A stretch of 49,063 bases of DNA, taken from NCBI GenBank assembly GCA_008933805.1, contig WBUH01000024.1, positions 1 to 49,063 of the forward strand, read 5' to 3'. The stretch is from Bacteroidota bacterium (lineage in GTDB: Bacteria > Bacteroidota > Bacteroidia > UBA8524). Below are positions 1-49,063 of the stretch, piece by piece. The notes under the pieces are model-generated. The model did no database searches, was not told the DNA's origin, and saw only the letters and a program-made list of their open reading frames with translations. Positions within the stretch are counted from its first letter, which is position 1; every line of letters starts with the position of its first letter. The position numbers were made by a program, and so were the translations under genes.

Positions 1-100
1 GGTGATTAGTAGTTAGTGGTTAGCTTTTGGCCTTTAGCTGTTGGCTGTTAGCATACAAATACCATCAACAAGCAACTATCAACCAAATCCTAAATGTCAA

Positions 101-1141
101 ATGATAAATAATAACCGTAAAATGAAAGAATTTACCCCCATAACCCCCAACCCCATTACCGGCCACCAACAAAACCCACCCCAAGACCTACTGATAGTGC
201 GCCCCGCCAACCAATGGATGGAAGAAGCCGCCCGCCGACCCATTCCTCGGATGCTCTTTAGTGAGTTTTGGCATCAGGGTGAGTTGTGCATCCTGTTTGC
301 CGATACCAACCTCGGCAAAAGCATACTGGCCGTGCAAATCGCCGATTCCATCAGTCGCGGAGTACCCATCGAAGGCTTTAAACTCGATGCGCCCAAGCAA
401 AAAGTACTCTATTTTGATTTTGAAATGAGCGACAAGCAGTTTGAGAAACGCTACAGCATTAACTACCGCCACCATTATGCCTTTGACGATAATTTCCTGC
501 GGATAGAAATAAACCCCAACTGCACCGATTTTGAACGCTTTGAAACCGCCCTGTTTAGCAGCATTGAGCGTGCCATAGCCACCCACAACGCCAAAGTACT
601 GATAATTGACAACCTCACTTACTTAAAAACCCAAGCCACCGAAACCGCCAAAGAAGCCCTACCGCTGATGAAAAGCCTTAAAGAACTGAAAATGAAGCAC
701 AACCTTAGCATACTGGTAGTAGCCCACACCCCCAAACGCAGCCTTGCCAACCCCTTGACGGTAAACGATTTGGCAGGCAGTAAGCACCTTGCCAACTTTA
801 TTGACAGCCTGTTTGCCATTGGCCAAAGCTACCAAGACAAAACCCTGCGCTACCTGCTGCAACTAAAAGCCCGCGCCACCGAAATTATTTACAACGACCG
901 CAACATAAAACTGTGCCGTATTACCCAGCCCCACAACTTCCTCGGCTTTGAGTTTATAGAGTATGGTGTAGAAAGGGAGCATTTGAGGCAGGAAGATTTA
1001 AACCATGATGAATTAGACTATCATATTACAGCCTTGAAGCTAGATGAACCTCAGCTATCACTGGGTGAAATAGCCCGAAGGCTTAATACTAATAAGATGC
1101 GGGTAAAGAGGGTTTTAGAGAGAAACGATATACCCCAATAA
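101..1141 (+). CDS. AAA/RepA-like P-loop ATPase (AAA_25 type)
   Basis: Encodes about 346 residues with a RecA/DnaB-type ATPase core. Counting from the ATG at 101, a P-loop (DTNLGKS) lies near residues 68-74, a strand YFDFEMSD near 104-111 and a Walker B strand VLIIDN near 166-171. The C-terminus carries a helix-turn-helix-like segment (LSLGEIARRLNTNKMRVKR). Proteins of this kind include plasmid RepA-type hexameric helicases and ATPases of Bacteroidota integrative elements; the role here is inferred only. ATG at 101 or 122 (MKEFTP) are both possible, as no ribosome binding site decides. The first 900 bases are strikingly C-rich compared with the AT-rich genes that follow. A large inverted repeat starts 7 bases after the stop codon. 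No relaxase, integrase or plasmid partner is visible. Confidence 0.8.
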   Translation: MINNNRKMKEFTPITPNPITGHQQNPPQDLLIVRPANQWMEEAARRPIPRMLFSEFWHQGELCILFADTNLGKSILAVQIADSISRGVPIEGFKLDAPKQKVLYFDFEMSDKQFEKRYSINYRHHYAFDDNFLRIEINPNCTDFERFETALFSSIERAIATHNAKVLIIDNLTYLKTQATETAKEALPLMKSLKELKMKHNLSILVVAHTPKRSLANPLTVNDLAGSKHLANFIDSLFAIGQSYQDKTLRYLLQLKARATEIIYNDRNIKLCRITQPHNFLGFEFIEYGVEREHLRQEDLNHDELDYHITALKLDEPQLSLGEIARRLNTNKMRVKRVLERNDIPQ

Positions 1142-1147
1142 TTTATA

Positions 1148-1194
1148 ACCGTAACGTAACAGCATAGAGTAACGCAGTGTTGTTACGTTACGGT
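1148..1194. repeat. Inverted repeat (GTAACGTAAC hairpin 1)
   Basis: A perfect 14-bp inverted repeat, ACCGTAACGTAACA (1148-1161) and TGTTACGTTACGGT (1181-1194), with a 19-base loop. Each arm holds a direct repeat of GTAAC. It lies directly after the ATPase gene. A run ATTTTT follows ten bases later, so a terminator is possible, but the long loop and the related copy at 1995-2036 also suit a protein-binding site or a mobile-cassette boundary. The rest of 1142-1336 is AT-rich with no gene visible. Confidence 0.8.
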
Positions 1195-1336
1195 ATTAGT
1201 CAATTTTTAGAATATATTCTACTGCGTTTAATGCCACAATGACATCGATTAAATTGCTAATTAGGCCATTTTGACAACATAAGGTTTATGGTTTGTAAAT
1301 TGATAATTTTCACATAAACAATAAATTACAATACCT

Positions 1337-1627
1337 ATGACCGATTTTAAAAAATGGATAACAGCTGTTATCGATGATGATGATGACTACAATGATGTTT
1401 GCGAGCTATTCCAAAGCATTAATAATCAAACCTCAAACACAAGGTTTGAATATGAGCAAAAAGGAAATATAATTTCTATAAAGGCTAAATGGGTGGATGA
1501 CCCATTGATTTTGGTGACAGAAAAGCAAACAAACTATTTGTTAGACTACCTTAGAGAAAACTATATGGAAGGTATGGATGTAGAAAGCTATTGGAGTTAT
1601 AAATATAATTTAGAAAAAGAAGATTAA
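1337..1627 (+). CDS. Small acidic hypothetical protein
   Basis: A 96-residue soluble protein that I do not recognise. It is acidic, with a run of five aspartates near residue 15 and an acidic C-terminus (LEKED). No signal peptide or membrane segment is visible. The gene is AT-rich, unlike the ATPase upstream, and lies 8 bases before a second small gene with which it probably forms an operon. Related inverted repeats lie about 140 bases upstream and at the end of the partner gene. The small size and pairing would fit a toxin-antitoxin or effector-immunity pair, but no motif supports that. Confidence 0.6.
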   Translation: MTDFKKWITAVIDDDDDYNDVCELFQSINNQTSNTRFEYEQKGNIISIKAKWVDDPLILVTEKQTNYLLDYLRENYMEGMDVESYWSYKYNLEKED

Positions 1628-1635
1628 TACAATTT

Positions 1636-2001
1636 ATGATGGATATTAACAGAAAATACGAAGAGATTATCAAGTTTGCACATGATGCAGAGTACGCGAA
1701 ATTTACAGGGGCAGACCAAGCAACATTTGAAAAATTGCACCGAACATTAAACAGATATACATCAACACAAAATCCTGATAATAATCTTATTTGGGAGGCT
1801 GGATATATTGTAGGAAGTGTTGTTGCAATTCTTAAAACAGCCGTTGATGTAATTTCAATGAGAAGCGAGTTTGTTAATCAAAGAGAATACTTACGAAATA
1901 TCGATTCAGATTTATCAGGCATTGAGTTTAATACGAATAACCAATACTCGATACTTGAAGGTATTGTTAATCGAATTTACAATTTCATTACTACACCGTA
2001 A
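1636..2001 (+). CDS. Small hypothetical protein, helical
   Basis: A 121-residue protein of unknown function; ATG at 1636 or at 1639. The sequence looks mainly helical, with a moderately hydrophobic stretch near residues 54-72 (WEAGYIVGSVVAILKTAVDV) that could be a buried helix or a weak membrane segment. It follows the gene at 1337 by 8 bases. Its stop codon lies inside the left arm of the second GTAACGTAAC hairpin. It is AT-rich like its partner. The pair may be one unit acquired together. Confidence 0.6.
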   Translation: MMDINRKYEEIIKFAHDAEYAKFTGADQATFEKLHRTLNRYTSTQNPDNNLIWEAGYIVGSVVAILKTAVDVISMRSEFVNQREYLRNIDSDLSGIEFNTNNQYSILEGIVNRIYNFITTP

Positions 2002-2036
2002 CGTAACACAACAGGCTTGTATTACTGTTACGTTAC
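1995..2036. repeat. Inverted repeat (GTAACGTAAC hairpin 2)
   Basis: A second copy of the 1148-1194 element. The left arm 1995-2008 is identical to the first copy's left arm. The right arm TGTTACGTTAC (2026-2036) gives 11 paired bases across a 17-base loop. The left arm contains the stop codon of the 1636-2001 gene. No T-run follows, which argues against a simple intrinsic terminator. The loop sequences differ between the copies while the arms are kept. Confidence 0.8.
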
Positions 2037-2039
2037 ACC

Positions 2040-2740
2040 CACCCCGTCATTGCGAGGTCTCCCGAAGCAATCCCTGCCCATCTATACAAACGGATTGCTT
2101 CAAAACTCAAAAGCAGTTTTTCGCAATGACGATAGACGGGCGTGAGTGCGTTTCCCATCCTGAGCCTGCCGAAGGGGTGCGGTTGGCAGGCAAGTGCGGC
2201 GGTTTCCCTCCTTGGTTGGCTTGCGGGTTGGTAAGGAGGGACTAAGGGTGGTATTCAAACGGATTGCTTCAAAACCCAAAAGCGGTTTTTCGCAATGACG
2301 ATAGACGGGCGTGAGTGCGTTTGCCCATTCTGAGCTTGTCGAAGGGGTGCGGTTGGCAATAGCCAAATTCTAAACTCTAATTACTAAATTCTAAAAAAGA
2401 GAAAAACCGTCATTGCGGGGTCTCCCGAAGCAATCCCTGCCACCCCCTAAATCCCCTAAAGGGGACTTTAAGCACGACGGGCAAGTGCGGCGGTTTCCCT
2501 CCTTAGCCTTGTCACCCTGAGCCTGCCGAAGGGTGCGGTTGGTAAGGAGGGATTAAGGGAGGTGTTCAAACGGATTGCTTCAAAACTCAAAAGCGGTTTT
2601 TCGCAATGACGATAGACGGACGCAAGTGCGGCTGCCCATCCTGAGCTTATCGAAGGGTGCGGTTGGCTATTACCATTCTCAAGTTTATAGGGATAGATTC
2701 CCGCCTGCGCGGGAATGACAGGGTAATGGTTGCCACTACC
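2040..2740. repeat. Repeat cluster A: dispersed palindromic elements
   Basis: Non-coding stretch built from short repeated blocks. Block 1, starting CAAACGGATTGCTTC and running through TTTTTCGCAATGACGATAGACGG, occurs at 2087-2150, 2256-2320 and 2567-2630. Block 2, CGTCATTGCG followed by GGTCTCCCGAAGCAATCC, occurs at about 2044-2073 and 2408-2437 and is the inverted counterpart of block 1, so the two can form long hairpins. A third block, CTGAGCCTGCCGAAGG or a variant plus GTGCGGTTGG, occurs at least four times. Related blocks recur near 40380, 46506 and 47950-48800. No gene is credible here; apparent reading frames change with the repeats. 2741-2844 holds nothing I recognise. Confidence 0.85.
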
Positions 2741-2844
2741 GTTTCTAATCAAAAAAGCCACACCCCTTGCGGGGCATGACTTTCTAAACAAACTATGAAA
2801 AACTATTTTGGTATGAAGTAACACACACGGTGTTACTAAGGTTA

Positions 2845-4599
2845 CTATTTATTGTTGGTAGTAGGAGCAGGGACGGTAGGGTCGTTCAACCATTCAATAT
2901 CCTCTTTCTTCTCACTTTTAATTGCTTCTTTGGGTTTGCCTTTGGTGCAGCTGATGTTTTTAAGTTTAAGGCCTTTTTTCTCGTCGTACTTTTTAAACTT
3001 GCTTTTTTTCATCCGTTTGGTATCGCCAAACCAGCCAAACCAAGCAGGTTTAATGTTTGATAAACGCTCGTCAAAGTAGTATATCTCGCCCTCCTTAATG
3101 TATTTGCCCATTACTATAATATCGCCTTCTTTATCGTACAAGGGGATGTCAAACTGGCCTTTGGCATTGGGTTTAAGGGTAATCATCAGGTTGTCTTTTT
3201 TATAATATACAAACAGCTCGTTCATAATTACCTTTTTAAACTTCAAGGCTTTGGTTTCTACCTTCTCTTTTTCTACCTCGGCGGTGGTTGATATGCTGAT
3301 GTACTGCACCGGGTATTGAAACTCTTTTACGTAGTATTTGCACCCGCAGCCCTTCAAGTCCAAAATACTGTCGGGCTTGCCTGCATTGTCCCATATAATT
3401 TTACCGTCGGCGTTGCGCTCGGCAGTATAAAACGTAGGTTCTTTTTTATCTTCTTTAAAAGGGAATAATGCGGTGAAATTATTCAGGTTTTCCAACTCCA
3501 CTTTTTTACCGTCTTCATAAAACCCGTTGATTTTTAGCACCCGTTGGTTTTTGTCCAAATAGCCGCCATCAGTGGTGTTGCTGGTGATGTTGTTTTTCAG
3601 CCAGTCGCACATATTGGCTACGTTGCCTGTTTTTACGGTAACAGCTTTGGCATTGTGCCCCTCAAAATCCCCGGTATTAAAGGATAAAATAATATCGTTT
3701 TCAATCACCTTATTGGTGTCGCCGTCCATCGGTAAATCAAGGTAAATAAAGGGATTGTCAAGGCAAATCATATTGCCCGCAGGACGGGGTTTATCCATGT
3801 TAATCCACTTATTAAGCCAGCTGCCGTCAATCTCATACACCAAACAATGGTCGTTCACCTTTTTCAACTCAATGGTTTTACGTTCCCATTTCACAGGGCC
3901 GTTGCCGTTACTCCCTTCATAAATAGCCATATCAGGGTCGATACGGTGAGCGGGTATGCTGATTTTCACATTCTTTTTTGGGTTTACGGGCTGTCCGTTA
4001 ACCGTACTGGTGATGCGCATCATCCCGTTAGAGAAAAGGTAATCGCCCCTGTTGGTTTGCGGCGAAATATTATTCTCCGCCATTTGGTCGAAATTGGTAA
4101 TGGGCACAAGCGTAATTTTTACCTCACGGTTAAAAGCAGGGTCAAACGTACCCTTTGGCAGGCAGGTTTTGGCGCAACCGTCCTTAATACAGGTGTCGTG
4201 GTCCATTTGTACCATAATGTCCACCCGTCGGTTTTTGTGCCGTCCCCATTCGTTACCATTATCGGCCATCGGGCTTTTTTCGCCGAAGGCAGCCGTTTTA
4301 ATAATCCGCTTACTTTCAGTACCCCCGTTCAACAGGTAGGCAAGCACGCTTTTGACCCTTTTTTCTGATAATTCCTGATTATATTTCAGTTCACCGATAC
4401 TATCCGTGTTTCCATAAATTTCAATACGGTGGTAGGGGTTATTAATCAGCTTATTTTTGATGCGTTGTATTTGGGCGAGGGCAGTTTTATCAAAGTTAAA
4501 ACTGTCAGAATCGAAGTAGATGCTTTCTCTGATGTCGTATTGGGCAAATGCTGATACACAGCAAAATAATAATGAAACCCAGGCAGTAAGTATTTTCAT
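2845..4599 (-). CDS. OmpA-domain outer membrane/periplasmic protein
   Basis: A 584-residue exported protein. A signal peptide (about residues 1-19, ending AFA) is followed at once by an OmpA C-terminal peptidoglycan-binding domain (about 23-132), recognisable by YFDSDSFNFD, EIYGNTDSIGELKYNQELSEK with a following Arg, and NRRVDIMV. The remaining 450 residues are not recognisable, though they contain several Lys/Asp-rich beta-like stretches and a CGCKYYV motif. OmpA domains normally sit at the C-terminus, so the N-terminal placement is unusual. The gene stands alone, divergent from the HEAT-repeat gene at 4761. The role in tethering envelope to peptidoglycan is inferred from the domain. Confidence 0.85.
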   Translation of the reverse strand: MKILTAWVSLLFCCVSAFAQYDIRESIYFDSDSFNFDKTALAQIQRIKNKLINNPYHRIEIYGNTDSIGELKYNQELSEKRVKSVLAYLLNGGTESKRIIKTAAFGEKSPMADNGNEWGRHKNRRVDIMVQMDHDTCIKDGCAKTCLPKGTFDPAFNREVKITLVPITNFDQMAENNISPQTNRGDYLFSNGMMRITSTVNGQPVNPKKNVKISIPAHRIDPDMAIYEGSNGNGPVKWERKTIELKKVNDHCLVYEIDGSWLNKWINMDKPRPAGNMICLDNPFIYLDLPMDGDTNKVIENDIILSFNTGDFEGHNAKAVTVKTGNVANMCDWLKNNITSNTTDGGYLDKNQRVLKINGFYEDGKKVELENLNNFTALFPFKEDKKEPTFYTAERNADGKIIWDNAGKPDSILDLKGCGCKYYVKEFQYPVQYISISTTAEVEKEKVETKALKFKKVIMNELFVYYKKDNLMITLKPNAKGQFDIPLYDKEGDIIVMGKYIKEGEIYYFDERLSNIKPAWFGWFGDTKRMKKSKFKKYDEKKGLKLKNISCTKGKPKEAIKSEKKEDIEWLNDPTVPAPTTNNK

Positions 4600-4746
4600 G
4601 GGCGGTAGTTTTAATGGTGAACTCGTTGTTTATACCTTTTAGTGTGCAATAGGTAAACATTAATCGAAATTATTTTTATTGATAATAATTAAGGGATTTA
4701 TTCGTTTTATATATTTTTTTAGTTTTTACAACACCTTACTACCGCT

Positions 4747-4754
4747 TATTTTTG
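4747..4754 (+). promoter_or_regulatory. Promoter -7 box TATTTTTG
   Basis: Exact match to the Bacteroidota -7 consensus TAnnTTTG, six bases before the ATG at 4761. Transcription from it would begin at or very near the start codon, giving a leaderless message. A T-rich stretch about 20 bases upstream could act as the -33 element but is not a clear TTTG. Confidence 0.5.
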
Positions 4755-4760
4755 TGAGTG

Positions 4761-5285
4761 ATGAACCTTCGAGATGAGATTTTAAAGGAGCACAGCAAAC
4801 GACAAGCGCATAAAATTGCCGCTTGGGTGGGCAGTGATGAAGACAGGTTTGAAGAATTGCTTGATTTTGTTTTAAAGGATGAACCTATTGTGAGCCAGCG
4901 GGCTGCTTATGCGTTTGGGGTGGTAGCCGATTTGCAACCTCAACTGATGCAAAAGCATTTGGAGGTGCTGATTGAAACGTTGAAGCAACCCAAGCTGCAC
5001 GATGCGGTGAAACGGAATATTGTGCGGATGCTGCAAGAAGTGCACATACCCGATGATTTATTGGGTACGGTAACGGATGTGTGTTTCGGGTACTTGGCAT
5101 CTGGGGTTGAGCCGATTGCTATTAAAGCATTTAGTATGACGGTGCTGCTAAAGGTTGCCCGCCGCTATCCCGATATTAAGAATGAACTTAAAATGCTGAT
5201 AGAACATCAGTTAATTGATGCCTCACCCGCTACATTAAACCGCGGGCAAAAAGTGCTAAAGGAGTTGGAGAGGCTGGGTGATTAA
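4761..5285 (+). CDS. HEAT-repeat-like helical protein
   Basis: A 174-residue all-helical protein without a signal peptide. The helix pairs (for example AAYAFGVVADLQPQLMQKHL and VKRNIVRMLQEVHIPDD) resemble HEAT or adenylosuccinate-lyase-like armadillo repeats, which act as protein-binding scaffolds. No catalytic residues are evident. ATG at 4761 is preferred over GTG at 4758 because a TAnnTTTG box lies six bases upstream. Divergent from the OmpA gene and convergent with the MbnH-like gene, so it is probably monocistronic. Related Bacteroidota proteins are conserved but uncharacterised. Confidence 0.8.
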   Translation: MNLRDEILKEHSKRQAHKIAAWVGSDEDRFEELLDFVLKDEPIVSQRAAYAFGVVADLQPQLMQKHLEVLIETLKQPKLHDAVKRNIVRMLQEVHIPDDLLGTVTDVCFGYLASGVEPIAIKAFSMTVLLKVARRYPDIKNELKMLIEHQLIDASPATLNRGQKVLKELERLGD

Positions 5286-5331
5286 ACAATTACATTCACC
5301 ATTTAGTAGTTATCATTTTATAAATCCTTGA

Positions 5332-6375
5332 TCATTTCACAGGCTCGCTAAACCGCTTATCGGTAATAAAGGTATTATCGGTAAGGGTTTTGATAAACAG
5401 TATTAATTGGGCTTTTTGTGTTGGGGTAAGCACAATAGGAGTTTTAAGTACATTATCCAGTGTGGGGCTGTTTTTAATACCCTTGGTGTAGTGTTCCATC
5501 ACGTCTTCCAGCGTTTCTATTCGCCCGTCGTGCATATAGGGGAAAGTAATGGCGGCATTTCGCAAACTGGGGACTTTAAACTTCCCCAAATCAGCATTTT
5601 GCAGGGTTATATGCTTTCGGCCTTCATCCGTAAATGCGGTATCTAATCCGTTGTTTCTAAAGCTAAAATCGGTAAACAATGGTTCTGTGTGGCAAGCAGC
5701 GCAGTTGTTTTTAAACAAAACATAACCGGCCTGTTCATCGGGGGTAAAAGAGGCTTCTCCCCGCAATACCTTGTCGTACTTGCTTTGGTGGCTCACCATC
5801 ATGCCCATAAACTGTGCAAGGGAACGCATAATGGCTTGTGTGGTAACGGTATCGCTTCCAAAGGCGGCCTTAAACATAGGGCGGTAGGCAGCAATCTTAC
5901 TTATTTTAGTAACTACGCCCGCCATGGTTTCGTCCATTTCTACAGGGTTGGTGATGGGGGCAAGGGGTTGCAATTCTATATGGGTAACACCGCCGTCCCA
6001 AAAAAAGGTGGGAGACCAAGCAATATTAAACAGTGCAGGACTGTTGCGAGTGCCTAAACGGCTTTGTATGCCGTGGCTAATATGATGACCCACATCTGAA
6101 AAGGCCGCGTATTGCTTGTGGCAAGTACCGCACGAAATTGTGCTGTCTTTTGATAAGGCAGGGTCGTAAAACAATTTTCTGCCCAACTCAAAACCTGCCT
6201 GCGTTACTGTGTTATTCTTAAAATCATACATAGGGGCAGGGAAGTCTGCGGGTTGCTTAAACACGTAATCGTTGGAAACAGGAGGGGTATCAGGGGCTTT
6301 GTCCGGCTTGCAGGCCGAGAAAAACACCAATAAACCTGCTGATATGTAAAGTAAAACCCTCAACAAGTTATTCAA
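5332..6375 (-). CDS. MbnH-like di-haem cytochrome c peroxidase family protein
   Basis: A 347-residue lipoprotein (lipobox FFSAC, Cys22) with two c-type haem sites, CGTCH (82-86) and CAACH (225-229), and a C-terminal MHDGRIETLEDVMEHY stretch, as in the CcpA/MauG superfamily. Its start overlaps the end of the MbnP-like gene by 8 bases, so the two are co-transcribed and probably translationally coupled. In methanotrophs MbnH oxidises a tryptophan of MbnP to kynurenine, creating a copper site. By context this protein is more likely a partner-modifying MbnH-type oxidase than a hydrogen peroxide scavenger, although the sequence alone does not exclude a peroxidase. It should act in the periplasm, anchored to a membrane. 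Confidence 0.88.
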   Translation of the reverse strand: MNNLLRVLLYISAGLLVFFSACKPDKAPDTPPVSNDYVFKQPADFPAPMYDFKNNTVTQAGFELGRKLFYDPALSKDSTISCGTCHKQYAAFSDVGHHISHGIQSRLGTRNSPALFNIAWSPTFFWDGGVTHIELQPLAPITNPVEMDETMAGVVTKISKIAAYRPMFKAAFGSDTVTTQAIMRSLAQFMGMMVSHQSKYDKVLRGEASFTPDEQAGYVLFKNNCAACHTEPLFTDFSFRNNGLDTAFTDEGRKHITLQNADLGKFKVPSLRNAAITFPYMHDGRIETLEDVMEHYTKGIKNSPTLDNVLKTPIVLTPTQKAQLILFIKTLTDNTFITDKRFSEPVK

Positions 6376-7156
6376 TATCAGTTACGCTGAACATATCCGC
6401 ATAGTTAAGAGCGAATGCTACGGCTTCGGGCCCGTTAAGTGTTATTTGCGGGGTGTTGGTCAGTTCAAAAGCTATCGGTTTTTTAAATACTTCTTCAACA
6501 TCAGCCTTTAAAAGCAGTGTGTTTGAGCCGCTTTTAACGCTGAGTGTTTTGCTGCCAAACGATGCTTCAGCCCACACTAATGCATTGTATTGACCATTAA
6601 AACCGCCTATGTGGTACACAAAGTTAGAGCTGCCAAACGGGGTGGTAAGCTGTGGGCAATCTCCTTCTACCTTAAAGAAAATATAACCTGTATTCCAGCT
6701 CCAAAACATTCCCGTAGCCGGGTCAAGGCCGCCCGTTTGCGCCCCTGATACATTGCGGGTGCTATCCACACCAATTAAAAAGCGCACGGCTTTATAGTCT
6801 TGCACTTTCACATCCTTTAAGATGAAACTAAGGCTTTGGCTTTGCTTACCGTTGATGTAATAATAGCTTTCAGGCACAGGTACCCAAGTACCGTCGGTAG
6901 TTTGCAGTTCAAAATTCGATAAGATGTATTGTATCGAACTAAACGTCATATCCTCGGTATTATCCGAAGGGTTTTTAAAGGTTGAAGTGAAATCAAACGC
7001 AGCTGCACCAAAAGTATGGTTCACCTTCACAGTTACATTACCCGTTGGGGTATTGTTAGTAGGGTTGGGGGTGTCGTTTTTATCATCGGGCTTGCAAGAG
7101 GAGAACATAACCAGCAATGCGATGAAAAGGGTGAACAGCAGGTTTATTTTTTTCAT
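6368..7156 (-). CDS. MbnP-like copper-associated lipoprotein
   Basis: A 262-residue lipoprotein (signal MKKINLLFTL..., lipobox FSSC, Cys21) with a mostly beta-sheet body. The conserved MbnP-family features are the N-terminal VKVNHTFGAAAFDF strand and the FWSWNTGYIFFKVEG block, with tryptophans near residues 152 and 154. A C-terminal domain includes NYADMFSV. In the methanotroph family a tryptophan is converted to kynurenine by MbnH to build a copper site. The MbnH-like gene directly downstream overlaps by 8 bases. ATG at 7156 is chosen because the signal peptide begins there; an upstream ATG at 7186 would add ten residues with no signal character. Function in copper handling is inferred. Confidence 0.85.
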   Translation of the reverse strand: MKKINLLFTLFIALLVMFSSCKPDDKNDTPNPTNNTPTGNVTVKVNHTFGAAAFDFTSTFKNPSDNTEDMTFSSIQYILSNFELQTTDGTWVPVPESYYYINGKQSQSLSFILKDVKVQDYKAVRFLIGVDSTRNVSGAQTGGLDPATGMFWSWNTGYIFFKVEGDCPQLTTPFGSSNFVYHIGGFNGQYNALVWAEASFGSKTLSVKSGSNTLLLKADVEEVFKKPIAFELTNTPQITLNGPEAVAFALNYADMFSVTDIE

Positions 7157-7183
7157 TTCAGGAGGTTTGTATAAGCTGATAGA

Positions 7184-7191
7184 CAAATATA
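7184..7191 (-). promoter_or_regulatory. Promoter -7 box TATATTTG for the MbnP/MbnH pair
   Basis: Exact TAnnTTTG on the minus strand, 27 bases before the MbnP start at 7156, predicting a 5' leader of about 20 bases. No clear -33 TTTG is seen. No copper-responsive operator is recognised. Confidence 0.45.
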
Positions 7192-7355
7192 ATGCGGTTT
7201 GCGTTGGTTTTAATCGGTGAATATTCGGGACTTATCGGTTTTTATCTCAAAGTGAACAAGCTGAAAACCTTTAGATAACGCATTAACGGGATAAACATTG
7301 TTTGCACGTGGCTGATTATAGGATTATCCTGCTTTTAACGCTCGCTACCCCCATA

Positions 7356-7363
7356 TATATTTG
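7356..7363 (+). promoter_or_regulatory. Promoter -7 box TATATTTG
   Basis: Exact TAnnTTTG, four bases before the ATG at 7368, with TTTT at 7333-7336 leaving a 19-base spacer to the -7 box. This is a good Bacteroidota promoter placed so that the transcript would be leaderless. Confidence 0.55.
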
Positions 7364-7367
7364 CGGT

Positions 7368-8699
7368 ATGAAAAAGGCAGTAGCTTTATTGGTGGTTGTT
7401 TTATGCGCAACGGTGGTGTTTTCTCAATCAAAAGAGAATAAAGCTGTGCTTGAAAAAGTGATGCAGCTAAATACCCAGCAAGAGTTTAAACAACTGGCAA
7501 AACTGTTTGATACGGCAAAAGGCAGGCAAGTGCCGCCTTATTTATTGTACAGGGCTTGGAATGATGTGGTGGATAAATTTGGTAACTATAAGACTACCAA
7601 AACCCTGAAAACAGAGGTGAAGAACGGTCAAGAGTTTGTGATTGAAGAGTTTGAATTTGACAGCGGTTATGTAAAAATGAAAATAGGGTTCTCTGCCAAC
7701 CACATGATTACTACTTACATGCTGAAAGAAATGACCTCTAAGGCCGACAGACAGTTGGAAGAAAAGTACCGTTTGCCCGCCTATGTAACTGTAAAAAATG
7801 TGCAAGCTACTTCGGTTGAGTTTGGTAAAGCCCCTTTTATACTTAAGGGCGAGCTTACTATGCCCAAGAATGCAAAAACCGATGTACCTGTGGTGGTGAT
7901 TGTTCACGGTTCAGGCCCGGGTGATATGAACGGAAAGCAAGGTCCGCAGCAACCTTACCGAGACATTGCATACGGTTTGGCAAGCAAAGGCATTGCCGTT
8001 CTTAGATACGATAAGCGAACCAATACCTATGCGGATGAATGTGCAGAGGATGATTATTTTACGGTGAACGAAGAAACCGTTTACGATGCTCAGGAAGCCG
8101 TTAGGTTTTTACATACTTATAAGGGTATTGATGCAAAGCGCATTATAGTAATAGGGCATAGCTTAGGGGGTATGATGCTGCCCCGCATTGCTGATATGGA
8201 AATACCTTTAGCGGGGGTGGTGTTTATGGCAGCTCCTGCCAAACGGCTTTCGGATAAGATTATAGAGCAGATGGATTATTTGGCCGGATTGTATCCCGAT
8301 AAAAAGGAATCATACGAAAAACAAAAAGACGAGTTTGTTCGCCTGCAACGTCATTGGTACGATACTAACACCAATAAGCGTTACTTGCCTTTTGGTGTTG
8401 GTGCAAGGTATTGGGATGATATTGAGAGTTATAGCCAAACCGAAGCTGCAAAGAAAATGAAGCTGCCTATGTTGTTTTTGCAAGGTAGTCGCGATTATCA
8501 GGTTAATAATCAGGACTTTGAGTTGTGGAAAGAAGCGCTGAAAAGCAGCCCGAATGCAACGTTTAGATTGCTTAACGGACACACTCACAACATGATAGCA
8601 GGTACAGGCAAGCCTTGTCCCGAAGATTATAACATACCCGCTAATGTATCGTTGCAGGTAGTTGATGAACTAACGCAATGGATTAAAGGACTCAAGTAA
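7368..8699 (+). CDS. Secreted alpha/beta hydrolase (DUF3887-like N-terminus)
   Basis: A 443-residue exported hydrolase. The signal peptide (MKKAVALLVVVLCATVVFSQ) is followed by a helical/beta domain (about 25-140) like DUF3887 and then an alpha/beta-hydrolase domain. That domain has an oxyanion-type HGSGPGD strand, a nucleophile elbow GHSLGG, an acid candidate in FLQGSRDYQV and a catalytic His in LNGHTHNM. Relatives are annotated as esterases, lipases or peptidases; the substrate is unknown. ATG at 7368 is favoured over upstream codons because the signal peptide begins there and a TAnnTTTG box ends four bases before it. Divergent from the MbnP/MbnH pair. Confidence 0.88.
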   Translation: MKKAVALLVVVLCATVVFSQSKENKAVLEKVMQLNTQQEFKQLAKLFDTAKGRQVPPYLLYRAWNDVVDKFGNYKTTKTLKTEVKNGQEFVIEEFEFDSGYVKMKIGFSANHMITTYMLKEMTSKADRQLEEKYRLPAYVTVKNVQATSVEFGKAPFILKGELTMPKNAKTDVPVVVIVHGSGPGDMNGKQGPQQPYRDIAYGLASKGIAVLRYDKRTNTYADECAEDDYFTVNEETVYDAQEAVRFLHTYKGIDAKRIIVIGHSLGGMMLPRIADMEIPLAGVVFMAAPAKRLSDKIIEQMDYLAGLYPDKKESYEKQKDEFVRLQRHWYDTNTNKRYLPFGVGARYWDDIESYSQTEAAKKMKLPMLFLQGSRDYQVNNQDFELWKEALKSSPNATFRLLNGHTHNMIAGTGKPCPEDYNIPANVSLQVVDELTQWIKGLK

Positions 8700-8813
8700 C
8701 ATTTCTTTGCAATTCACCCAAAATATGTAGAGCAATTCGTCCAAATTCACCCGTTTGGGTGATAAGTAAAATCAACGGCTCGGCGTTATTTGCCTAAAAT
8801 TTTGACGGACAAT

Positions 8814-9392
8814 ATGAAGAACATTAAGAATTTAGTTTACTGTTTAATGGCCGCGTGTATGTTGTTATCAGCTTGCAAGAAAGAGGACGATGCGAAGCCC
8901 TCAGCCGGAGAACCCGCATGGGCACCCGGCAAGTGGTTTAAGGCCAACAACCAAAAAGTATTTGATTTTATCTATAACAATAACGTTATAGACAGCTTTG
9001 TAATGAATGTACAAAAAGCAGATAGCGGTGTTTATGAAATACGCTCTTGGGATAAAACAATGAGCCAAACTGCGTTTCAGTTTTTTGACGGCGGATATTT
9101 AAAGAGTTTTAATACCGGACAAACCAAATTAAATGCAACGCGCATTGCTAAAATAGGGGCTAAACAAGGAGATACTTGGAAGGATTTTAACGGCACTGAT
9201 ACCGTGCAATGCACCATTAAGAATACCGGAGTGCAAGTAACTGTGCTGGCTGGTTCGTTTACTTGCACAGAAATGGAAATGCGTTATATAAAATCAGGAA
9301 ACGTGCTTACTTTTTATAGTAATGATGAGTTTTCGGTGATTAAAATTGTTACCGGTACAGCACGGTACGAGTTACGCCAAACCAATTTTTAA
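8814..9392 (+). CDS. Hypothetical lipoprotein
   Basis: A 192-residue lipoprotein with a clear lipobox (MLLSAC, then KKED) after MKNIKNLVYCLMAACMLLSA. The mature part is beta-rich, with no recognised domain and a cysteine pair in the C-terminal half (VQCTIKNTGVQVTVLAGSFTC). ATG at 8814 is chosen because the signal peptide starts there. It is followed by a strong intrinsic terminator at 9451-9481. A short inverted repeat (TCACCC/GGGTGA, 8747-8762) lies upstream and has no clear role. Confidence 0.75.
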   Translation: MKNIKNLVYCLMAACMLLSACKKEDDAKPSAGEPAWAPGKWFKANNQKVFDFIYNNNVIDSFVMNVQKADSGVYEIRSWDKTMSQTAFQFFDGGYLKSFNTGQTKLNATRIAKIGAKQGDTWKDFNGTDTVQCTIKNTGVQVTVLAGSFTCTEMEMRYIKSGNVLTFYSNDEFSVIKIVTGTARYELRQTNF

Positions 9393-9450
9393 CCTTTATT
9401 AAGGGGTATTAAAATTACTGTTTTTTAATCTATTATATATTAATTATGAA

Positions 9451-9481
9451 TACCTTGCCATCTAAATGGCGAGGTATTTTT
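9451..9481 (+). terminator. Intrinsic terminator overlapping the next start codon
   Basis: Stem TACCTTGCCAT (9451-9461) with ATGGCGAGGTA (9466-9476), 11 pairs including one G-T wobble, a 4-base loop, then TTTTT. It should end transcription of the lipoprotein gene 60 bases upstream. The right arm begins with the ATG of the LysM-porin gene. The T-run together with the preceding TA and following G also reads TATTTTTG (9475-9482), an exact -7 promoter box. Confidence 0.75.
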
Positions 9482-10965
9482 GTTTAGTTAAAACCTTGTT
9501 GGTAGGCTTGGTTTTTCTGCTTTTTTCTAAAAATGTTGCAGCCCAGCAAGATACTGTTTGGGTGTATTATACCGTACAAAAAGGAGATAATCTATACCGC
9601 CTTTCGCTACGATATCAAGTTACCGTGCAGCAAATTATGGACTGGAACGGGCTTACCAATGCCGATGCTATAAATGTTGGGCAACGGTTGCGATTAGGTT
9701 TTAAAAAAGTAGATGGTAACACCCCGAACCCGCCCCAAACTACGCAACCTAACCAACCTGTTGAACAGCCTAAAGAAACAGGCTGGGTAATAGAACCCGA
9801 TACTCCCAAACCTGAAATACCCGCACAAGCTCCAACCAAGTCATTTAAAGTCAACCATCCGTTTAATAAAGACAGCTCCCAACGACACGAGCCTGCGCTA
9901 ATTTATTCAGGAACACGTATTGCACCTAAAGAAGAAGAGTTTGATACCACGGGAACGTTGGATATTACGGGCTATATAAGTGCTTACTATGCCTATTATA
10001 CCGATAGTGTAGGGCCTGATTCTTACCAAAAATTCCCGACACTTTCGCCGCACAGTAACGAGGTGGGGCTAAACTTGGTACAGTTATCGGCAAAATATAA
10101 ATCAGAAAAAATACGGGGAATTATTACCCTGCATTGGGGCGATATGCCTGATGCTGCTTGGTCGCCTCGTTTCAATCTGTTTCAGCAAGCCAACTTAGGC
10201 ATCCGCATTGTACCCAAATTATGGTTTGATATCGGTTACTTCCGCACCCACGTTGGGTTAGAGTCGGTACAACCGCGCGAAAACATTAACTCAACAGTAT
10301 CCGTCACCACTTACCTTGAGCCTTATTACTTAAGCGGAGCCAAGCTAACCTGGCAGCCATTTAAGTTTTTAACCTTACAGGCCAACGTTTTTAATCAGTT
10401 TAACGGGTACATCGAAACCAATCAATCTAAGATGCTGGGAATGTCGGCAATGATTGACCCTTCGCCCAATGTATCGATTACGTTCAACACGATGAAAACG
10501 GACGATGTACCGGATTATAACAGTGTGCACAAGCAGCGTTGGTACCACGATTTGTATATGGTTTGGAAAACAAGCAAAAGCATTTTTGGGTTTGAGGCCA
10601 ATTACGGACTTCAAAAAAACTCACAAATTGCTGATAGTACAGCAACAGCGTTTATGCTAAGCGGTCAGCTGGCATTTAAATACTGCTTTACTAAACGCTT
10701 TTCAATGTATACACGAGGTGAGTATGTGAAGGACATCGATGGAATGATGTCGGGCACGTTTGCCAACGGGCAAGGAAAAAACGTGGGTATAGATATTTAT
10801 GGCATAACGGGTGGGATTGAAGTAAAGCCCATCCCTAATTCATACGTGAGATTTGAATACCGCAGGCTAAACGATAACCGAAGCAAGGGGGATATATTTT
10901 ATTATCAAGGTAAGTATAGAACTTTCAGAAACGAATTTGTTTTTAGCACAGGTTTTTGGTTTTAG
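9466..10965 (+). CDS. LysM domain fused to outer-membrane porin
   Basis: About 499 residues. A signal peptide (ending NVAAQ, near residue 27) is followed by one LysM peptidoglycan-binding domain (about 34-78; YTVQKGDNLYRLSLRYQV, NVGQRLRL), a Pro/Gln-rich linker (about 85-140) and a C-terminal beta-barrel of the OmpL-like porin-2 type (about 165-499) ending in an aromatic GFWF. The design suggests an outer-membrane channel held to the cell wall. The start is uncertain: ATG 9466 sits inside a terminator hairpin, yet it gives the best signal peptide. TTG 9496 is the next option but loses the positive N-terminus. Confidence 0.85.
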   Translation: MARYFCLVKTLLVGLVFLLFSKNVAAQQDTVWVYYTVQKGDNLYRLSLRYQVTVQQIMDWNGLTNADAINVGQRLRLGFKKVDGNTPNPPQTTQPNQPVEQPKETGWVIEPDTPKPEIPAQAPTKSFKVNHPFNKDSSQRHEPALIYSGTRIAPKEEEFDTTGTLDITGYISAYYAYYTDSVGPDSYQKFPTLSPHSNEVGLNLVQLSAKYKSEKIRGIITLHWGDMPDAAWSPRFNLFQQANLGIRIVPKLWFDIGYFRTHVGLESVQPRENINSTVSVTTYLEPYYLSGAKLTWQPFKFLTLQANVFNQFNGYIETNQSKMLGMSAMIDPSPNVSITFNTMKTDDVPDYNSVHKQRWYHDLYMVWKTSKSIFGFEANYGLQKNSQIADSTATAFMLSGQLAFKYCFTKRFSMYTRGEYVKDIDGMMSGTFANGQGKNVGIDIYGITGGIEVKPIPNSYVRFEYRRLNDNRSKGDIFYYQGKYRTFRNEFVFSTGFWF

Positions 10966-10982
10966 AATGGTAAATTGCATTT

Positions 10983-11288
10983 ATGTACGCATACGATACG
11001 CTGGTTGAGGCACTCAACGATTTACGCAAAAGGGGCTATACGCTTGATTTTAATCTAACCCCTGAGTGTTTGCATTGCACTGATAATGATTTGCGGTTGC
11101 ATCCCGAAGATTTTGAAATAACTGAAACGTACCGTTTTGAGGGAGAAACGAATCCTTCTGATGAATCGATACTGTATGCCATCCAATCTAACGGCGGAGA
11201 TAAAGGTGTGCTGGTAAATGCTTACGGTCTATACTCTGATCCTATGACCGATTCAATGGCCAAGAAATTGAGTTTTCATTCAATCTAA
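10983..11288 (+). CDS. Conserved small Bacteroidota protein
   Basis: A 101-residue soluble protein. The pattern RGYTLDFNL...ECLHC...LHPEDFEITETYRFEGETNPSDESILYAI matches a small family common in Bacteroidota that databases often label phosphoribosylpyrophosphate synthetase. It is far too short for that enzyme and lacks its motifs, so the label should not be trusted. Two cysteines in ECLHC could bind metal. It lies 17 bases after the porin gene and 28 bases before mscL. Confidence 0.8.
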   Translation: MYAYDTLVEALNDLRKRGYTLDFNLTPECLHCTDNDLRLHPEDFEITETYRFEGETNPSDESILYAIQSNGGDKGVLVNAYGLYSDPMTDSMAKKLSFHSI

Positions 11289-11316
11289 CTTATAAACAAC
11301 CTAATTTTTTTTAACT

Positions 11317-11622
11317 ATGGGACTAATAGCAGAATTTAAAGAGTTTGCCATGAAAGGCAGCGTGCTTGATTTGGCTGTGGGTGTTGTTATCGGAGCGGCT
11401 TTCGCAAAAATTGTAGATTCACTGGTAGCTGATATTATTATGCCTATTGTAGGTATATTAACTGGGGGTTACGATTTTGCTAAATTATCATACAAAATGG
11501 GGAGTGCTGAACTAAAGTATGGTAATTTTATTCAGGTATCCCTCAACTTTTTAATCATAGCCTTTGTACTTTTTTTAGTAATAAAAGCAGCTAACAAGGC
11601 AAAAGCCAAACTTGTAGACTAA
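11317..11622 (+). CDS. mscL: Large-conductance mechanosensitive channel MscL (short form)
   Basis: A 101-residue MscL. The N-terminal [19 protein letters not shown] and the pore helix [20 protein letters not shown] are nearly canonical, followed by a shortened periplasmic loop and TM2 ([19 protein letters not shown]). It releases solutes during osmotic downshock. Typical family members run to 125-150 residues; here the cytoplasmic C-terminal helix bundle is absent, the protein ending about 8 residues after TM2. No frameshifted continuation is visible downstream, so the short form looks native. A terminator follows at 11648. Confidence 0.93.
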
Positions 11623-11647
11623 ATAGAGAAAGATTTTATAGAAATGA

Positions 11648-11681
11648 GCGGTTGCAGTTTATAATACTGCAACTGCTTTTT
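11648..11681 (+). terminator. Intrinsic terminator after mscL
   Basis: Stem GCGGTTGCAGT (11648-11658) with ACTGCAACTGC (11666-11676), one wobble pair, a 7-base loop and TTTTT. The right arm also encodes the last residues of the convergent histidine kinase, whose stop codon lies in the loop. Confidence 0.75.
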
Positions 11682-12726
11682 CATTACTACCCTTGCGTAG
11701 GGTGAAGCCAAAGGTGGTGCCAACCCCAATTTTACTGCGCACATTGATAGTTTGATTGTGCGCCTCGATTATGTGCTTCACAATGGCTAATCCAAGACCA
11801 CTACCGCCTTCATCGCGGCTACGGTGCCTGTCAACCCTGTAAAAGCGTTCAAACAAGCGGGGTAAGTGTATTGCATCAATACCTTCGCCGTTATCGGCCA
11901 CTTCAATCAGCAGGTTTTCATCCATATCGTAAAAACTCACTAAGGTTTTGCCTTCGTTGGCTTTACCATATTTAATAGAGTTTACGATAAGGTTTACCAA
12001 TACCTGTCTAATCCTGTATTTATCAGCATACACCCAAAAAGGTTTATCGCAACCTTCTTTAAACACTAAATCAACCCCTTTTTCTTTGGCGCGCATTTCC
12101 ATGGCTTCAAAAATATCAAGGGTTAGGGCGTGTATATCAAACTTTTCCATCTCCATCTTCATCTGGCCGGTTTCTAACTGGCTGATGCTGATAAGATCTT
12201 CTACTAAATCGGATAGGCGGTCTAAGCTTTTTGCTGCTTTTTTAAGGAAATGGATGTTTACCTCTGGGTCGTCAATAGCCCCGTCTAACAAGGTATGTAT
12301 GTAGCCTTGTATGTTAAAGATGGGGGTTTTCAGTTCGTGCGAAACGTTTCCTAAAAACTCCTTCCTAAAGGCTTCAAGTTTACGAAGTTGCTCAATTTCT
12401 GTAGCTTGAGATTTTGCCCAGTTTACCACCTCTTCGTTTACATCATCAATAGGGTTGTGCTTTAATGATGTTTCGCGCAAAGCATCGGTAAGGTGGCGTT
12501 GGGTTTTTAGCCGGTGTATGGTTTTGTATATCAGTTTAATCTTACGATAGATAAAAACCTCTATGGCAAGAAAAAACAGAATGAATGACGAAACTAATAC
12601 TACGGCAAAAGAAATAATGACGTCGTTGAATTCAGGGTTGACGGCATACACCACCCCTGAAACCAACAACGCCAATGCTAATGAGGTTAATAAAGATATA
12701 TTACCCGGCGTGGGATTTCGTATCAT
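11659..12726 (-). CDS. Sensor histidine kinase, PhoR-like
   Basis: A 355-residue membrane kinase. Two transmembrane helices (about 10-30 and 35-58) with almost no periplasmic loop, then HisKA (NVSHELKTPIFNIQGY, phospho-accepting His) and HATPase_c with N box (QVLVNLIVNSIKYG), G1 (VADNGEGI) and G2 (GSGLGLAIVKHI). The architecture resembles PhoR/ResE-type kinases. The short sensor region suggests intramembrane sensing or a partner protein. The gene overlaps the response regulator by 4 bases (ATGA type), so the two form one operon. The signal is not predictable from the sequence. Confidence 0.93.
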   Translation of the reverse strand: MIRNPTPGNISLLTSLALALLVSGVVYAVNPEFNDVIISFAVVLVSSFILFFLAIEVFIYRKIKLIYKTIHRLKTQRHLTDALRETSLKHNPIDDVNEEVVNWAKSQATEIEQLRKLEAFRKEFLGNVSHELKTPIFNIQGYIHTLLDGAIDDPEVNIHFLKKAAKSLDRLSDLVEDLISISQLETGQMKMEMEKFDIHALTLDIFEAMEMRAKEKGVDLVFKEGCDKPFWVYADKYRIRQVLVNLIVNSIKYGKANEGKTLVSFYDMDENLLIEVADNGEGIDAIHLPRLFERFYRVDRHRSRDEGGSGLGLAIVKHIIEAHNQTINVRSKIGVGTTFGFTLRKGSNEKAVAVL

Positions 12727-13403
12727 GCTTCAAACTTGTACCCAACCCCTTTTACGGTGCTAATATTCTCGTCGCCAAGTTTTTCGCGTATTTTCCGGAT
12801 GTGAACATCAATAGTCCTGTCAACAACCAATACATCATCACCCCATACTTTTTCAAGAATGTTTTCGCGGGTGAAAACCTTACCGGGTTTGCTGGCAAGC
12901 AAATACAACAATTCAAACTCTTTTTTAGCCATTTGCACTTTGTGTCCCGCTTTGCTAACGCTAAAACTGTCTTTGTCAATTACCAAGTCGCCTAAAAGTA
13001 TTTTAGAGGGCGATGTACTTTGGTCTTTGCGACGTAGAATAGCGTTTATGCGGCTAAGCAACACACGTGGCTTAATGGGTTTAGATATATAATCATCAGC
13101 CCCCACATTAAACCCTGCAATTTCACTGTACTCTTCGCTACGTGCGGTTAAGAACACAATAAAAGTGGCTTTAAATTCAGGCATTTCCCTAAGGCGACGG
13201 CAAGCCTCAATACCATCAAGTACGGGCATCATTACATCCAGTACAATAAGGTCGGGGTTAATTTCTTTTGCTTTCTCAATACCTTCCTGTCCGTTAGAGG
13301 CTAAGTAAACCTCATAACCTTCACGCTTCAGGTTATAGTCAATAAATTCCAGGATATCTGGTTCATCATCTACAACAAGTATCTTATATGTGTTTTTTTC
13401 CAT
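12723..13403 (-). CDS. Response regulator, PhoB/OmpR family
   Basis: A 226-residue two-domain regulator. The receiver domain (about 5-120) has the acidic pair VDDEPD, the phospho-acceptor Asp in VLDVMMP and Lys in DYISKPIKP. The C-terminal winged-helix Trans_reg_C domain ends TVKGVGYKFEA. Paired with the kinase directly downstream. ATG at 13403 (MEKNTYKI) is preferred to the upstream in-frame ATG at 13421, which adds only six residues. A near-consensus -7 box (TAACCTTG) lies upstream. The target genes cannot be inferred from the window. Confidence 0.93.
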   Translation of the reverse strand: MEKNTYKILVVDDEPDILEFIDYNLKREGYEVYLASNGQEGIEKAKEINPDLIVLDVMMPVLDGIEACRRLREMPEFKATFIVFLTARSEEYSEIAGFNVGADDYISKPIKPRVLLSRINAILRRKDQSTSPSKILLGDLVIDKDSFSVSKAGHKVQMAKKEFELLYLLASKPGKVFTRENILEKVWGDDVLVVDRTIDVHIRKIREKLGDENISTVKGVGYKFEA

Positions 13404-13541
13404 ACCACTGATTTTGTGCAAGGTTATTGGCAGGTAATAAATTCAATGTAAAGTTAACTTTAACTAATTATTAACAACCTCTGTAAGGTATTGATTTTAT
13501 AAGCTTTACTATAAAAATGTATAGAAAAGAAAACACGTTTT

Positions 13542-14684
13542 TTAATTCAACAAGCTTTTCAACTTGTTTTCCAACTCGGCTCCTCTTAAACCTTTGGCAA
13601 TAATTCGACCTTCTTTGTCAAGCAAAACAGTCATTGGTATACTTGATACGCTATACAATTTTGCAGCAGATGATTGCCATCCACCCAAATCGCTCACGTG
13701 TTGCCAAGTTAAATTGTCAGCCATAATTGCATTTTTCCATGCTTGTGCATTTTGGTCAAGCGATACGCCAAAAATCTCAAATCCTTTGTCTTTGTAAGTA
13801 TTATACAAACGAACTACGTTTGGATTTTCAGCACGGCAAGGTTTACACCACGATGCCCAAAAATCAATCAGTACATATTTACCTTTTAGCGAGCTAAGAC
13901 TAAGAGCTTTACCATCAGGGTTGTTTAAGGTAATTTCAGGGGCTTTTGCACCTACAGAAGTTGCCAGCCTTGTTTGAGCACGGTTTTTATAACCTGTTAG
14001 CCATTTGTTGGCAGGTTGTTTATCAATACTACTTATAATCTGCTCTTCGGTTTTCAAATCAAGATTCACCTGTAGCATTTCAATGGCAAATACTTGAGCC
14101 ATCGGGCTTTTGCTGGCTGCAGTTGCTTCAGCAATTTTAACTTTTAGTTCTGCTACCAATGCCTCAATTTTGTCGTTTACTTCTTTTTGCTTAGCAGGAC
14201 CGGGAGGAGGAGTTACTTGTAAAGTAGCGTCCAAGTCAATTATTTTTTGGTTATAGTCGGCATTCACTTGGGCTATTTTGCATAGCTCTTCGGTTTCTTT
14301 GCTGTTTTTAACGGTATAGGTAATTACTTGGTCATTTTTAATATCAATCTCCATGTTTGAAGTGGTATCGATAATCAAAAATACATTGCGGTAGGGGCCA
14401 AGGTTTAAAATACCGTATGTTTTTTCCCTTACAAATCCTTGAAAAACAAAATTACCCGAGGCATCAACGGCGGCAGTATCTAACGGACTGAATTTACCAT
14501 CAGTGGTAAGCTCATTCAGCACAAGCTCTTTTCCAGTAAAATTGGTTATATGGCCTTTAATTTTAAAAACCTGTCCCTTTTGGCTTTCGCTTCCCAATGC
14601 TGATTGTGTTCCGCTGTCAGATTTCGAACTGCAAAAACTAAACAGTATCAGGGGAAGGAACAATAATGTTTTAAACGTATTCAT
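13542..14684 (-). CDS. TlpA-like thioredoxin-family lipoprotein (DUF4369)
   Basis: A 380-residue lipoprotein (lipobox SFCSS near residue 18). The N-terminal half resembles DUF4369 (FKIKGHITNFTGKELVLNEL...), the middle is helical, and the C-terminal part (about 240-380) is an AhpC/TlpA thioredoxin domain with the active site WASWCKPCRAENP. Such proteins reduce disulfides or cytochrome-maturation substrates in the periplasm. It starts 15 bases after gatB on the same strand, so they are probably co-transcribed, though no functional link is obvious. Confidence 0.9.
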   Translation of the reverse strand: MNTFKTLLFLPLILFSFCSSKSDSGTQSALGSESQKGQVFKIKGHITNFTGKELVLNELTTDGKFSPLDTAAVDASGNFVFQGFVREKTYGILNLGPYRNVFLIIDTTSNMEIDIKNDQVITYTVKNSKETEELCKIAQVNADYNQKIIDLDATLQVTPPPGPAKQKEVNDKIEALVAELKVKIAEATAASKSPMAQVFAIEMLQVNLDLKTEEQIISSIDKQPANKWLTGYKNRAQTRLATSVGAKAPEITLNNPDGKALSLSSLKGKYVLIDFWASWCKPCRAENPNVVRLYNTYKDKGFEIFGVSLDQNAQAWKNAIMADNLTWQHVSDLGGWQSSAAKLYSVSSIPMTVLLDKEGRIIAKGLRGAELENKLKSLLN

Positions 14685-14699
14685 AAGTCAATGTATATT

Positions 14700-16175
14700 T
14701 TAATTTATAGTATCAAGGTATTCTTTAAGCAATTGGCTTGCCACTTTTGGGTCGGCTTTGCCTTTGCTTTGTTTCATCACTTCACCCATAAATAATCCCA
14801 AAAGAGATTCTTTACCGGCTTTGTATTCGGCCACCTTCTCAGGAAACTTAGCAACAGCTGCTTTTATTGCTTCTTGAATAAATCCGCTATCGCTTTCCTG
14901 CAATATGTTCAATTCTTCGGCAATTTGCAAGGGGCTTTTGGTTGGGTTTTGCACCAACACAGGGAATACCTTTTGCGAAGCAGCACTGTGGCTTATTTTT
15001 CCTTCGTCAATCAATTGTATTAATGAAGCAATAGCTGAAGCGGGTAGTGTAAAATCGTCCATATCCAACGCATTCTCATTCAAGTACGATTTCACGTTTA
15101 CCATTACCCAGTTGGCAGCGGCTTTATAATTGGTGGTATTACCTGCCACTTGGTTAAAATACAATGCTACTTCTTTGGTATCTGTAAGAACGCTGGCATC
15201 GTATTCACTCAGTTGGTACTTAGTGGTGTATAAGTTGTGTAACTCATCGGGCAGGGCAGGCATTTGCGCGTGTATTTCATCAACCCATGCGCGGCCTACA
15301 ATCAATGGTGGCAAATCAGGTTCGGGGAAATAGCGGTAATCATTTGCAGCTTCTTTGGTACGCATACTAAAAGTAATTCCCTTAGAAGCGTCAAAACTGC
15401 GGGTTTCAGTGGTAAGGGTTTTTCCGGCTTCCAAATCATCAATTTGGCGGATGATTTCAAACTCAATCGCACGTTTCACGTTGCTGATAGAGTTCATATT
15501 TTTAACCTCCACCTTCGTACCAAACTTCTCGGCACCTTTTAACCTTACCGATACGTTAGCATCGCAACGCAGACTGCCCTCTTCCATATTACCGTCGCAA
15601 ATATCAAGGTAGCGCACCAGTTTACGCACTTCTGTAAGGTATTGGTAAGCCTCGTCAGCACTGCGAATATCCGGTTCCGATACAACTTCAATCAAAGGCA
15701 CACCGGCACGGTTAAAATCAACCAACGTATCATAAATATCTTGGTCGTGCATGCTTTTACCGGCATCTTCTTCCATGTGTATGCGGGTAATGCCTACATT
15801 TTTTATGCTGCCGTCTTTCAGTTTTATTTTTACTGAACCTCCGGTGCAAATAGGGGTTTTGTCTTGTGTTATCTGATAGCCTTTGGGCAAATCTGCATAA
15901 AAATAGTTTTTACGGGCATAGTGGTTTACCTCTCTAATGGTAGAACCTACAGCCAGTCCCATTTTTATGGCAAACTCAATAGCCTTTTTATTATGACGCG
16001 GCAAAGTGCCGGGATGCGCCAGCGATATTACACTAACCTGTGTATTAGGTTCGGCTCCATACTCGGTGCTATCACCACAAAAAGCTTTACTTTTTGTTAG
16101 CAATTGGGCGTGTACTTCAAGACCGATAACGGCCTCGTATTTATCATAAACGGATGTAGTTGCGGTTGCAGTCAC
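14700..16175 (-). CDS. gatB: Aspartyl/glutamyl-tRNA amidotransferase subunit B
   Basis: A 491-residue GatB with hallmark motifs AVIGLEVHAQL, HPGTLPRHNKKAIE, ARKNYFYADLPKGYQI and the C-terminal YqeY-like domain (KGKADPKVASQLLKEYL). With GatA and GatC it converts Glu-tRNA(Gln) and/or Asp-tRNA(Asn) to the amide form; those subunits are not in this window, as is usual when the genes are dispersed. The start is GTG at 16175, since an in-frame TAG lies four codons upstream and no ATG gives the conserved N-terminus. Confidence 0.96.
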   Translation of the reverse strand: MTATATTSVYDKYEAVIGLEVHAQLLTKSKAFCGDSTEYGAEPNTQVSVISLAHPGTLPRHNKKAIEFAIKMGLAVGSTIREVNHYARKNYFYADLPKGYQITQDKTPICTGGSVKIKLKDGSIKNVGITRIHMEEDAGKSMHDQDIYDTLVDFNRAGVPLIEVVSEPDIRSADEAYQYLTEVRKLVRYLDICDGNMEEGSLRCDANVSVRLKGAEKFGTKVEVKNMNSISNVKRAIEFEIIRQIDDLEAGKTLTTETRSFDASKGITFSMRTKEAANDYRYFPEPDLPPLIVGRAWVDEIHAQMPALPDELHNLYTTKYQLSEYDASVLTDTKEVALYFNQVAGNTTNYKAAANWVMVNVKSYLNENALDMDDFTLPASAIASLIQLIDEGKISHSAASQKVFPVLVQNPTKSPLQIAEELNILQESDSGFIQEAIKAAVAKFPEKVAEYKAGKESLLGLFMGEVMKQSKGKADPKVASQLLKEYLDTIN

Positions 16176-16201
16176 TTTGATATTCTAATTCTGTAAGATT
16201 A

Positions 16202-16209
16202 CAAAAATA
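16202..16209 (-). promoter_or_regulatory. Promoter -7 box TATTTTTG for gatB
   Basis: Exact TAnnTTTG on the minus strand, 26 bases before the GTG start of gatB, giving a predicted leader of roughly 20 bases. A TTG lies further upstream at 16236-16234 but with a spacer of 24 bases, which is longer than ideal. Confidence 0.45.
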
Positions 16210-16254
16210 GTGAAAGCGTTGGATGGTTGGTAGCAAGGATTCATTAAACAAACA

Positions 16255-16289
16255 AAAACCTGCCTTTGTGTAATACGAAGGCAGGTTTT
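16255..16289 (-). terminator. Intrinsic terminator of the Cys-rich protein gene
   Basis: Perfect 12-bp stem, AAAACCTGCCTT (16255-16266) and AAGGCAGGTTTT (16278-16289), 11-base loop, with a T-run on the minus strand. It lies 18 bases after the stop codon of the 16308 gene and just before the gatB promoter, so it separates the two transcription units. Confidence 0.8.
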
Positions 16290-16307
16290 ATATTGAATTA
16301 AGGTTTG

Positions 16308-16718
16308 TTAGGGGTAAATGCTAATCCTTACATCTCCGGTAGGGGAAATCCTTATTCTAAATCTCATTGATGTTACTGCACAGCCTGTGCTTACTGTAAA
16401 TACGCCGCTATCATATGCAACTCCTGCTGTGGGACAGCTGGGAAAATTTACAGTGAAACCACAACCAATGCACGGTGCACCACACCAACGAACATAAATT
16501 GAACAAGGAGGAGTGAGAGGGCATGGGTTTCCGCCGGAATTAGTGCCGGGAACTCCGCTAGCAAATCCCGGAACAAATAACTGTAAACCACAATAGTCAA
16601 CAGTAAAACCTGCTTGGTCAGGATTAAAATTTTCTATGTCAACGCTTTGAGCGTTTGTGTTTAAACTGAATGCCATCATGGCAACTACAGTTAGAATAAG
16701 CAATTTTATTTTTTTCAT
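16308..16718 (-). CDS. Small cysteine-rich secreted protein
   Basis: A 136-residue protein with a signal peptide (MKKIKLLILTVVAMMAFSLNTNAQ). The mature part is beta-rich and has eight cysteines (in DYCG, NPCP, PPCS, RWCG, APCI, IGCG, PSCP and TGCA), suggesting several disulfide bonds. I recognise no family. It has its own promoter (16741-16748) and terminator (16255-16289), so it is a free-standing unit. It lacks a T9SS sorting tail. Confidence 0.75.
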   Translation of the reverse strand: MKKIKLLILTVVAMMAFSLNTNAQSVDIENFNPDQAGFTVDYCGLQLFVPGFASGVPGTNSGGNPCPLTPPCSIYVRWCGAPCIGCGFTVNFPSCPTAGVAYDSGVFTVSTGCAVTSMRFRIRISPTGDVRISIYP

Positions 16719-16740
16719 GATAGATTTTGATAGTGTATAT

Positions 16741-16748
16741 CAAATGTA
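16741..16748 (-). promoter_or_regulatory. Promoter -7 box TACATTTG
   Basis: Exact TAnnTTTG on the minus strand, 22 bases before the ATG at 16718, predicting a leader of about 15 bases for the Cys-rich secreted protein gene. Confidence 0.45.
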
Positions 16749-16875
16749 GGTATTTAAAACTCATTACTGTTACTAATACGTTAAGTCTCACAGAATGAAA
16801 GGCCTTTAATATCTTTTCCCAAAAGAATTGTATAACTACTAGCGGTTAACTCATAGGCTAAATAACTAACGAAAA

Positions 16876-16907
16876 AGCCCCTGATGTGTTAGAGCATCAG
16901 GGGCTTC
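16876..16907 (-). terminator. Intrinsic terminator of the S9 peptidase gene
   Basis: Perfect 12-bp stem, AAGCCCCTGATG (16876-16887) and CATCAGGGGCTT (16896-16907), with an 8-base loop and five Ts on the minus strand. It lies 20 bases past the stop codon of the S9 peptidase. Confidence 0.85.
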
Positions 16908-16926
16908 TTATAATTGGGGAAATTCA

Positions 16927-18987
16927 TTAATTCTTCAACCACATATCCAGCCAATCAAAATACACACGGTTCCAAAGTATGCTGTTTTGAGGCTTTAAAA
17001 TCCAATGGCCTTCATCAGGGAAGTACAAGAAACGGCTGGGTATATTCAGGCTTTGGGCGGCTGTAAATGCCTGCATACCTTCGCTAATCGGTACACGGAA
17101 GTCTTTTTCGTTATGAATTACCAAAATAGGCGCATCCCAGTTTTTCACAAATTTATGGGGTGAGTTTTTCTCATAGTTAGCAGTGTTTTGCCAGTAGTAA
17201 CCGTTATCGTTTTTGGCAAAAAACATCTCCTCCGTAGTACCGAACCAGCTTTCCATATTAAACATACCGCAGTGTGAAATGAAGCATTTGAAACGCTTGT
17301 TGTGTATGCCTGCAAGGTAATACACACTGTAACCTCCATAGCTGGCACCCACAGCTCCCAATTTATCTTTGTTTACATACGATTCTTTGGCAACATCGTC
17401 AATGGCACTTAAATAGTCGCGCATGGGTTGGCCGCCGTAGTCGTTCATAATCGCATCGTTCCACTCGCTGCCAAAACCGGGCAAGCCGCGACGGTTAGGT
17501 GCAACAATAATGTACCCTTTTGCCGCCATCAACTGAAAATTCCAACGGTAGCTAAAGAATTGCGAAACGGCACTTTGCGGACCGCCTTGGCAATACAATA
17601 GGGTAGGGTATTGTTTAGTACTGTCAAAATCAGGAGGGTAAATCACCCAAGTAAGCATTTGCTTATTATCGGTAGTGGTAACCATTCGTTTTACCACATT
17701 GCCCCACTTAATGTTTTGATATAGAGCCGAATTGATGTTTTCAAGCGGGGTTTCTGTACCTTTTAAATCAACCTTAAATAAAGCAGCAGGACTGGCCATG
17801 CTGTTCTTCATCCCTATCAGCATCAGCGTTTTACCAATTTTGTATGGCACAACAGCATTGTAGTCGTGTTGGCCGTTGGTAATTTGGGTTGTTTTCTTGC
17901 TTTTTAGGTCAAATTCAAAAATCTGGTTGGTTGCGTTAATGGTGCTGATAAAGAAAATTTTATCCTTGTCAGGACTCCATACAAAACTTTCAACGCTGTA
18001 CTTAAAGTCTTGGGTAATGTCTTGTGCATCATTGTGCAGCAAATGTCCATCAGCGGCATAAAGATCACTAAGCATAATACGGTTTTTATCTGCTTCGTTT
18101 CCGGCGCGTTCCATACTCAGCCAAGCAACTTTACCAACTTTACCGTCCATTAACTCGGCCATTTGTGGTTCATTATCATAGCCGGGACTACAATCTTTTA
18201 AAGTGGTGGTAGTTGCACCGTCAATATCATACACATAAATATCGCTATTAGTGCTGTATGCCGATTGTGTGCCGTATAGTTTCTTGCTGGTGTATAAAAT
18301 CAGCTTTCCGTTAGGGCTAAAATTAATTTGCTCCTCACCGCCAAAAGGGTGCAAAGGACTGTGGTACTTTTCGCCTGCCATTATATCCTTGCCGGTATTT
18401 ATGAGGTTATCTTCTTGATACGTAGCAACAAAAACGTGGCTGTAGGTATAGTCATTCCATTGTGTCCAGTGGCGGTACATTAATCCGTCAATAATGCGGG
18501 CATCCACTTTGTCAAGGTCGGGGTAAATATCCTGTACTGTTTTATCCAGTTTCACATCTTGTCCGTAGGCGATGTTTCGTAAATCAGGGCTGTATTTATA
18601 CCAGTTAATACCTCCACTAATGTTAGTTACTCTTTTCAAGCCGCTACCGTCAGTGTTTATCTCCCACAACTGCACCCCTTGTTCTTTAGCACACATAAAC
18701 CCAATTTTCTTACCGTCAGGTCTCCAGCGAGCCTGCATGGGATTAGTTAAGCTATCCAGCAAAACAGTTTGGGTGTTTTTCTCCAAATCATACAAATACA
18801 ATACACTGGCGCCTTTGTTATCTTTTATTGAATAGCTACGGGCTGAGTATATCAGCAGTTTTCCATCGGGGGATACCTGTGGCTCACTAATGCGCTTAAA
18901 CTGCCACATTAACTCGGCGGTAAGCGGGGTTTGCGCCCCAATTGCTGCGCTGTACAATACCAACAGCAGTAAATACAGTTTTTTCAT
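16927..18987 (-). CDS. S9 family peptidase (acylaminoacyl-peptidase type)
   Basis: A 686-residue secreted serine peptidase. The signal peptide (MKKLYLLLLVLYSAAIGAQ) is followed by a WD40-like beta-propeller (about 25-400, with PDGKLLIYSA, RPDGKKIGFM and SPDKDKIFFIS repeats) and a prolyl-oligopeptidase catalytic domain. The nucleophile is Ser in GASYGGY, the acid probably Asp in NEKDFRVP, and the base His in DEGHWI. It probably trims oligopeptides in the periplasm. ATG at 18987 is used because the signal peptide starts there. A second S9 peptidase lies at 22555. Confidence 0.92.
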   Translation of the reverse strand: MKKLYLLLLVLYSAAIGAQTPLTAELMWQFKRISEPQVSPDGKLLIYSARSYSIKDNKGASVLYLYDLEKNTQTVLLDSLTNPMQARWRPDGKKIGFMCAKEQGVQLWEINTDGSGLKRVTNISGGINWYKYSPDLRNIAYGQDVKLDKTVQDIYPDLDKVDARIIDGLMYRHWTQWNDYTYSHVFVATYQEDNLINTGKDIMAGEKYHSPLHPFGGEEQINFSPNGKLILYTSKKLYGTQSAYSTNSDIYVYDIDGATTTTLKDCSPGYDNEPQMAELMDGKVGKVAWLSMERAGNEADKNRIMLSDLYAADGHLLHNDAQDITQDFKYSVESFVWSPDKDKIFFISTINATNQIFEFDLKSKKTTQITNGQHDYNAVVPYKIGKTLMLIGMKNSMASPAALFKVDLKGTETPLENINSALYQNIKWGNVVKRMVTTTDNKQMLTWVIYPPDFDSTKQYPTLLYCQGGPQSAVSQFFSYRWNFQLMAAKGYIIVAPNRRGLPGFGSEWNDAIMNDYGGQPMRDYLSAIDDVAKESYVNKDKLGAVGASYGGYSVYYLAGIHNKRFKCFISHCGMFNMESWFGTTEEMFFAKNDNGYYWQNTANYEKNSPHKFVKNWDAPILVIHNEKDFRVPISEGMQAFTAAQSLNIPSRFLYFPDEGHWILKPQNSILWNRVYFDWLDMWLKN

Positions 18988-19183
18988 GCCTGCCAAGATA
19001 CTAATTTGAGTTGTTTAGAGGGATAATTTGTACCAACAACACCATTTGACTGCTAAAAGTAAAAGGGTAGTTGCCACATTAGGTTGTTATATATAGTTTG
19101 TGCTGTTTTATATAACTATATTCGGTACTGGTATATAAAAACCAATCAAACGGTCGTAAAAAGAATACATTAGTAGGTTGAGC

Positions 19184-20257
19184 ATGAGCAAATTTTCGGG
19201 TATAGCACTATATAATAATAAGGGGATGAAATACCTCTTACAGCCAAAATACGGATGGCTGCGTCATACTATATACATTTGCTTTATACTGGCTTTTTGG
19301 ACAGCTTTCGGATGGCGTTATTTTAGTGAAGGTGTAAAACCGGTTGTTCAATTAGCGGCATATGCTTTCTCATACGTAACTATTATATATTTTAACTTTT
19401 TGGTACTAATGCCGCGGTTGTTATACAAAAACCGCATTGTGTTGTATTTAGTGCTTACGTACGCCTCTTTTTTCACCGGCTATGCAATACAGCAAGCCAT
19501 ATACTCAGCTACTTGGGATGAATTTATGACACTGTTTGTGTTTGATGGAGCCCGTATACGCGATATGGTAATAAATGCAATTACGTTTATTATGTTTTGC
19601 GGGGTAGGTTGGGCGTTTAGTATGTTTAAAATGTGGCTGACGGATGAAAATAAAATTGTGCAACTTGAAAACGAAAAGCTACAGGCCGAATTAAGCAACC
19701 TGAAACATCAGGTAAACCCGCATTTTTTGTTTAATACTTTTAACAGTCTGTATGTAACCAGCAAAACATCGCCCGATAAAGTGCCTAACATGATTTTGGA
19801 CCTTGCGGATTTGATGCGATATCAGTTAGAAGATTGCAATAAGCAAAAGGTGTTTTTAGAAAATGAAATAGCCTACATTAAAAATTTTATTGAGATAGAG
19901 AAGGTAAGAAAAGACGATGCAGACATACGATTTGACATAGAAGGAACCATTGAAAACATACTGATAGAGCCGCTTCTGTTTATACCCCTGGTAGAAAATG
20001 CATTCAAGCACGGATTGGGAAAAATGGAAAAAGGTTATGTTTTTATAACACTCAGCACACGTAATGACGGGTTAGTGTATCTTAAAGTTAAGAACAGCAA
20101 ACCGACAACTCTGCTAAACGGAAAAACTCATGGCTACGGGATAGGGTTAAGTAACCTTTCCAAGCGTCTTACAATGGGTTACCCAAACAAGCACGAGCTT
20201 AGGATTGCCGAAACCGAAGAAACCTATACTGTATTTTTACAATTACAAGCTGAATGA
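19184..20257 (+). CDS. LytS/YehU-type sensor histidine kinase
   Basis: About 358 residues. Four predicted transmembrane helices fill roughly residues 25-155, followed by a short coiled-coil linker (ENKIVQLENEKLQAELSNL) and the His_kinase domain with HQVNPHFLFNTFNSLY (phospho-accepting His) and an ATPase N box (IPLVENAFKHGLG). There is no large sensor domain. The 3' end overlaps the LytTR regulator by 4 bases. ATG at 19184 is chosen over the upstream TTG; ATG 19229 is possible. A near-consensus box (TATATTCG) lies about 65 bases upstream. Confidence 0.92.
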   Translation: MSKFSGIALYNNKGMKYLLQPKYGWLRHTIYICFILAFWTAFGWRYFSEGVKPVVQLAAYAFSYVTIIYFNFLVLMPRLLYKNRIVLYLVLTYASFFTGYAIQQAIYSATWDEFMTLFVFDGARIRDMVINAITFIMFCGVGWAFSMFKMWLTDENKIVQLENEKLQAELSNLKHQVNPHFLFNTFNSLYVTSKTSPDKVPNMILDLADLMRYQLEDCNKQKVFLENEIAYIKNFIEIEKVRKDDADIRFDIEGTIENILIEPLLFIPLVENAFKHGLGKMEKGYVFITLSTRNDGLVYLKVKNSKPTTLLNGKTHGYGIGLSNLSKRLTMGYPNKHELRIAETEETYTVFLQLQAE

Positions 20258-20985
20258 AGTGCATAGTTATTGATGACGAGCCATTAGGCCGCAAAGGCAT
20301 GGGCCTTTTAATCGACGAAATTCCTTCGTTATCGCTGGAAGAGAATTTTGGAAGCGTGGTAGACGCCGGTGCTTATTTACAAAGCAATCAGGTAGATCTT
20401 ATTTTTCTGGATATTGAAATGCCGCGCATGAACGGGATTGATTTCTTACGAAATTTAATTAACCCGCCGATGGTAATTTTTACCACTGCATATCCGCAGT
20501 ATGCCCTTGAAGGGTTTGAACTGGATGTGGTAGATTACTTGGTTAAACCCATTCGATTTGAACGTTTCTTTAAAGCAATCACGAAGGCGCAAGCTATTTA
20601 CAACCTTTCTAAAGGCAACAGCAGCGGCGCAGGGATGGCAGCACTTGCTATTACTGATGACGATCATGTGTACGTGCGTGCCGACCGCAAGTTTGTGAAA
20701 CTGTACTTAAAAGATATTAATGTGATTGAAGGGTTGAAAGACTACTCAATCATTCACACAGGCGGTGAACGTACAGTTACAGCTATGAATCTTAAAACGA
20801 TTGAAAACCAATTACCCCCCGATACCTTTATCAGGGTAAACAAATCTTACATAGTAAACAAAAACCATATTTCACAGGTTGATAGCGACGTAATTTTTGT
20901 TGGTCCAAGGCAAATTCCGGTAGGAGAACGTTACCGTCAAGACTTTTTTGACAGGGTAATAAAAGACCATTGGATAAAACGCTAA
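20254..20985 (+). CDS. LytTR-family response regulator
   Basis: A 243-residue regulator with a receiver domain (VIDDEP; phospho-acceptor Asp in FLDIEMPRMNG; Lys in DYLVKPIRFERF) and a C-terminal LytTR DNA-binding domain (about 140-240; DHVYVRADRKFVKLYLKDI, FIRVNKSYIVNKNHI). It forms a two-component system with the overlapping kinase. LytTR proteins bind imperfect direct repeats near target promoters; none could be assigned here. Confidence 0.94.
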   Translation: MKCIVIDDEPLGRKGMGLLIDEIPSLSLEENFGSVVDAGAYLQSNQVDLIFLDIEMPRMNGIDFLRNLINPPMVIFTTAYPQYALEGFELDVVDYLVKPIRFERFFKAITKAQAIYNLSKGNSSGAGMAALAITDDDHVYVRADRKFVKLYLKDINVIEGLKDYSIIHTGGERTVTAMNLKTIENQLPPDTFIRVNKSYIVNKNHISQVDSDVIFVGPRQIPVGERYRQDFFDRVIKDHWIKR

Positions 20986-21148
20986 ACGTTTACCATTACC
21001 ACCTCAATCTGCCTATTCAAAACGATTTACTGTAGCCCTATAGATTAGCATATAGCACCTGCCAATTTCTTTGGTTGGTTTGAATTAATTTGTAACTACG
21101 TCAAACCTCTAGGTTGACTTAACTTTAGTAAATTTTCCGAAAGGGGAG

Positions 21149-21679
21149 TTAGTTGCTTTGTACCGAGTCGGTAGTTGAATCTTCCGCCGGTCCGGTTTCT
21201 AATTCTTTAGCAAAATCGGGTATAGTGCCCACGTGCGGTAGATTTACTTTAGCTACTTCGGCGTATTGGTGTTTGGGAAAACGCTTTATCAGCTCTTCAA
21301 AAGCACTTTTTGCACGGGGATAATCCTGCAAGGCGGTTTCGTAAATAAAACCCTCAAAAAACAATGCCTCGGGAGCAAGCGCATGGTTGGGGTAATTATC
21401 ATCAAGTTTTACGTATAACTCAATACTGCGGTTAAAGTTACCGGTCAGCTCGTATATTTTAGCTGCTTTAAACAGGTAATGAGGAGCAAGGGTATCATCA
21501 GCAAACTTATCTGCATATTCAGCATATAACTCAGCCCTTGCCATGGCAAGCTCGGGGTTGTGCTTCTTATCTTTAGCCTCGGCAGCTTCAATTTTTTGTT
21601 TCAGCTTTTTCTTTTCGGCATTGCAAGCCCAAAGTGATACAATTAATAAAGCGCAAAGCAGCAGTTTTAGTTTTTTCAT
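21149..21679 (-). CDS. TPR lipoprotein (BamD/YbgF-like)
   Basis: A 176-residue lipoprotein (lipobox SLWACN, Cys19). After a charged helix it carries tetratricopeptide-type repeats (PHYLFKAAKIYELTGNFNRS, PEALFFEGFIYETALQDYPRA, then AFEELIKRFPKHQYAE), like outer-membrane assembly lipoproteins and YbgF. It is shorter than BamD (about 240) and is more likely an accessory scaffold. ATG at 21679 starts the signal peptide. An exact TAnnTTTG box lies nine bases upstream. Confidence 0.85.
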   Translation of the reverse strand: MKKLKLLLCALLIVSLWACNAEKKKLKQKIEAAEAKDKKHNPELAMARAELYAEYADKFADDTLAPHYLFKAAKIYELTGNFNRSIELYVKLDDNYPNHALAPEALFFEGFIYETALQDYPRAKSAFEELIKRFPKHQYAEVAKVNLPHVGTIPDFAKELETGPAEDSTTDSVQSN

Positions 21680-21688
21680 GTGTGTAGG

Positions 21689-21696
21689 CAAAATTA
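21689..21696 (-). promoter_or_regulatory. Promoter -7 box TAATTTTG
   Basis: Exact TAnnTTTG on the minus strand, nine bases before the ATG at 21679, placing the transcript start within a few bases of the start codon. Confidence 0.45.
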
Positions 21697-21740
21697 AAGC
21701 ATTTTGTCCGTATCACACACCCACAAATGCTATGCTAATG

Positions 21741-22394
21741 TTAATAGTGTTCTTTTCCGCCCTTTATCCTGAACATAAGGTAAGTAATTACCGCTGAGCC
21801 AACTACAGTGGGCAATAACCAAACCATCAACGGAGGCAAAAATTTGATATTAACAGCCATAAAAGCTGTTACAGTGGCAATATAGCCCGCCAGCATGCCT
21901 TGCAAATGTCTGTAAAGCCAATGTCTGGGGTCTTTAGGCGGTTTTATAAAGCGAAGTAAACTTTTACCAACAGTAAATAAGCCAATCCCCCCAAACACTA
22001 ATGCCACCCACCCCATACCATCGCCTGAAGTAAGAATATAAACGCCGTATATAACCAGCAACACATCAAACAATAGGGTAATTAGCCCCACGGCCCAATC
22101 GTACCATTTTGCCTTTTGTCCGTCGTGCAAAAACTTTAAAGCTAATGAGCGACGGGCATCCCAAATGGCATAAAAACTAAAAATACCTACCAAAAACAAA
22201 AACGGAATATTTTTATAAGCAGCAATTACAAGTGCTGTGGCAGTTACAGCAAGCATACTGTAAAAGTATATTCGGCCTGCAATACGGTGTCGGGGTGTTT
22301 TGCTTCTAAGTGCAATGGCAATTGGTGCAGACACCAAAGCCAGCATACCGGCAGTAATATGAATACCAAGAAGCAGAATAATTAATGTGTTCAT
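21741..22394 (-). CDS. Polytopic membrane protein, DUF2306-like
   Basis: A 217-residue protein with about six to seven transmembrane helices. Conserved-looking histidines sit at helix ends: HITAGMLAL in helix 1, HRIAGRIYFY before helix 2, and HLQGMLAGYIATVTAF. The HRxxGxxY pattern also occurs in the DUF2306 protein at 28502 (HRLLGKLYIG), suggesting distant relatives and possible haem or metal binding. Function unknown. Same strand as the TPR lipoprotein 61 bases downstream of it. Confidence 0.8.
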   Translation of the reverse strand: MNTLIILLLGIHITAGMLALVSAPIAIALRSKTPRHRIAGRIYFYSMLAVTATALVIAAYKNIPFLFLVGIFSFYAIWDARRSLALKFLHDGQKAKWYDWAVGLITLLFDVLLVIYGVYILTSGDGMGWVALVFGGIGLFTVGKSLLRFIKPPKDPRHWLYRHLQGMLAGYIATVTAFMAVNIKFLPPLMVWLLPTVVGSAVITYLMFRIKGGKEHY

Positions 22395-22554
22395 AGTTTT
22401 AGGTATGCAAATATTGCGGTAAGCAAAACGACACCCTATTAAAACGCGATGGTTAATCTATAAAGCAGGATAAAACATAATATGAGCACGATAAAACGTA
22501 ATAGGCTGTCAAAAAGGGTAAAAAACCTTAATTTGTGCCCCACATAAGTAGTAA

Positions 22555-24744
22555 ATGAAAAAAATAATTATAGCGGCAGCACTTTTGGCATCGTTGCAGG
22601 CTTTTGGCCAAAACAGGCAACTTACCATTGAGGAGTGCATTATGGAGCAACGGGGTAGGTTAGCTCCGGCCACACTTAGAAATCTTTCGTGGATACCCAA
22701 CACCAACCTTGTGTCATGGATGGTTGAAGATGCCGTGAAGGGCAATTACCTCACCATTTTTGATTATAAAAGCCAAAGCCATACCAGCATATTGGTAGAT
22801 GATATAAACTTTGCCTTGGCCAACCAACAAGCCATTGGTACACCCGGCCAGCAAACGCCAAAATTCAAAGAATTCCCTACTGATATTAAATGGTTAGATT
22901 CTGATAATCTGTTAATTATCCGCGACGGTAAGACCTTTTATCAGTACAATTATAAAGACCGTACGTTGGTGCTTGAAAACATGCTTGCAGATGATGCTCA
23001 AAACATCGATCGTCATGCAGCAACTGCAAATGCAGCCTATACGGTAGGCAATAACTTATACATTAAACCCCGCAGCGGCAATGCGTTCCCTGTTACCAAA
23101 GATGATAAACCGGGCATAGTAAACGGCCAAAGTGTACACCGTAACGAGTTTGGTATTGCAAAAGGTACCTTTTGGAGCAACGACGGTTATAAACTTGCCT
23201 ATTACCGAATGGATGAGAGCATGGTTACCGAAGCTACTTACTACGGTTTTGGTTCATATCCTGGTGTAAATACATCGTTCCGATACCCGATGGCAGGACA
23301 AGCGAGCCATCAAGTGAAACTGGGGGTGTACGATGCGATAAAAAACACCACTGTATTTTTAGAAACCGGAGAGCCGCTAGAACAATACCTTACTAACATC
23401 TCTTGGAGTCCGGATGATAAATACATTTACATAGCCTGTGTAATGCGTGAGCAGGATATTATGAACCTGAAACGCTACGATGCTGTAACAGGTAAGTTGG
23501 ATAAGATACTTTTTGAAGAGAAAAGCGACCGTTGGGTTGAACCTGAACACGCTGCAACCTTCTTATCAAACGATAAGAATAAGTTTATATGGCAAAGCGA
23601 ACGCGACGGATTTAACCACCTATACTTATACGATACTGAAGGAAAATTAATCCGCCAGCTTACTAAAGGCAATTGGATGGTTACTGAGCTTTTGGGGATG
23701 GATGAGAAAGGCAAATTTGCCTATTACACATCAACTGCCAAAAGCCCTTTGGATAACACCGTGTATGCGGTTGAAATAGCCAGCGGAAAAATTACTGAAT
23801 TGGCTACAGAAGTTGGAAAGCACTACGTGTTGTTTAATAGCAGCTACACCCATTTTATTGATAACCTTAGCAGCTACCAAGTTCCACGCACTATCAGCAT
23901 TCGTGATGCTCAAAAAGGCAAGCAGGTACATCAATTACTTAACGCTCCCAACCCGTTGGCTGATTACCAATTAGGTAAAACCGAAGTCTTTACTATTAAA
24001 AGTACCGACGGAACTACTGATTTGTATGCCCGTGTTATTAAGCCCACCAACTTCGACCCGAATAAAAAATACCCTGTTGTTGTGTATGTATATGGAGGGC
24101 CACATTTCCAGTTGATTAGCAACGGATTTTTGAACAGTGCCGATTTATGGATGAACTATATGGCGCAGCAAGGCTTTGTTGTGTTTGGCTTGGATAACAG
24201 GGGTAGTGCCAACCGTGGTTTTGCATTTGAAAGTGCTATGCACAGGCAATTGGGTACGGTAGAAATGGCCGACCAATTAGCTGGTATTAATTATCTTAAA
24301 GGTCAGTCGTTTGTGGATACTAATAAAATGGCTGTTTTTGGATGGAGTTTTGGCGGGTTTATGACAACTACGCTGATGCTGAAATCGCCTAATACTTTTA
24401 AAGTAGGTATTGCAGGTGGCCCCGTAATTGATTGGAAGATGTACGAGATTATGTACACCGAGCGTTACATGGACAGCCCTATTGAAAACCCTGACGGTTA
24501 TAACAACAATAACCTGCTGAATTACGTACAGAATTTGCAAGGTAAACTAATGATGATACATGGAACCAGCGATGATGTGGTGGTATGGCAACACAGCCTT
24601 GAATTTGTGAAAAAGGCAGTAAAAGCAGGCAAGCAAATGGATTACTTTGTGTATCCCGGTCATGCACACAATGTGCGCGGTAAAGACCGTGTACACTTGT
24701 ATCAAAAAGTTACCGATTATATCATGGATAATATTGATAAATAA
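22555..24744 (+). CDS. Dipeptidyl peptidase IV-like S9 peptidase
   Basis: A 729-residue secreted serine peptidase. The signal peptide (MKKIIIAAALLASLQAFGQ) is followed by a DPP-IV N-terminal eight-bladed propeller (about 35-470; GTFWSNDGYKLAYYRMDES and WSPDDKYIYIA blocks) and an S9 catalytic domain: nucleophile Ser in FGWSFGGF, Asp in GTSDDVVVWQHS, His in YPGHAHNVRG. It should remove N-terminal dipeptides, preferring Pro or Ala at the second position, in the periplasm. It is monocistronic and ends at a strong terminator (24823-24850). Confidence 0.94.
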   Translation: MKKIIIAAALLASLQAFGQNRQLTIEECIMEQRGRLAPATLRNLSWIPNTNLVSWMVEDAVKGNYLTIFDYKSQSHTSILVDDINFALANQQAIGTPGQQTPKFKEFPTDIKWLDSDNLLIIRDGKTFYQYNYKDRTLVLENMLADDAQNIDRHAATANAAYTVGNNLYIKPRSGNAFPVTKDDKPGIVNGQSVHRNEFGIAKGTFWSNDGYKLAYYRMDESMVTEATYYGFGSYPGVNTSFRYPMAGQASHQVKLGVYDAIKNTTVFLETGEPLEQYLTNISWSPDDKYIYIACVMREQDIMNLKRYDAVTGKLDKILFEEKSDRWVEPEHAATFLSNDKNKFIWQSERDGFNHLYLYDTEGKLIRQLTKGNWMVTELLGMDEKGKFAYYTSTAKSPLDNTVYAVEIASGKITELATEVGKHYVLFNSSYTHFIDNLSSYQVPRTISIRDAQKGKQVHQLLNAPNPLADYQLGKTEVFTIKSTDGTTDLYARVIKPTNFDPNKKYPVVVYVYGGPHFQLISNGFLNSADLWMNYMAQQGFVVFGLDNRGSANRGFAFESAMHRQLGTVEMADQLAGINYLKGQSFVDTNKMAVFGWSFGGFMTTTLMLKSPNTFKVGIAGGPVIDWKMYEIMYTERYMDSPIENPDGYNNNNLLNYVQNLQGKLMMIHGTSDDVVVWQHSLEFVKKAVKAGKQMDYFVYPGHAHNVRGKDRVHLYQKVTDYIMDNIDK

Positions 24745-24822
24745 TCAACAACTAATTACTAATAATTAGTTAGTTGTAATGATACTGATGATTATGTGAA
24801 ATAATTTTCAGTTAATTTAAAC

Positions 24823-24850
24823 AAAAATAGGGTGTTTTCACCCTATTTTT
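24823..24850 (+). terminator. Intrinsic terminator of the DPP-IV-like gene
   Basis: Perfect 12-bp stem, AAAAATAGGGTG (24823-24834) and CACCCTATTTTT (24839-24850), with a TTTT loop and T-rich tail. The right arm plus the next G reads TATTTTTG, an exact -7 box, so it may also initiate the 24902 gene; that is uncertain. Confidence 0.85.
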
Positions 24851-24901
24851 GTTTATACTTTTTATCAAACTTGCACGTTATAATTCAATCAATTAGCTAT
24901 C

Positions 24902-25333
24902 ATGAAAAAACTATTGGTAATCGCATTATTTATGCTGGGGTTTGCTAGCAATTCAAAATCACAAACAATTATTCATGGCCAATCGGAACCTGTTGTATTA
25001 TATGAATTACATAACGGGGGCTTTTTTAAGGTGATAACTTCTGATATTTGGGTGTATGCCGACGGAAGTTATGGAATAGCAACTCCGTATTCATTACAGC
25101 CAAGTTCTCCGCCTGAAATTGATGGGATCCCAATGGTTGATTTTAGACCGATGTCTTGTTACGATGCCAGAGTAGCTTACGGCAGAACGGCCGTTAGATG
25201 TGGCCCTTATAGCGTTACTTTTGACGGAAACACAAGAGTTGTAAATTGCGGGGGAACAGATCAAACTACCTGTGAGATCAAGTTTAAAAAAGATGGCGTT
25301 GATGTTGTTATGGAAAATCCACAAATTCAGTAA
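24902..25333 (+). CDS. Small secreted hypothetical protein
   Basis: A 143-residue protein with a signal peptide (MKKLLVIALFMLGFASNSKSQ). The mature part looks beta-rich and has four cysteines (MSCYD, VRCGP, VNCGG, TTCEI), which could form two disulfides. No family recognised. It precedes the 25383 gene by 49 bases in the same direction, and a weak 5-bp inverted repeat lies between them. Confidence 0.7.
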   Translation: MKKLLVIALFMLGFASNSKSQTIIHGQSEPVVLYELHNGGFFKVITSDIWVYADGSYGIATPYSLQPSSPPEIDGIPMVDFRPMSCYDARVAYGRTAVRCGPYSVTFDGNTRVVNCGGTDQTTCEIKFKKDGVDVVMENPQIQ

Positions 25334-25382
25334 CTTTGATAAGTGTATCGGAGTAACTCCGGTATTGTAAAATTTATTCGTT

Positions 25383-26948
25383 ATGAAGGCATTAACGATT
25401 TTCTTATTTGCAGTTTGGTTCTCACCTATCAGTGTTAGCGCAAACCAAACCATATCAGGTACTCTGCTTCATCGCAACGAACTAGATAGTTCCTCAAATA
25501 CGCTGCTTTTCAATTTATATTCAAGCAGTTGTAAAAATTGCGTTTACTTGAACGAAGACCTAATTAATAATGCCGTTGATGCGGGTTATCAGGTCGCTTT
25601 TTGCATTTATGGCTTGGCAAAAGAAGATTTGGAGGTGTTTAAAGAAGAAAACGGCTTTGCAGATAGGTATTCTATTATTTTGGATAAAGAACTTAGTAAA
25701 TGCATGATAGAAAATTCTATCTGTGTATTGAAAGGTAAACAGATAATAATAAACAAAGAATGCGGGGATGAAGAAAGTATATTCCAGTTGTTAAAAGAAG
25801 AAGCGCCTGTTAAGAGTTTTTATACAGTTCGATTAGACACCGCATATAAATTTTATTCCGGTATAGCGGCATATCAGAACGAAAGGTACAGTGTTGTAAT
25901 GGATTTTAGGCATAGCCGAAGAGTTCATAAAATTAATATTGAAACAGGGAGTATTGAATCGCAATTTGCTATAAATGAAAAGCAGTGGGCAGAGAAAATT
26001 TATGATGTAATTTATAAAGGGGATGCTGTACAGGTTGCAAAATCAATGAAAGCTAGGCAACAGTATCTAAAAAGAGACCGAATGTTTGGCGATCAAGAGT
26101 TTAAGCCAGAGAATATTACAATTAAAGAGGGTCGCACTGTTTTAACTGTTGAGTTTTCATTCCCTTACGTAGATAAAGCAGGGGATACGCTAAATAAAAA
26201 TACTTGTGTTATTTTTCAGTTAGATGATAGTTTAAAAATATCAGATTATTGGGTAGCCCCGTTAGAGCATTTACAAAGTGATTTTTACATCACTCATAAC
26301 ACAGGTGGAGCAAAGCTGTTATTTAAAGGAGATACTGTTTTTTTACCTGTAGCCTATATTTATTTTAATACTGAAGAAGCGGCCAAAAAATATAATTATG
26401 CTAAATTTATTTTAGGTAAAAACCATGAGTTGATGTTCCACTCCTTTTTACCATTCCTGGTTCCGAATGAAAAGTCAGCCATCATGCCTGATTATTACTT
26501 TTTGCACATGCATTTGCTTGAACATGGTAATGATATTGTGGGCAGCTACATTACGTTTCCCGGTATTTACAACCTATCAGAGAATACCAAAATACAGCAT
26601 ATTGATTTGATTGGAAGTCCAAAACGGAAATGGGATAAAAACGATTCAGTGTTGTTTGCTAATGATATTGATAATTTAAAATACTTGGTTACTTACTTTG
26701 ATAGGTACAAGGATAAATATTACTTGATGCAAGCAAAAAACGCCACATGGAATACCTATACATTGTTTGATAACAATATGAATCCAATTAAGGTAATATA
26801 CTCATCGCCGGTGCATCTTGATGCAGGAAATGCTTTTTATGCCAAAGATGATATTTTGTATGTATTGAAAGCAGGAACGAAAACGGAAAGTGATTTATTC
26901 ATTCACAAGTACAAACTCAGTTCAATTTTCAGACAAGAGATAGACTAA
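25383..26948 (+). CDS. Secreted protein: thioredoxin-like N-terminus plus propeller-like C-terminus
   Basis: A 521-residue exported protein (signal MKALTIFLFAVWFSPISVSA). The N-terminal part (about 40-140) looks like a thioredoxin-type fold with a CxxC at 50-53 (SSCKNCVYL). The rest (about 150-520) is beta-rich, with repeated WV.../Y...D strands reminiscent of the six-bladed propeller proteins common in Bacteroidota. The combined architecture is inferred from composition and motif only. It may act in periplasmic redox or sensing. It ends 40 bases before a large terminator hairpin that abuts the next gene. Confidence 0.7.
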   Translation: MKALTIFLFAVWFSPISVSANQTISGTLLHRNELDSSSNTLLFNLYSSSCKNCVYLNEDLINNAVDAGYQVAFCIYGLAKEDLEVFKEENGFADRYSIILDKELSKCMIENSICVLKGKQIIINKECGDEESIFQLLKEEAPVKSFYTVRLDTAYKFYSGIAAYQNERYSVVMDFRHSRRVHKINIETGSIESQFAINEKQWAEKIYDVIYKGDAVQVAKSMKARQQYLKRDRMFGDQEFKPENITIKEGRTVLTVEFSFPYVDKAGDTLNKNTCVIFQLDDSLKISDYWVAPLEHLQSDFYITHNTGGAKLLFKGDTVFLPVAYIYFNTEEAAKKYNYAKFILGKNHELMFHSFLPFLVPNEKSAIMPDYYFLHMHLLEHGNDIVGSYITFPGIYNLSENTKIQHIDLIGSPKRKWDKNDSVLFANDIDNLKYLVTYFDRYKDKYYLMQAKNATWNTYTLFDNNMNPIKVIYSSPVHLDAGNAFYAKDDILYVLKAGTKTESDLFIHKYKLSSIFRQEID

Positions 26949-26988
26949 TTAAAGTCTGCTTAATCGAAAATAATACGAAACATACAAG

Positions 26989-27030
26989 CGGGTTGGCTAA
27001 TATTGTAAAATATTCAGCCAACCCGTTTTT
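26989..27030 (+). terminator. Intrinsic terminator abutting the WG-repeat start codon
   Basis: Stem CGGGTTGGCT+AATATT (26989-27004) with AATATT-C-AGCCAACCCG (27009-27025), 16 pairs with one bulged C, GTAA loop, then TTTTT. The ATG of the WG-repeat gene follows the last T directly. It should end transcription of the 25383 gene while leaving no room for a separate leader on the next gene. Confidence 0.8.
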
Positions 27031-28548
27031 ATGTTAAAAAAGTCCGGTATTATAACGGTTATATCATTACTGCTGCTTGCGTTTGCCTGTTCAAAGAAGG
27101 CAAAACAAGAACTTAAAAAGAGCGATAAATTTGCTAATGGAAAACCCATTGAATACGAGATAGAAGACAACGGAAAGTTTGTTGATATTGAAGTATATAC
27201 CAAAATAAAACCCTATTTAGAGGTAATTTCTAAAAGCTACGATTCTGTAAAATACTTCTGTGTGTTAGATACCAACTACTTCTTCTACGTGTCTAACGGA
27301 ACAAAAAAAGGTGTGGTTGATAAACACGGAAAAGTAATCGTACCCGTTAAATACAGTAAAATATTTAACCCCGGAGGTACGGTAAAAGGGCTGATTGAGG
27401 TTGAAGACTATAAGAAATTCGGATTGTATGATTTGGAGGGAAATGTTGTTGCTGAAGCTAAATACGAGGCCATTTATCCCGTTGACTTTAGTGGTGCAGT
27501 TGTACAAGTTAAGTTGAACGGAAAATTTGGTGTGATAACGAGTGAGGGAGCGGAGACGTTTGACGAAGCAAGTTTTGATAACCCCGATGCTTTTGTCTCA
27601 CCCTATTTAACAAAAGCATCCCTTGCTTGGAAATTTGATGTAAACAGTAAAGATATTGTGTTTTTACAACCTGTAAATTATAAACAATACAAAGATGATT
27701 TGGTTGAGGGTAGGGCGGTTGTTTTTACCCCGTCATACTTGTTTGAGTTAGGTTTTTTACCTCAACAAATTGAACGTATTGTTATTGAAAAAGAAACTGA
27801 TTTTGGCATTGCAGAGAGTAAAGCTAAAGTGACCGAGGTTACAAGTATTTGGGATGGTTTGCTGGCTGCCTTTGCTGAATATTACGAAGTAGGGTTGGAT
27901 GCAAGGGGATATGAAACCAACAAAACCAACCTTGTAACAATGGATTCAGCGGGAAAAATAATCTCTATGGTCGAGTACTACAAACCTTATATGTATTCTT
28001 ATCCCTGCGGTGATAAGGCCGATATGTTTAAAACCCGTTTTGTTGACAGCTCGTTGTTTGAAGTAAAAACGTATCAATACAGTTACGACACAAAATCGCA
28101 GGACACTACCTACGATACATACCCTGAATTTTTTTATTACTGGATTGATTCTACCGGTGAGATAACAGAATTATCATCACAAAGACGGTTTGCGTTCACT
28201 CAGTTTCTGGTGATAGATGAAAGTTATTTAAGAGGCTGTTATGCAAAGTTCGTTAACGACGATGGAGAAAAAAATGCTGTTATTAATGAACACCTTACGA
28301 TTGAAGATTTGGAGGTGATGAAAAATGAAATATATGCCGATTACGGAATGATATTTACCAAACAAAAGTGGAAAAACTATTTTGGTAAAAGAAAATGGTA
28401 CAGGGGTAAACTGAAGAATGTTGATGACTTATTGACTGATGTTGATAGGAAAAACATTGCCTTTATTACCGCTACTATTGAAAAAGTGAAAGCCAACCCC
28501 GATGATTATGTTTCAACAAGCGAAGGCACTATCCCTATTGTTCCTTAA
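27031..28548 (+). CDS. WG-repeat lipoprotein
   Basis: A 505-residue lipoprotein (MLKKSGIITVISLLLLAFAC, lipobox Cys at 20). It carries WG-type repeats (KKGVVDKHGKVIVPVKYSKI, FGLYDLEGNVVAEAKYEAI, KFGVITSEG), about residues 90-185, then a long unique region. WG repeats are short beta units often found on surface or periplasmic proteins; the ligand is unknown. The start is firm because the Lys-Lys signal start lies right after the ATG, yet that ATG touches a terminator hairpin. Confidence 0.85.
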   Translation: MLKKSGIITVISLLLLAFACSKKAKQELKKSDKFANGKPIEYEIEDNGKFVDIEVYTKIKPYLEVISKSYDSVKYFCVLDTNYFFYVSNGTKKGVVDKHGKVIVPVKYSKIFNPGGTVKGLIEVEDYKKFGLYDLEGNVVAEAKYEAIYPVDFSGAVVQVKLNGKFGVITSEGAETFDEASFDNPDAFVSPYLTKASLAWKFDVNSKDIVFLQPVNYKQYKDDLVEGRAVVFTPSYLFELGFLPQQIERIVIEKETDFGIAESKAKVTEVTSIWDGLLAAFAEYYEVGLDARGYETNKTNLVTMDSAGKIISMVEYYKPYMYSYPCGDKADMFKTRFVDSSLFEVKTYQYSYDTKSQDTTYDTYPEFFYYWIDSTGEITELSSQRRFAFTQFLVIDESYLRGCYAKFVNDDGEKNAVINEHLTIEDLEVMKNEIYADYGMIFTKQKWKNYFGKRKWYRGKLKNVDDLLTDVDRKNIAFITATIEKVKANPDDYVSTSEGTIPIVP

Positions 28549-28552
28549 AGGG

Positions 28553-29182
28553 ATGTTTTGGCTTATAGTTGGCCTAAATGCGCTGTTTATTTTTGTTAAA
28601 TCACTTAGTTATTATACTCCTAATTTTAATTCAGGCTTTTTAAGCGATAAAAAAGAAATATTTTATCAAACCATTTATCCGTATTTCTTTTACGGGCATA
28701 TCAGCATATCGTCGGCAATCCTTGTTATAGGGTTATTTCAGTTTAGCAAAATTTTTAGGGCAAAGTATTTAAACACACACCGTTTACTGGGCAAATTATA
28801 CATTGGCTTGGTATTGTTTGTTTCAGCTCCATCGGCATTAGTAATGGGCATTTATGCAACCGGTAACTGGTGGATTAAAGGCGGTTTTGTTATAGCATCG
28901 GTTTTGTGGTGGTGGTTTACTTACAAAGCCTATTTAGAAATTAGGAAGAAGAATGTGCAGCAACACCAACGGTATATGCAGCGTAGCTATATCATATCAC
29001 TATTGGCTGTGTTTTTAAGGGTGTATTATTATTTGATAGTGGTTGTTTTTGACGCTTACACGCCTAATACCTACTTGTTTGTAGTGTATGCAAGCTGGCT
29101 GCCGAATTGGGTTTTGTTTGAATTATACGTATTGTTTAAAGACGCAAAACCTGCAATCATAAAAGCAAAATCCCCAAATTAA
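28553..29182 (+). CDS. DUF2306 membrane protein
   Basis: A 209-residue membrane protein if begun at ATG 28553; ATGs at 28502 or 28508 would add up to 17 residues but overlap the WG-repeat gene by about 47 bases. The 28553 start follows the upstream stop codon by four bases (TAA AGGG ATG) and still contains all membrane helices, so I prefer it. Motifs: FFYGHISIS, THRLLGKLYIG, and a basic loop KKNVQQHQRYMQRSY before the later helices. Similar in style to the protein at 21741. Function unknown. Its stop codon lies within a terminator. Confidence 0.8.
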   Translation: MFWLIVGLNALFIFVKSLSYYTPNFNSGFLSDKKEIFYQTIYPYFFYGHISISSAILVIGLFQFSKIFRAKYLNTHRLLGKLYIGLVLFVSAPSALVMGIYATGNWWIKGGFVIASVLWWWFTYKAYLEIRKKNVQQHQRYMQRSYIISLLAVFLRVYYYLIVVVFDAYTPNTYLFVVYASWLPNWVLFELYVLFKDAKPAIIKAKSPN

Positions 29183-29197
29183 TACTTGGGGATTTTT
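29167..29197. terminator. Bidirectional terminator between convergent genes
   Basis: Stem AAAATCCCCAA (29167-29177) and TTGGGGATTTT (29186-29196), 8-base loop, with T-run on the plus strand and an A/T-rich flank on the minus strand. It lies between the DUF2306 gene and the convergent EF-G gene and overlaps the last codons of the DUF2306 gene. Confidence 0.75.
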
Positions 29198-29206
29198 GCT
29201 GTACTA

Positions 29207-31285
29207 CTAAGTAGAATGTGCTAATAAACTGCTCACGATACCATCGGGAACAGGTTGGTAGCTGTTGAAAGTTATGGTGGCTGATGCTCGCCCTGATGTT
29301 AGGGTTCTAAGTGCCGTAACATACTCAAACAACTCTGCCAAGGGAACTAACGCTACAATACGTTGTCCGTCACCATTCAAATCCAACGATTTGATAAGTC
29401 CGCGACGGCGGTTTAAATCGCCCGTAACAGCACCGGTGAACTCATCGGGAGTGATTACTTCAACTTCCATTACAGGTTCTAAAAGACCGGGGTTAGAAAG
29501 TTTAGCAGCATCTCTGAAACCGATGTGGGCAGCTTCTTCAAAATCCTGTAAATGAGAGTCCTTTTCGTGTATCGAACCATCAAAAAGCCTCACTTTTAAA
29601 GATTGAAGCGGGTAACCTGCCAAAGAGCCTTTTTGCATTGCCTGCTCAAAGCCTTTTAGCACGTTTGGAATAAATTCACGCGGGATCACTCCGCCTTTTA
29701 TTTCATTCACAAACTCAAGTCCCTGCTGACCCTCACCACCGGGCAACAGTTCAAAGCTGATGTCGGCAAAGTTACCCGAACCTCCGTTTTGGCGTTTCAA
29801 AACAGTGCGGTGTATCACAGGTTTCCTCAAATACTCTTTGTAAGATATTTGTGGTTGTCCTTTCTTCACCTCAACTTTATACTCAGTTGCCAGTTTTTCA
29901 AGCACTACTTCCAAATGCAGTTCGCCCATTCCTTTCAAAATGGTTTGTCCAGTTGCAGTGTCTATCTCAACCGTAAGGGTTGGGTCTTCGTCGGTTAGGC
30001 GCGAAAGTGCCTCGCCCAATCGTGTACCGTCACCGGTAGTTTTTGGCTCAATGGCGTACCCAATCATAGGCTCAGGGAACTCCATTTTCTCAAGACTTAT
30101 TGAAATACCTTCGCCACAAAGTGTGTCGCCTGTTTTCACATCCTTGAGACCAATTATGGCACCAATATCACCCGTGTTTATTTGTTCAACACTTTCTGTC
30201 TTGGCCGACATCACCCGCATGATACGTGCTACGCGTACTTTTTTGCCCGTTCTGCTATTAATAAGCGTATCACCGGCTTTCAAAACACCGGTATATACCC
30301 GCACCATGGTTAACTTACCTACAAAGTCATCGGTAACAATCTTAAATGCAAGCCCAACAAAGGGAGCATTTTCAGAGGTTGTTAACTCAACAGGTGCATG
30401 GGTTTCGTTTTCATACACTTTTATAGTAGTTATATCAGCCGGAGAAGGTAAATACCTCACCACGGCATCAATAACAGGCTGGACGCCTTTGTTCTTAAAA
30501 GCCGAGCCACAAAGCACAGGGATAAGCTGCTGTTGTAAAGTTGCATTTTGCAGCGCAGTATGCAATTCACCCGTACTTATTTCCTGTTGTGCGAGGTATT
30601 TATTTAAAATACTTTCGTTTGTAAGACTCAGTTCTTCAAGTAATTGAGTGCGCCATGTAACTGCTTCTTGTAGCAATTGTTCAGGTATCTCGCTTTGGTA
30701 AAACGACTTACCATCATCACCGTCCCAAAATATGGCTTTCATCGCTATTAAGTCAATCACACCCGCAAAACTGTCTTCAGCACCAATGGGAAGCTGAACA
30801 GGGACAGCGTTTGTGTTTAAACGTTCCCGTATCTCATTCACCACTCGTAAAAAGTCAGCACCTTGTCGGTCCATTTTGTTCACCATTATAATGCGGGGAA
30901 CATTGTAACGGTTCGCCTGTCGCCAAACGGTTTCTGATTGGGGTTGCACACCTGATTTTGCGCAAAAAACAGCCACAGCACCATCAAGCACCCGCAACGA
31001 GCGTTCTACCTCGGCAGTAAAATCAACGTGGCCGGGCGTGTCTATAATGTTTATTTGGTAGTTCTCGCCGTCAAGTTTCCAATAAGTAGTAACTGCCGCC
31101 GATGATATGGTGATGCCCCGCTTGCCTTCCTGAGGGTCGGTATCCATTACCGTATTACCATCGTCAACATTGCCCATTCTATGGGTCAACCCTGTATAAT
31201 ACAGTGCTCTTTCGGTAAAAGTTGTCTTCCCTGCATCCACATGAGCCATAATCCCTATATTTCTTAATCTATTTATCGTTTTCAT
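29207..31285 (-). CDS. fusA: Elongation factor G (stand-alone, probable paralogue)
   Basis: A 692-residue EF-G with complete GTPase motifs: G1 [10 protein letters not shown]3 DTPGHVDF, G4 NKMD, and domains II-V ([24 protein letters not shown]). It moves tRNAs and mRNA through the ribosome. It differs from typical bacterial EF-G at switch I ([10 protein letters not shown] rather than QEQERGITI) and near the P-loop (KTTFTER instead of KTTTTER). It is not beside rpsL, rpsG or tuf, so it may be a second copy. A terminator hairpin with a T-run ends about 24 bases before its ATG, with no promoter box between, implying attenuation control. Confidence 0.92.
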
Positions 31286-31309
31286 TTTTTTAATCGTTAA
31301 TTGGTAAAT

Positions 31310-31343
31310 AAAAAAAGCCCCTTGTTGCAGTAACGAGGGGCTT
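31310..31343 (-). terminator. Terminator/attenuator in the EF-G leader
   Basis: Stem AAGCCCCT (31315-31322) with AGGGGCTT (31336-31343), extended by GTT/AAC across one mismatch to a 5-base loop. On the minus strand the arm is followed by seven Ts. It lies just upstream of the EF-G start (31285). Because no TAnnTTTG lies between it and the ATG, EF-G transcripts must read through it. Confidence 0.75.
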
Positions 31344-31484
31344 ATAGCACAAAAACACTATTTCCACTACGCTACGTGTTGTATCGTTTATAAAGGGTTA
31401 TCAATGTTTTTATTACTAATGCCATTTGTGTTATAAATATTTGTGTATTGTTTAATTTAAAATACGGTGCAAGGGGAGGAAAAC

Positions 31485-31517
31485 AAAAAAGCCTTCACCG
31501 GTTCGGCGAAGGCTTTT
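31485..31517 (-). terminator. Intrinsic terminator of the small transcription unit
   Basis: Stem AAAAGCCTTC (31487-31496) with GAAGGCTTTT (31508-31517), plus inner CCG/CGG pairs closed by GTT, and six Ts on the minus strand. It lies 20 bases after the stop codon of the 44-codon ORF, completing a promoter-ORF-terminator unit of about 200 bases. Confidence 0.8.
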
Positions 31518-31536
31518 GTATAAAATAGTTTAACTA

Positions 31537-31671
31537 TTAATAGTAATAACCTTTGTATCCCGAACGTAGTTTTGCCTCCCCGTCTCTAATAAAGACGATA
31601 TGCGTTGCTGCAATCATTGCAGTAATAGCAGCATTGCAGGCAAGGGGTTGGCGATATGTACGCGTGTTCAT
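31537..31671 (-). CDS. 44-codon small ORF or structured RNA
   Basis: The minus strand reads ATG at 31671, 44 codons and TAA at 31537-31539. The peptide starts MNTRTYRQPLACNAAITAMI and ends GYKGYYY; no family is recognised. An exact -7 box (TACCTTTG, 31689-31696) lies 17 bases upstream, with TTG about 20 bases further up, and a strong terminator follows. The RNA can also fold: TTGCCT pairs with AGGCAA, enclosing TGCTGC/GCAGCA and CGTCT/AGACG hairpins. It may therefore be a non-coding RNA instead. The unit of transcription is better supported than the peptide. 31344-31484 holds no gene I can support. Confidence 0.42.
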   Translation of the reverse strand: MNTRTYRQPLACNAAITAMIAATHIVFIRDGEAKLRSGYKGYYY

Positions 31672-31688
31672 CACGGGTTTATTTTGTG

Positions 31689-31696
31689 CAAAGGTA
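31689..31696 (-). promoter_or_regulatory. Promoter TTG-N20-TACCTTTG of the small unit
   Basis: Exact TAnnTTTG on the minus strand with a TTG about 20 bases upstream, among the best promoter matches in the window. It drives transcription toward the 44-codon ORF and away from the tRNA-Pro gene. Confidence 0.55.
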
Positions 31697-31754
31697 ACGT
31701 CCCCATTTTATTATTTCAATATTTTTTGATTTAAGTTCACATTGGGCAAACAAT

Positions 31755-31762
31755 TATATTTG
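31755..31762 (+). promoter_or_regulatory. Promoter -7 box TATATTTG of tRNA-Pro
   Basis: Exact TAnnTTTG, 12 bases before the first base of tRNA-Pro. The match at a tRNA gene supports this box as the housekeeping promoter of the organism. Confidence 0.55.
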
Positions 31763-31774
31763 TAATACAAGCAT

Positions 31775-31848
31775 CGGGGTGTAGCGCAGTCTGGTAGCGT
31801 GCTTCGTTCGGGACGAAGAGGTCGTAGGTTCGAATCCTGTCACCCCGA
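31775..31848 (+). tRNA. tRNA-Pro (anticodon CGG)
   Basis: A 74-base cloverleaf. The acceptor CGGGGTG/CACCCCG has the C1-G72 type end typical of bacterial tRNA-Pro. The D-stem region is GCGCAGTCTGGTAGCGT, and the anticodon stem CTTCG/CGAAG holds loop TTCGGGA (anticodon CGG). The T arm contains GGTTCGAATCC, and the discriminator base is A. CCA is not encoded. Confidence 0.95.
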
Positions 31849-31917
31849 CTGTTTTAATTTACTACGTTTATATTCTTAAATACACAAAAGCATACTGTGG
31901 TTAATGGGTAATACAGT

Positions 31918-31925
31918 TAATTTTG
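31918..31925 (+). promoter_or_regulatory. Promoter -7 box TAATTTTG
   Basis: Exact TAnnTTTG, four bases before ATG 31930. This is again the arrangement expected for a leaderless transcript, and it supports ATG 31930 over the GTG three bases upstream. Confidence 0.5.
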
Positions 31926-31929
31926 GGTG

Positions 31930-33300
31930 ATGGAATTTGAAGTTACAGATGGACTTGGCATAATATCAAAACGCCCTTTGGGAAGAGGAGAGTATTTTAG
32001 AATTGACAAGCCAGTTACTATTGTATGGGACGAGTGTAAGGGTTCGGTAGCGCTATATATGTGTCTTTTGCCTTGCGATGATAAATATAGAAAACAGGTA
32101 AGGGATATGATTTTAGATTGCCTGTATAATGATTATACAAACAACGAGCAGGAATTATACACGATTCTATCCCCGTTATTTAAATTATTTGACAACGACA
32201 GGTACTCCCTAAAGTTTTACAACAATAATCAAGGCGAGTTTTTTAGAGATAATGGAATTTATGTTCCTGCTGAAAAAGTCATAAACGATAATTGGGATAT
32301 TAAACTCCCTCAGCATAGTTTGAAAATTGAAGAAAAAGATAAACTTGACGAACAGTTCAAAGAGTTTATTGAAAACAATGATATTAGATATAGGGAGTAT
32401 TATAAAAATCAGACTTTTGAATTTCATACAGCATCATTTTATCCGTTACATAAATTCTATTTTGTAGCAACCAGACCCGATAGTGAGATTGATGAAGGTA
32501 GAGTTAAGTTTTATGAAGAGGAGATTAAAGCGGGTAAAAAACCTTTTGTCATTGCTTTTGGTGGCTACGAAAGCTATTTTGTGCTTGACGGACACCATAA
32601 ACTAAAAGCTTATCATAATTTACATTTATGCTATCCACCTGTAGTAGCAATAGAGAACTTAAGTTATATTGATGGCCAATATGATATTGATGATTTGGAG
32701 TTTCTTGATGCCAAAATGCTTCCGGGTCAAATTCAGCACATATTTGAGAATTGGTTTGAAAAAGACAGAATAATAGAAAGGCTTAAAAACCAAGGTAGCC
32801 CATTGTATAAGTATTTTAAAAATGGTGTTTATAAAACATATTATAGCAATGGTCAGACAAAGCAGGAATCCTTTTATACGAATGACGAACTGGATGGAGT
32901 AATGAAAGAGTGGTATGAGAATGGGCAATTAAAATTTGAAAAGCATTACAAGAAGGGTATTAAAAGAGGTAACTGGAAATTTTGGTATGAAAACGGTGTA
33001 GTACAAAGTATTGTTCAATATAATGAAGAAGGTCAGGTGGATGGTTATGCAGTCTCATTTCTTGAGAATGGAGAAAAGTATAGCGAAATCATTTATAGAA
33101 ACAATGTCATTGTTAATAGAAATAAGAAGCAAGGGGAAAGTAAAAAAGAAAAAGTATTGGATAGCAGTTATCAAGAATATATAAAAGAATTAGGTGAGCG
33201 CACCCGAAAGGAATCTAACAACGAGTTAAAAGTGATTATTGTATTAGCAATTTATCTTCTTCTCTTCCTCTTTCTCTTTCTAATTAGGTTTCTACTATGA
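31930..33300 (+). CDS. MORN-repeat protein with DGHHK motif and C-terminal anchor
   Basis: A 456-residue protein. The N-terminal two-thirds are unfamiliar apart from YFVLDGHHKLKAY (about 216-228), a ParB/sulfiredoxin-like DGHH signature. Residues about 295-395 hold four MORN_2 repeats of the YwqK type (YYSNGQTKQESFY, WYENGQLKFEKHY, WYENGVVQSIVQY, FLENGEKYSEIIY). The last 20 residues form one transmembrane helix, so the protein is probably tail-anchored with the body in the cytoplasm. Databases often call such proteins YwqK-family antitoxins, without direct evidence. The gene is AT-rich and lies between two tRNA genes. Overlaps the next gene by 4 bases. Confidence 0.8.
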   Translation: MEFEVTDGLGIISKRPLGRGEYFRIDKPVTIVWDECKGSVALYMCLLPCDDKYRKQVRDMILDCLYNDYTNNEQELYTILSPLFKLFDNDRYSLKFYNNNQGEFFRDNGIYVPAEKVINDNWDIKLPQHSLKIEEKDKLDEQFKEFIENNDIRYREYYKNQTFEFHTASFYPLHKFYFVATRPDSEIDEGRVKFYEEEIKAGKKPFVIAFGGYESYFVLDGHHKLKAYHNLHLCYPPVVAIENLSYIDGQYDIDDLEFLDAKMLPGQIQHIFENWFEKDRIIERLKNQGSPLYKYFKNGVYKTYYSNGQTKQESFYTNDELDGVMKEWYENGQLKFEKHYKKGIKRGNWKFWYENGVVQSIVQYNEEGQVDGYAVSFLENGEKYSEIIYRNNVIVNRNKKQGESKKEKVLDSSYQEYIKELGERTRKESNNELKVIIVLAIYLLLFLFLFLIRFLL

Positions 33301-33515
33301 CACAACAAATAGTTCATAGCAAGGCAATCGCCGAAACTTTTTTACAAAAAGCTATCGGCAAAGCAGGATTAGAAGATATACCTGCATTGGCCAAAGCCGT
33401 TAACAGTGAATTGCTGAGTCAAAAAATAAAATTCCCTGCACTTGAGTATTGTGCAAAAGTGTTGTATAACACGCTTCCTAATAACTTACATTTTTTATTT
33501 AATAAAGAGCTATAA
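33297..33515 (+). CDS. Small hypothetical protein coupled to the MORN protein
   Basis: A 72-residue helical protein without signal or membrane segment, family not recognised. Its ATG overlaps the stop of the MORN gene (ATGA), so the two are translationally coupled. The pairing suggests that it acts with the MORN/DGHHK protein. 33516-33715 holds nothing I recognise. Confidence 0.6.
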   Translation: MTQQIVHSKAIAETFLQKAIGKAGLEDIPALAKAVNSELLSQKIKFPALEYCAKVLYNTLPNNLHFLFNKEL

Positions 33516-33715
33516 AACACAAATAAATAGATAGTTGGGTGGTTATTAGCATGATATTACAGCAACACCTTAACAACCCATTACTGAAATGTGTGGATGA
33601 GGTGTCTTGTACTTAAAATGGTAGATAGTTTTGTGAATGCTGGCAGGTGAAAGAAATATTTGTCAAACTATTATCATCATTTCTTAGGGGCGGTTAAGCA
33701 ATAAACCCAATTACT

Positions 33716-33723
33716 TAATTTTG
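33716..33723 (+). promoter_or_regulatory. Promoter -7 box TAATTTTG of tRNA-Thr
   Basis: Exact TAnnTTTG, eight bases before the first base of tRNA-Thr. Confidence 0.55.
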
Positions 33724-33731
33724 ATATACAA

Positions 33732-33804
33732 GCCTTCTTAGCTCAGTTGGTAGAGCATCTCATTCGTAATGAGAGGGTCGCGGGTTCAAGTCCCGTGGGG
33801 GGCT
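33732..33804 (+). tRNA. tRNA-Thr (anticodon CGT)
   Basis: A 73-base cloverleaf. Acceptor GCCTTCT/GGGGGGC with several G-U pairs, D stem GCTC/GAGC, anticodon stem TCTCA/TGAGA with loop TTCGTAA (anticodon CGT), T arm with GGTTCAAGTCC, discriminator T. CCA is not encoded. The convergent DinB-like gene ends only three bases away. Confidence 0.95.
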
Positions 33805-33807
33805 CTA

Positions 33808-34365
33808 TTACTTCATTCCGTCGGTAAAGTGTTTTTGTTGTTTATCCTGACCAAACTTTTCCGCATTAAACTCTTTTGATTGGTTGCGGGGTATCGATAA
33901 GCTGTTCCAGCTTTCATCCCGTATCATCTTAGCGATATATACTATTTGGCCGATGTGATAGGGGTAGTGAGCCAACTGCCTGTTGATGGCATCCAATGCC
34001 GTATGCCCCTCATTCCGTATGTAGATGATTTTATCTAAATCACTTTCATTCAATGCGTTCAGTGCGTCAAACAAACATTTCCAGCCGGCTTCCCATTTTT
34101 CTATCATTTCTGCCTTTGTAGTAATGTCGTTTTCAAACTCCGCATCTCTTTCCCGCCAAGGTTTCTCTCCGTCTGAGGTTAAAAAGTCAGTCCAGCGGCT
34201 AAGCATATTGCCCCAAATGTGCTTCACTACCATAGCAATACTGTTACTTTCTGCATTGTATTGCCATTGAATATCTTCATCGTTCAGTTGTGCAAAGGTT
34301 TTGTCGCCCAGGCTTTTGTAATAGCCGAAAAGTTTGGTTACGCCTTCTAAATAGGTAGGTTGCAT
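33808..34365 (-). CDS. DinB-like protein (DUF1572)
   Basis: A 185-residue four-helix-bundle protein of the DinB/DUF1572 group. The three metal-binding histidines are present: His49 in VVKHIWGN and His133/His137 in LAHYPYHIGQ. Relatives include bacillithiol transferases and other thiol-dependent enzymes, but the substrate of DUF1572 members is not established. Convergent with tRNA-Thr, with three bases between them. Confidence 0.87.
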   Translation of the reverse strand: MQPTYLEGVTKLFGYYKSLGDKTFAQLNDEDIQWQYNAESNSIAMVVKHIWGNMLSRWTDFLTSDGEKPWRERDAEFENDITTKAEMIEKWEAGWKCLFDALNALNESDLDKIIYIRNEGHTALDAINRQLAHYPYHIGQIVYIAKMIRDESWNSLSIPRNQSKEFNAEKFGQDKQQKHFTDGMK

Positions 34366-34561
34366 TGGTGTAAGGGATTTTACGGTGAATAATTGTTATT
34401 CAAAAGTCATCAATCATAAGTAATAGCAGGATGGACAAAACGTGAATTTGACTGGAAGAATAAGAATGTGAGCCTGTGAGCGTGCATTTTGCGTATTTAT
34501 AAAGTTTCAAAACAAAAAACCTTATATATTCGCACCCGTAATTAAAAAACTGCCTGATAGC

Positions 34562-34798
34562 ATGAACAAATTTGCTGTTATTTTAGCTGCCGCAACATTG
34601 GCCGTAAGTGCCTGCCACTATGGTAAACCAGAAGCCCAATCTTCATTGGAGCGTAATAAAGAGTACAAAGAGAAAGCGGCCGACCAAGGCCCTGAAATCA
34701 ATCCTGATTACGTTAAAGGCGGTGCAAAACCTGCTGCAACTGATTCGGCCAAAACTGATTCTGCTGCTCCTGTGGTTGCTGCTCCCGCTGCACACTAA
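34562..34798 (+). CDS. Small lipoprotein-like protein
   Basis: A 78-residue protein. The signal peptide MNKFAVILAAATLAVSAC has a lipobox-like VSAC, followed by a charged middle and an Ala/Asp/Ser-rich tail (TDSAKTDSAAPVVAAPAAH). No family recognised. It precedes the fRMsr gene by two bases. A plausible promoter (TTTC about 17 bases before TATATTCG) lies about 30 bases upstream. Confidence 0.7.
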   Translation: MNKFAVILAAATLAVSACHYGKPEAQSSLERNKEYKEKAADQGPEINPDYVKGGAKPAATDSAKTDSAAPVVAAPAAH

Positions 34799-34800
34799 GT

Positions 34801-35283
34801 ATGGAAGAATTGGTAATACCTTCTTCGGCTACTAAAGAAGAGAAGTATAAAACCCTTTTACCGCAAATTGATGCGCTGATTGAGCCTGAGGGAGACCTTA
34901 CGGCCAATTTAGCCAATATTACAGCAGCCCTTCACCAATCCTTCGGGTTTTGGTGGACGGGCTTTTATCTTGTAAAAGGTAATCAGTTGGTATTAGGACC
35001 GTTTCAAGGTCCGGTTGCCTGCACCCGTATTGCCCTTGGTAAAGGTGTGTGCGGTACCGCTTGGCAACAAGCCCAAACCATTCTTGTTCCTAATGTGGAC
35101 GAGTTCCCCGGGCACATTGCTTGCAGTTCAGCCTCTAAATCAGAAATAGTGGTACCAGTATTTGCCAACGGCGAGGTAGTAGCAGTGCTGGATGTAGACA
35201 GTGAACACCTTACCTTTTTTGACGACACCGATAAAATTTATTTGGAGCAGATAGCCCAACTTGCAGGAAAAAAGTTTATTTAG
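34801..35283 (+). CDS. msrC: Free methionine-(R)-sulfoxide reductase (GAF domain)
   Basis: A 160-residue single-GAF-domain enzyme. The cysteines Cys74, Cys84 and Cys108 (in PVACTRIALGKGVCGTAW and HIACSS) keep the spacing of the catalytic and resolving cysteines of the Escherichia coli enzyme (84/94/118). It reduces free L-methionine-R-sulfoxide in the cytoplasm, using thioredoxin as electron donor. It sits between the small lipoprotein gene and the MFS gene with very short gaps, so the three are likely one operon. Confidence 0.93.
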   Translation: MEELVIPSSATKEEKYKTLLPQIDALIEPEGDLTANLANITAALHQSFGFWWTGFYLVKGNQLVLGPFQGPVACTRIALGKGVCGTAWQQAQTILVPNVDEFPGHIACSSASKSEIVVPVFANGEVVAVLDVDSEHLTFFDDTDKIYLEQIAQLAGKKFI

Positions 35284-35308
35284 CGGTTCATAACTAACTG
35301 TGAACCTG

Positions 35309-36583
35309 ATGCAGAAACCCAAAAACGTTTCCCTATTAATTACCGTAGCGGCTCTGGGCTACTTTGTAGATATATACGACCTTATTCTTTTCAACGTAAT
35401 TAAGCTAAAAAGTCTTGAAGCATTGGGCATTGTGGGCCAACAGCAATTTGAATACGAAAAACTGTTGTTCAACTGTCAAATGGGCGGTATGCTGTTAGGG
35501 GGTATTTTATGGGGTATTTTGGGCGATAAAAAAGGCCGTGTTTCTGTACTTTTCGGTTCCATCTTATTGTATTCATTGGCAAACATTGTAAACGCCTTTG
35601 CCACAGGCATTGTTGATTACTCGATATACCGTTTTATAGCAGGGGTGGGGCTTGCGGGAGAATTGGGCGCAGGGATTACCCTTGTGGCCGAAACCATGCA
35701 CCGCGAAAAGCGCGGATACGGAACGATGATAATTGTAACGTTTGGCGCATTAGGAGCTGTTTTAGCGGCTACAATCGGGAAAGAAGGGGAGAACATTGCC
35801 CGATGGTTAAACGGGCTTCTATCGGTTAATTTAATGGGTTGGCAAATAGCTTACTTGCTGGGAGGTGTGTTGGGTATGCTGTTGCTGCTGATGAGGGCCG
35901 GTGCCTACGAATCGGGAATGTTTGAAAGTTTGCACAAAACGTCTACAGTTCCTAAAGGAGCATTTTTATCATTGTTTACTGAGCGTAAACGCTTTGTAAA
36001 ATACCTTAACTGTATATTGATTGGCTTGCCGATATGGTTTGTGGTAGGGGTGTTGATTAACTTTTCTCACAAGTTTTATGCAGAGACTTTTGCCGGACTT
36101 GAGAAACAACAATTAGTAGCCGATGCCATCATGTACACCTATTTGGGGCTGTCCTTCGGTGATTTAATAAGCGGCTTATTGAGTCAATGGTTCAGAAACC
36201 GTAAGAAAATAGTATTGGGGTATATCATCGGTATTATTGTGCTGGTGGTGGTGTACTTGCTGCGTTTTGATATATCGTACGGACAGTTTAACCTGCTTTG
36301 CTTCTTGTTAGGCTCTGCTACAGGCTATTGGGCGTTGTTTGTAACCATAGCCGCCGAGCAGTTCGGCACCAATTTGCGCAGCACGGTTACCTCAACCGTT
36401 CCCAACTTTGTACGCGGAGCGGTAGTGCCTATTACCTTCTTTTTCGGGATGATACTCAACAGTGCAGGAGCTGTTACCGCAGCCATTGTGGTGGGTTCTG
36501 TCTGTCTCGGATTGGCCTTTTTTGCCACCCTTGCTGTACCCGAAACCTTTGATAAAGACTTGGATTATTTGGAGACAGTATAA
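35309..36583 (+). CDS. MFS transporter
   Basis: A 424-residue major facilitator superfamily permease with 12 likely transmembrane helices. The conserved loop 2-3 motif is GILWGILGDKKGRVSVLFGS, and helix 4 contains RFIAGVGLAGELGAG, as in sugar or organic-acid transporters. The substrate is not predictable. ATG at 35309 is preferred over GTG 35300. Its last 55 bases recur in diverged form at 38164-38218 beyond the T9SS gene. In the same direction as msrC, 25 bases downstream of it. Confidence 0.9.
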   Translation: MQKPKNVSLLITVAALGYFVDIYDLILFNVIKLKSLEALGIVGQQQFEYEKLLFNCQMGGMLLGGILWGILGDKKGRVSVLFGSILLYSLANIVNAFATGIVDYSIYRFIAGVGLAGELGAGITLVAETMHREKRGYGTMIIVTFGALGAVLAATIGKEGENIARWLNGLLSVNLMGWQIAYLLGGVLGMLLLLMRAGAYESGMFESLHKTSTVPKGAFLSLFTERKRFVKYLNCILIGLPIWFVVGVLINFSHKFYAETFAGLEKQQLVADAIMYTYLGLSFGDLISGLLSQWFRNRKKIVLGYIIGIIVLVVVYLLRFDISYGQFNLLCFLLGSATGYWALFVTIAAEQFGTNLRSTVTSTVPNFVRGAVVPITFFFGMILNSAGAVTAAIVVGSVCLGLAFFATLAVPETFDKDLDYLETV

Positions 36584-36588
36584 GTTGT

Positions 36589-38097
36589 TTATTTATAGAT
36601 TAATAGCTTATTCAAGCCTTTTTGATGGTGGGCAGTTTCTGTAACGATAAAATACACCCCGTTTTCAAGCGCAGATATATCAGCAGTTGCACCATTTGAC
36701 TGAGTGGTGAACGCAATCGGTATTTCTTTTCCGTTAATATCAAGCAGTTTTACTGATTGTATTTGGTTTGCTTGGACTGAAACTATGTTTTGTGCCGGAT
36801 TAGGGTACACAGCAACATCTTCTTTACTTTCGACTTCATCTATTCCAACTCCGTACACATAGTATTTGGCCCAAGGCGTTCCACTTTGTGTGTTGCAAAA
36901 GTTTCTATAATAAATATCATATTGTTCTCCCACAGGAATCGACGAACCTGTTGAGCCGTCCAAAAACCATTCTAAATACCCGATACGACTATGATAATCT
37001 TTTCCACCACTTTGTTCAAAAGGAGGCTGAATAAACTTATCTATCGTGTCAATCAAATGGCCCAAAAACAGATCTTCTATCATTAAATCACAACTGTCCC
37101 AAATGTGAAACACTTTGTTAAAAAAGGCTCTGTTACGCAATTCTACTTGCCCGGGAAGCCAGCCGTTAACAGGTTCATCATTAACTGGTAAGGTTTTGGT
37201 TTCATTATAAACAAAGTGTTTTGTCTCGGTTTCCCAATACCAAGGTACAGATGGATTAGGGGTAGTAATCCAAGCTTTGTAAGTATGCAAACTGTGCCTG
37301 CGTACTAAAAATGTGTATTTAATACTATCTGTACCTGATACATTTTCTTTATTTATAACGCTATAGAAATACCTGTTTTCATAGATATGGTCACGCTGAT
37401 AGTCATTTTTGATTTTATACTCGTATTCATCTCCAATATCAAAGTCATTGAAACGACGGTTGGTAAAATAATTTTTAGTGGAATAAATATGAAAAGGTTC
37501 GTACAAAAGAGTCCCTGAGGTTGAGAACCATATCCTCCCAAATGCGGGAGTTTGTAACAAACCATAATGCTTAGAAAGCAATATTTCAAACCCTTTCAAC
37601 CGCGTAGTGTCAAACTTAAAATTAAATCCCGGCTTGACGTTGAATATAAATTTAAACTGTTTTACAGAATCAATTATCCCTAAAGTATCGGTATAAAGTA
37701 TCTTGTTGCAATACCCTTTGATAAGTACTTTTTTATTATCAAAAAACGTAAATGTATCGTTAATTCCAGCCAGTGTATTAAGCCAAATCGTTTCATTACT
37801 GTCATTTACGAAACCATTGTATCCGTTATTTTTGATGTGTATTCTTCTACCTATCCAAGAAGTAGAGTCTTTTATTCTACCATAAATGCGTTCTGTTATG
37901 CCGATTGAATCCATTAAGAACTGTGGGTAGTTTTTAAATGTAGAGTCTCCAGCGCTATCAACTTTGATACTTACTATTTTAATTGCTTGCAGGCTGTTAT
38001 CAAAAAATACCAAGTGGTCGCTATATACCGCCTGCCAGTTTTGGGCTTTAATTGAGAAAACCGAGAGAATAAATAACAGTAAGTAAAGAGGTTTCAT
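36589..38097 (-). CDS. T9SS type A sorting-domain protein
   Basis: A 502-residue secreted protein. Signal peptide MKPLYLLLFILSVFSIKAQ, a large beta-rich body, and a C-terminal type A sorting domain (about 425-502; VAVYPNPAQNIVSVQA, then VKLLDINGKEI, ISALENGVYFIV and the basic end KLLIYK). It should pass the outer membrane through the type IX system and be anchored or released after cleavage. The body function is unknown. The gene is more AT-rich than the MFS gene and is convergent with it, ending 5 bases from it. It lies between the MFS gene and a duplicated 3' relic of an MFS gene. Confidence 0.88.
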   Translation of the reverse strand: MKPLYLLLFILSVFSIKAQNWQAVYSDHLVFFDNSLQAIKIVSIKVDSAGDSTFKNYPQFLMDSIGITERIYGRIKDSTSWIGRRIHIKNNGYNGFVNDSNETIWLNTLAGINDTFTFFDNKKVLIKGYCNKILYTDTLGIIDSVKQFKFIFNVKPGFNFKFDTTRLKGFEILLSKHYGLLQTPAFGRIWFSTSGTLLYEPFHIYSTKNYFTNRRFNDFDIGDEYEYKIKNDYQRDHIYENRYFYSVINKENVSGTDSIKYTFLVRRHSLHTYKAWITTPNPSVPWYWETETKHFVYNETKTLPVNDEPVNGWLPGQVELRNRAFFNKVFHIWDSCDLMIEDLFLGHLIDTIDKFIQPPFEQSGGKDYHSRIGYLEWFLDGSTGSSIPVGEQYDIYYRNFCNTQSGTPWAKYYVYGVGIDEVESKEDVAVYPNPAQNIVSVQANQIQSVKLLDINGKEIPIAFTTQSNGATADISALENGVYFIVTETAHHQKGLNKLLIYK

Positions 38098-38163
38098 CTA
38101 TAACGAATTTAACTAAAAGACGAAATTACAAGAGCAGAAGTTTAGTCCACATAGGTTTAGCAA

Positions 38164-38218
38164 CTTGCTGTACCCGAAACCTTTGATAAAGATTTAGACT
38201 ATTTGGAAACGATATAAG
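38164..38218 (+). pseudogene. Relic of an MFS gene 3' end
   Basis: These 55 bases align without gaps to the last codons of the MFS gene (36530-36584) with six differences, all transitions. They encode LAVPETFDKDLDYLET plus Ile (Val in the intact gene) and a stop codon; five of the six changes are silent. Homology fades upstream of 38164. This pattern suggests the end of a former tandem MFS copy that evolved under selection before the rest was lost or replaced by the T9SS gene. Confidence 0.8.
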
Positions 38219-38243
38219 TGGTAGGTTGAAGTTAAATTAGAAG

Positions 38244-38858
38244 CTATTGTAAATCTTTGTAAGGATAGTTAGCAAACTCATCTATTTTATAAGCAGGCTC
38301 TTTATAGCTCATTTTAGGGATATCGAGAAAAATGTCATTGGTTTTACTAACGCTAATATCGTAACCAATGTTTTCAGAGGTAGTTAAAGAAACCATGTCA
38401 TATTCTTTATCATCAGCAGGAACAAATACCATACACTTTTTGTCTTTATATGGATTTTTAACTTTTTCACTACCCGTAGGAGTAGTCCAACCAATAACAT
38501 TTAAGTTTTCTTTTATTCCTATTGGGTAATGTAAAAAATTTACACAACTACAAAACACTCCAAAGTCAACATCATACGGAAAAGTAATTGCGAAAGTGTT
38601 TTCAGCTGTGGCATAAAGGCGCATGGTTACTACAAGTTCTTCATAATTTGCTTCCTCAATAAATTCGATAATAGCTTTACTAACACTTTTAGGTTTTCCG
38701 TGTATAACTATCAGTGTATCGTTGGGTTTTTCTATTAATGCTTTTTTAGCCTTCTCTTTTCTGCGTTTTCGTAGAAATGGAGGTAGGTAATATTTAAGTA
38801 TTACCAGTATTATTATTATCGGAATAAAAGCAAAAATGGCAACAATATCTTCACGCAT
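38244..38858 (-). CDS. Membrane-anchored hypothetical protein
   Basis: A 204-residue protein with one N-terminal transmembrane helix (about 7-24, FAFIPIIIILVILKYYLP), a basic linker (RKRRKEKAKK), and a soluble alpha/beta domain that probably faces the cytoplasm. It contains a possible redox pair (CSC). No family recognised. Last gene of the minus-strand run 39981-38244, 18 bases after the FMN reductase gene. Confidence 0.7.
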   Translation of the reverse strand: MREDIVAIFAFIPIIIILVILKYYLPPFLRKRRKEKAKKALIEKPNDTLIVIHGKPKSVSKAIIEFIEEANYEELVVTMRLYATAENTFAITFPYDVDFGVFCSCVNFLHYPIGIKENLNVIGWTTPTGSEKVKNPYKDKKCMVFVPADDKEYDMVSLTTSENIGYDISVSKTNDIFLDIPKMSYKEPAYKIDEFANYPYKDLQ

Positions 38859-38876
38859 TTAGTTATCGATTAATAG

Positions 38877-39392
38877 TTAAATATATGGCTTAATTTTATC
38901 CAGCCACAGCAATGCTTCTTTTCGTACTTCTTGTGGGCTATTTATAAGGGATTTTCTTGGGTTAAAAAACCCGTTTATATAGTTCATGTCAAGGTATTCT
39001 GAAGTTCTTTTAAAAGGCACTTCAAAACCTTCGGGTAAATCTTTGTCGCTGCTTATGGTGATAAGTGTAGTATATCTGCCTTTCATTTGTCTGCCCAAGT
39101 GCTTTTGCGAGCCCACAATATCGCTTAGTCTGTCAAAGAATATCTTCATAGTGCCACTCATAGCATACCAATATACAGGCGTGGCAAACACAATCAGTTG
39201 GTGCGAAAGCATTTGCTCTACTACTCTTAAAAATTCATCATCTGCGTGGTATTTTTCCTCGTAATTATATGGTGCGATGTTATAATCCAGTAAATCCAAA
39301 AGAGTGTATTCAGTGTCTTTAAACACCAATTCTACCAACTTTTGGGTATCGCTGTGTTTGCGGGCAGAGGCGAGGATTACTAATGTATTCAA
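38877..39392 (-). CDS. NAD(P)H-dependent FMN reductase-like flavodoxin-fold protein
   Basis: A 171-residue flavodoxin-fold oxidoreductase. The N-terminal phosphate loop (ILASARKHSDTQ) and the flavin-binding FATPVYWYAMSGTMKIFFDR match the NADPH-dependent FMN reductase family. It is cytoplasmic and probably reduces quinones, azo compounds or free flavin. Begins one base after the end of the 39394 gene, so it is translated from the same message. Confidence 0.88.
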   Translation of the reverse strand: MNTLVILASARKHSDTQKLVELVFKDTEYTLLDLLDYNIAPYNYEEKYHADDEFLRVVEQMLSHQLIVFATPVYWYAMSGTMKIFFDRLSDIVGSQKHLGRQMKGRYTTLITISSDKDLPEGFEVPFKRTSEYLDMNYINGFFNPRKSLINSPQEVRKEALLWLDKIKPYI

Positions 39393-39393
39393 A

Positions 39394-39981
39394 TCAATAA
39401 TTCTTTAATTCTTCTTCTATCTCTTGTATTTCATACTCCATGTGCTTATAAGTCTTTAATTTTATTAGCAATTCATTAGCTAAAATAAAATACTCATCTT
39501 TTGTGACAATTCTCTTCAAGCACATTAAAGCTTCGAATGAAGCTCCCTCTTCATCCCCCTCTTCTAAAATGTTTAATAACTCCTCTTTGGAAAGAATTAT
39601 AAATCTATCTTCCCATTGGTGAATTATTTGTCCAATAATCCAATGAACCCAAATTTTATCATCACCATAATTTTTGAATACATTTTTAATGTTGGGTATT
39701 ATTTGTTCTCCAGCAGGTATTAAGGCATGAGCTACATAACCAGCAGCAGGCCAGTTCATGTCTTGAATAAACTCTAACAATTCGTCGGTTTTATGTTTTA
39801 GTTTTTCAAAACCTAAGTATTGCATAACGATTCCTGCCTCTGTTGACTTGACATATTTGCCTGATGTTAACTCATCAATTTGTTCTCCAGTAATCGTATC
39901 AAATAGGTGTAATGTGTCTAATTGCTCTTCAATAGTCTTATCCCAAGATACTTTTGAAAGAAGCTGATCCAATGTTTCCAT
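39394..39981 (-). CDS. DUF5071-like helical protein
   Basis: A 195-residue protein, probably all-helical. The block ELLEFIQDMNWPAAGYVAHALI...WVHWIIGQII resembles DUF5071, a HEAT-like family often found near polymorphic-toxin immunity genes; the match is by eye and tentative. No signal peptide. First gene of a three-gene minus-strand operon. Confidence 0.7.
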   Translation of the reverse strand: METLDQLLSKVSWDKTIEEQLDTLHLFDTITGEQIDELTSGKYVKSTEAGIVMQYLGFEKLKHKTDELLEFIQDMNWPAAGYVAHALIPAGEQIIPNIKNVFKNYGDDKIWVHWIIGQIIHQWEDRFIILSKEELLNILEEGDEEGASFEALMCLKRIVTKDEYFILANELLIKLKTYKHMEYEIQEIEEELKNY

Positions 39982-40039
39982 AGTTAAAGTAAAAATATAG
40001 AATTTTCTAATTAGTGTAGACTAGAATTATTATTATCAA

Positions 40040-40510
40040 TGATATCCCGAAACAAGTTCGGGATGACTGTTCACCGTGCGCTTCTTGATTGTCAAATTGA
40101 GCATAGCGAAATTTCTTATCCTAAATATGTCAATGCCAACCTATAACACATTTGCAATAAGATGCTTCCTTCGTCAGCAGGACAGGGGCTTGCTTGGCAC
40201 TCGTCATGTTGAACTTGCTTCAACATCGCATTATCAATTCACGCTAAATACTGATGATATCCCGAAACAAGTTCAGGATGGCTGGCTGTGTGCTGCGGGG
40301 TCTTTCCAAATTTGATTTGGAATCTTTGGGTAGGATGCTTTATCTCGTTCAGATTCCGGCCAATGCGCTACCCTAAGTTCAAAATAATTTCAAATTCTGA
40401 CGGATTGCTTCGTCAGCCGAAGACTGTTTCCTCGCAATAACGGGGAAGCCAACCAATTTTCAAATCACCAAATCTTCAAATTAGCACCCTTCGGCAAGCT
40501 CAGGGTGAGA
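40040..40510. repeat. Repeat cluster B
   Basis: Non-coding stretch of repeated palindromes. ATCCCGAAACAAGTTCGGGAT (40044-40064, arms ATCCCGAA/TTCGGGAT) recurs with one change at 40259-40279. GTTGAACTTGCTTCAAC near 40208 is a further inverted repeat. GACGGATTGCTTCGTCAGCC followed by CCTCGCAATAACG (about 40399-40443) belongs to the family of cluster A. The end CCTTCGGCAAGCTCAGGGTGA (from 40489) touches the stop of icmF. No credible gene. Confidence 0.75.
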
Positions 40511-43500
40511 TTACATATTCCTCCGATACTGGCCGCCTACTTCAAACAAGGAGTTGGTTATTTGTCCCAGTGAGCAGTATTTTACGGCTTCCATCAGTTG
40601 CTCAAACAGGTTGCGGTTTTCTACCGCAGCTTTTTGCAATTCGGCAAGCAGTTGGTGGGCTTTATCGGCGTGTACTTTGTGCAACGCCTCCATTGCGGTT
40701 ATTTGGTAATCTTTTTCCTCTTTGGTACTGCGTATTACCTCCTGAGGCACCACCGTAGGCGAACCTTTCGACGATAAGAAGGTATTTACCCCAATTATCG
40801 GGAACTCTCCGGTATGTTTCAGTGTCTCGTAATACAAGCTCTCTTCCTGTATTTTATTGCGTTGGTACATGGTTTCCATAGCACCCAACACACCACCGCG
40901 TTCGTTAATGCGGTCAAATTCAGTCAACACAGCTTCCTCCACCAAGTCGGTAAGCTCTTCAATGATAAACGCCCCTTGTATCGGGTTTTCGTTCTTCGCC
41001 AAGCCCAACTCTTTGTTAATAATCAACTGGATGGCCATGGCGCGGCGCACGCTTTCTTCGGTAGGGGTGGTGATAGCTTCGTCGTAAGCGTTGGTGTGCA
41101 AGCTTTGGCAGTTATCGTAAATAGCGTATAAGGCTTGCAACGTGGTGCGTATATCGTTAAAATCAATCTCTTGTGCGTGTAGTGAACGGCCACTGGTTTG
41201 AATGTGGTATTTCAACATCTGGCTGCGCTCGTTAGCTCCGTATTTGTTTTTCATGGCTTTTGCCCAAATACGTCGGCTTACACGACCAATCACACTGTAC
41301 TCAGGGTCGATACCGTTACTAAAGAAAAACGATAGGTTAGGGGCAAAATCGTTGATGTTCATTCCCCTGCTCAAATAGTACTCAACATACGTGAAACCAT
41401 TTGATAATGTGAGTGCTAACTGCGTAATCGGGTTGGCGCCCGCTTCTGCAATGTGGTACCCGCTGATTGACACCGAGTAGAAGTTGCGCACGTTCTTATC
41501 AATAAAGTACTGCTGCACATCGCCCATTACCCGTAAGCTGAACTCTGTACTGAAAATACAGGTGTTTTGGGCTTGGTCTTCTTTCAATATATCTGCTTGC
41601 ACTGTACCGCGTACCGAAGCAAGGGTTTTGGTTTTAATGGTTTCGTACACATCGGCGGGCAATACTTGGTCGCCGGTAACGCCCAACAGCATCAAACCCA
41701 ATCCGTCGTTACCCTGTGGCAAATCGCCTTGGTACTTAGGTTCTGGTAAGCCTTTGGCCGCAAAAATGTCGTGTATTTTCTTTTTCACTTCATCCTCTAA
41801 GCCGTTTTGCTTGATATACAACTCACACTGCTGGTCGATGGCGGCATTCATAAAGAAGGCACACAAAATGGCCGCAGGGCCGTTAATGGTCATTGATACC
41901 GAAGTAGTAGGGTCGGCAAGGTTAAAGCCCGAATACAGCTTCTTAGCAGCATCCAAACTCCAAACCGATACTCCCGAATTACCCACCTTACCGTAAATAT
42001 CCGGACGGTAATCAGGGTCTTGGCCGTAAAGTGTTACCGAGTCAAACGCAGTTGAAAGACGTTTGGCGGGCATACCCAAACTTACGTAGTGGAAGCGGCG
42101 GTTGGTACGCTCAGGGCCACCTTCGCCAGCAAACATACGGGTAGGGTCTTCGTTCTCACGTTTAAAGGGGAATACACCCGAGGTATAAGGAAACTCGCCC
42201 GGTACGTTTTCTTGCAATATCCAACGCAATAAGTCGCCCCATGCTTGGTATTTGGGTAAAGAAACTTTGGGAATGCGCGTATGTGATAATGACTCACTAA
42301 ACGTTTTGATTTTCAGTTCCTTATCGCGTACTTTAAATATAAAATAATCGGCTTTATAGCTCGCTACTTTGGCATCCCATTCCTCTAACAACTTCTTGTT
42401 TTTAGGGTCAAGGTTCAATTCAACTTCCTTGTAAGCAGCTTCTAAAGCAGTTATCAAATTGTTTTTATCCGCCGTGTTGGTTTCTTTTATTGCCTCTATG
42501 CTTTGGCGCAGGCTGTAAAGTTTTTGGGCGGTAGCCACTTGTTGGTCTACCCAACGGTCATATGCACGGTTGTTTTCGGTAATCTCGCTCAAATAGCGGG
42601 TACGCTCGGGTGGGATGATGTATATCTTTTTCGACATTTCTGCCGATACCTCAAACGTTGATTTTAGCGGCGCACCTGTTTTAGCCACCAACATATCAAT
42701 AATGTTGCGGTACAGGCGGTTCATACCCGGGTCGTTAAACTGTGAGGCAATCGTGCCAAACACAGGTATTTGCTCATCGGGAGTATCCCACAACTGGTGG
42801 TTGCGTTTGTATTGCTTTTTCACATCACGCAAAGCATCCAACGCACCGCGTTTGTCAAATTTGTTCAGGGCAATAATATCTGCAAAATCCAGCATATCAA
42901 TTTTTTCCAGCTGTGTGGCCGCACCGTATTCGGGGGTCATCACATACAGGCTCATGTTGCTGTGCTCTATAATTTCGGTATCGCTTTGCCCGATGCCCGA
43001 AGTTTCAAGGATAATCAAATCAAACTTGGCAGCCTTTACAATATCTACCGCCTCTTTTACATACTTGCTAAGGGCAAGGTTGCTTTGGCGAGTAGCCAGC
43101 GAACGCATATACACACGGGGATTGCGGATGGCGTTCATACGGATACGGTCGCCCAGCAATGCACCGCCGGTTTTGCGTTTTGAAGGATCTACCGATATAA
43201 TGGCGATGGTTTTGTCTTTAAAATCAATCAGAAAGCGGCGCACCAACTCATCCACCAGCGACGATTTACCCGCACCGCCCGTGCCTGTAATACCCAACAC
43301 AGGGGTTTTAACATCGTTGCTTATTTGCTGAACTTCGGCCAAAAAGGGAATGGCTTCTTCGTAGTTGTTTTCGGCGGCTGAAATAAGACGGGCAATGGAT
43401 TTCACATCGCGCTCGGCAAGGTGTTTCACTTCGCCGTTCAGGTTTTTACCGGTAGGGAAGTCGCTTTGCTGTAATAAATCGTTTATCATGCCCTGCAAGC

Positions 43501-43900
43501 CCATTTCACGGCCATCATCGGGCGAGTAGATACGGGCAATGCCGTACTCGTGCAGTTCTTTAATCTCTTCGGGAAGTATCACCCCGCCGCCGCCGCCAAA
43601 CAGTTTTATGTGGCCGCAGTTGCGTTCCTTCAACAGGTCGTACATGTATTTAAAGTACTCCATGTGGCCACCTTGGTAGCTGGTAATGGCTATGGCCTGT
43701 GCATCTTCTTGTATCGCGCAATCCACAATCTCGGCCACGCTGCGGTCGTGCCCCAAATGTATCACCTCGGCACCGCTGCTTTGCAGTATGCGGCGCATGA
43801 TGTTAATGGCGGCGTCGTGCCCGTCGAACAGGGCAGCAGCAGTAACAATGCGGATTTTGTTCTTTGGTTGGTATATCTCTACGGCGGTAGCTGTACTCAT
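40511..43900 (-). CDS. icmF: Fused acyl-CoA mutase IcmF (B12 domain, GTPase, mutase)
   Basis: An 1129-residue fusion. Residues about 16-145 form the cobalamin-binding domain ([11 protein letters not shown], His28 as cobalt ligand; GGGGG near 102). A MeaB-type chaperone GTPase follows (P-loop GTGGAGKSS near 206-214; NKFD), and from about residue 540 the TIM-barrel substrate domain ([33 protein letters not shown]). This order is diagnostic of IcmF, which interconverts isobutyryl- and butyryl-CoA, and in some relatives isovaleryl- and pivalyl-CoA, with its own repair GTPase. The Phe in VFPFKR fits IcmF rather than methylmalonyl-CoA mutase. It stands alone, with a near-consensus box (TATCTTCG) upstream. 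Confidence 0.95.
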
Positions 43901-43965
43901 GGTTTACAGTGTATTGAAACCGCGAAGATAAGGAATTTTGGGGAGGTGGAATTAAATCTAGTAAC

Positions 43966-45033
43966 TTATTCAAAGTTGATATATTCACTATACCAATATA
44001 GAAGCATATCAACAGTCCCTAAAATTATTTTGTCCCATTGATAAGGAGTAAGCTCGAACTCCCTGTGGTTTGCCTTCAAATGAACAATACTGCATCTCAA
44101 GTCGTACAACCAATTGCTATTTGCTTTTGCCTGCCCGTCGATTGCTTGCGCAGCAATTTTTATCCGTTTTTTATATTCACCTGGTGTTTCCTCGAAGATT
44201 TTATTTAAAGTATTCCTTTCATTTGGTCTCCAATTCAAACTAAATTCGATCTTTTCTAAAAACTCTAACTTTGTTATACTACCTTTTTTAGAAAAAATAT
44301 TATTATATGGTTCATTAATATATACAATTTGATATAGCATTTCTATACATCTATATAAATCAAGAAATGCAAACTTAAATTGAAAGGATAACAAGGCCTG
44401 AATTATATTTTCATATTTAAGAATTTTTGAATCAAGTAAAACAAGATTTGATATTGCTTCTAAAGTATCGTTTGAAAATGGCAGGTTAATAAATTTTTTA
44501 TTTATTGACAGATAATGAGCAATTAACTGTTGATGTTTTCTTTGGTTTGTTGAATAAAGATATTGACCAGATATCTTCATTACAAAAATATTTGGAAAAA
44601 TCTTTAATAAATCATTTAGTTCATGTCCCTCATACCCTACAAGGTTCTTATGTTGAGATAAAATATTTTGCACCAATTGATCATTCGAAATGTTTTTTAA
44701 AACTGGTAATTCAAATTCATAAATAACTCCTACAAAAAGTCCAGGATTTAGTGAACAAGGCATTAAGGCTTGAGGTATATTGTCAGGGATAGAAAAACCA
44801 GTAACTACAAAATATTCATCGCCTTCAAATTCTGCTATTGAAAAAACCGCTTCTTGAGTTATTTTTAACCTATCTTTAAACTTAACCTCACATAACCATT
44901 TTTGATCAATATTATCTCCCCAAACCCATCTAGGATGATTAAAGGTATTATCATGATCATCAATACTTACATCAAACCTCATTTTTATGAGGTCAAATAA
45001 TAATTCGTTAGCTTTTTTTAATGATCGGCTCAT
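43966..45033 (-). CDS. HEPN-like protein with Rx4H motif
   Basis: A 355-residue, AT-rich soluble protein of no recognised family. Its C-terminal third looks helical and contains an Rx4H motif (Arg313-CSIV-His318 in YDLRCSIVHLKANH), the catalytic signature of HEPN ribonucleases common in toxins and anti-phage systems. The N-terminal 180 residues are alpha/beta. It begins three bases after the DGMQR-protein gene, so it is the second gene of that operon. HEPN assignment is by motif and position in a helical domain, so it is moderately sure; RNase activity is inferred. Confidence 0.7.
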   Translation of the reverse strand: MSRSLKKANELLFDLIKMRFDVSIDDHDNTFNHPRWVWGDNIDQKWLCEVKFKDRLKITQEAVFSIAEFEGDEYFVVTGFSIPDNIPQALMPCSLNPGLFVGVIYEFELPVLKNISNDQLVQNILSQHKNLVGYEGHELNDLLKIFPNIFVMKISGQYLYSTNQRKHQQLIAHYLSINKKFINLPFSNDTLEAISNLVLLDSKILKYENIIQALLSFQFKFAFLDLYRCIEMLYQIVYINEPYNNIFSKKGSITKLEFLEKIEFSLNWRPNERNTLNKIFEETPGEYKKRIKIAAQAIDGQAKANSNWLYDLRCSIVHLKANHREFELTPYQWDKIILGTVDMLLYWYSEYINFE

Positions 45034-45036
45034 TGA

Positions 45037-46248
45037 TTAATGAGATGAACGCCAGCAAGGAGTGAGTGTTTGCAATTGATTAGTATTAGCCAATTCAATA
45101 AATGTTTTAAATGATTTTAAGAAAAAATTCCTTTCAAATTCACCTACTTTTGAAGTTCTGACATTTAGCTGCTCATCAAGTGTTGGCAAATCAATCAGTT
45201 CAAATAATTCATTTTGAGTTTTACCGGATAAACTTTCTATGAATGTTGATATATTAAGCGTGACCTTATCAAATTTCCTTTTTTGTTCATCCTTTGAAAA
45301 CTCAACACCTGGTAATCCAAAAATTTCTTGAGATAAGGCAACAACTAATCCCGCTCTAGCCGGCTGTGAAGAAAAAATATTTTTACCTGACTTAAATTTA
45401 TTTAACTCTATATCTGTTGGATTGGTGTTTAACTCAGAAAAAGCTTGATCTAGATTAACTAAAAGTTTTGAAACCCCAAAAAACATCTTAGTAAATTCCT
45501 CATTACCACTGGTTTCAATTATATCTAACCTAGCAAACTCTTCTGCAAGTTCTTCTTGAATATCTATGTTAACTCTTTTAGCGCCAAAAAGCATGAATAA
45601 TTCAATAAACTGGCTAGCCTGATACTGTCCCCCTTTTGTTCTGCTAGTAGCTTCATCGGAAGTAAATAATTCTAATCCTGTCACATTGGATTCAAGTTCT
45701 TTTTTCAGCTGTGAAAAAACGACTTCTATTTGCCGTTTAATATTCCAAGGAATTTGACCTGAATTCAGCACAAGCATTCTGTATATTAGGCTATTCGTAG
45801 ACCTTGAAATCCACAACTCGAGTCTAATTTTTCTGTCTAAGTCTAATATATTGGATTGTTTCGCTTCAAACAATGCAGTAGTTCTTTGCATCCCATCAAT
45901 AATGCTTATTTGCTCCTCAATGTTAACCTCTTTAAGTAACGGAACTACTTTTGAACTAATCTCTTCTTCTAAAGTTTCAAATTGTTTATTTGATAGATTT
46001 AGACCTAAAACAATTGGAGGAATAACTGTTCCCCTTATCAAATCATCTATTAATCGTTTTCTTATTCTTTGAGCTGATTTTGTTTTAAGAGGGGAACGTT
46101 GTCCTTCTATACCTCCCTTGTTTTTATATACATCTTCAATAAAAATCAAATAGTCTTTAATTTGTGCTGTTAATAATACTGAATAACACTCTACTCTTGT
46201 ATCTTTTGAGTGATCAATATACGAGAACGCAACTTTTTCTTCTTGCAT
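45037..46248 (-). CDS. DGMQR-motif protein (DGQHR/ParB-like, DndB-related)
   Basis: A 403-residue, AT-rich cytoplasmic protein. IIDGMQRTTAL (about 116-126), preceded by RKRLIDDLIRGTVIPPIVLGL (about 63-83), matches the DGQHR/DUF262/ParB-like fold seen in DndB, GmrSD-type and other genome-defence proteins. The C-terminal 200 residues are helical and unfamiliar. First gene of a two-gene operon with the HEPN-like protein, three bases apart. Its promoter box TATCTTTG lies five bases before the ATG and is overlapped by a perfect palindrome, suggesting autoregulation. The base composition differs from the neighbouring icmF, consistent with transfer. Confidence 0.75.
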   Translation of the reverse strand: MQEEKVAFSYIDHSKDTRVECYSVLLTAQIKDYLIFIEDVYKNKGGIEGQRSPLKTKSAQRIRKRLIDDLIRGTVIPPIVLGLNLSNKQFETLEEEISSKVVPLLKEVNIEEQISIIDGMQRTTALFEAKQSNILDLDRKIRLELWISRSTNSLIYRMLVLNSGQIPWNIKRQIEVVFSQLKKELESNVTGLELFTSDEATSRTKGGQYQASQFIELFMLFGAKRVNIDIQEELAEEFARLDIIETSGNEEFTKMFFGVSKLLVNLDQAFSELNTNPTDIELNKFKSGKNIFSSQPARAGLVVALSQEIFGLPGVEFSKDEQKRKFDKVTLNISTFIESLSGKTQNELFELIDLPTLDEQLNVRTSKVGEFERNFFLKSFKTFIELANTNQLQTLTPCWRSSH

Positions 46249-46249
46249 A

Positions 46250-46271
46250 GTAACAAAGATAAATTTGTTAC
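46250..46271 (-). promoter_or_regulatory. Palindromic operator over the DGMQR operon promoter
   Basis: Perfect 8-bp inverted repeat GTAACAAA (46250-46257) and TTTGTTAC (46264-46271), six bases apart. It includes the exact -7 box TATCTTTG (46254-46261, minus strand), which ends five bases before the ATG at 46248. A bound dimer here would block transcription. The rest of 46249-46764 holds repeat cluster C and AT-rich sequence with no gene seen. Confidence 0.55.
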
Positions 46272-46409
46272 TATTTTATTTTGAAGAATTGTCATAAATA
46301 ATTTATCAAGGAACATGAACACCCATGTCATTTATTATAATATACTTATATAAAGAGCATTACAAAATATAAATTTATATAATCCTTGTATATTTTGACG
46401 AGAATTAAG

Positions 46410-46640
46410 TACCAGTTAACCCCTTCTCCAAATTGGAGAAAGACGAAGTTGGGCTGTGGTCGAAAGGCTGATTGCGGGGATGATGCCAAAACGCAAACGA
46501 CTTTAGTCATTGCGATAAAACCGTCTTTGGGTTTTGAAGCAATCTGTTTACACAGTCTCAAAGGGATTGCTTCTGACAGGCTGCGCAAGGCATCGCAATG
46601 CCGGGGGCTTGGTAAAGAAGATGTTCAGCCAATCCATATT
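46410..46640. repeat. Repeat cluster C
   Basis: A pair of inverted elements: GTCATTGCGATAAAACCGTC through GAAGCAATC (46506-46544) and GGGATTGCTTCTGACAGG through CGCAATGCC (46563-46602), able to form one long hairpin. Near-identical elements occur at 48377-48478. The preceding CCCCTTCTCCAAATTGGAGAA (about 46420) is another palindromic fragment. The block separates the DGMQR/HEPN operon from the nuclease-like gene. Confidence 0.8.
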
Positions 46641-46764
46641 TCGATTTTCAGTCACACTTACTAAAACTTGCACTCTAATATTTTTTTTAGTGCTAAATAC
46701 GTTTGTCTATTATTGTATTATTATGCGTTGGAAATAATATTTCAGAAACCTAAATAAAGTGGGA

Positions 46765-47241
46765 ATGGAAGACAATCTTAAGGATATGGAACCAAAGGAA
46801 TTGATGATACTCAATTCTAAAATAATGATTGAACTAAAGGAAAAACAGGTGATACGTACTAAAAACAATCCAATTGCAGATTATTGCGAATGGCTTGTGT
46901 CAAAAAAGTTTAACTGGAATTTACAAAAAAACTCAAATGCAGGTTTTGATATTATTGATAACGAAAATCTTAGGGTTCAAATTAAATGTAGAACATTGGA
47001 AAAAGGCAAGGGCACCCGACAATTAGGTGTAATTAGAAACCTTGATGGAGATACTTTCGATTACCTTATCGGTATTCTATTTAATGAACACATTGAAGTT
47101 GTTGAAGCATATCTGATTTCTAAACCTTTGATAATAAGGTACTCAAGATATAGTAAGCACCAAAACGGGCATATTTTATCACTAAAAGGTGAGTTGCTAA
47201 ATGATAAGGAACTGAAAAATATAACCAATGAATTGCAATAA
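46765..47241 (+). CDS. PD-(D/E)XK-like nuclease candidate (DUF6998-like)
   Basis: A 158-residue protein. NNPIADYCEWLVSKKF, NAGFDIIDNENLRVQIKCRTL and RQLGVIRNLDGDTFDYLIGI resemble DUF6998, a small family with a PD-(D/E)XK nuclease pattern: Glu42, Asp62 and Gln72-x-Lys74 (a QxK variant of ExK). The C-terminal strand region EAYLISK fits the fold. If active it would cut DNA, with specificity unknown. ATG 46765 is preferred to GTG 46759. It is followed by a small gene 17 bases away and flanked on both sides by repeat clusters. Confidence 0.7.
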   Translation: MEDNLKDMEPKELMILNSKIMIELKEKQVIRTKNNPIADYCEWLVSKKFNWNLQKNSNAGFDIIDNENLRVQIKCRTLEKGKGTRQLGVIRNLDGDTFDYLIGILFNEHIEVVEAYLISKPLIIRYSRYSKHQNGHILSLKGELLNDKELKNITNELQ

Positions 47242-47258
47242 ACACGTCATTTAATGCT

Positions 47259-47540
47259 ATGAATGTTAAAGAAGAGATACCTCATCCGAACCTTCGGGAT
47301 CATTTTATTCAATTTGGAACATCCACATGGACTGAAAATGAAGCCGAAGAGTATCAAACTGAATCAGTAAGAAGGGCAGTATATAATAATGGGAAATTTA
47401 GTCCTCATGGTTCAAGTGAAATCCCTATGGAGGATATGGTAATGTTGTTACGTGAATGTATAATAAGAAAAAAATTAAGCCGGTTGCAAATCCTGAAAAT
47501 GATCTTTTCTACTTTCTTTAAGTATAAAAAATCAAAATGA
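47259..47540 (+). CDS. Small hypothetical protein next to the nuclease-like gene
   Basis: A 93-residue protein with no recognised domain and a basic C-terminus (FFKYKKSK). It is probably co-transcribed with the PD-(D/E)XK-like gene 17 bases upstream. A partner or immunity role is possible but unproven. It ends at the edge of the large repeat array. Confidence 0.55.
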   Translation: MNVKEEIPHPNLRDHFIQFGTSTWTENEAEEYQTESVRRAVYNNGKFSPHGSSEIPMEDMVMLLRECIIRKKLSRLQILKMIFSTFFKYKKSK

Positions 47541-47544
47541 GGCA

Positions 47545-49063
47545 TTTGAGCGCGGTGCTGCTTTTGCCCTCATCCTGAACTATTTTAAATACGGTGAGCG
47601 TAACCCCTAAATCTCATAAAGGGGACTTTCGCCCAACGACGTACGAGTGCCAACGGCCTTGTGCGGTAGGTTCCACCTTCAGGGGGAAAGATAAAAGGGG
47701 CGAATCAGTTAATCAACAAGTCAACAAATCTGTAAATACCGACCACCCCCAGCCCCTCCTTTACCACGCACAAGTCCAACACAAGGAGGGGAGCCGCCCT
47801 GCAAGCCATTTACAGACGAACGAGATTAATAACCATTAACAAATAACCAACCCTTGAGCCTGTGCGGCTGCCAAGTCCCCCTCCTTCGGTGGGTTTGCGG
47901 GAAGGGTAAGGAGGGGTTAAAAACCATATTCGGGTTTTGACGCAACTCATTTGCATAGTTTCAAAGAGATTGCTTCTGCCAAGCTACGCAAGGCATAGCA
48001 ATGACGGGGTGGCGAGAAAATCAATAAATCTGCAAGTTAACAAATCTGTAAATACCGACCACCCCCGGCCCCTCCTTTACCATGCACAAGTCTTTCACAA
48101 GGAGGGGAGCCACCCTACAAGCCTTTTATAGACGCACGATTATTGGTAATTGACAGATTGTTTGAGGATGGTGAGCTTGTGCGGCTGCCAAGTCCCCCTC
48201 CTTCGGTGGGTTTGCGGGAAGGACAAGGAGGGGTTAGGGGTGGTTTCTTAACTCACCCCAGCTATTTACCCGACTTCGAGTGCTCAATTTCCCCCTCTCT
48301 ATGCAAAAGAGAGGGACGAAGTGATGAGCGTCGGGCTGTATGGTTATTCGAGGGTGAGTTAAAGGTTTTCGAATTTCGTCATTGCGATAAAACCGTCTTC
48401 GGGTTTAGAAGCAATCCGTTAGCATTGTTTCAAAGGGATTACTTCTGCCAAGCTGCGCAAGGCATCGCAATGACGGGGTGGCGAGAAAATTAGTAAATCT
48501 GCAAGTCAACAAATCTGTAAATACCGACCACCCCCAGCCCCTCCTTTACCACGCTCAAGTCCAACACAAGGAGGGGAGCCGCCCTGCAAGCCTTTTACAG
48601 ACGAACGATTATTGATAATGGATTGAATATTTGGAATTGGTGAGATTGTACGGCTGTTCCCCTCCTTCGGTGAGTTTGCGGGAAGGACAAGGAGGGGTTA
48701 GGGGTGGTTAAAAACCGTCTTTGACTTTATAAGCAACTCATTTGCATAGTCTCAAAGGGATTGCTTCTGCCAAGCTGCGCAAGGCATCGCAATGACGGGG
48801 TGGCGGAGACTACCCCTAAATCCCACTTCGACTACGCTCAGTACTGGCTCTAAAGTGGCTTTTGCCCAAATACGTACGAGTGCTGACGGGTTGTGCGTGG
48901 GTTTCCCCCTGCTAAGGGGGAATACAAGGGGGTGTCAGGCCTGTATGGGTGTTCGGCGTTAAAAGTCACACCTCCCTCAATCCCTCCTTACTCAAGGAGG
49001 GAAGTCGGCGCACTATCCAATGAACGGCGAGCGAGTTTGATTAGTTGTCGGCCATCATTGGGC
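47545..49063. repeat. Repeat array D: composite palindromic units
   Basis: About 1.5 kb without a credible gene, reaching the window end. Composite units recur. Block a, AACAAATCTGTAAATACCGA and onward through a CCCCTCCTT...AAGGAGGGG hairpin, starts at 47723, 48039 and 48508. Block b, CCCCTCCTTCGGTGGGTTTG or a near copy with a closing AAGGAGGGG, occurs near 47877, 48194 and 48658. Block c, GATTGCTTCTGCCAAGCT through GCAATGACGGGG, occurs at 47966-48009, 48435-48478 and 48757-48800. The order c-a-b is kept, with spacings between block a copies of 316 and 469 bases. The last 250 bases contain further fragments (CCTCCTTACTCAAGGAGG). Confidence 0.85.

Follow-up and report, generated by a model that had tools for sequence, protein, structure and literature searches.

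In Bacteroides thetaiotaomicron, intergenic short open reading frames (sORFs) and small RNAs (sRNAs) form short units with a sigma-ABfr promoter (TTTG/TAnnTTTG) and an intrinsic terminator (PMC7366714). The locus described here has the same make-up, but we found no sequence relation between the two and the unit in our window is spanned by an ORF. Bacteroides also encode a second elongation factor G (fusA2, EF-G2) outside the str operon (PMC6989115; NCBIfam NF058620), and the window likewise contains a second EF-G gene outside this operon. However, its product stays under the NF058620 cut-off for Bacteroides EF-G2 (457 bits, cut-off 1000), fits the canonical model TIGR00484 (915 bits), and shares 53% identity with the canonical EF-G of its own genome versus 31% with Bacteroides EF-G2. 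The arrangement, a short ORF and then terminators 5' of a gene for a translational GTPase, also recalls the leader-peptide attenuators known from ribosome-protection genes and their kin, but the locus in the window comes without a proven alternative structure and without relatives, and the parallel is no more than a resemblance. 6S-Flavo, SRP, and other Rfam RNAs are similar in size and have their own promoter and terminator, but the unit matched none of them at the gathering score. It is best seen as a candidate small-protein gene, missed by annotation and so far detected in no other genome; as such it is a fairly ordinary find.

The window, that is, the whole stretch of DNA analyzed, is a complete contig of 49,063 bp (G000:C24) from a Bacteroidota-type genome of 4.29 Mb in 40 contigs. 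The short unit lies between a tRNA gene on the plus strand and an EF-G-like gene on the minus strand. Promoter, ORF, a first terminator (T1), a second terminator-like hairpin (T2), and the EF-G gene follow one another in the same direction on the minus strand, with no further gene between them. The features are as follows.

31775-31849, plus strand: tRNA-Pro (CGG), divergent neighbor of the short unit
31689-31719, minus strand: Bacteroidota primary-sigma promoter, TTG (31719-31717), N20, TACCTTTG (31696-31689)
31537-31671, minus strand: 44-codon ORF MNTRTYRQPLACNAAITAMIAATHIVFIRDGEAKLRSGYKGYYY, ATG at 31671, TAA at 31539-31537; alternative start GTG at 31674 (45 codons)
31567-31574, plus strand: antisense -7 element TAGTTTTG, strong and promoter-like, within the small ORF, score 12.6
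31487-31517, minus strand: intrinsic terminator T1, 14-bp stem (7 G-C), loop of 3, U-rich tail at 31486-31477
31315-31343, minus strand: second terminator-like hairpin T2, AAGCCCCTCGTTACTGCAACAAGGGGCTT followed by a T-run
29207-31285, minus strand: EF-G-like gene, second copy, 692 aa

An earlier note on this DNA had described a short independent transcription unit between tRNA-Pro and an EF-G gene. Both flanking genes were confirmed, the EF-G gene being a lone second copy, and with promoter, ORF, and terminator in place the sequence gives good support to the proposed unit. A repeated element was rejected because the short unit and the EF-G leader each occur as a single copy in the genome. The G+C content of the ORF is 0.45, compared with 0.25-0.31 in the immediate flanks.

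The consensus of Bacteroidota primary-sigma promoters is TAnnTTTG, with TTTG at -33 (PMC7366714). We scored sites with a position-weight model trained on 57 sites upstream of this genome's own genes, and used a genome sample of 450 kb for promoter and terminator statistics. The promoter of the short unit had been called near-perfect, and TTG-N20-TACCTTTG is present with a score of 16.1, which ranks 7th among the 487 TANNTTTG sites of the sample and was reached by none of 63,000 randomly drawn positions. Sites with TANNTTTG cluster 0-30 nt 5' of gene ATGs in this genome. In 10 of 10 strict promoter matches preceding genes that encode 150 aa or more the ATG lies 4-23 nt past the motif, and the ATG of the small ORF, at 17 nt, falls inside this range. 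T1 corresponds to the strong terminator of the earlier note and has a folding energy of -21 kcal/mol. A perfect inverted repeat, AATAGTTTAACTATT, occupies positions 31524-31540 of the window between the ORF stop codon and T1. The locus could also be without function, as a chance combination of promoter, ORF, and terminator or as a remnant, and conservation was found nowhere we searched; however, promoter and terminator are both far above chance and stand in the correct order and spacing, and we regard this explanation as very improbable.

The 44-codon ORF of the earlier note is present. Its length alone is unremarkable, since an ORF of that length occurs somewhere in the six frames of 211 nt in 19% of shuffles, but its placement is notable: 1.15% of dinucleotide shuffles had a frame that opened with ATG within the first 25 nt and ran for 44 or more codons. 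Like a small-protein gene, the unit has its own promoter, the usual distance from promoter to start codon, and a stop codon ahead of the terminator. The start context lies at the 41st percentile among real starts and the 91st percentile among intergenic ATGs, which favors translation of the ORF; A-rich initiation without a Shine-Dalgarno site is normal in this phylum (PMC6847099). By codon usage the ORF frame scores best of the six, with +0.4 bits, about midway from the scores of real genes (8.2 ± 6.1) to those of spurious ORFs (-8.5 ± 6.1). Its G+C content by codon position is 0.48, 0.48, and 0.39, compared with 0.49, 0.36, and 0.43 in genes, and the usual dip at position 2 is absent.

The predicted peptide contains a 19-residue hydrophobic segment (residues 10-28) with basic ends on either side and a mean Kyte-Doolittle hydropathy of 1.89, matched by just 6.4% of 44-aa pieces from this genome's proteins. 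The tail is basic and aromatic, and Tyr accounts for four of the last six codons. The hydrophobic segment between basic ends suggests that the product would most likely be a single-helix, membrane-associated protein. A single-sequence AlphaFold model showed one helix (pLDDT 73), to which we give little weight because an antisense control frame was also helical.

Type I toxins are short hydrophobic peptides, as the 44-residue product would be. The peptide might thus be a membrane toxin that is held off by an antisense RNA starting near 31580 on the plus strand, from the promoter-like site TAGTTTTG; pairs with a similar layout have been proposed in B. thetaiotaomicron (PMC7366714). However, we estimate from the composition that the chance of one TANNTTTG site inside the ORF is roughly 0.07, and a search for a plus-strand terminator for the antisense RNA found none. 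The unit is also single copy and without a homologue, and PADLOC and PHROGs returned nothing. Hence, a type I toxin-antitoxin system seems improbable.

Our preferred reading, to which we give about an even chance on the sequence evidence, is that the unit is an unannotated, lineage-specific small-protein gene, possibly for a single-helix membrane protein. The promoter, the terminator, the placement of the ORF, and its start context are supported by sequence statistics, and from these and the peptide sequence we infer transcription, translation, and a membrane location of the product. The housekeeping sigma factor would start the mRNA about 5-7 nt past TACCTTTG, at about 31683, and the ribosome would initiate at the ATG at 31671 without a Shine-Dalgarno site and translate 44 residues. 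The mRNA would end at T1, and the product, given its hydrophobic residues 10-28, would most likely act as a single-helix, membrane-associated small protein. Against the small-protein reading we counted the mid-range codon score, the lack of a position-2 G+C dip, the lack of a homologue, and the base rate of RNA genes among such units, as well as the B. thetaiotaomicron map, in which just seven of 409 predicted sORFs have ribosome-profiling support (PMC7366714).

The base rate comes from the other short promoter-terminator units with a strong promoter in the 450-kb sample, which were tRNA-Ala, tRNA-Asp, the SRP RNA (Rfam RF04183), and one unknown, none of them a protein gene. The unknown unit of about 200 nt (L026:5791-6000, plus strand, contig G000:C3) has a strong promoter and a terminator, no long ORF, and no Rfam match, and is located 76 nt upstream of a gene for an RtcB-like RNA ligase. 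Sequence kinship between this unit and the one in the window was rejected, as the alignment score was within one standard deviation of shuffles. Since short units in this genome are often RNA genes, a trans-acting sRNA, non-coding and some 200 nt long, with its end at T1 and the ORF incidental, keeps weight as an explanation. Promoter-terminator units of such size are also the signature of intergenic sRNAs, of which B. thetaiotaomicron has 124, 49 of them with a terminator (PMC7366714). However, the placement and start context of the ORF argue against an sRNA, as do an unexceptional folding once the terminator is left out and the lack of an Rfam match, and we consider an sRNA unlikely.

The folding results also bear on the proposal in the earlier note that the RNA adopts a closed three-way structure. 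The base pairs named there exist, yet the fold barely beats chance once T1 is removed. The whole unit including the terminator folded with a z score of -3.5, mainly because of the terminator; the region without it had a z score of -1.5, with 7.7% of shuffles equally good, and did not fold beyond shuffles in the way expected of a structured RNA. A selected 87-nt piece reached a z score of -2.1, and the closing stem TTGCCT/AGGCAA had a pair probability of about 0.2. Known RNA families (6S-Flavo, SRP, tRNA, riboswitches) were rejected because the unit had no Rfam match at the gathering score, and what low-scoring matches there were (Thr_leader among them) owed their score to the terminator hairpin. 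The earlier note had left the product as either a small protein or a structured RNA. The ORF placement, start context, and best-of-six frame, together with the unexceptional folding and the empty Rfam search, lead us to lean, not strongly, to a translated ORF and away from a structured RNA.

We searched for relatives of the peptide in 60 related genomes, in two draws of 395 genomes (class and phylum), and in phages and plasmids, and found none. The best match among the hundreds of genomes had an E value of about 0.02; such matches were rejected as homologues because they are at chance level and lie mostly in larger or broken frames. The ORF and the unit had no match in Pfam, NCBIfam, PHROGs, PADLOC, or Rfam, and neither the DNA of the unit nor the whole arrangement recurred in the sampled genomes. 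A conserved position beside tRNA-Pro was rejected as well, as the 88%-identical tRNA-Pro(CGG) locus of a genome of the same family has neither the unit nor an EF-G gene nearby. Only four relatives from the family of this genome were sampled, and its genus is represented in the sampled set by this genome alone; the absence of conservation in our searches owes as much to sparse sampling as to any other cause.

The EF-G gene of the window is distinct from the canonical EF-G gene, which follows rpsG on contig C17, and all five GTPase motifs of its product are intact. Neither the two draws of 395 genomes (class and phylum) nor a contig scan with a divergent segment yielded a closer relative. The EF-G searches returned only canonical EF-Gs of the str operon (53-56% identity), and second-EF-G orthologues were therefore rejected as an anchor for comparison. 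This second EF-G copy just downstream, of a kind rarely seen, makes a regulatory role for the unit possible.

Since the promoter, ORF, T1, T2, and EF-G gene run in one direction without an intervening gene, attenuation is a serious rival explanation, one that the earlier note had not raised. The strong promoter would then be that of EF-G, and the 44-codon ORF would encode a leader peptide. T1 and T2 would stop most transcripts, and ribosomes slowed on the ORF, through EF-G shortage, starvation, or a translation inhibitor, would alter the folding of the leader and allow read-through into EF-G. The layout is that of an attenuator, with a leader transcript region and a terminator 5' of a co-directional gene. 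Only 29 nt separate T2, which the earlier note did not mention, from the start codon of EF-G, a leader position shared by few terminators of the 450-kb sample. An imperfect 12-nt inverted repeat, TTATAACACAAA/TTTGTGCTATAA (window 31340-31433), extends across the EF-G leader and is single copy in the genome. The best other candidate for an EF-G promoter scored 5.2, compared with 16.1; it ends at 31350 and is close to the median for genes, so that EF-G could also use this weak but ordinary promoter. Parts of the ORF region are able to base-pair with the 5' arm of either hairpin (P 0.03-0.075 vs shuffles for T1, P 0.007 for T2), in four tests without correction; these alternative pairings are somewhat above shuffles, become marginal after correction, and are suggestive only. 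5' UTRs with sORFs that resemble attenuator leader peptides are present in B. thetaiotaomicron (PMC7366714), but in Bacteroides the fusA2 promoter itself is the point of control, through the activator BT4338 (PMC6989115). Moreover, the arrangement was found in no relative, and, save for the four Tyr near its end, the peptide lacks a stretch of repeated regulatory codons. We consider attenuation of the second EF-G unlikely, on a par with the sRNA, and slightly less likely still in its full form, in which slowing of ribosomes on the leader ORF, acting through a leader peptide and two tandem terminators, turns on a lineage-specific spare EF-G.

If the ORF is translated, as in the small-protein reading, the unit adds one more short, lineage-restricted protein missed by annotation, with a promoter strong enough for the product to be abundant. 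If the unit instead controls the spare EF-G, it would show how this bacterium decides when a second elongation factor is used, and a true attenuator would mean that a paralogue of a translation factor is controlled by translation itself.
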